Shown one piece after another: positions 1-64,000 of a DNA stretch of 64,000 nt. The stretch's first letter is position 1, and each line of letters opens with the position of its first letter. Source of the stretch: Morinoia aosen (Eukaryota; Arthropoda; Malacostraca; Amphipoda; Talitridae); NCBI GenBank assembly GCA_030386875.1, contig CM059563.1, positions 11,674,001 through 11,738,000 on the forward strand, read 5' to 3'. The notes under the pieces are model-generated. The model was not told where the DNA came from. It made no database searches and saw nothing but the letters and a program-made list of their open reading frames with translations. Made by a program: the position numbers and the translations under genes.

Positions 1-158
1 CTTTCTCATCTTACTGTTTCTATGCCCCTTCAGCATAGATTCCTCATTTTCTTATCTCCATACTAAATGGTGCCTTCCTCCTTCCTCTCTTTGATACGCT
101 TTATTTTTGCAGCGGTTAGGGAGGCTTAAACTAACTTATAATCTTAATCTTAATCTTA
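1..158 (+). mobile_element. R-family SINE-like retroposon, 3' end
   Basis: Matches the second half of the R family (tactgtttctatgcccctt, atactaaatggtgccttcct) and ends in a (AATCTT)n tail. Cut by the window edge. Confidence 0.8.
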
Positions 159-1264
159 CAATAATGCAAAAACTTTGTATGAACATATCTTAAAGGAATC
201 GTACTGTCATGTATACCAGATATTCCCCAGCGACTAAAAAAATACCACTGAGAAAATCGAGATGATCTCCCCAAGGATTTTGGGGCATTGTTGTCTTCTC
301 TAGAATATATTTAAAGAACATACTATTCAAGGAATATTACTCTCAAATATTTTTTCCCTTTGTGTGTCACCCTTTGGATTACTTTGATTATTTTTGGTTA
401 ACGCTTTTCGTAAATATAGGATGTAACTTTTCGGTTACATCGCTGTTTAACGCGAGAAATACGTGTCATAATCAATGTATGTCATTTCATTCACGTTCCA
501 TCTTGGCAGTTGCCTCACATGAACCAGATTTCTATATTACAGATTTTTTTTTTAATTCGCCGTTAGCTGTTTAGGGCGAAATCACTTTCACATACGTTCG
601 AACGTACATCACTGCTGTAACAGCAAATTTCGTCAGCGTATGAACTTGCATGATTTTTGGGATGCAAAACGCTGCTGTTTCTTAGGTAGATCACTAAACG
701 TAGCGAATAACAGTCTCTGGTCTACTCAAGTAAAACTTAAGAGCAAAGGTGTTTTTTTATTCTATGTTCTTAAAGAAACATCCTCTTCTAAAGTTTATTA
801 GCTTGTATCTTCAATCACACGAAGATATAATTTAGATTACCTAAAGTCCCCTAATGTCATGACAGTGCTGTCCAGTTATTTACCTTGACTTCAAGATGAA
901 AGAATTCACTTAGACACTGCTGGCAGTGTTGCTGGTACGTCCTTTCACTGGTTACGTTTCACATCTTCTCACTGGTGTATCGTTCAACTTACACACGTGT
1001 AGCACAAGGCATAAAAAAATTAAATTAAGGGACCTCAAACATCTTCAGTGCGTACGTGTTGCCGATTGGAGATAGAGGCAATCCGAAGCGGTCTGCCTAG
1101 CATCAGCTTCTTGGGGGAGCCTCGTGGTGACTGCCCTCGTTAATCTTGTTCGAGATGAGGTCTCCTCATGCAGAGCAGATTTATGACTGTCCTTAGGTCT
1201 CTAAAACACTGTCCTCACACTACTGCTTACGTGTCGCTCGGTCGTAGACATTGTTTCATCTTAA

Positions 1265-1870
1265 GGGTTGCTATTTGGCATGTTTTCCTTGTTTCATGTT
1301 CAGGATTGCTTTTGCCATGTTTTCCTTGCTGCATGTTCAGGATTGCTTTTTGCCATGTTTTCCTTGCTGCATGTTCAGGATTGCTTTTTGCCATGTTTTC
1401 CTTGTTTCATGTTAAGAATTGCCTTTTGCCATGTTTTGCTTGCTGCATGTTAAGAATTGCCTTTTGCCCTGTTTTCCTTGCTGCACGTTAAGGATTGCTT
1501 TTTGCCATGTTTTCCTTGCTGCATGTTCAGGATTGCTTTTTGCCATGTTTTCCTTGCTGCATGTTCAGGATTGCTTTTTGCCATGTTTTCCTTGCTACAT
1601 GTTCAGGATTGCTTTTTGCCATGTTTTCCTTGCTACATGTTAAGGATAGCTTTTTGCCTTGTTCTTGCTGCATGTTAAGAATTGCCTTTTGCCACGTTTT
1701 CCTCGTTTCATGTTAAGAATTGCCTCTCGCCATGTTTTTCTTTTTTCATGTTCAGGATTGCTTTTTGCCATGTTTTCTTTGCTGCATGTTCAGGATTGCT
1801 TTTTGCCATGTTTTCCTTGCTGCATGTTCAGGATTGCTTTTTGCCATGTTTTCCTTGTTTTATTTAAGAA
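1265..1870. repeat. 38-bp minisatellite, about 16 units
   Basis: Period 38 measured between successive tttccttgct blocks (1321, 1359). Each unit runs tgccatgttttccttgctgc then atgttcaggattgcttttt. Variants differ at a few bases (gctgc/gtttc/gctac, ttcagg/ttaaga). Short overlapping ORFs in it are repeat artefacts. Each unit is pyrimidine-rich followed by CAG, like a 3' splice site. It lies about 2 kb upstream of the first recognised cv-2 exon. Confidence 0.9.
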
Positions 1871-2789
1871 TTTCTCTTTACTATGTTTTCCTAGTTTAAA
1901 AGAGACGCAACACATGTGCTGCTAAATGTTTTTTATGGCGTTTATCAAAATCACGTGCCGTTGATCCTGACCGCAACTTAGTCCTCTCAAGTATAAACAA
2001 AGGTGTACGTCAAGAGACCGATCACTCATACTCGATTGATTGAAAGGGCTAAATTCAATATCAAATGAAGAATAGGAACAGGGGTTGTCATGCGGAGGTC
2101 ACAATGTTTGTTATTTTAGGGCTTCTAACAGTTACTTCTTGCTGTGTCATATGTGTGTGTGTGGTATACGGTATTAAGGCTGATCTATATGACCTCTAGA
2201 GTTACTTTGCTTTGACTGTCTTGATCGATCTGACTAGTTGTTTGCACATGTCTATGGTTGTAAATCTCGTGTTTGAAGAGCTTTGATTCTCTTGCTTGTA
2301 TAAGGTACCCCGGGCACCTGTATTGAATATTATCCAGCTTGTAACATCAATCTCTTGTAAAGGGTCCAAACCTTGTTTATAGTACTTGGTATGCAGTGGA
2401 ATTCCTGACACCAAAAATGACAATGCAGCAGCGCTCCTTTTCATTGTAGCCAAAACTTAGAACTCGATCCCTGCTAAAATCTGTTGATGAAATCGTGCAA
2501 AGCGATCTAAACTCATTTTTATTCTTGACTTCTATCGAAGTATTAACGAAGCTAGCTGACAGAATAAAAAAAAATTACTGCTTGATAAGTCAAATTGATA
2601 TGGTAATTTAGCTTCGAATGCAATTGATCCGAAACTTATTATAGAATGTGTCGTTCTCACTTGACTCACTTTGAAAAGTATTCTTAATTTAGGCATTGAA
2701 TTTCATGTCCACTCATTATTCTTTCAGTCTGGCGTGTGCCCAGGTTATGTACGGTACTACGCTAAATACAGTTGCGAATCTTAGCACTT

Positions 2790-2930
2790 GCGTTTGGATA
2801 AGATGTCGAAGAAGTCGCTGAACTTATTCGGCCCACAATTAGCTATATTCGAATGTGTTCATTGAAGTAGTTATTAGGAATAATCTCCCTGATGTGTAAG
2901 TTGTGATGAATAAATTGCTTAAAATTGTTC
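2790..2930 (+). mobile_element. Short 3' fragment of the same LINE family
   Basis: gaagtcgctgaacttattcg, gcccaca and gtagctat-like blocks and the ending gaataaattgctt match 19,050-19,175. Confidence 0.6.
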
Positions 2931-3427
2931 GCTACATTTCTTACATACGTGTTTTATTCAAATGAAAGTTCATGTATATCACATCGGGAAAGGCAGAAGG
3001 AAGTAGCTCACATCGCCTTCGATTAAGGCTGAAATCTATTTTACGGAATTGATTACTTCTTAGAATATTTTGTATATTATTCCCGTTTCGTACTGCTTTG
3101 CTTAGCATTGCACTGCCTATATCGTAAGTAAGGTTTCTCGTAAGATAAAGCAGGTTCAAAGAAACTTCTTAAACTGAGATTTGTTTGCTTAATCAGATCA
3201 TAAAATAATAATTGTGATCATTATTAATGCTACCTGAAATTTATATTTCGGCCTTTTCTTGACTCCCTAAATTGATGTTAGCAGGAATTACAGGTAAGTT
3301 ATTACTTTCAAAATCTTGAATTTCCCCTTTTTTCCTCTTACCGTTCAATGGTATGACGATAAAAACATCTCGTTTTCACTGATTCCATATTTCATTGAGT
3401 AAGCTACTGTAAAGCTGAGCACACTCT

Positions 3428-3795
3428 CTTCAGGAGGATACAACTATTGTATCACTGGGAATCAGCACTCCCAGGGGGAAATGTGAAGTCCTGAGCTAAG
3501 AGTCAAGAAGGCCTTTTTTTGTTGAAATAAAACGTGTTTTTTATTTGTTTAGGATCTCTTTTTGTTCACTGCTGTCCTGTGTTTCAGTACCTCTAACTTT
3601 CATGTACAACTTTTATTTGGTTTCATAGCTTGCCTTCTTAACTTACTGTTTCTATTTACAAGCGATCTTGTGCGGTAGCACACCTTGTGCGTCGATTCCG
3701 CGTTCCCTTAACCTCATCCTAAATGGCGCCTTCATCTCTTTTTGGAACGCCTTTGTTGCTGTTAAGGAGGCTTAAACTAACATCTAATCTACTCT
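3428..3795 (+). mobile_element. R-family SINE-like retroposon
   Basis: Starts tcaggaggatacaactattg and passes through gttcactgctgtcctgt and aggaggcttaaactaacatc. It ends with an aatct-type tail, less than 100 bp before the cv-2 exon at 3888. Confidence 0.82.
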
Positions 3796-3887
3796 AAAGC
3801 TTAGCGCACTTGTAAAATAAAATCTACAATTTTCGACGATTTCAGTTGAGATAGATGTGTAAATCTCAATTTTCCTTCGTTTGGCAG

Positions 3888-23294
<19,407 letters not shown>

Positions 23295-26200
23295 CCGAAT
23301 TTGTTCCTCTCGCTGTGCTTGACCGGCTTCGTAACAGTCATCTCTCACGCGGAGACTCGCTGGCGCCGCGGCGTTTTTAGACAAGACTGATTCTCAAGTC
23401 ATGAGTTGAAGTTCAACAAACGTCCACCAGTTGCTGAGGTTTAGTTGAGTTAGTTTATGCTATTTATTGATCTCAAGTGAGCGTATTGAACGTTTTATTT
23501 TGTAATTAATAGTCTTTGATTAGGTGTATGTATTCTCATTTATGTTCCTATTAAGTGCATTGTGAAGGTCTTGCTTTCTGAAGCACAGAGCGTAATATTT
23601 CTGCCGTCATGACCTATTAACCAGGCAGACAGCGTCGAGTTTGTTCATAGTGCCTTCTTTTGTTATTGCGCTTGCATTTGTTGGGCGTGAGGGCACAGGC
23701 TCCCATGCTTTTTACCGTGCCTTCTTGATGAAGAAATTATGTGCTGCTGCTTATTGCTGATGTTGATTACGGCCAGCTCCAATGAAAGACATGAGTGTTT
23801 AGTTGTGAAAGAAGTGCATATTTCTGAGGTGCTGCGGGATACCCTTGCTTTAATTTTCGTGCGAACTCTGTTTGAATGTTCGGTACCCATCGAGTTATCT
23901 TACTTTATTTCCGTGCCATGAATTAATTAACATTCACATATTTGGGAATAACTACTTTCCTGCATGGGAGTTCCTCTTCAGTTCAATATTTTCATCAGTT
24001 TAAATCGCATGCCCTTCTTCCACATTGAGACAAAACTACTTACAAAGGTAATGATATATCCCAGGAATGAAAATGAGTGCGAGTATTCGCATGAGAAAGG
24101 TAAAAACTGCAAGCGTATAATTTATGTGCACTGGAATAGTTATACAGTGAAAAATTTTACCAAGTTGTGTCATGGATAGTTCTATAATTACATTTTACTG
24201 CGTTATAATACAATGACCTGTGTGCTGACACGCGTATGCCACTGAAAGTTACCAAGAGAGCGTGAACTGAGGTAAAAAAATCCTTCTTTGCAGTTTTTCA
24301 TGTATTTGCTCATGTCAAACAAGTTTTCGGCTGTGTATTGCACACGCCAAAAGAGAGTAACATCTAATTCTCGGATCAATAATTTGTGTCATGTTCGCTT
24401 GAGATGTTATATTTGCTAGTATTTAGTTCAAAGTTTTCCGTCTTTGGAATGCTGAAACTTGTAGATTTTGGTGCTATTTTTGTATTGATTTCCACTAGAC
24501 TCTGTAAATGACTTTAGAATTTTCTTTGAGGAACAGCTTGGAGTATGTCACATCAGAAAGTGGGGAAGTATTGAGGGAAGTAAATGTGGTCATGAGGTAT
24601 CTTCGTTGATTAATTTTTAACTAACTCTTACGAAATAGAGAAGGTATGTTAAATCATTAAGATTCTGTCAATATACGAGTTTTACTTCGCATATTAGATC
24701 TTTATATTTTTCATTCATCTAAGTGCAAAAGGCGGCGAGTTTGATCATTTTCTCGCTGTGCACTTCTTAACGTTGAATATGTTGTGGACCTGATAAAATC
24801 GATAACTTAATTGATCATTAAACCTACTTGAGTGTTTTTTATTATGCCACGTTTATCATTGTGATGTGCAGCTTGCGTAACTGAAGTTCCCTTTTTTACT
24901 GATGGTTCTTTGGAGCAATCAACTGCGAGTTCGTAAGTTGAACTTCATCAACTATTTACAGTTACAGTTCCAGTTCTCGAAGCAATGTTTCGCCGTCTAT
25001 CTGCTTTTGTTTTCACTACTACTTGCAGGTGCCTGCGCTTGCGTTGTATTTTCTGCGAATCGTCTCTAGACAAGAAGTATGCCGCTTAGAATGTAAATCG
25101 TATTTTAATTTTTGCCCCTGAATGTTTGATTTTGAGGTTCTTAGTTGAATCATTGGCACAGGCGAATAGCAAGCGGTAAATCGCAGTCTATAGATGCGGT
25201 GCTTCAAAGTGAGTTATTTGTTTCACTTTTAAAAACCACTTCCTTCGGTGACTTTTCACCAAATTTTTTAGTCGACCAATGAACGTTTTCAAATTTTTCA
25301 GTGATGAGTGATATGTTACTTTCGAAAGTTGATTTTCTGGAGGCGGAGCCTGTTCTGCTTTCCATGGCACATCGTGTTGTTGCTCGCTCCCCTGTAAAGG
25401 CAGTTTATTTTCTCATACATTATCTATTTCCTCAAAAAAAAAAAAACAATTAACTCCGCGTCTACTAGCCTTAAGCATGAAAGGTAGTCGATTTTTGGAT
25501 CAGGATTTTCTTTTTGGGTTTCAGCTACAGGGACACTGAAATTTTACTAGTTACGTGTTTTTTCCCCTTTTTTCACCAAAATAAAAATGAAAAAAGATTG
25601 TACTCCGAATCAGGACGAACCTTCCTGTCGAGTTTTTGACATAAATTCTCAATTTTAAGTTTCATTGTGTGAATTTTTTAATTTTATAAATAAACTAGGA
25701 AATAAATAAATGAATGAATAAGTAAATGAATGAATGGAACTTATTTAGTGTCGCAGTAACCTCTCAACTGTCACGGTGACTTCATGGTCCAACACTGTCA
25801 CAAGAAATAGCAGATTTTGTGGCGTTGACAGCGCGATGGTCAGAAGTTGTCCTGTTACCAAGACTCGTGCTGCTTGAACCGACTTATCTCTCGAACCCTA
25901 GTAACGGTAGTCGAGAGGTCGTTCTATTGAGTACTCACTGTCGTGTCGTGTTAATTTTTTACCGTTTTGGAATAAGAAATATGTTTTATATATTTTTTAT
26001 TGGAAATCCATGTATATTCTTGAGTGTTAACCCGTAAGTTTTCACGATTAAGAACTCGTTTTAGTAAGGCGTTTTAAGTTAAGTATTGTGGAAAATTGGA
26101 GTTAGTTGGAAAAAGTTAGTGTAAATGTTTCTATTTGTTTAAAGAATTTAGCTTTCGTTGAAGCTCGAGTTTATTTCGCGTTCTTCAAACACTTAGGCAC

Positions 26201-27687
26201 TTGATTTTATTTCCGGAAATGAAGTTTCTTTCAGTACCACTTGAAAGTAAATAAGCGATTCATTTCTCAATTATCTCGAGAAACCATTGTACAGCGTCGT
26301 CCTCTTGTTTCATTACGTTACCTGGGAGCCAGTTCGTGTGACTTTTAGTACGAATTTCGGTGTAATTAGCGAGCCTCCTCAGGTGGCGCATTGGAAACCT
26401 TCATTTTGTAGCGGCTAAGAGCCAGCGTCGTGTGTTGTTACGATGCCCAGAGATGTTTTTAATAGGTTAGGGTTTTTATTGCATTTTTTGAGTTTCAAAA
26501 AGGAGTGTTAGCTTTTGTTACTTGGGATATGACTAAAATTTATTGCTTTAGGAACGGTATGCCACGTAAGCTGGCGGATTGAGAACGCGATGCTGTATTT
26601 CTCAATCTTACCTAGCCAATCGACGCTCGAATATGAAGATCAGATGGGAAGTTACCTACTAGTACAACTATGTTGCCGCGCAGCGATAATAGAAGTGATC
26701 TACTGTACAATGGGGAAAAAAAGTGAGGATAAAACAATCCACAGATAAAACTCCACGAGAGCGATTTTGGTGGCAAAACTCCTTAAATAGTAATAAGAAT
26801 GCTTTAGGAGTGATACTAAGCAGTGGCGGCTTAGCTGTTGTCTGTTCACTTGGTGCACCTCTGAGGCTCAGCGAGCGTCGCTTGTACTCCAGTGAGTTTT
26901 GAAAAGACAGTCATGGGTAAATATGGCGTTTCTTTCGTAAAGATTTACAAATTTTGCATTTGTTACATTTATTGGTACGTCATTCAATGCTCATCAATGG
27001 AAATAAATGCGAGTACTCGCTTCAGCGTTGTCTTTCTTGTGGTGCATACTCTGTTGACTTGAATCTCGAAGCTTATTTTAATCATGTAACATGTCCTATG
27101 TTTAAACATATCACGAATTTTAGTCTATTAATTTGTTTAGAAGTGTGCTGATTTTGTCGTCAATTCTCCTATTTGCGTGCTCCGAAAAGTGTTTACATTT
27201 AGAATTTTTATGAAATGATTTCTTCCATTTAAAATCTTGAAATTACTCGAAATTCACGCAGATCAGTGATCCATTATTATGTATGACACATTGTATTATT
27301 TTCATTATTCTTAAGTTACTTTGTGTTTGTTATTTTTACTTCATAATGCTAGGATAAATTTCCGCTGTGATAATGGAGAATTTAATTTCTGTTTAATTTG
27401 AGCATTTAAACAACTGATAGTTGTTTTATTTTCATTTTTAGAATTTTCTGGGAAGTCTTCCGTTGAAGCCTGCCGCTTATTTACCTGGATTTCATCTTAC
27501 AGAACTTTTTTGAATGTAAAACCCGTTTTTGCCGGTTAAAAAAGGGGGGCTTCATAAGAATTTTTGAAATTATGTACAGCCCCGTTCGTTGAAAATTTAC
27601 AAATAGGTTTGAAATGGATGCATTTTAATTAGTACTGTTTTTAACGCACAGGAAATTTAATTCAAGAACTTCGAAGACTAGTTAGAT

Positions 27688-28040
27688 TCCTTCAGGGTGA
27701 TACAACTTCTTTACTTGTGGGAATTAGCGCTCCCAAAGGAGAGATATAAGGTACTGAGCTGGAGGTTGGCTAGGCCTATCTTTCGTTGCAATAGAAAAGA
27801 TTCTTGTTTTGTGACAGATCCCCTCTTTTTCGAATCGCTACCGCATTTTTTCAAAGTATTTTACTTGCTTTTTCAACTTTTATTGCGTTTCACACATTTC
27901 GTTCATTCTTGCTGTTTCTTGGCGTAGGGTGTTGGGACACATCTTGTGCATAAATTTACTTTTTCCTAAATTTCGTACTTAACCCTGCCTTGCTCTTTCC
28001 TTTCTTTGTTAAGGAGGTTTAAAAAAACTTATACTCCATA
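27688..28040 (+). mobile_element. R-family SINE-like retroposon (diverged)
   Basis: Starts ttcagggtgatacaacttct and has attagcgctcccaaagg, aaggaggtttaaaaaaactt and the same block order. Intergenic between cv-2 and MEAK7. Confidence 0.75.
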
Positions 28041-28806
28041 AATATTATAACGGCGGAACGTATTTTTTAGCCTGTACTCCTCGCAAAATTTATGGTCCAC
28101 ACGATGCTCAAAAAAAAAATCAACAATGGCTGCAGTAATGATCTGTTGGGAGTTTAATACAGTATTTGAGTAGACTTTTCATCCGTTACGCTGGAACGTA
28201 AAACAGACCAGGTATTCGTTCACTCTCTGGGTTCTGGCCTAAAACTAATTTGAACTCAATTTGATGTATTTATGAGGCTGAATGTAACACCCAGTGAGGC
28301 AAAAAAATCCAGTGTCACCGAGTGACAGTGACGTTCCCAAGTCAAAGCATGCAAAATTTTAAATAACCTTACACGCACGTAAAGAAAATAATTAGCACGA
28401 ACATGTTTTTTTCAGCTTTCGAATGAAGTACGAACTGTCGTCTTTTTACTTAGAAGTATTAGCCTTAATGGTTCATTCCTAGCAGATTAACATTGTGCGG
28501 TTCTGCTAGTCTGAACATAAAATTTGTTCGTTGCAACTGAAAGAAATACCGAGGCAAGCTGACAAAAATTTTGATACCAAATATTGCATATTGAGTTAGG
28601 GAAACTTTGCATAAGTTGAAAAATCGCAGTTTGAAAAATTACTTTGAAATCGTCTTCTTGGTGTCGTCCTATTTTGGAAGTCAAGTGAATAACTTTCGGT
28701 TCAAATTTTATATCCAGTAATAACACCTTTATTGTAGACCGAGGTTAATTCAAAAACTAAGCAACCTCCATTAGCTCTGAGAGCGCTGGATGGGACTTCA
28801 TGTTTT

Positions 28807-28808
28807 TT

Positions 28809-28839
<31 letters not shown>

Positions 28840-28843
28840 GGGG
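28807..28843. repeat. GT/poly-G microsatellite
   Basis: (GT)n followed by a run of about 18 G. Long G runs are error-prone in assemblies. Confidence 0.9.
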
Positions 28844-29174
28844 CAGAGGGGTGTTAGAACTTATCTAAGGTTCTTGAGTTATTGCTAAGGGGCAGTTTTG
28901 ATAGGTCTGTCCAAAACATCAAGTCTTGGAACTTGCTCTTCACGTATTTCTTTCTCGTAGCAATTGATTTAGCGACACTTGTTGCTGCAGCATACAGTGA
29001 GCTTGATTTTTAGGCCACATCGTTCATTTTCCTCTAGAGAGGAATGCCGAGTAACCTTGCAACCGACCATTTATAAAAGTACCTCCCATTTTTTTAAACT
29101 TTCGTGCTTCCTCCACAATTCCGTTTTGTCGATGCGTTTACGTAACTTGACTTGACTGTATTTGAACTTGAACT

Positions 29175-29470
29175 TGAAATTGAGGGCCGACAGTGTCGGG
29201 GCCTTTTTAACGGCCTACAATTCCCTCCTCAATATTCACACCAAAAAATTTCAGTGCCTGTGTACCAGACTTGTCCCCTAAACTACTCAGGATCCACCAA
29301 TCCTTGTCACAAACTGCCATAAGACGGCATCACTGGGATAACCAGTATGTCAAGACACCATCTCCGTGCATCGTGGGTCATCACAGCCCACTCTACATGA
29401 CTGGCTCATTCCAGTCAGTATCTTTTGCTCCAGGCACGTGTATGTAGCGGATTATCCGCTGCAGTGAAAT
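29175..29470. repeat. Dispersed repeat D
   Basis: Begins at ttgaacttgaacttgaaatt and gagggccgacagtgtcggggc. The first 45 bp occur inverted at 21,845-21,895. The remainder, with several cca/tgg inverted words, is unassigned. Confidence 0.5.
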
Positions 29471-31023
29471 TTTATTGCTCTGTGGTATTATTTCGCTACT
29501 ATTTTACGGAGTTCCGGAGGGGTGGTAGCCTTGGAAACTATGATGAAATATTGAACTTACCAATGAAATGAATGATTACAGAATACCACGACCCTAAACA
29601 ATCCACGAGAACACCAGAGACGCATTAAAAATCGTTTATCGTTACTTTCACAAAATCACTTTTCATTTCCTTGAATAGGTGAATCCAGAAATTTATAGCA
29701 CACCTACTGCGTTGTCCCACAGCAAGCAATACTTTTACATTTATGAATCGCTAACTCTTTTTTTTCGTTTTCTTTCGCATCGTGAGTAGAATGGAGATGG
29801 TGAGAAATAAATTCGCTTGCGGCTCAATAGTTTTCTTTCACCAAGTCGACTCATGGCATTGATATTGCTTGAAAATTTCTTCTCGCATACAAACCTGAAA
29901 AATATTTCGATAGTTTCCTAATTTAAACTGCTGAATTTAGTGATCACTTCTAAGTTTTTGCTGCTCATTGAGCAATTTTGAGAAAAGCAAATGCACATTC
30001 GGAAAGCAAACCAAAATTATTGTTGGCTGTGTTCTTGCCATCTTTTACTTCCCCGAGTGAACTTAAGGAAAAAAAAAATATTTGTATTCCAATCCAGCTT
30101 GATTCATTTGGTCTTGTAGTTTAGTCTTTCAACTTACAACTAACTCAATTTATTATTCTTTATTCTGAAAGTTTGAATAATAATGAAAAGATAAGGACCA
30201 ATGAGGTCCTGCGCATTGAAGTTGCTTGTTCATTATGAACGATGAAAATTGAATGTTGATAAACAAATAGAAAAAAAAATCAAATCTGTTCTCTCCTTAA
30301 AGAAATCTGCAGAAATAGATGCGTAGAAGAATAACACCTTGTACGCTAAAATATTAGAGAAAATGCACAGCGATAAAATTTGGTGCTGTTACTTGACTCG
30401 CGAAAAATTGACGTTAGCAGTTATTTATTGTCTAAGAATTACTGCTGTGCTATTTTAATCAATTAATTCGTTTCATCTCATTCGATTGATTAGATCTATA
30501 CATAAATTTTTGTGATATATTTGAAACCTCTGTACAATGTAAGCCCTATAGAGCAGTTGCGCTTCAGATTACACTTGGAAATTTAAATAATATAATTGTT
30601 CGATAATTGTAGTTATTCCATTTATATTATATTTTTTACCTTAGATTTTTTCATTTCACATATATGAATCTTATATAAAATGGATTCAAGTCCTTTGAAT
30701 ATTTTTAGCAGTTGGAAATTGGTAAATTCAGTTAATTAGAGGCTGGACCGCACTTTCACCCTATCACCTAAATAGTATAAACTCCAGAAGCAATGCATTG
30801 CGAGAACCTAGCGCGTGATGCACCGAGACTGCCACATCTAAGCTATCAAGATTCAAGATTATAAACAGTGATAGCTCCTGGTCTGAGAGAGTATTTCCGA
30901 AATATCATTTGTCATCGAAAATTTTGTGCCTAGGCCTAGATGCTTAAGATGATAAATAGTTTTTGATGATATTCTTCGAATGCGGATTATTTATACAACT
31001 CCGTAAAAGCTTTCAATTTTGCA

Positions 31024-31167
31024 ATGGGGGCCGAAGGAAGTAAAAATTCTTCTTCTGTTAATTCTTCTCAACGCACGCCATGGCTTCTGGAGGAAGAAAT
31101 CAAAGCCATAAATGAGCATTTCAAGTCTATGAATAAAGAAGGAAAAGTTTCGGATGCTTCTGTGTTG
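31024..31167 (+). CDS. MEAK7: MEAK7 exon 1 (start codon, myristoylation site)
   Basis: 48 codons from ATG at 31024 to TTG|GTTTGT. It begins MGAEGSKNSSSVNSSQRTPW. Gly2 and Ser6 fit the N-myristoyltransferase pattern, and an acidic helix (LLEEEIKAINEHF) follows, as in vertebrate MEAK7. Confidence 0.88.
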
Positions 31168-34100
31168 GTTTGTAGATAGTTCTTTGTCGTTGAGTTCATC
31201 ATTGTAAGAATTGTTCTTCTAACAATCATTGTCTATGTCCTGTTGTAGCGGCTTCAAATTAATTTTCTTTTCCTTTAATTAGGTGGTGAGAAATATTGGT
31301 CAATATTTACTTTAATGTTGTCAACGATTTTCATAATTTCATTGCGAAGAATCAATAAAAGAACACAGTTAAGAATGTTTTACAAGAATGACATTCTGCT
31401 CGCTGATGCATCATTTTTGAATGATTGAACTTTGAAGTTCGCTTGTGCGCGCCAGGGAAGCGCGCGCGCCTAGCGCAATTTAATTAATGACAAAAGCTAA
31501 CCCCCTATTACAAACGTAAAGAGGTTGGGTCGTGAGGGGTAGCCACAGTTCTTCTTGTGAAAATTATAAATAAAGGTTTCTAGTGACGTCCGTTTGTATC
31601 ATCTCCAATGGCGCCACCCGGTACCCAAGATGGCGGCAGCCATCTTGGAGTTGATGCAAATGGACGTCACTAGAAACCTTTATTTATAATTCTCACTAGA
31701 AGAACTGTGGCTACCCCTCACAACCCGTCCTCTTTACGTTTGTAATAGGGGGTTATCTTCCGTTTCTATTGCAAAAATAATAACTGCTTTTTGCAAAAAA
31801 GGCCGTTTAGGAGCGCCGTTCATAGCTATAACTTCAAACTTGAATAACTCAAAAACTAAGCATTTGCGAGCATATTGTCATTTGTGTCAAACATCTTAAA
31901 ATCGGTCAATGTGAAGTTTAATGCAATCATAGAAAATAATAATTGTGATCCCAGGAATCACTAATGGAACCCATTTAAAAACGTTCTGGTAAATCTGAAG
32001 GATATGACAGTTGTTGATTTTGTAAATTTCGATGCCTTAGCATAGTTAATTAGATCAAAATAAACAAGTTTTCTTCTATGCACTTTTTGTCTCAAATGAG
32101 TATTTTATTAGTTATAGCGGCAAATGACTTACCGCAACTCCAGTCTTTGAAGCGGAAAGAAATTCATTGATCGAGTTGTATGGCAATACTGCAATGGCGT
32201 CTCGCTTCTAGCGCTCTGTCTTGAAAGACGAAACCAAACCTACCGCTATACCTCGTTAAATACTCATTTGACGAAAAAAGTGTATAGATTAAAAGTTGTT
32301 TATTTCGATGTTATTACCATGTTTTAAGCAACAAAAATTCGAAAATCGATGAGTAGCTGTTTATTCGAGCGCATTTGTCATCAATGACGAAACTAAACTT
32401 ACCGCTATAAATCGTAAAATACTCATTTGAGACGAAAAAAAATAGAAGAAAACTTGTTTATTTTGATTCAATTAATTAGGTTCAGGCACCAAAAAGTGGA
32501 AAATCAACAACTGTCATCTCCTTCAGATTTACCAACATCTTACATGAATGACATTCTGCTTGCTGATGCGTTATTTTTGAATAATTGAACGTTGAAGTTG
32601 GCTTTTGCGCTACTAAAGTTGCGGTCAGTAATTTACCGCCATAGCTCTTTAAATACTCATTTGCCCCCAAAAGTGCATAGATGAAAAGTTCTTTATTTCA
32701 GTGTAATTATCATGACACAGGCAAGAAAATTTTGAAATTCGATTAGTTGCATCTCCTTCACATTAACCAAAATCGGATAGCCAAATCTTATCGTAGCTCT
32801 GAGTGATACGTCTCAAGTCAAAATTATAATATTTTGAGCAGCTTCAGCTAAATTTAAAGGTAGATAATAACAAAATTGTTGCCATAGAATACTTCCCATA
32901 TTGTCTTATAAATTTACAGTTTGTATTTTATTATTAAACTTGAGTTTTTAGGACCCCAATATTATACTTTCTTAACTCAGTGAAGATGTTACATTTAAGG
33001 ATAAATTTGAAGGATATGACAGTATTTGATTTTTTAAATTTCAAAGCCTAAATATAGTTAATTGAATCAAAATAAACAAGTTTTCTTCTATGCGCTTTCC
33101 GTCTGAAATGAGTATTTTATTAGTTATAGCGGTAAATGACTTACCGCAACTCCAGTGTTTGAAGCGAAAAAAAATTTATTGATCGCGTGATATGTCAGAG
33201 TCTCGCTTTCAAGACGCTCGTCATCATAGACAAAACTAAACCTTCCGCTATAACTCATTGAATACTCATTTGACGAAAAAAGTGTTTAGAAGAAAAGTTT
33301 TTATTTCTAGGTTACTACCATGATTCAAGCAACAAAAATTCAAAAATCAATGAGTAGCTGTTTATTCGAGCGCATGCGTCATCAAAGACGAAACTTAACC
33401 TACTGCTATAACTCTTAATATAATCATTTCAGACGGAAAGTTCATAGATGAAAACTTGTTTAATTTAATATAAATAATTATGTTTAAGCACTGAAAAGTG
33501 GGAAATTGATTACTGTCATATCCTTCAGATTTACCCATTTTAGTGCAGTTGACCCTCAAAGTATTTCAGAAATAAAGCTCTGAAAATATTTCAAACCAAT
33601 ATCCAGAAAAATTTCACACAATATCCAAGAATTTCAATATTTTCTTGTAGGCTTTAAGAAATAACAATTTTTTACCTATAATATATCCAAAACCAGATTC
33701 ATTATTTATTGCTACTATCTAATCATCCTTTGCACCCATTATATTATGTCATATTGTTTGTAAATATCTGTAAAATAATTCTTATTGTTACAAATTCTAT
33801 GAATAGTTAGGTTCAGATACAATATTTTACTGCTGTGTCTCTGATAGTTTAAGTATTATAGTGTCATTGCTTGTTTTGACTTGATTGATTTTACAAAATT
33901 TTTAAGTGTTAACCATTTGTTCCTTTCTTTATAGGCTTTCTGTGCAAAAAGTGGAGAAGAGATATCAAAACTTTTCATCACTCTCCTGAAGAAATGGCCT
34001 CATCGATCCAGTGGAAAAGAATATCCCAGTGCTTCACAATTCCCAGTTGCACAACTCATAAGTATTGTAGGAGAGGTCTTGAATCCAGATCCTGCAGTGC

Positions 34101-37100
34101 AGGTATTTTGAAACTAGGGTTTTTAAGTTGATATTAAACTTTAAATAAAGATTATATTGAAAATGCATAGAATTCAGTAATTTTATGTGTATTGCATTTT
34201 ACAGTGTGTTTGATTTTACAGAACTTATATTTCACTTATATGTATATTTCTTTATGGAAAGCTCTCCCTCATGCTTGTCATTAGATATCTAAAGTTTCAT
34301 GCAAGATTTCATCTTGGCACTAAGTAAGATTTCTCTTGCAGTGTTTCAAAAATGGAAGTGCTTGAGAAACACAATAAAAGCAAACATGAGTGAAGTGATA
34401 ATAGGATGAAAATTTTTTGAGCACTTATAATTTCAGTTTGCTGCTAATGACAGAGTTAAATAAGTATTAAATAAAATTAAAAAAAATGCTAAACAAACCC
34501 TAAGAAATAAGGTTGAAATGATTAATCCTATGTAATATCTGCTTTTAATTTTTATTGCTGATAATATTAGACTCACTATAAGGTGTAGTAATAATCAAAA
34601 TGTATCTATCCTTGTCCCCAAATGGAGTGATGAATATCTCCCAAAGTTAATATAATGAGCTGGTGCCATCTTGCCATTAGTAGCAAATTACACACTACTG
34701 AGAGCATATTAATATTGATATTATGAACTAGGAGTCTCTTTAATGTACTTTATTTTTGAAGTTTGATACATAGTTAAAAGGCTTCAACTCCAACTCAGCC
34801 GCATTGAAAATATAATTTTGTGAATGTTCAACAGGCTGAGGTACTTGCTTCAATGGCTGGAACGTCTGGTGGTGCCGTCACATCTAATGATCTTGTCCAG
34901 GTGAGATGTAAGCTCATTTTCTGGTCTAGAATGTGTTGAATTGCAGCAAGAGTTTTTTTCTGTAATTGATTCTGAGTTGTGAACATGTGTTATCCTAACT
35001 AAACCTTTTTGGATGTGATGGAAAAATTAAAATATGAAGAGAAGGATTGCTCTGGTTTGCCTATCATGCTTGTCATCAGCACCTGATGGAATCATTTCAC
35101 ATTTAACCAACAAAATAAGCCCCTCAAAAAATTTGTTTTAATTGTTCAAATGTGCAGTTACCAAAATTGTTGACTAGCTTGTGCCCTCTCAGAGGGATAC
35201 AACTATTGTATTGATGGAAATTAGCACTTCCAGGGCGGAAAATGTGAGGGTTCAAGCTGAAAGTTAGGTAGGCCTTCTTTTTGTTAAAATAAATTTTTTT
35301 TTTGTTATATTAAGGACCACCTTTTTTTGGTTCACTGCTGTCCTGTTTTTCAGCACCTACTACTTTCTTCATCAACTTTTATCTTGTTTCTTGAACTTCA
35401 TTCTCAACTTACTGTTTTATGCCCCTTCTCTATAGATACTGCATTCCCATTTCTCCATACTAAATGGTGACTTTCTCTTCCTCTCTTTGAAGTTTTTTTT
35501 GTGGGGTTAGAGAGCCTTAAACTAACATATAATCAATCTAACTAGCTAGTGCATACATATCTTTGATTCATTCTTGAAAAATTAAAGTTAATGCCAGTGA
35601 CATGGTTCCTTCTCATTAAGATGGTAATGAGTTTTACTATTAGTGCCGGGTGTAGTATCTGTAATTTATGCACTTTTATTACATATGTTCTGCATTTATC
35701 ATATCTTTTGTTTGATATACTCACGCAAATGCCAATAACAAGGTCTGTGAACAATTTTGGGGACTCATCTTAATGTTTCAACAAATAATTGGGAAGTTTG
35801 AAATAAGAACGAAGAAAAAAATAATTCACATTAGTTCATTAGTCGTCATGAGCATTTTGATCATAGGCTTCCTGAGCTGTGAACTTCAGTAGTTAGTCAG
35901 CCTTGTGTGTTGCTGCATTGATTTTTTTACAAAAAAGGCTTTGCACAGGTGGTGACAACAGTAATCGAGTCCTACAGCAGCCTGCAGAGTGTTGCTCCGG
36001 ACGCGCGCAGTGTGTCTCCTGATGCTAGTGGCAGTAGTCGGGTGGCTCGTGAGTGGCTGCATGCACTACTCTTTGGAGATGCCTCACACAAGAAGGTTAC
36101 AAAAGAGCTGTTACTCTTCACTGTTTTATTTAAGGGTGCTGTTCTTGATATCTGGCTTCAGAAACGAGGTTGTCCTTAATTGGGAATGATACAAGTGAAG
36201 ACTGGAAAGTATATACGATTATATTAAAAAATACTTGAACAAAAATTTGCCTCTTTCTTTCGAAATATCAGTGCTGATCAAGAGGTGTATGCTGGATTTG
36301 TAGGTACTTGTTTACTTATGCTCAGGAGGGAATGTTCTGTTGTTGAATTTGGTGGTAATGTCCTCTGGGCAGCAGGTTGTGCATTCATGTTGTTCAATGG
36401 CCTTATATTGCAATTGCCTTCTTGTCTTGCAACTGTACCACAGAAGCTGAAAATTTCTAAATTCTTCCGTCATTAAATTACAACATTTCTAGTTCGGAAG
36501 ACCTACTACTTTTCTTCTCCAATTTGTTCCTAATACGTAGCTTTGCTAAGAAAGGAATTTAAGCTTGCCATTGCTTTGCTCATTATAGTTGATCTTTAAT
36601 CTTCTCTGCGGCACGAGTTATGGATCACGTACGTGAAAGACCCTGGTTTGCTACCTCTCTCGCTACCACAATATTTTTACTTGTGTTAAAGCAGTTTCTC
36701 AGGCAAAAGTAGATAACTGAGAAAACCGGGGCTTCAAATTAACCTCTGCTGAAAATACTATCGAAACAGATAATAGGGGAACTATTCTATTCATTTCTCT
36801 TACATTTCACTCAAGTCTTTTCCTAAGGTTAAGACAATGACATACTATTTGTACAACGCGACTGTAAGAATCGACTGATCAATAGAAGTGTTTTTTTTTT
36901 TTTTTTGAGATATTCCATAAACTTTGTTGGCCATGTAGACGGTGGAGATGGCGGTGCCGAGCGCAGCCGTGAGCCAGGCAGCGCTGGAGAGGTGGCTGCA
37001 GGGACACGTGGCTGTGTACTGCGTCGTACAAGTGACAGTCTTGCGCGCTCTTGTGCTGCCCACGTTGTCTGCGCCAGCCTCCCTCTTCCCTCAAATTATT

Positions 37101-40100
37101 GCTCCCAAAGTAAGTGCCAATGCAGTGACAAAAAGAAACAATGATGAATTAAGTAGTTGAAAATTAAAGAGAGAAATCCTAATTTTGGTATGAAAATAAT
37201 GTTTTTGTTGAACAAATAAATTGATTGGTGCTACCTTGTTCACTGTTCAATCGAAAGAGTTCATACTGTCTTGTTGTTGGAGGTATTTCTCAATCTCGTT
37301 CAGATTCTCGGTTTTCTTCTTGATTAGGAATCAACTGACATCATTTCACCTGCAATACTTAGACTAGTTGCTCAATTTGCACGTTTTGCCTTAAATGATT
37401 AAATAATATATATTTCCAATGAAGGCAATGCAGATGCAGCTAAGCAGCTCGGAGGTGCTGCTGTTGAACACCGCCCTGCCGCTGCAGCTACGCTGTGAGT
37501 GGCGGCTGCTCTTCTCCAACCACATACACGGTGACAGCTTCAGCCTCCTCATGAAGCAGGTTGGTCTGGACTCTTGTCCAGCGGGAGCACGGGGCATATA
37601 CACCAAGTGCAGTGCACAAGCATTTAATAGAATTAAGTATGGCAACGGCAACAAGCAAACTAGAATTGCCAGCAGACTAACAGACTTGGCAGCGACAAGC
37701 AGTTGCTGCCGAGTCCCATGCCGTCCAATACCAAAACCCACGAGCATCATAGTAGGAGCAGTGAAGGTGGCTAGCAGTTGTTTTCAGGGTACAGTCATCA
37801 GTGTTCTTTTACAGCAATTCGTTTTGATGTTAACAAGCTGTATATAACAAAATACAGTTATAGTCCCCCTCAGGGGGAAACAGGTCTATGGGAATTAGCG
37901 CTCCCAGGGAGATTATGTGAGGGCCTGAGCTAAAGGTTAGGCAGGCTTCCTTTTGTTGAAATAGAATAGGTTTTTGTTTTGTTACTGACCAGCTTTTTTC
38001 GGTTCACTGCTGTCCTGTTTTTCAGCATCTACTACTTTCTTCTTCAACTTTTTCTTGTTTCATGAACTTCTTTCTTAACTTCCTGTTTCTGTGCACCTTG
38101 TGCATAGATTCCGCGTTCCCTCAACTCCATACTAAATTTTGCCTTCCTCCTTCCTCTCTTAGAACATCTTTGTCGTGCAATTAAGGGACGCTAAAACCTT
38201 CTTATATAATAATAATAATAATAAAAATAATAATAATACAGTTATAGTTTTCTATTCAGTTGATCCAAGTTACCTTGTATGATGTTTGATGCTCCAATGC
38301 GGAATTTTTTTAAAATTATGGACAAAAAGTTGGGGTTAGTTTGGTTTGTCTTATCAAATTCTTTGGGGGCTGGTACTCTTGGGGGGTTACTTTTAGGTTA
38401 CCTCTGCCATGAATTGATCATCAAAATGTATTTTTCATGCCCACTTAGCTTCTGTCAGGTTTTATGCCTTCTTTGCTATCTCTTCTTTGTTTTATCGTCC
38501 TTTTTCTTCTTAACTTTTTGTTTCTGTGTGCAGGGTATTCTGTTTTGGGAACACACTTTGTGCATTGGTTCTCCGTTTTCTTCAGTCCATGTCAAATGTT
38601 TCTTTTCATTGATTTCTTAAAATTGCCTTTGTTGTGGATAAGGGAGTATTTCAAGTTCTTCACGTCTTCAAATAAAAAAATCACTCAACATATTTTTACT
38701 GCATCAATGTCAATGCAGATCGTGGGCGTGGGGCCGTCACTCGTGGTGGTGGAAGACGAAGACGGCAACAAGTTTGGAGGCTTCGCGTCGGCGTCGTGGG
38801 AGGTCCGGCCACAGTTCCATGGTCAGTGGTGGCGTGGCGACTCTGAGCTAAGCTATGAATTAGGGACGATGAGTTGCTTGTTTGTGTAGATTTTGCTACC
38901 ATTAATAGGGTTGTACCGGCGCAGTTGGGCGTACATATGTTCGTACGTAGGCGAGATCAACGCCCTGTTGCGGGGTATCGCAATGCGGGTGCTTGGTCAG
39001 CAGATTTGAGGTAGTATAAATTAGCGTGCGCGGCTTGTGGAGTCGCATTTGGTCTGTGTTCCTCCCCTGTACAACATCTCTACAAGAATACAACTGTGCC
39101 GATCTTTAAACAATTGAAAATGACACAGAGCACTGCGGCAGAACATCCGACCTGGCTACATAAAAAAATTCAAAACCTGCAAAATTCTTTACTCAACTGG
39201 GTTCACAGCAGCACAGCTGACGCCGCAGCTGTTGTCAAGGTCACGCGCTGTCGCGTGCACTGCCACCACCGTCTTGGCGACGCGCAGCTGATCCCAAGGT
39301 CACACGCTGAGCGCTTGGAGTCGGGAGAGCAATAGCGCTTGCACTGTACTCAGCGCGCAGAGTCGATGTGTGTTCGAAGTCCCACACTGCACGTTATTAG
39401 CACCGCTCACAGTTTATCAAACCTTTATACTAACACTGTTCAGTATGCAACCTGGTACTACATACACCACGCACTATGTCGTTGCAGATGTTGAATCACT
39501 TTCGTCGTTCGTAGAATGTCCAATCACACTTGCACAGATGAAGTGAAACTCGTAGGCGTCCATGGCACTCCTACTGCCGATCTCGGTGGAAGTTTACGCA
39601 AAGTTGCAGGTTGCAGAAGTCGCCGTCTCTTTCTAAAGACAGACGTACCTTGTAGGCTTCACCAAGTGGTACGTGGAACTCCAGATCGTATGTATTTTGC
39701 AGCCTTTCTTCCGAAACACGTCGCACAACAATACGAAACACGTTATCGTATGCTTCTTGGACTTTTCTTCCTGTGACCGACCCGTTGTCCATATTATTTC
39801 GTCGTTACTGCCAGACTGATCCACTTCTCACGGAGTGATGCGCAGACTCCCTCTCGTAGAAGGCACAAATAATTTCCATCACCAGACGATCTTCACGGAA
39901 GTCTCTTGAACTTTTTGACGTTACCTCCGCCGTCTTGATTCGCCGAAGTCACTGGATCACTTTCACACTCACAAGCACAATTTCTTCACGTCGTGGGTCC
40001 GACACCCAAATAGCCACCAGTGTGACGGCCGAAGGGTAGAGATAACGCTGGTTAACTGCGACGTTTTACTTGTAGAGATGTTGTACAGGGGAGGAACACA

Positions 40101-43100
40101 GACCAAATGCGACTCCACAAGCCGCGCATGCTAATTTATACTACCTCGAATCTGCTGACCAAGCACCCGCATTGCGGTACCCCACAACAGGGCGTTGAAC
40201 TCGCCTACGTACGAACATATGTACGCCCAACTGCGCAACTGCGCCGGTACAGGGTGAGTTGCTGTAAATCTTGGCGATATGTCCCGTGATGTTTCTGCAA
40301 ACAGGTATTATTTGAGGCGTAAATATTTGAATGACTAGCTGGTTTGGTTAAAAGGAAAAATTATCGGGCAAAATTTTACGCAATAATTTAGGTCATTAAA
40401 AAAATTATTGTATGAACTATGATAATTTTTATGCACAATACAGGTTTTTGGTATGAACATTCTTGGCTGCAGACAACATACCATTTTGAATTTTTTATGT
40501 TATTTTCAAATGTGCGTTACATCTGATGAATCTTTAACAAATTAATTTACACGTGTCTATGTTCAAGCATGTTTCATCACACAGAAAACCTTCCCTTTCT
40601 CCTGAGTAGCTTGTGTAGGAATAAAAATAATAAATATAAATGTAAATATTTATGTTTATATTAATAATAAATAAATAATGTTTATTTTACAAATGTTTAT
40701 TTATTTTAATTAATGTTTATTTTACAAATGTCACGGAAATTTAAAATCATTCGGACAATTCTTAGTTAATTTTGTGGGGCTGGAAAACTGCAAAATGGCC
40801 TCAGTTCTGAGGAAAAGCCCGAATACATTGCTTTAATAAGTTTGATTATATTTTCAATACTATAGTTATGAGGTTCCCCAAACGTGCTAGCGAGTACTTG
40901 GGCTTAGGAGGACTAACTCTTGTAGTGAGTGATGCATCAAATTTTGTGCCAATTACTGAATTTTATGCAGAAACTAAATTCGAGTGTCTTCCACCTGCTC
41001 TTCTCCATAGATCCCCCATTGTTTTTCTTTGTCACTGTCGAACGCAGTTAATTTTATTCCGGTTGACTTTATCAGGAATAGTTGAGCTAAAATATTTGTT
41101 CAATGCTCAGTTTCAGTAGAACAAATCCCTTTCATTGATAAAATGAGTGCTGGTATTAATTTATCTTCACCTCATCCTTCAGTCAGCTTGTGGGTAACAC
41201 CAGCAGCTGCTACAAGGAATCAGTGATTCTGCAAGGAATCAGTGGAATCACCAGTCATGCTCCCATCATCAGAGCCTATTTGAATTCTAAGCACTCCTCT
41301 ATAAAATTTACCGTCGAAATTAAAAGTAACAACTGTCAATAATTTTTAAATTTGACAACCACTGTAAAAGGTCGTACTTTTAATTCATCTGTTTTTCGGA
41401 ACACTACTTTCACTGATTTAAGATCTTTGTGAATTGAGCATACAATATTTGTTCAAATTATGTGGATCTACTTGATGAATTTACTTTCCTGTGAAATTTT
41501 CTTTGTAAAAACGAGCTTCCTTCTATAATTGTCCATGTTCATATTGAAATATTCCTGGCTAAAAAGCATTCAAAAACTAGTACTCTTACACAGGCAGGCA
41601 ATACAACACCTTAATTGTTTTTCCCGTATTTTGGCCACGAGATTTGGAGATCCTTTTAAAATGCAACAAAGGCCTGATTTGTAAAATAATGCAGACACTT
41701 GTGTATACGTTTAGTTGTATACATTAACCATCTAGCTATTTTGGCATGACGACTTTGCCATTCTATGTTAAGACTGCTTAGCATCGTGAAGTCAGCTACC
41801 ATTGTGGGAGAATTTTGACTCAACCACCTCTCTAGTCCACTGGTTTTCAAAGTGAATGGTGCGGCTACTGCATAGCAGAAGACCGTTTTACTATATTTTT
41901 ACTTCTAATGATTCAGACATGCGTAATTTAGAGTCTTTCTTCATAGAACAAAGACCAGTCCTTAATAATACAAATTGTTCACTTCCATTACATATTTATG
42001 TGTAGATTTTTCATGCATACTGGAAGTGTTACGGATCGACTAAATTAATTTCTTTTCTTAATTTTCACTGACTGACTTAAGATAAAGCTAGTCTCCAAAA
42101 CATTTTACAGAAGGAATGGATTCTTTGTAATTATTTTATAAGACGTAATGAAATTTTAACAACTATGATTTCAATGTTAACTGCTATCTTCGTTTTCAAG
42201 TTTCTGAAGGTCGTTTGACTGAAAAAAACTGAATTATTTCAGTATAATCTAGTGTTCAAAGTACGGCTGAGAGTGTGAATACAGGCAATATAATGTGGTG
42301 TTGCAGGTGTGGCAGAGAGTGTGAATACAACATAATGTGGTGTTGCAGGTATGGCAGAGAGTGTGAATACAACATAATGTGGTGTTGCAGGTGTGGCAGA
42401 GAGTGTGAATACAACATAATGTGGTGTTGCAGGTGTGGCAGAGAGTGTGAATACAACATAATGTGGTGTTGCAGGTGTGGCAGAGAGTGTGAATACAACA
42501 TAATGTGGTGTTGCAGGTATGGCAGAGAGTGTGAATACAACATAATGTGGTGTTGCAGGTGTGGCAGAGAGTGTGAATACAACATAATGTGGTGTTCCAG
42601 GTATGGCAGAGAGTGTGAATACAACATAATGTGGTGTTGCAGGTGTGGCAGAGAGTGTGAATACAACATAATGTGGTGTTGCAGGTATGGCAGAGAGTGT
42701 GAATACAACATAATGTGGTGTTGCAGGTGTGGCAGAGAGTGTGAATACAACATAATGTGGTGTTGCAGGTATGGCAGAGAGTGTGAATACAACATAATGT
42801 GGTGTTGCAGGTGTGGCAGAGAGTGTGAATACAACATAATGTGGTGTTGCAGGTATGGCAGAGAGTGTGAATACAACATAATGTGGTGTTGCAGGTGTGG
42901 CAGAGAGTGTGAATACAACATAATGTGGTGTTCCAGGTATGGCAGAGAGTGTGAATACAACATAATGTGGTGTTGCAGGTATGGCAGAGAGTGTGAATAC
43001 AACATAATGTGGTGTTGCAGGTATGGCAGAGAGTGTGAATACAACATAATGTGGTGTTGCAGGTATGGCAGAGAGTGTGAATACAACATAATGTGGTGTT

Positions 43101-46100
43101 GCAGGTGTGGCAGAGAGTGTGAATGCAACATAATGTGGTGTTCCAGGTATGGCAGAGAGTGTGAATACAACATAATGTGGTGTTGCAGGTATGGCAGAGA
43201 GTGTGAATACAACATAATGTGGTGTTGCAGGTATGGCAGAGAGTGTGAATACAACATAATGTGGTGTTCCAGGTATGGCAGAGAGTGTGAATACAACATA
43301 ATGTGGTGTTGCAGGTATGGCAGAGAGTGTGAATACAACATAATGTGGTGTTCCAGGTATGGCAGAGAGTGTGAATACAACATAATGTGGTGTTCCAGGT
43401 ATGGCAGAGAGTGTGAATACAACATAATGTGGTGTTCCAGGTATGGCAGAGAGTGTGAATACAACATAATGTGGCGTTGCAGGTATGGCAGAGAGTGTGA
43501 ATACAACATAATGTGGTGTTCCAGGTATGGCAGAGAGTGTGAATACAACATAATGTGGTGTTGCAGGTATGGCAGAGAGTGTGAATACAACATAATGTGG
43601 TGTTCCAGGTATGGCAGAGAGTGTGAATACAACATAATGTGGTGTTGCAGGTATGGCAGAGAGTGTGAATACAACATAATGTGGTGTTGCAGGTATGGCA
43701 GAGAGTGTGAATACAACATAATGTGGTGTTGCAGGTGTGGCAGAGAGTGTGAATACAACATAATGTGGTGTTCCAGGTATGGCAGAGAGTGTGAATACAA
43801 CATAATGTGGTGTTGCAGGTATGGCAGAGAGTGTGAATACAACATAATGTGGTGTTGCAGGTATGGCAGAGAGTGTGAATACAACATAATGTGGTGTTCC
43901 AGGTATGGCAGAGAGTGTGAATACAACATAATGTGGTGTTCCAGGTATGGCAGAGAGTGTGAATACAACATAATGTGGTGTTGCAGGTGTGGCAGAGAGT
44001 GTGAATACAACATAATGTGGTGTTCCAGGTATGGCAGAGAGTGTGAATACAACATAATGTGGTGTTGCAGGTATGGCAGAGAGTGTGAATACAACATAAT
44101 GTGGTGTTGCAGGTATGGCAGAGAGTGTGAATACAACATAATGTGGTGTTGCAGGTATGGCAGAGAGTGTGAATACAACATAATGTGGCGTTGCAGGTAT
44201 GGCAGAGAGTGTGAATACAACATAATGTGGTGTTGCAGGTATGGCAGAGAGTGTGAATACAACATAATGTGGTGTTCCAGGTATGGCAGAGAGTGTGAAT
44301 ACAACATAATGTGGTGTTCCAGGTATGGCAGAGAGTGTGAATACAACATAATGTGGTGTTCCAGGTATGGCAGAGAGTGTGAATACAACATAATGTGGTG
44401 TTGCAGGTATGGCAGAGAGTGTGAATACAACATAATGTGGTGTTGCAGGTATGGCAGAGAGTGTGAATACAACATAATGTGGTGTTCCAGGTATGGCAGA
44501 GAGTGTGAATACAACATAATGTGGTGTTCCAGGTATGGCAGAGAGTGTGAATACAACATAATGTAGTGTTGCAGGTATGGCAGAGAGTGTGAATACAACA
44601 TAATGTGGTGTTGCAGGTATGGCAGAGAGTGTGAATACAACATAATGTGGTGTTGCAGGTGTGGCAGAGAGTGTGAATACAACATAATGTGGTGTTGCAG
44701 GTGTGGCAGAGAGTGTGAATACAACATAATGTGGTGTTGCAGGTATGGCAGAGAGTGTGAATACAACATAATGTGGTGTTGCAGGTGTGGCAGAGAGTGT
44801 GAATACAACATAATGTGGTGTGGCAGAGAGTGTGAATACAACATAATGTGGTGTTGCAGGTGTGGCAGAGAGTGTGAATACAACATAATGTGGTGTTGCA
44901 GGTATGGCAGAGAGTGTGAATACAACATAATGTGGTGTTCCAGGTATGGCAGAGAGTGTGAATACAACATAATGTGGTGTTCCAGGTATGGCAGAGAGTG
45001 TGAATACAACATAATGTGGTGTTCCAGGTATGGCAGAGAGTGTGAATACAACATAATGTGGTGTTGCAGGTATGGCAGAGAGTGTGAATACAACATAATG
45101 TGGTGTTGCAGGTATGGCAGAGAGTGTGAATACAACATAATGTGGTGTTCCAGGTATGGCAGAGAGTGTGAATACAACATAATGTGGTGTTCCAGGTATG
45201 GCAGAGAGTGTGAATACAACATAATGTGGTGTTGCAGGTATGGCAGAGAGTGTGAATACAACATAATGTGGTGTTGCAGGTATGGCAGAGAGTGTGAATA
45301 CAACATAATGTGGTGTTGCAGGTGTGGCAGAGAGTGTGAATACAACATAATGTGGTGTTGCAGGTGTGGCAGAGAGTGTGAATACAACATAATGTGGTGT
45401 TGCAGGTATGGCAGAGAGTGTGAATACAACATAATGTGGTGTTGCAGGTGTGGCAGAGAGTGTGAATACAACATAATGTGGTGTGGCAGAGAGTGTGAAT
45501 ACAACATAATGTGGTGTTGCAGGTGTGGCAGAGAGTGTGAATACAACATAATGTGGTGTTGCAGGTATGGCAGAGAGTGTGAATACAACATAATGTGGTG
45601 TTGCAGGTGTGGCAGAGAGTGTGAATACAACATAATGTGGTGTTGCAGGTACGGCTGAGAGTTTCCTGTTCAGCCTGCGCCCGTACGCCGGCGTGTACCG
45701 CAGCACGGGCTACAACACCAACTACCAGTATCTCAACTACCTGCACAACAACACTATGCCCAACGGCCTGGTCAGTCACTAATTCTTCAGATTCTCTCAT
45801 GACTCTTGGCTAATTTAACCTTATTGTTCCTTGCAATACCAATGAGGGGGAGGTTCATGAAGACGGTTTGTTTTATTTTATAACTGTTGAAGCGTGGTTT
45901 ACTTGAGTAAATAATTGTTAGGTCATTTTTATATTACTTTTTGTGATTGTCTTGCTTTTGAATCGTCATGTTAGAGGTAACGCTACATTGAACTTGGCAT
46001 TACCGTTTCATCTTTGCGTCAAATTTGTAATTTTCATGTAGGAGTGTAAGAGTGTCGTGGTGTGGAAGAGGGCATTAAGAGTGTCGTGTGTGCACAGGGC

Positions 46101-48170
46101 TTGGGCGGGCGCGAGGAGCTGTTCGGGATGTTCCTCTCGTACGACTTCGGGGAGTGCACCGTGGCCCCTTCGTGCACCACCTACGCCAGCCCCGCCATTT
46201 GCCCCAACCTCGCCCCCCGCGTGCGCCGCCTCACCGTCTGGGGCGTGGGGGAGGAGCTCAAAGACTCTGACGATGACAGTGACGAGGTCAGACAAAATCA
46301 CGTCGCCCTGCGCGATGTAAACCTGCGTAACGGGTCAAATTCATGTTTTCCTGCAGTTGCTTGTCAGTAAAATTTTGGAAATGTAGAACCAGTCACCAAA
46401 AGTGAGTTTAATTATGTAGTTTCGAGATTTTTTTACTGAATTATTATTTTTGGATGCCAAAGTAATCGGTTTTTAGAATTCGACTCGGGGAAAATCATGC
46501 CGCTAATTGTTTCCAGTTCTCTTCCTGGTGCTTCGAGTGCTGCGTCACACACGTGGTTGTAAAATAAGTGTTGGCTCTTCTTTATGTGGTCACCGCGTAT
46601 CGTGTTAGAAGCGTTGGCTGAGCTCAATTCTTAGAATTTTTTCTCTGTGCGTCGTACAATTGCTGCTTACGTGGTCAAATTGTTGTGCGCCCGTGGCAGG
46701 TTGTGTGAGTGCACACTGGTCTACAACCATTCACCAGAATTCTGCGTTACTTCAACAATATCCAGATTCCAGTTCTCTCTAATAACTAGAATGGCTAATT
46801 TTTTAACCATCCCGAAGTGTTCAGTGAACAAAATGTGCTTGCATATTCCATCACTGAAAACAAATGAAAGAAATTAACGTCCATCAGAATATTTGTTGAT
46901 GCACAAACACTTTCGAAAATTGTGCTGTCTCGTAGTAGCTCGCCTTGGTGCAGTTTAGTTGCAGCTTCTAGACGCCAAAGTTCTGCTCTAAGCTACTTTG
47001 TTAGGAAATTTTAGTTGTTTTCAATGTCGGTGTTTTGTTTATTTAATTATGGGCTATTGGTTCAATTTATTACTGTGTGGATTTATTCTTAATTTCTACT
47101 ATTTTGACTAATTTTCCTGTCTTGAATTACTAGAATACTGGGATTGTCATTCTGTTTATTACTAGAAACAGCACTCGCTTGCAGCAAAAAGGATACCTAG
47201 TTACTCTTGGTGACAGCATGCTGACATCGTTTTCCTCAGTTTCCCAACACACGTAGCGTTCTCAGTTGTGCCTTGAACTGCCATCAGTAGGTTCAGCATC
47301 ACACTGGTTGTTTAAATTTGTTGTGAAGTTCAGTTTTAGAATTGGGTGATTTTTACTTTCAGTTTTCTCCTACCTGAGGAAATGATTTTGTGGTTTTGAA
47401 GACTAGAGAATGAAAAGCACTTCTTGTCTGATTTTCTTGTCTTTGGTTTTGGTAATTTTTGAATTAAAGGTCACACAGCACCACGAAATGTGATTATGTC
47501 AACCTGTGATCATTTCTTAGGATGAGTGTGGCCTGCTTTGCATCTAAATAGGAAAAATGGGTCTCGTGAAAACAGATTGAATTTACCAGAAAAACGTGCT
47601 GTGGCCAAGTAAAAATAAGACTGAGTGGCAATAAAAATCCCCACCTGTAGTTTTGCAGCATTTGAATTATGTGCTTTATTGCTCAAGCTACTTGATTTTA
47701 ATCGAATAGATTGTCTCGTTCATTGAGTGCCCATTCTTTTCAATTTTAATTTTTAAATAATTTTCTCCATAAGATGCTGGGGACTGTGCACCTGCATAAG
47801 AGTAAACAATATCGTGAACTATATATGACTCTTTTCGTGTCACAATTCTTCCGTCTTATACATGGAAGTGCAGCTCCTACAACTTATGTCTGGTGTGAAG
47901 TCATGCAACTTCTCACAAGCCTGCAGTTCTCACCTTGCCTGCAGTCGAGTACGTTTTGTGTGAGGAACCTGAACTAAGCAAGTCGTTGATTCTGACTTCC
48001 TTGTATTACTCCTATTACTAGAGAAAGTAATGCAGTTACATATACTCTCGCAGGGAACTCGGAGGAAGAAGCCCAGCGCCTTGGACCGAAATCCTGAGGC
48101 TCGGGCTATGTTGGATATGATCGGCCGCACGAGGGCGAGTGAGGGACTCAGAGAGCCGGAGCAGCAGTGA
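31024..48170 (+). CDS. MEAK7: MEAK7 / TLDC1 (EAK-7) homologue, complete, 10 exons
   Basis: TLDc-domain regulator of TOR and FoxO signalling. In animals EAK-7/MEAK7 sits on membranes, including the lysosome, through an N-myristoyl anchor. Exons: 31024-31167, 33935-34102, 34835-34900, 35949-36095, 36939-37109, 37434-37559, 38719-38821, 45649-45770, 46098-46286, 48054-48170. They total 1353 nt (450 residues), close to the 456 of human MEAK7. The start MGAEGSKN fits the myristoylation pattern (Gly2, Ser6). The TLDc core (about residues 230-410) includes CEWRLLFSNHIHGDSF, FGGFASASWEVRPQFHG, FLFSLRPYAGVYRSTGYN and PNGLGLGGREELFGMF. The C-terminus ALDRNPEA...GRTRASEGLRE matches the conserved MEAK7 tail, which OXR1 and NCOA7 lack. 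Introns 1-6 are phase 0 and intron 7 is phase 1. No promoter motif was recognised before 31024. Confidence 0.92.
31494..31758. mobile_element. Foldback element A, copy 1 (near-perfect hairpin)
   Basis: About 265 bp in which the two halves are complementary: ccccctattacaaacgtaaa pairs with its complement at the right end, and the centre is caagatggcggcagccatcttgg at 31,632-31,654. Related sequence extends outward on both sides. In MEAK7 intron 1. Confidence 0.88.
31988..32533. mobile_element. Foldback element B, copy 1
   Basis: 546 bp with ends ggtaaatctgaaggatatga and its complement (ccttcagatttacc). It is inserted in the extended arm of element A: the arm sequence before it (aacccatttaaaaacgtt) continues after it (tacatgaatgacattctg), as shown by the unbroken copy near 57,600-57,640. 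Confidence 0.85.
32611..32775. repeat. Fragment of element B
   Basis: Carries the right-half blocks of B (taaatactcatttg, gcatagatgaaaagtt, ttaattatcatgac-like, catctccttcacattaacc), degraded, between copies B1 and B2. Confidence 0.6.
32999..33535. mobile_element. Foldback element B, copy 2
   Basis: 537 bp, from ggataaatttgaaggatatg to tccttcagatttacc, with the same internal blocks as copy 1 (cttaccgcaactccagtgtt, atgagtagctgtttattcga). In MEAK7 intron 1, about 400 bp upstream of exon 2. Confidence 0.82.
33935..34102 (+). CDS. MEAK7: MEAK7 exon 2
   Basis: 56 codons in phase 0, AFCAKSGEEISKLFITLLKK to NPDPAVQ|GTATTT. It corresponds to the variable N-terminal helical part of MEAK7. It was assigned by phase and position; the similarity itself is weak. 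Confidence 0.78.
34835..34900 (+). CDS. MEAK7: MEAK7 exon 3 (66 nt)
   Basis: 22 codons, AEVLASMAGTSGGAVTSNDL plus VQ, between acaacag and GTGAGA. It is in phase on both sides. The sequence is poorly conserved, so the call rests on splice sites and frame. Confidence 0.68.
35185..35540 (+). mobile_element. R-family SINE-like retroposon with target-site duplication
   Basis: 356 bp, flanked by actagcttgtgc (35173-35184) and actagctagtgc (35541-35552), 11 of 12 identical. It starts cctctcagagggatacaact and ends (A)ATCAATCTA. In MEAK7 intron 3. Confidence 0.85.
35949..36095 (+). CDS. MEAK7: MEAK7 exon 4
   Basis: 49 codons, VVTTVIESYSSLQSV through REWLHALLFGDASHKK, with acceptor tttgcacag and donor AAG|GTTACA. 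It corresponds to the EDLVGSVV-type segment of vertebrate MEAK7. Confidence 0.78.
36939..37109 (+). CDS. MEAK7: MEAK7 exon 5 (just before TLDc)
   Basis: 57 codons, TVEMAVPSAAVSQAALERWL, then a hydrophobic stretch VAVYCVVQVTVLRALVLPTL and FPQIIAPK. The W-[LV] then hydrophobic pattern matches the MEAK7 segment before the TLDc core. The donor AAA|GTAAGT is strong. Confidence 0.85.
37434..37559 (+). CDS. MEAK7: MEAK7 exon 6 (TLDc start)
   Basis: 42 codons. SSEVLLLNTALPLQLRCEWR and LLFSNHIHGDSFSLLMKQ match the opening TLDc motif (W-x-L-L-F-S-x-x-x-H-G-x-S-F). The acceptor lacks a good pyrimidine tract (atgaaggcaatgcag). Confidence 0.9.
37865..38234 (+). mobile_element. R-family SINE-like retroposon with 14-bp target-site duplication
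   Basis: 370 bp, flanked by a perfect direct repeat aatacagttatagt (37851-37864 and 38235-38248). It starts ccccctcagggggaaacagg and ends in an (AAT)n tail. In MEAK7 intron 6. This pattern means target-primed reverse transcription. Confidence 0.9.
38370..38665 (+). mobile_element. Possible very diverged R-family copy
   Basis: Block order (ttcttcttaactttttgttt, gcagggtattctgttttggg, aacacactttgtgcattgg, gttgtggataaggga) follows R, but the head is poorly matched. It lies directly before MEAK7 exon 7. Confidence 0.45.
38719..38821 (+). CDS. MEAK7: MEAK7 exon 7 (TLDc)
   Basis: It encodes IVGVGPSLVVVEDEDGNKFG then GFASASWEVRPQFHG and ends in phase 1 at CATG|GTCAGT. FGGFASxSWEV is the signature TLDc strand. 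Confidence 0.93.
38912..40251. mobile_element. 1.34-kb TIR DNA transposon, non-autonomous, TSD GGGT
   Basis: Terminal inverted repeats of roughly 180 bp (left 38912 to about 39090, right from about 40075). Both ends start tgtaccggcgcagtt when read inward and are flanked by gggt (38908-38911, 40252-40255). The right end has an extra gcgcaac block. The interior has only short ORFs. TGT...ACA termini with a 4-bp duplication recall Ginger-type elements, but the fifth base is C where Ginger usually has a purine. In MEAK7 intron 7. Confidence 0.85.
40256..42084 (+). other. MEAK7: MEAK7 intron 7, middle part
   Basis: AT-rich sequence between the TIR transposon and the E fragment. Includes a small simple region (aataaataaataatgtttat, about 40,620-40,730). 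Nothing else recognised. Confidence 0.65.
42085..42236. repeat. Half copy of element E, next to the 42-bp array
   Basis: ctagtctccaaaacatttta, ggattctttgtaattatttt, tatgatttcaatgttaac and aagtttctgaaggtcg align in order with the right half of E at 59,610-59,770. It ends about 35 bp before the minisatellite starts. Confidence 0.68.
42271..45648. repeat. 42-bp minisatellite, about 80 units, abutting MEAK7 exon 8
   Basis: Period 42 (ttgcag at 42301, 42343 and so on to 45643). Unit parts: gtgttgcaggtatggcagag, then agtgtgaatacaacataatg. Main variants are ttgcag/ttccag and gtatgg/gtgtgg. Two units (44,821 and 45,484) lack the same 9 nt and lie exactly 663 bp apart. The first partial unit (42271) and the exon (45649) both read gtacggctgagagt. 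42 is a multiple of 3, so all three minus frames and one plus frame stay open for over 1000 codons or hundreds of codons. These are not genes. Confidence 0.97.
45649..45770 (+). CDS. MEAK7: MEAK7 exon 8 (TLDc), directly after the 42-bp array
   Basis: It starts with GT completing a Gly codon, then TAESFLFSLRPYAGVYRSTG and YNTNYQYLNYLHNN...PNGL|GTCAGT. Its acceptor cag (45646-45648) is the last repeat junction of the minisatellite. The first exon bases, gtacggctgagagt, are a variant of the repeat unit. Confidence 0.93.
46098..46286 (+). CDS. MEAK7: MEAK7 exon 9 (end of TLDc)
   Basis: 63 codons, GLGGREELFGMFLSYDFGEC, then PSCTTYASP, LTVWGVGEE and an acidic end DSDDDSDE|GTCAGA. G-x-G-G...CTTYxSPxL...VWxVG is the TLDc C-terminal signature. 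GC-rich, unlike the surrounding introns. Confidence 0.93.
46287..48053 (+). other. MEAK7: MEAK7 intron 9
   Basis: 1.77 kb of unique-looking AT-rich DNA; no exon or repeat recognised. Confidence 0.7.
48054..48170 (+). CDS. MEAK7: MEAK7 exon 10 (last)
   Basis: 38 codons and TGA. It reads GTRRKKPSALDRNPEARAML then DMIGRTRASEGLREPEQQ. ALDxxPEAxAxL and SxGLRE are the conserved tail of MEAK7 that separates it from other TLDc proteins. Confidence 0.9.
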   Translation, partial: GTRRKKPSALDRNPEARAMLDMIGRTRASEGLREPEQQ

Positions 48171-50235
48171 TGGACTCACACAGCCTACAGCCAGCACAGG
48201 GATCGGCACCAGGCCATTACTGTTGCAGCCCTTCAGTCGCTCGGCTCCCTTGATTTGGCCAGTTCTCTACCCATCTCGCCAGTGTTCTCCCGTTTATTTT
48301 GTTTATTGTTTATCCCTGTTTATTTTTATTTTCTCGAGATAGATCTGTGCTACTATTTGATGATAATCGTTTTATTATCAGTTCGTTTTGTTTATTGAGA
48401 AGAGTTACCTTCCCTCTTGAAAATATGCATCAGGGCATTTGTACGTAAACGTAGTTCTAAATTGCGGTGTCCAGCGGTTGTGATTTTCTCCAACTATTGC
48501 TTAGTTCAACATAGGTCAGATTCTGCTTCTATAAATTTTTGCTTGATTTTTGGTGAACTCTTGTCAATTTGCTGCGCTGTTTTCACTACATACTTCTCTG
48601 CTAACATTTTTCTTATCATGAGAGTGCGATTTGATGAGCATCTTTGCCTGAGCAACAAGGTGCAAAATTTATGGCATAGTTAGGTAAGGTGGCTTTACTA
48701 TGGCTTTCATTACTCACGAGTGAACTCTACTCAACAAACACCTGGTTATCAATTTCTGTGCTCCACATTCCTTCCTATGGCGTTCTCCATTCAAATTTAT
48801 AAGTTGCTCTCACTTTCGACGCAAGGTTTGGATAGCACAAACACGCAAGAATTGTATAGCAAGCGAGTAGTTTGGTTGGCATTGAGTTTAAAAATTAAAC
48901 CGGATTTTTTTCTGAAACAACTAATTATACTGAACTCATTTTGTGAGTGCTTAAGAGAACTCCTTGCTACTGCAGTTTTATTTTTTTTTCGTATCTGTCT
49001 CAAATAAGTTTTTGCAAAATCTTTAACCTCAATGTCGCCTAAAATTTTGTAGCAGCTGAAAGTGAGGTGGAGGTACAGTTGTGTAAGTGGTCGAGAACTT
49101 GCATGGGTCTGCTGAAACTGTGTTCATTTATTGCTATGTTTCAGAAATCGAATAGTCTACAGTCAAGGCTGCCTGCTTATCAGCGTTCATAGGAAGCTGA
49201 AAAATTTTGATTGCCTTCACTCTTATTTACGATGTAAATACTTGTATGACACAATATTCCTGCTATGATTACGTTCCAGCCACTGACTAGGAAGCATTGC
49301 CTATAAGGTGGTGCATAAGATACAACCCTCACACCCGCATGTTTGTGCAATCGAAGCGCATAGGGATAAGGAACTTAGAGTTTGTAGGGAAAGTCAGCTG
49401 AAAGTCAGTTTGCAGTATGAGCTGCTGTGTAGTAACATTCCACTTAGGTTAGTGTAGGTATTGGTTCTTGGTGTAGACAATTTAAATAACGCAGAAAATC
49501 TCTGTTTTACCTTGTGTTTGAAGTACTATATTTGTAGCTCAAATGGTGAAATGCACATAATGTAGATCCGATGAAAAGTTATAAATTTTATGTTAATTCA
49601 AAGTAAAATAATTTAATTAGCTTAAAGGCAATAGTGTATACTTATTTATTTAATGTTCACTCAGTTTTGTGAACATAAGTAATGTGTTATGATACTTTTT
49701 ACAATCATTCATCGGCCGCGTTTTGATCTTGTCGGTTATATTAATCACTATATTCTTACATTTTTTGCGAGGTAGTGCCCGAATCGTCAAAACTCCTATG
49801 ATGAAGAAAGCTGTTCAAACTGTTCTCTTAAAGTACCTCAAACTGAGGTGTTGGATGTTAATATTTTATGCAAATCAAAGCCGTACATTTCAAATGTATT
49901 CGAAATACTAGAATTAAAACAATTAAAAGTGTTTTTGCGTTTCAACATGTAACAGTGCTAAATGTTGTTTTAGAGTCTCTTGACTCAAGTCGGTGTAAAT
50001 AAAAGAGATGTACAGGTTGATTGTTTTGGTTACACGAGAGACCTGACTTCTGAGCTTGGATTTACAACTTATCTGCGGTCGCATCTCGGAGGCATGACGG
50101 GAGCGTTTTGTTCCGTCCTGTGCTCTTCTAGCCACAAGTAGACGCCATTCAAGAGCTCCAACGTGCTAGCCTGTGGATGAGAGCTCGACGTGTCAGTTAC
50201 CCCAGGGATAACTTGGACGTATCAGCTTCCAAAAA

Positions 50236-50568
50236 TCTATGGGAATTAGCGCTCCCAGGGGGACTATGTAAGGGCCTGAGCTAAAGGTTAGGTAGGCTTT
50301 ATTTTTGTAGAAATAGAATAGGTTTTTATTTTGTTACGGACCGTCTTTTTTTCGGTTCACTGCTGTCCTGTTTTTTAGCACCTACTACTTTCTTCTTCAA
50401 CTTTGATCTTGTTTCATGAACTTCTTTCTCATCTTACTGTTTCTGTGCCCTTTCTGCATAGATTCCACGTTCCCTTAACTCCATGCTAAATGGTGCCTTC
50501 TTCTTTCCTCTCTTTGGATCGCCTTAGTTGCGGATAGGGAGACTTAAACTAAATAATAATCTAATCTA
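50236..50568 (+). mobile_element. R-family SINE-like retroposon with 15-bp target-site duplication
   Basis: 333 bp flanked by a perfect direct repeat atcagcttccaaaaa (50221-50235, 50569-50583). It starts inside the family head (tctatgggaattagcgctcc), so it is slightly 5'-truncated. It ends aataataatctaatcta. Lies between MEAK7 and DZIP1. Confidence 0.92.
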
Positions 50569-51221
50569 ATCAGCTTCCAAAAAGAGGTCTGTTGGACGTA
50601 TCAGTGACCATAGAGATGACTGTTAGACGTATGTGTTACCTCAGGAATAACTGCTGGATGTGTTGGTTGCACTTGGGACTACTGCTGTTCGTGCCAGTTG
50701 CCCTGTAGCGCTAACGAACACATGTCCACTGTCACAACTACTACGCAGTAATAGTTTTTGCAATGATCTATCAACTGAGCACGTTCCTTCTGCGTATCTC
50801 ATGCCGTTACTATAGTTTTCACAACTCTGTATTGACTACCAACGCTGGTGTCTTCTTTTATGCTTCACGCCTTTATTTTTCAACCTTCCATCTGTCAAAG
50901 CGACTCGTTACTGCAGTCTTGAACACGAGTGTGATTCAACGTTAATGAAATAAGATCTGATGATTGTCTATACTCTTAGTATGGTTGATGTAAATGAAAT
51001 ACTTTAAATTGCTTTTATATTGGTTTCATTTGAAGACTTCTGCTGACAGCGGTTATACGAGGCTTTAAATCGTTTTCGAACAACCACTTAGGTCGAACTT
51101 TAATTTTAAAGGCATGGATATGGCTGTATTCACTGCGTGCTTCTTCAAAATATAAAATAAAGATTATTTATTTGGATATTGGTTTGAAGTTTGCTAAAAT
51201 GAGCAAACGATTTGGGAATAA

Positions 51222-51227
51222 TTTATT
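51222..51227 (-). terminator. Candidate DZIP1 polyadenylation signal
   Basis: AATAAA on the minus strand about 85 nt after the DZIP1 stop codon. A second AATAAA lies at 51167-51172. The position is plausible for a short 3' UTR; there is no other evidence. Confidence 0.4.
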
Positions 51228-51309
51228 TTAAAATCATTCTATTAATCAGTCTGTGTAGTTTTATAGCTTAATGTCTGGTAGGTCAAACGTATAATTTCAT
51301 TAAATATTT

Positions 51310-54225
51310 TCAAGAATCAGATGAAAGTTCAAATGCTTCCACTTGAGTTCTAAAGTCAGCTCTTCCCTCGGCATCCGGTTCATCCGAGCTGCCCTGTTGG
51401 TGTTCTTGCAGCACGGTGTTGACGGCACCTGCAAGTTTCTTGGACTGCCTCTGCCGCAACTGTGACTCGATGTCTGCCTTGAGTTGTATGATCCTCCTGC
51501 CTGTTGGCTGCTTCAGTTTGATGGGCTTGTATTCCTGCACGTTGTAGTAGCTGCTGTAAAATGCATCGGCGTTGTAGTGCGCCGCCTCGCTTTCCGCATT
51601 ATTTGCGTCTTCCGTGCTGAATAAATTCCCTACCCTCGCTGGCGGCTTGCTTTTTCCTTCCTCGTGGACATTTTCATCATCACTTTCATCGTCATCGCTA
51701 ACGAAGTCGGACGAATAGTCTGTTGCGTTCTGCTCTTCGTTGTCCTGCTTGTGAAGCGAAGTTTCAACTACCGAGTGCGAGTATGCCAAATTGTCGACGC
51801 CTTTAACTGAACTAACCTCATCGCTCTCGTCAGTTTGATTTTTTCCTTCCAGATGGCTGTCCCCAGATGCACTGAACGCCGGGTTGTCGACTCCCCTGAG
51901 TTCTGCTTCATTATTGCCACTCGTATCTTGGTTGCTTATGGAAGGGGCCTTGGAATTTTCTCCTCGAACATTCAGCAATGACTTTTCTTCTCGTTTCTTG
52001 ACTTGGTTGGTAACATTTTTCTCGCTGTCGCTTTCACTGGTAGTATCAGTGTCTGTCGTTTCGCGTGTGTGAGGAGCTGAAATGTGTGGGTCCTCGTAGT
52101 TAATTTCACTCCCACCCTCAGCACCATTGGAGGGTCCCATGGTGTGACAACTCTTCTCGGTGCCGGTGTGAGAGCTCGCGCCATCGTCAGGACCAGTAGC
52201 TTGAGGTTCCAAGTTGTTGGAACGAGATGTAATTTTCTTCAATGAGCGGGACTTCTTAGATAGAGTGGATTTGACACTGCGACTGGCATTCCTAAATGCT
52301 GAAAAAGTTTTCCTCTCTTTTGTGGTTTTGTTCGTGCTGCAAACATTCGAGTTTTTTGGGATGTTTGCGTTACCAAACTGTAATTCAACTTTCGTTTTTA
52401 TTTCGTTTTTTAGAGATTTTCTTATCGCTTTGAAGTTGGGATATTTTCTTGACAGTATGTTTCTCTGTTGCCGTAGTTTTTGAGTACCATTTTTGTATTG
52501 CTTTGATGTAATTTTGTCTTCTGCGTTCATTGCCTTCATCTTATCTTGAACTACTTCATTTGTCGCTTCTCGCAGTTGTGCCCATACTTCGGCATTGTCT
52601 CTGAGAACGTCATGAAGACTTGGACTTTGAATTTCATTTTCTGTCAGTTGATTGCAAGCGTCGACATTGCTTCGGGAATCTTGCTTTTTGTTAGGACTGT
52701 CCTGCTCACTAATTTCATCTTCACTTTCATCTGTGCTCTCTTCTTCGCTTGTTCCATTTTCTTTTATAACATTTGAGTGTTGATTGCTTTGGTCAGGTTT
52801 GTGGCCGATTGTCTGTGTGCAGGATTCTGTGTCGTCTGATGCACTATCTCCATACATGTTAGACTGACCCTCTGTTTTTTGACCGATGTCTTCTTTTTCT
52901 TGTTCATGCATGGGCCTCTCTGTAATTTCAACTGTCTCCTGCGCAGGTTTTTCGGAGAAGGTTTCCTTGAACCGCACTTTTTCTCTTACCTGTTTTGCTT
53001 CTCGTTCAAACTCAAAGTTGTTTGTAACATCTCTTGTTTGCTCTCGAGTGTTATTGTTTTCCATTTCATATCTCCTTTGATGAAGCTGTTCTTCATTGAC
53101 TTCCTCAACTGTTCCTGGTCGATTTTGATGGTCATTGTCCAATGGGAGCGATTTGACATCACATATACTGTCTTGTTTCATGTTGTTGCTCTCGTCTTCG
53201 GCGGACATTTCTGTGATTGAAGATAGCCCTGCAGTGTTATAGTATGAGCTGAAAGATCTCTCTGATTCCAGATCATGGGCTTCTCTCTGAATTAATCTGT
53301 TGGCGATCAGTTTTGCATTCATTTCTCCCACAGTTATTGAAGATTTATCTTTGCGCTCTGCAGTATCACTTCTGTCCTTTGATTTAGCCTTCTCGGTATT
53401 TTCTTCGAAATCATTTATTGAAATTCCTAAATTATTTACATAATCTTTTTCATCTCGGTGAGCGCTATGCACTATGGATGTATTAGGTTGTAGTGTCGTG
53501 AACTTTCGAGTTTGTTCTTCTAATTTCTTAATCTTGCTATTCATTATCTCAAACTGAGCTCGGAACTTTTCCTCTAGAATCACCTTTTCACTTTGCACAA
53601 CTAGATATTCATTCTTGTTCTTTTCTAATTCCGTTTTCCATTCTAATTCTTTCTTTTTAAAATTAGCGACCATTTCTTCCATTTTCTCGTAGAGTTCAGT
53701 GCAGGTATCCTGGACGTCTGAAAGCTTCTTGGTGGCCTGATGATCCATGCGCGTTTCTTGGTAATTTGGGTTTGCTGCAGCTTTCGAGTTGCTCCGGTCT
53801 GGTTCAGGTTCAGTGGGCTTGCAAGCGCTCGTTGCGTAACTATGTGTGCTCACTGGTAACTCTGGAGGATTATTGTTTTCTGGGGAGATATCAAAAGTTA
53901 ACTCGATGCCGTTTGTTGGTTCGTTAACACTTCTCTGGTCAGCTGAAGTCTGATGGTCGTAGTTTGAACTTGTTCTTTGCTTTTTGGAAGTGTTATCGAC
54001 TCGGTAGGTTGAGGGAGGCTCGGGGATGCCGTGTTTACGTTGCTGGTGAGACGCTAAAAAGTTTTTATCGCGAAAAATTTTGTAGCAATGGTCACATTTG
54101 ACGGGTTGTAAGAAACCCTTGCTTATCGCTGTAGAGTTCATGTGTTTCACAGTTTCCCGTAAATTTCTGTTGTTCTCTTTCATTTTCTTGGCTTCTAAAA
54201 TTTGCTGATGTAGCTGGCTTTTACA
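51310..54225 (-). CDS. DZIP1: DZIP1 large second coding exon
   Basis: 971 codons plus TGA in one open exon, starting CKSQLHQQILEAKKM after tttgcag. It holds the C2H2 finger, the coiled coil and the acidic linker. The single large exon contrasts with the small exons of both neighbouring genes. Confidence 0.88.
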   Translation of the reverse strand, partial: CKSQLHQQILEAKKMKENNRNLRETVKHMNSTAISKGFLQPVKCDHCYKIFRDKNFLASHQQRKHGIPEPPSTYRVDNTSKKQRTSSNYDHQTSADQRSVNEPTNGIELTFDISPENNNPPELPVSTHSYATSACKPTEPEPDRSNSKAAANPNYQETRMDHQATKKLSDVQDTCTELYEKMEEMVANFKKKELEWKTELEKNKNEYLVVQSEKVILEEKFRAQFEIMNSKIKKLEEQTRKFTTLQPNTSIVHSAHRDEKDYVNNLGISINDFEENTEKAKSKDRSDTAERKDKSSITVGEMNAKLIANRLIQREAHDLESERSFSSYYNTAGLSSITEMSAEDESNNMKQDSICDVKSLPLDNDHQNRPGTVEEVNEEQLHQRRYEMENNNTREQTRDVTNNFEFEREAKQVREKVRFKETFSEKPAQETVEITERPMHEQEKEDIGQKTEGQSNMYGDSASDDTESCTQTIGHKPDQSNQHSNVIKENGTSEEESTDESEDEISEQDSPNKKQDSRSNVDACNQLTENEIQSPSLHDVLRDNAEVWAQLREATNEVVQDKMKAMNAEDKITSKQYKNGTQKLRQQRNILSRKYPNFKAIRKSLKNEIKTKVELQFGNANIPKNSNVCSTNKTTKERKTFSAFRNASRSVKSTLSKKSRSLKKITSRSNNLEPQATGPDDGASSHTGTEKSCHTMGPSNGAEGGSEINYEDPHISAPHTRETTDTDTTSESDSEKNVTNQVKKREEKSLLNVRGENSKAPSISNQDTSGNNEAELRGVDNPAFSASGDSHLEGKNQTDESDEVSSVKGVDNLAYSHSVVETSLHKQDNEEQNATDYSSDFVSDDDESDDENVHEEGKSKPPARVGNLFSTEDANNAESEAAHYNADAFYSSYYNVQEYKPIKLKQPTGRRIIQLKADIESQLRQRQSKKLAGAVNTVLQEHQQGSSDEPDAEGRADFRTQVEAFELSSDS

Positions 54226-54810
54226 CTGCAAAGAAGAAAATTGGTAAAAATTAAAATTTCATTATACTTATAAGATTATTCATTAGGGTTAGCCGTGCTT
54301 AAATTACTTAAACGATAAACTGTGGCCATATTATAGAAACGAATAAATCACGAAGTTACCATAGTTTTCGTAAGTGGATGCTTCGTGAGCTATATTCATT
54401 TTCAGTTTCATGAAAAAGCGTATCCACAATGTTAAATTAAAATACCTGTGAGTATTTATCCATGTATAAAAGAAGTTCCTTTTTTGTTGCGTTAAGATCT
54501 TTTCGAAAATTTCTCTCTTTGCCCGCCAAGAGCCGCAAAAGAAGCTGAGCAAGCCGAAACAGCTTGAACATGGACTTCTGGTCTGCAGCTTTCTTCAGGT
54601 CCAATTCCCTGCTGGCGTCGCACAAAGATACATAAGGATAGTGATCCATTAGCAGAGACGGGTCGACCATGCTTAAAGAAGTCAGTTCTGAGAGTTCTAC
54701 TGATGCTAATTTCTGCCAGTCGATCTGTAGTGAAGCGCTGCACTCGTGCTGAGGAGAGGCGATGGCGATGTTGCTGAATTCAGTCACGTCTTTTTGGAAT
54801 AGCATTTTGT
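51310..54810 (-). CDS. DZIP1: DZIP1 (iguana) homologue, ciliary zinc-finger protein, 2 coding exons
   Basis: Coding exons are 54446-54805 (120 codons, exon itself from 54810) and 51310-54225, giving 1091 residues. The 220-bp intron is bounded by CAG|GTATTT and tttgcag. DZIP1 acts at the basal body in ciliogenesis and Hedgehog signalling. Residues about 27-90 form the Dzip-like N-terminal domain (IDWQKLASVELSEL, then KLFRLAQLLLRLL). One C2H2 finger (C164, C167, H180, H185; VKCDHCYKIF...HQQRKH) follows, then a coiled coil at about 297-361 and a long acidic low-complexity region. Residues about 663-733 resemble the conserved DZIP1 C-terminal segment (LRQQRNILSRKYPNFKAIRK). It is longer than human DZIP1 (867) because of the acidic linker. 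ATG lies 5 nt after an acceptor (ttttcagACAAAATG), so a 5' UTR exon must lie further right. It is convergent with MEAK7. DZIP1L is the alternative name. Confidence 0.88.
54446..54810 (-). CDS. DZIP1: DZIP1 first coding exon
   Basis: It begins at a splice acceptor (54811-54813 reads cag on this strand), then ACAAA and the ATG at 54803-54805. It encodes MLFQKDVTEF, IDWQKLASVELSEL, MFKLFRLAQLLLRLL and ends YMDKYSQ|GTATTT. This holds the Dzip-like N-terminal domain. Confidence 0.87.
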
Positions 54811-56379
54811 CTGAAAATAAAGTTTCAGCTTAGCTTTCCTTTCTTACCTAACTCAGTTCAACTTATTTTGATTATCAATTCTGCACACGTGTATAAAATT
54901 TAAAAATACGGTATGATTATTTATCACAAGACACCTGATAGTTTTGCTAAATATTGTAATACGTACATGTTGAAGCTGCATACTTATAAAGAAAAGAACA
55001 GTTTATTTCCAAGAAGTTTATTTCTCAAGAAGCGGATCCATCCAGCGATTTGCCGTGGTCACGGCACCCATAGGCGACACAATAAACCAGGCGAGAGATG
55101 TGTATTACTGACCTTCAGAGGATAAATTTGCGCGAGTGATATGAAAACCACGGTGCCAGTAGAGCACTCGATTACCCACTCCTTCTAAGTCAAAGGGCCA
55201 TATCAATTCATTCAATTTATTGATGCCTTCCCCGGCATCTGGTGATCCTGTCGAACGTAATAACATAATTACCTATAACTTGCTAATACCAGCACGTGAA
55301 ACTGGTATTCTTAAAACAAATAAGTAAAATTTAAATTACGCCCACCAGGCAAGACTTCATACTGGTTACATTAAAGATAACTTAAAAGCAGCATTTTTCT
55401 ATGGATAATCTCAAATATAGTCATTATATTGCCATGAATTATCAGAGCATCAATAGAATATTATATCATCTATACCCTAGCAATTAGCCTGACCCGTAGC
55501 AATGTATAGTTTTCACGAGATACGATTCAGCAACGAGCGTTTAATGTATCTATTTTATACAAGTTCAATGTCAAGAAACGCTAGATAATCAGCTCATCTA
55601 TATTGGTGCTACTAATCATTTTATTCACTGCTGGAACTGTTTTGTTTACATTATAAGTTACACAAACTATTCGTGCTTCCCCGTGAATCACATGTTATGA
55701 AGACGCTCCAGTTTGTTGCCATGGTTACTCCGCTTCTCAACAGAAGGAATAAAATTTTAGCTCCTCATATTCATTAAGATTCAAAATAAAAATTCTCATA
55801 ATATTTTAGAGACTGAAACGTATGTCAGCAATTTGATATTAATTCAAAGTACTAGGGGTATTTGGGACAGGATTGAACTTTAAATTTTAGCGGATTGAAC
55901 ATTTATTCCATCTTTTCAAAACTACGGAGGAGCGGCATTTCAGTATGTTTTTGTTTACAAACACATTCAGTGTTCGATCTGCTGCAAAGTGCAGCTGTTT
56001 TTTTTTCCAAATCTAATTGCTAAGTAGTCTTTTATTGATTTAGTTCTAGTTAGCTGCAGATTTATTTAAAGTTAGCCGTGAGTATGGTTTGTGAGTGAAT
56101 TGTTGGGATGGTGGTAGTGCTGTTTCGTGACTAGGCCTAGTGTGTGACTGGTCTAACTAATATAGGTAGCACGATTTCTGTGGCCAGCTCGAGAGAGAGT
56201 TTATTATCGCAGTTTTTTAGTCTGCCTGAGCTAGTATTATATTGCTCTCGTTTCATCATTTAGGGTGAAGAATGGCTCATGATAAAAATAAGAATGGTCA
56301 TGTTTTACTCATGTACGATTGCAAGGTGAATTGAGCATAGGATGTGGGTCCATATGAGGCCCCCTAGAGTCATACGTAG
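54811..56379. other. Upstream region of DZIP1
   Basis: Expected to hold the non-coding first exon and promoter of DZIP1. AT-rich; a small stem gatgcc-ttcccc-ggcatc occurs at about 55,224-55,241. No confident feature. Confidence 0.5.
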
Positions 56380-56579
56380 TGATGCAAAAAAAAAACGGTT
56401 TTATTTGATTGCGTTTTTTTTTTGCAAAAAAAAACGTGTTTTTTATGTGTTTTTTTTATTTTTTTTGTTTTTTTTTTTGCACACCTAAATTTTGTTAAGC
56501 ATATGTCTGGGGATTTTTTGGACACCTGAAATATATTAATATCCATGTTTTTTAGTCATTTCATTGTTATAAAAACATC

Positions 56580-57490
56580 AAAAAGAAACCATACAGTAAA
56601 AGAGGTGGCAGATAACCCACAATTACCTAGAGGCGTCTAAGAGGAACAGCAGGAGCCACAGAACTTATATTGATGGAGTCAAAATTCAAAACTTACTATC
56701 TCTATTATGTCTGATTTCATTTTTATGTGACCAAAAAAAACAGACTTTGCAGAAATAATAAGGGTAAATCTGAAGGATATGTCAGTTATCAATTTTGTAA
56801 ATTTTGATGCCTAACCTAAGCATAGTTAATTAGATCGAAATAAACAAGTTTTCTTCTATGCACTTTCCGTCTCAATTGAGTATTTTATTAGTTATAGCAG
56901 TAAATGACTTACCGCAACTCCTGTGTTTGAAGCGGCAAGTAATTCAAGGAGCACGTCGGACAGCAACACTGCAATGCGCACTTGCTCCCAGCGCGGTCGT
57001 CATATATTATTAACGAAACCAAACCTACCGCTATGCCTCGTTAAATACTCTTTTGACGAGAAAAGTGTATAGAAGAAAAGTTGTTTATTTCGATGTTATT
57101 ACCATGATTCAAGCAACAAAAATTTGAAAATCGATGAGTAGCTGTTTATTCGAGCGCATTCGTCATCAAAGACGAAACTAAACTTATCGCTATAAATCTT
57201 AAAATACTCATTTGAAACGGAAGGTGCATAGAAGAAAACTTGTTTATTTTGATTCAATTAATTAGGTTCAGGCACCAAAAAGTGGAAAATCGATAACTGA
57301 CATATTCTTCAGATTTACCATATTAAGCTCTGAATTTTTACTCCATCAATATAAGTTCTGTGGCTCCTGCTGTACCTCTTAGACTCTAGGTAATTGTGGG
57401 TTATCTGCCACCACTTTTACTGTATGGTTTCTTTTTCATGTTTTCATTACAAAACAATGACTAAAAACCATAGATATTAATATATTTAAG
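56580..57490. mobile_element. Foldback element C (arms around copy B3)
   Basis: Left arm about 56,580-56,700 (accatacagtaaaagaggtg, gcagataacccacaattacc, ggagccacagaacttatatt). The right arm at about 57,345-57,450 is its complement (gcaatataagttctgtggct-like, ggtaattgtgggttatctgc). The arms match except at scattered bases. Confidence 0.8.
56763..57319. mobile_element. Foldback element B, copy 3, nested in element C
   Basis: 557 bp from ggtaaatctgaaggatatgt to its complement. It sits in the middle of a larger inverted repeat (C), whose arms face each other across it. Confidence 0.85.
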
Positions 57491-57542
57491 GTGACCAAAA
57501 AAATATGCTGTTTTTTGAAAAACAGTTTTTTTACAAAAAATT

Positions 57543-58223
57543 CTGGGTCAATGTGAATTTTAATGCAATCAGAAAATAATAATTAGCGATCCCAGGAATA
57601 ACTAAAGGAACCCATTTAAGAACGTTTCACACGAATGACATTCTGCTCGCTGATGCATTATTTTCGAATAATTGAACTTTGAAGTTGGCCTTTGCGCCAA
57701 AGGAAGCGAGCGCGTGAAACGGAATTTAATTAATAACGGAAGCTATTACAAATGTAAAGAGGTTGGGTCGGGAGGGGGAGGCACAGTTCTTCTAATGAAA
57801 ATTATAAATAACGCTTCTAACCAACCCATTTGGGTGATGACCGCAATCTTGTTGACATCGGCTCTAAGATGGCAGCGCCCATGGTGGTTGCCATCTTAGA
57901 GCCGATGTAAACAAGATTGTGGTCGTCACGTTAATGGGTGGGTTAGAAGCTTTATTTATAATTTTCGCTAGAAGAACTGTGCCTCCCCCTCACGACCCAA
58001 CCTCTTTACGTTTGTAATAGGGGGTTAGCTTCCATTTTTAATTAAATTACGCTCGCTTCCTTTGGCTCGGGAAGTCCAACTTCAGAGTTCAATGATTCGA
58101 AAATAAAGCATCAGCGAGCAGAATTTCGTTCTTGTAAAACATTCTTAAATGGTTTCCTTTAGTGATTGTTTGGAATATAATTATTAATTTCCATGATTGC
58201 ATTAAACTTCACATTGACCAAAT
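57543..58223. mobile_element. Foldback element A, copy 2 (complete, about 680 bp)
   Basis: Outer ends gggtcaatgtgaattttaat and cttcacattgacca are inverted, and complementarity continues inward to a centre at about 57,880 (ggctctaagatggcagcg facing ccatcttagagcc). Its core matches copy 1 at 31,494-31,758 (gtaaagaggttgggtcg, cacagttcttct), but the spacer differs. Confidence 0.87.
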
Positions 58224-58742
58224 TCTGACTAATAAAAATGAATATTAATATATTCTCTGGTACCAAATATAACCATGCTGTTTTTTTTACAAAGAATCAT
58301 GACTAAAAAACAATATATTTTATGTGACCTAAAAAGCCCCATGCAGTTTTTTAAACAAAACATTTTTTTTAATAAAAAATCATGACTGAAAAAACATGAA
58401 TACTATATTTGAGACCAAAAAAATGTTTTTGTACTAAAAAATCATGACTAAAAAACATGAATATATATATGAGACCTAAAAAACCCCATGCTGTTTTTTA
58501 AAAAATATGTTTTTTACAAACAATGATGTATAAGAAAACCTGGATATGAATATATTTTATGCGACCAAAAAACCATGCTGTTTTATTTTATGTATTTTTC
58601 ATAAAAAATCGTGTCTTAAAATCATGGATATTAACATATTTTATGTTACCAAAAAATCCTTGTTTTTTTTTAAACATGTTTTTTTTATTAAAAAGTTAAT
58701 ATTATTCATTTTTTGGTCACGAATTCTTTGTAAGAAAAACAT

Positions 58743-59020
58743 CCCTCAGGGGGATACAATTATTGTATCTATGGGAACTAGCGCTCCCAGGGGGACAATG
58801 TAAGGGCCCAAGCTGAGAGTTAGGTAGGCCTTCTTTCTGTTGAAATGAAATGTTTTTGTGATGTTAATGACCACCTTTTTTTTGGTTCACTGCTGTCCTG
58901 TTTTTCAGCACCTACTACTGTCTTCTTCAACTTTGATCTTGTTTCATAATCTTCCTTCCTCTCTTTGGATCGCATTTGTTGCTGGGTAGGGAGGCTAAAA
59001 CTAATGACTAATCTAATCTG
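58743..59020 (+). mobile_element. R-family SINE-like retroposon inside the AT-rich foldback island
   Basis: Starts ccctcagggggatacaatta and ends ctaatgactaatctaatct. Flanked by aaaaacat on both sides (58735-58742, 59027-59034), though the A-rich context weakens this duplication. Internally shortened. Confidence 0.82.
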
Positions 59021-59451
59021 CAAAAAAAAAACATGGATATTAATTTATTTTATGTGACGAAAAAACCATGTTCTCTGAAAATTTTTTATTTTTTACAAAA
59101 AACATGAGTGTTATTAAATTTTATCTGACCAAAAAAACATGTCATTTTAAAAACCATGTTTTTTCACCAAAAGTCATTAATATCCATGTTTTTAGTCATG
59201 ATTTTTTTGGTTAAGAAAACATGATTTAAAAAAAACAGCATGTTTTTTTGGCATTTAAAATATATTAATATCCACATTTTTTAATCATGATTTTTTTGTA
59301 AAAAAGATGTTTATTTTAAAAAATACAGCATGGTTGTTTATGGTAAAATAAAGTATATTAATATCCGTGTGTTCTAGTCATGACTTTTTTGTAACAAAAA
59401 CATTCAAAAAACAGCATGGATTTTTGGTCACATAAGATATTTTAATATCCA

Positions 59452-59780
59452 TTAGAACCGTAACAGGTCTTATAATAAAATATCCACAAAGAATCTATTC
59501 ACTCTATAAAACGTTTCAGAGACTAGCTCCATCATCAGTAAGTCATTCAGTCAAATGTTTTTCAAAGGAACAGTGAAAATTCATTGTCCATTTCACCAAA
59601 TTTTACAGAATGACTGAGGATGGAGCTGGTCTCCGAAAGGTTTTATGGAGTGAATAGATTCTATGTAGATATTTTATTCTAAGACCTAGTACAGTTCTAA
59701 TAAACATGATTTCAATATTAACAGCATTCTTTGTTTATAAGTTTCTAAAGACAATTCGATTAAAGAAAACCAACTTTCCT
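59452..59780. mobile_element. Foldback element E
   Basis: Inverted halves: ggtcttataataaaatatcc, caaagaatctattcact and agactagctccatcatcag face gatggagctggtctccgaaa, gagtgaatagattctatg and ttattctaagacct. It interrupts the AT-rich C-type repeat island. Confidence 0.78.
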
Positions 59781-60734
59781 GATATTTACATCCGTGTTTT
59801 TTTAGTCATGATTTTTTTTAAATGTTTATAAAAAAAACTTTTTTGGTCCAATAAAATATAATAGCCATGTTTTTTTAGTCAAGATTTTTCTGTTAAAAAC
59901 AATGTTTTAAAAAAAACAGCATTGGATTTTTAAGGTCACAAATATATTAATTTCCATGTTTTTTAGTCATAATTTTTGTATAAATAACATGTTTTTAAAA
60001 AAAAAACAGCATGGTTTTTTAGTCACATCTCTATCAATGACCATAAGTAAAGATATGTTATTATAACACACCATTTTGGGAGTTTAAGGTCATTTACATT
60101 TATTGTAAAATAAATGAAATATCAGAGCATGAAACCGCAGAAAATGAAAAAGTTCATAAAACCATAGAAAACCATCAATTAAGGAGTATGCTGTTTTATT
60201 TTGTAATTTGACATGAAAACAAATAATGTAATGTGGTTCTTTTTCTTGCTGAGTTATTTTCAGACAAAATATTTAAAAAAAACCAAAATATCCACGTTTT
60301 TTTTGGCCACGGTTTTTTTTTGTATAAAAAACGTGTTTTTTTTTAAAAAACGGCTTGGTTTTTTTTGGGTCACATCTCTAGTCATACGGTACAAAATGCC
60401 CTATGTATTGCAAAATAAGTTAACAAGCTTTGTGTAAATATGCAAACCAGCTTAAATACTTCATTTCTTTATAGCTAAAGCCATGAAGCTTTTTTCCATC
60501 ATTAAGTTACTTGTGCTTAAGAACTAAAATTTACAAGAAAGCTCACTAAATAAATCATTTTATCTGACACAAATGGTAACCAGTGATTAATGAAATACAG
60601 ATAAGAAAAGTGTTATTGCTTAGTTGAGGACAAGAATTGTTGTTTGACCTTCCCAAAGTTGCAGAAAGTTTTCCACTGAATTATGAAGATTGCTGCAGAA
60701 TTAGAAGACATTTTTTTTTTGCAGAATGACAGGT

Positions 60735-61050
60735 CTGTCTAGGAAGTAAGGCTTAGGTTTAAAGAAAGTCCCAAACTGATCAAATGAACTTCCTTTTGTT
60801 AAAACATAAAAAAGACTTTTATTGTGTTGTAGACTACTGCTGTCCTGTTTGTCCTACCTTTTTAAAATTTTATCTTGTTTTATAAATTTGTTTCTTGACC
60901 CATTGTATCTGTGCACGAGGGGTCTTTTGGGCTAAAACACTCTAGATAGATTCTGTGGTCCCTCAACTGTATATTAAATGTGCCTTCATCCTTCTTCTCT
61001 TGGAAACACCTTTGTTATGGTATGGAAGGCTTAAAATGACTCATCTAATG
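60735..61050 (+). mobile_element. Diverged R-family copy
   Basis: Lacks the head but keeps ctactgctgtcctgtttgtc, ctctagatagattctgtggt, acacctttgttatgg and aaggcttaaaatgactcatc in order. Ends about 105 bp before the start codon at 61157. Confidence 0.65.
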
Positions 61051-61156
61051 AGTATGTTTTATTAATTTTGGTCAACAGGTAATCTGCAAAAAAAACTTCA
61101 TGATATGTTAGCTTTTATATAACAAAATAGTTTAGTTGAGAAAAGACTGCTTCACC

Positions 61157-61192
61157 ATGGCTGAAGTCATCAATTTATCAGATGATGATGAT
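61157..61192 (+). CDS. Unidentified gene exon 1 (start codon)
   Basis: 12 codons encoding MAEVINLSDDDD, ending at a consensus GTAAGT donor. The start is chosen for its caccATGG context and clean splice. Confidence 0.6.
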
Positions 61193-64000
61193 GTAAGTAC
61201 TTTATTATTTTGTTATTAAAAACTGTTCCTTTTCTTTAGAAAATGTACTGCAGTAGTAATCTATAGATCTTTATATTGTATTGTTTGCACAAGCTAATAT
61301 CAAATGATGGACTATTTATGTGCTTTCATCAATTTTGTTACTGGTTGTTAACATAACACTAATTATGCTCATTGTTTGCAAGTATCATTTCTTCTGTATT
61401 TAATTGTTTTGTCAGTTCATTGCTTGTTGTTTTCTTGCAGTATATCATTGATAAACAATCTGCATAGACTTACTACTTATCATAGGATTATTGAGTCAAT
61501 ATTGAATTTAACCTGTCAACAATTTGGAAAATTTTATTTCTATATTTATGCAATTGGAAACATTTTAAGACGTTTTTTTATAAATGATATTGTCACTATG
61601 CTTGCAAATGCTTACTTTTCAAGATATTTAACTTTGAAGTTTTAGAAACGTTGTGTATAAAATTGGACAAACGTATATTTAAATAAGCTGGAATATGATT
61701 TTGATATAATGCTAGATTAGGCTAGGCATAGTTAGGTTAATTAAATAAACTAACCTAAGTAAATCTAAAATAACTTAACTTAGCCATACCAAGGTCAATA
61801 TTTTCTGCCAAAAAATTTTGCATGTAGGGCATCCGTGAAACATCGGAAGAGCCATATTAAAATTATCATTAATGCTATTCTTACCCAAATGATATTTTTA
61901 AAATGATATATCGCAAAAACTAAGCATTTGCGAGCACAATATCATTCATGTAAAACGTCTTAAAATGTCTTCAATTACCTAAATGTGGCAGCCAAATTTT
62001 AAAAATCATTGATGCATTAAATTCAATATTGACCAATTATTGTTTGACAAAATTTTGCTTGTTGTTGAACAATTGCTGGTAGTTTCACTTACTACCTGAG
62101 GCATATTTTCAATCTGTTTGCAGCCTATATGGTTATCAGTGCTAAGATTCTGTTGTAGAACAACTATTATTATTACCACTAGTATTGTTATTGTTAATAA
62201 TTCCCGTACCAGCTATTTAAAAAATCTCTTAACCGCTTTTCTGTTTACAGTTTGGTGGTCCAAAATCCAATCTTAAAATTCAGTTATGTCATAAGCTAGG
62301 TAGTAAAATTTAAAACTTTTCATGATTTGTTTAATCTAATAACACATAAAGTATGTTCAGATTAGGCTAAAATGGGTTGGTATAGATTTGGTAGATTAGG
62401 TTTTGGTTCATTTTAATGAATCATAGTCCAGTCACCTTGAAGTACCAATCAGAATTATTGTTGTCATTAGTATAATTATGAGTCATGTTGTAAGAGTAAT
62501 GTGGAATAAACTCTGAAAATCAAAAGTGGTTTTAGTGTTTCTACTGCATTTAAAGATTATAAGAAAAAATAAGTAAGCAAGAGATAAATATTTATTGAAA
62601 ATTAGAGAGGAAGGGTTGTTGAAGCATTAAAAAATCAGCCTAGCAACATGTGCCACTCTAAAAATGATAACACTAACTATAAGTACTTTTTCAGTTGTCC
62701 ATCTAGAAGCATTGAAAAATTTTAAAAAATGAGTTATTGTTGTCATTTTAAAATCATCTATGCTCATTTGTCCAGAAATAATTGAGCATGTGGATGCCAA
62801 GCAAGAGCATATTTCTGTCTCTAAATGTTATAGAAATGGGTATCTTAGGGAGCACAGAAATTGAATCAAAACACAGAGATTTAGTTGTAATAAACTCCTT
62901 CAAAATGCCAAATCCTTTTATCTGTGAATAAAAGCAAATCCATGGCACATTATGTATATTTTGCAACAGGTGGTGTGTGAACAAAGAGTAACTAATCCAC
63001 TGGCTGCAGCTGACCCTCCCAAGCTTGCTCGCTGCCTCAACACAGAGTGTCGCTCCCATGAAGACTTGCGGCGCGCCTCGGTTGCCGTTAGGCGCTTCTA
63101 TGGAGTGCTGGCCTACCCAAAGTGAGCTTTATGTAGTGCTCTCCACTTCTTTTTTTTCCATTTGCAAAATTTAGTGACCAATTAGTTCAATTTTTAGGGG
63201 TTGTGCAGTCATAAAACTTTGATGAAATTAAACTTCAAAATAATTGTATTTCATGGAGTTGAAATGAATGAGTTTGTTCTGAGTTAGTGAGTGAAGGCAT
63301 TCTCCTAAATGACTGATATCAATAATTAAATATTTATAATTTCCAAATGCAAAAATCATGAAATGGCCAAGGTTAGATGTCTCATTTATATGAAAAAAAT
63401 CTTCTTAAGTGTGTAGTATCACTTCCAATCATTTGTATTGTATCTAAATTGATCTTTTAAATGTGCCCAATATCCTAAATGTTGATACCTAGTTAGAAGA
63501 TTCCTTAACTTTTAACATGTGAAGATACACAAGAAGAATTGAACTGAATTTAAAGTTTATGTTACTGCTGTTCAAATTTGCAGTTTGGAGTGCTGTGCCT
63601 TGTGCTCGTTCATCAATGTGGGCATTAGCCTGTCCTGGGTGTTTGTCTAAAATTATGCTGATTCTTATATGTGGCTTGAGTGTGGGCAAGTCAAGTGCTG
63701 TCTATTGTTGCATCTGTAATCAAAGGACATTGTTTGAAAACTGTTACTTTATTAACTATTTTTTTCTGTTATTTAAGCTATTTTTTCTAATTTTTTATCT
63801 TAGGTATTTTGTATAGTATTTTATCTTTGTTTCTTTCCCAGTTTTTATTACTTTTGTTGTTTTCATTTTGCATGTGAAATGTTGCTTATTGATTCAACTA
63901 TCATTTTAGGGTGTAATTACTTTGGCTTTAGTACTGCTCAGTATAGGAAGTTACATTATGAGTATGTTCTCAACGCTAGCTGTAGAAAGTTTGTTAATGT
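61157..64000 (+). CDS. Unidentified gene, 5' part (exons 61157-61192 and 62970-63121, possibly one at 63587)
   Basis: ATG in a good context (caccATGG) opens MAEVINLSDDDD, which ends exactly at GAT|GTAAGT (12 codons, phase 0). The next exon after caacag is 152 nt, in phase, and GC-rich against an AT-rich intron: VVCEQRVTNPLAAADPPKLA, RCLNTECRSHEDLRRASVAV, RRFYGVLAYP, ending in phase 2 at AAA|GTGAGC. A third piece after tttgcag at 63587 would read NLECCALCSFIN, with a possible donor (AAT|GTGGGC) before an in-frame stop. VINLSDDDD looks like a SUMO-interaction motif. The C-x4-C and later C-x2-C pairs could bind zinc. I do not recognise the family; a chromatin or SUMO-linked protein is only a guess. 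The gene continues past the window. Confidence 0.55.
61900..62040. repeat. Degraded fragment of element A arm
   Basis: aaaaactaagcatttgcgag and atgcattaaattcaatattg match the outer arm of A at 31,850-31,930, with insertions. In the first intron of the unidentified gene. Confidence 0.55.
62970..63121 (+). CDS. Unidentified gene exon 2
   Basis: 50 codons plus 2 nt between ttgcaacag and GTGAGC, in phase with exon 1. Its base composition jumps to GC-rich within AT-rich flanks, as in the other coding exons here. Cysteines are at ARCLNTECRS. Confidence 0.65.

Follow-up and report, generated by a model that had tools for sequence, protein, structure and literature searches.

The MEAK7 gene in the stretch of DNA analysed here (the window, 64,000 nucleotides, with all positions given in its own numbering) contains an intron that ends in dozens of near-identical copies of its own 3′ splice junction, and the question raised by this locus is where these copies came from and whether they are used in splicing or simply put up with. 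Very probably, the array is a junction-spanning minisatellite (a ‘mirage’) that is mostly neutral and tolerated rather than used.

The MEAK7 exons concerned lie on the + strand. Exon 7 (TLDc domain; 38719..38821) was placed by the frame IVGVGPSLVVVEDEDGNKFGGFASASWEVRPQFHG, by alignment to mEAK7 and by the TLD match of its open frame; it probably starts with ATCGTG, after an acceptor-like AG, and ends with ..CAGTTCCATG (..CAT G at 38821), followed by GTCAGT. Exon 8 (45649..45770, 122 nt; its number follows the initial annotation's numbering of the transcript) starts with gtacggctgagagt and has the acceptor ttgcag|gtacgg and the donor CTG|GTCAGT, and exon 9 (GLGGREELFG..DDDSDE) spans 46098..46286, with probable ends taken from frame and GT; the peptide of exons 8 and 9 carries the TLD domain. 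The acceptor of exon 8 falls at 45648/45649 in phase 1 and, since the protein of the joined exons 7 and 8 (..PQFHG|TAESFLFS) gives a gapless alignment with mEAK-7 of PDB entry 7u8o (..PQFQGDSKCFLFS; E 2.2e-47), it is confirmed as the true one. Exons 7, 8 and 9 occur once each in the assembly, in which no second haplotype or paralogue was found for a comparison of array length.

Intron 7 (38822..45648, + strand) is 6827 nt long, and 3388 nt of it (50%) belong to a single 42-bp tandem array (42261-45662; 81.3 copies with 96% matches according to TRF). The array adjoins the 3′ splice site of exon 8 with no spacer, and the gapless alignment upholds the initial annotation in taking the last junction for the true acceptor. 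Each unit consists of 28 intron bases and 14 exon-like bases, contiguous with that acceptor, and TRF together with the junction count gives 80 units (78 of 42 bp and two of 33 bp) at 42307..45648 (+ strand), each starting with GT[A/G]TGGCAGAGAGT. The pattern GTxxGGCxxAGAGT marks 82 junction positions, 79 of which read AG|GT (78 within the array, the other being the true acceptor), in exact agreement with the earlier estimate of about 79; the remaining three comprise two TG|GT and, at the left edge, one AA|GT. By type, there are 57 AG|GTATGG, 21 AG|GTGTGG, one AG|GTACGG (the exon), two TG|GTGTGG and one AA|GTACGG. The tetranucleotide AGGT is found 10 times in the part of intron 7 that precedes the array (38822-42228, 3407 nt) versus 79 times in 42261-45650.

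When the 33-bp units and the two units behind them are set aside, 76 of the 80 units remain, and these differ in only 5 of 42 columns, which suggests that the amplification is recent. The four AG|GT columns carry no substitutions in these 76 units, and selection on AG|GT was considered and set aside: as the units were chosen for having AG|GT and only 5 of 42 columns vary, nothing about selection follows. An 8-unit pattern recurs 16 units further on, and 10 of the 23 GTG-type units fall in units 1-20, 11 in units 57-80 and two between. Long near-identical arrays are hard to assemble, and the two 33-bp units lie within repeated blocks, both of which could point to an assembly artefact in the length or order of the array; but the unit differences are structured (types A-I, with GTG-type units mostly near both ends), and all 32 genomic occurrences of the exact core 23-mer are at the MEAK7 array, whose neighbouring exons are single-copy, so that an artefact is extremely improbable. 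RNA structure did not stand out from shuffled sequence in stretches of the array (z of 0.54 and -0.40), and the left edge gave a folding z of -1.80, with 10 of 200 shuffles folding equally well.

The left edge also bears on origin. On both strands of the window, the 14-mer gtacggctgagagt occurs at just two places, 45649-45662 and 42261-42274; the initial annotation had recognised it at the left edge, although the start moves from 42271 to 42261. This left copy of the 14-mer closes a degenerate first copy (unit 0; 42229..42274, + strand), in which 32 intron-like bases precede it and the junction is AA|GT at 42260/42261, and it is followed by the intron part of unit 1 (42275..42306, + strand), which has the old 46-bp form and ends with ttgcag. 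The intron-like part of unit 0 is identical to unit 1 at 20 of 32 bases; the best match to the intron end in the rest of the 1.5 kb upstream is 16 of 32, and none of 20,000 shuffles reaches 20. Outside the array, two of the 60,395 other window positions (1 of 42,197 upstream and 1 of 18,198 downstream) match equally well, so that the identification of the unit 0 intron part rests on its exact register beside the 14-mer.

The exact 14-base exon start at both ends, together with the degenerate intron end at the left, argues that the array grew from exon 8's own 3′ splice junction, as had been proposed from the outset, and this origin appears well supported. An unrelated minisatellite or inserted element abutting the exon by chance would turn the 14-mers into a target-site-like duplication, for which their exact identity at both ends would be typical, but this is highly improbable: the sequence preceding the left 14-mer agrees with the intron end in the same register, at a level rarely reached elsewhere in the window, and an exon that began from the CAG upstream would run straight into TAA (G|TA TAA, worked out by hand). 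The 14-mer of unit 0 is unchanged beside an intron part with differences at 12 of its 32 sites (P = 0.006 under an even spread, calculated post hoc), which is not predicted for a simple old neutral copy and counts against the neutral reading preferred here.

Under the preferred reading of a tolerated, junction-born minisatellite, a tandem duplication would have taken in the final 32 bases of intron 7 together with 14 bases from the start of exon 8, giving a 46-bp unit, a length that the old units 0 and 1 at the left edge indicate. A 42-bp derivative would then have been amplified and homogenised through unequal exchange or replication slippage, and the recurrence of the 8-unit pattern 16 units on suggests amplification in many-unit blocks as well. 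The copy touching the exon retains the authentic acceptor, all other copies being intron. Splicing would most likely proceed as usual, with exon 8 defined from its own donor back to the last copy, whose acceptor would be preferred for lying closest to the exon. At 42 nt, one unit alone is probably not long enough to act as an intron; in the cited portion of PMC3223203, a donor-to-branch-site minimum of about 50 nt is given for dog and similarly mutated introns.

If an upstream copy were chosen by mistake, (i) the join would recreate a donor (..ATG|GTATGG) and could be re-spliced to a later copy, yielding the same mRNA, or (ii) translation would run into a stop and the message would presumably be destroyed. 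For 78 of the 79 junctions, reading on leads to a stop after 9 codons; the one left over is the true exon. As mistaken use would end either in re-splicing or in destruction, we infer that the array is tolerated and not used. The anatomy, the true acceptor and the stop codons follow directly from the sequence and the protein alignment, whereas splicing behaviour and neutrality belong to the inferred part of this reading.

Each AG|GT junction is both acceptor-like and donor-like, so that the initial annotation was right about the anatomy. On a rough consensus matrix, the source of all splice-site scores given here, donors score 9.4-9.5 in the array, 9.7 at the start of exon 8 and 6.3 at the native exon 7 donor, the re-created donor scores 6.5-6.8 (as good as the native one), and acceptors score 4.5-5.5 in the array versus 4.85 at the true site. 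Since the array donors outscore that of exon 7, one would expect array sites to see some use, which counts against neutrality. The array might instead be a regulator, in which decoy sites rival the true acceptor and cut MEAK7 output via NMD, array length tuning expression. The strong array donors and the stop after 9 codons are in its favour, but array and true acceptors score alike on the rough matrix and mirages do not disturb regular splicing in amphioxus (Adh3 and globin genes in the cited part of PMC3087553; no aberrant mRNAs in Adh and TnC according to that of PMC3902484), and we consider such a regulator unlikely.

Alternatively, the AG|GT junctions could be recursive splice sites (zero-length exons) by which intron 7 is removed stepwise, each serving as acceptor and then as donor while the next donor, 42 nt on, acts as a cryptic RS-exon donor. 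A Drosophila ratchet point, as described in the cited section of PMC8605326, juxtaposes AG|GT with a cryptic RS-exon of ~50 nt that has a downstream donor, and the MEAK7 array is similar in that nearly every unit has AG|GT and another CAG|GT 42 nt later, with a re-created donor that matches the native one. It differs in that its copies number in the dozens and close a 6.8-kb intron, and in its weak pyrimidine tract: pyrimidines make up 45% of the 20 nt before AG in the last unit, which contains no YTNAY branch-site word. The rough matrix gives a mixed picture, the signals either side of AG|GT being good for the donor (9.4-9.7) and weak for the acceptor (4.5-5.5). Fly recursive splicing appears limited to very long introns, at least in the cited passage of PMC6110457, whereas intron 7 has 6827 nt, and the units are too alike for conservation to show. 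Stepwise removal is therefore quite unlikely. That the array is a whole concatemer of some 78 ratchet points, through which the end of the intron is removed in self-correcting steps, is very unlikely; if this were true, a wrong acceptor choice would recreate a donor and be re-spliced until only the true exon was left, and an array born at a junction could expand safely, since AG|GT would allow errors to be repaired. The decoy, recursive or regulatory role suggested in the initial annotation found no support, given that the last unit has a weak tract and a weak branch site, that the unit differences are uninformative about selection and that junction copies show no excess in a sample of other exons (see below), although a recursive-splicing or regulatory role is possible.

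Junction arrays are already known in amphioxus, and the MEAK7 array is a striking new example of the same kind. The amphioxus mirages, which the initial annotation did not mention, include Adh3 and the globin genes BflGb6 and BflGb9 (in the cited part of PMC3087553) as well as a TnC mirage and the splice-site repeats of PGBD5 (in that of PMC3902484). They share with the MEAK7 array a tandem duplication across the intron-exon boundary, with AG/GT kept in many units, and cluster edges that escape homogenisation; in MEAK7, the unit contains the intron end and the exon start, AG|GT is kept at 79 of 82 junction positions, and at the edges units 0 and 1 preserve the old 46-bp form, with 21 of 23 GTG-type units near the ends. 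Acceptor and donor sides both occur, as among the arrays of this genome. The two differ in host (cephalochordate versus arthropod-like), in the 42-bp unit of MEAK7 and in copy number, with 80-odd units in MEAK7 versus 6 and 3 in two BflGb6 haplotypes (cited passage of PMC3087553). Within the literature searched, no arthropod mirages were found in print.

Intronic minisatellites are abundant in the genome, covering 3.5-11% of bases in each distance bin up to 1400 bp from sampled exons, and 15 listed arrays make up 13.7% of the window; TTAGG repeats give the genome an arthropod look. Three other arrays in the window end 35, 59 and 66 bp before acceptor-like sites, and because of these and of several arrays at sampled exons, enrichment at splice junctions was first expected as a rule of the genome. 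The survey covered exons of two families, myosin head (79 matches) and kinesin (126 matches); 14 AMP-binding loci were left out because their genes look intronless, and ABC-transporter matches had no loci. Of 60 loci cut, 50 were used after 10 near-duplicates had been dropped, with some overlap left among the 50. Splice sites were located with a rough consensus matrix, except for the L056 acceptor, which was fixed manually according to the protein frame, and a second L031 donor, added by hand outside the counts.

The expected rule was rejected, junctions being if anything rarer than control positions. A strict 24-mer test found copies at 2 of 38 acceptors (one a probable alternative myosin exon) and 1 of 41 donors, versus 3.5 expected from control positions in each case, and a gapped test at 6 of 43 acceptors versus 9.3 expected and 6 of 41 donors versus 9.4. 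Of the 12 gapped matches, six fall in a repeated myosin exon cluster on C1, where they probably represent alternative exons, and another two are weak (L021 and L058, with a score of 17), which leaves four (the L033 and L050 donors and the acceptor and donor of L056). In this sample of 84 exon boundaries, compared without a significance test, junctions are copied no more often than ordinary positions within introns. A pile-up of arrays on the acceptor side was likewise dismissed: coverage is 7.7% at 0-50 bp before acceptors versus 7.6-10.9% further out, and 3.5% versus 4.7-9.9% on the donor side, in a comparison (6 more loci dropped, 41 acceptor and 38 donor boundaries) too small for a claim. 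Junction-spanning arrays nevertheless occur at the kinesin acceptor L056 (53 CAG|ACCTG including the true one), at the myosin donors L031 and L033 (most units of the latter reading TTCCAGGAGGTC, not AG|GT) and, by eye, at the kinesin acceptor L051, caught by neither the strict nor the gapped test.

Junction-spanning minisatellites are thereby extended from amphioxus to an arthropod-like host, with further examples within a small sample. As in the tandem-duplication/AGGT model of intron gain (in the cited part of PMC3443670), the duplication of an intron end and exon start provides ready-made splice signals; unlike in that model, the MEAK7 copies lie inside an existing intron and carry a stop in the exon's frame. 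The array may make visible how the tandem-duplication route to new introns begins, and its 79 near-identical acceptor-donor junctions offer a natural experiment on how the spliceosome chooses among equal 3′ splice sites, be it the one nearest to the exon, the first after the branch point, or recursively.

The 42-bp tandem minisatellite in intron 7 of MEAK7 lies where the initial annotation had located it. Tandem Repeats Finder places it at 42261-45662 (period 42, 81.3 copies, 96% matches), and it makes up half of the intron (6827 nt). Each unit contains a junction, i.e. the point where intron end meets exon start, and the pattern GTxxGGCxxAGAGT marks 82 such positions in the array and exon start together: 79 AG|GT, two TG|GT (each following a 33-bp unit, the two being identical) and one AA|GT. 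All but one of the AG|GT junctions (78/79) are inside the array, the remaining one being exon 8's own acceptor. The core 23-mer has 32 exact occurrences in the 1.99-Gb assembly, all within this array, and MEAK7 exons 7, 8 and 9 have one match apiece in the genome.

Exon 7 ends in GGFASASWEVRPQFHG (last base 38821, then GTCAGT), and exon 8 occupies 45649-45770 (122 nt). When the two are joined, with exon 8 read from 45649, they encode PQFHG|TAESFLFSLRP, which aligns without gaps to PQFQGDSKCFLFSICP of mEAK-7 (PDB 7u8o; E 2.2e-47). This alignment identifies the last array junction as the true acceptor of exon 8, without a spacer, as had been proposed initially, and in phase 1.

The first 14 bases of exon 8 occur exactly at only two places on either strand of the window, namely 45649-45662 and the left edge of the array (42261-42274), which bears out the earlier proposal that the array originated from the exon's own 3′ splice site. 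The stretch immediately 5′ of the left 14-mer is identical, in register, to the intron part of the first regular unit (42275-42306) at 20 of 32 positions; this level was reached by none of 20,000 shuffles and by two of 60,395 other positions in the window outside the array, and no other match above 16/32 was found in the 1.5 kb upstream. Together, the exact 14-mer and the in-register match suggest that the oldest unit was most likely 46 bp (32 intron and 14 exon bases), and that the 42-bp form was amplified afterwards. In the real exon these 14 bases are translated in frame, as the protein alignment shows, which gives the direction of duplication as exon to intron. In the degenerate leftmost copy (42229-42274), the exon-like 14-mer is intact while the intron-like part is changed at 12 of 32 bases (P = 0.006, post hoc), a contrast not expected of a simple old copy evolving neutrally. 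Variation is confined to 5 of 42 columns when 76 of the 80 later units are compared, indicating a recent amplification, and the distribution of the 23 units beginning GTG (10 in units 1-20, 2 between, 11 in units 57-80), with an 8-unit pattern that reappears 16 units further on, points to the spread of blocks by exchange or slippage.

On a rough consensus matrix, donor scores are 9.4-9.5 in the array and 9.7 at the exon 8 start, exceeding the native exon 7 donor (6.3), and array acceptors (4.5-5.5) are similar to the true site (4.85). The last unit's acceptor is weak in absolute terms: pyrimidines form 45% of the 20 nt before its AG, and the word YTNAY is absent from that unit; the exon 9 acceptor, however, likewise has 45% pyrimidines. 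A splice from exon 7 into the array would leave ATG|GTATGG or ATG|GTGTGG; as donors these score 6.5-6.7 on the same rough matrix, on par with the native exon 7 donor, so that a wrong junction choice could be spliced again. Without further splicing, translation through the junction reaches a stop after 9 codons at 78 of the 79 AG|GT; the remaining one is that of the true exon. Most probably the last acceptor is preferred as the one closest to exon 8's donor, and the remaining junctions would be harmless; the array probably has no function.

Minisatellites are abundant in this genome: the 15 arrays listed take up 13.7% of the window, and around sampled exons, out to 1400 bp, arrays account for 3.5-11% of bases per distance bin. 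In an upstream VWC/VWD/C8/TIL gene, which we take to be crossveinless-2/BMPER-like, three further large minisatellites at 11012-11955, 13797-14801 and 19511-20212 end 66, 59 and 35 bp before acceptor-like sites. Two adjoining arrays at 13137-14801, with 22-bp and 32-bp units, have the start TCCGAT[C/G]TTTC in common, and both contain the acceptor-like word ACAGCAA; they form a compound array, one of which may derive from the other. Genome-wide, there are 6769 + 8723 overlapping TTAGG matches, and six myosin-head matches at G000:C1:35644596-35648320 fall on one profile stretch (about 376-436), i.e. at least six copies, probably alternatives, of one exon of a muscle-myosin gene; both are arthropod-like traits. 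On another contig (G000:C27), the region at about 55.1-72.7 Mb concentrates 9 of the 14 matches for AMP-binding and 27 of the 72 for ABC-membrane, many with long uninterrupted frames; a large transfer, or bacterial DNA included in the assembly, is possible.

Other junction-spanning arrays were surveyed at exons of two families, myosin head and kinesin. A kinesin locus (L056, G000:C11 near 22590492), presumably of KIF17 type judging by its sequence, holds 53 CAG|ACCTG in 1.5 kb including the true acceptor, which is the last of them (CATTGCAG|ACCTGAGCC); units are mostly 21, 23 and 31 bp, and the array continues to the locus edge. Its donor has a close copy ~100 bp downstream. By eye, a second kinesin (L051) carries a 152-bp unit x3.3 across its acceptor. 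A myosin locus (L031, G000:C17 near 12316329) with 4.3 copies of the exon end RNFHIFYQ plus GTAAGT donor, in 62-bp units, is a donor-side example. In another myosin (L033), a 62-bp unit is present ~24 times; it contains a TTCCAG similar to the exon end, and most copies lack AG|GT. The donor GTCGACCCTCAG|GTGGGGG of a further kinesin (L050, G000:C21 near 3726494) has a good copy ~400 bp downstream (score 37). Splice junctions as a class showed no enrichment among the sampled exons, observed counts being below expectation in both the strict test (acceptors 2/38, donors 1/41, 3.5 expected each) and the gapped test (acceptors 6/43 against 9.3 expected, donors 6/41 against 9.4), and six of the 12 gapped-test positives are probably alternative exons. 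The process therefore looks generic: the genome breeds intronic minisatellites, and now and then one arises across a splice site.

Amphioxus ‘mirages’, as described in PMC3087553, are tandem repeats over an intron-exon boundary, on the acceptor or donor side, with AG/GT in many units, edges left out of homogenisation, unstable length and undisturbed regular splicing; on that description, the anatomy of the MEAK7 array is exactly the same. Splice-site repeats are also described in lancelet PGBD5, and the Adh and TnC mirages are reported to give no aberrant mRNAs (PMC3902484). Intron gain from a duplicated intron end and exon start is a neighbouring concept (PMC4974935, PMC3443670). Drosophila ratchet points likewise juxtapose AG|GT and have a donor ~50 nt downstream (PMC8605326), but they are apparently confined to very long introns (PMC6110457), a setting that distinguishes them from the MEAK7 array. 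We class the array as a mirage, not a recursive site, and as such it is a mirage in a lineage new to the literature searched.
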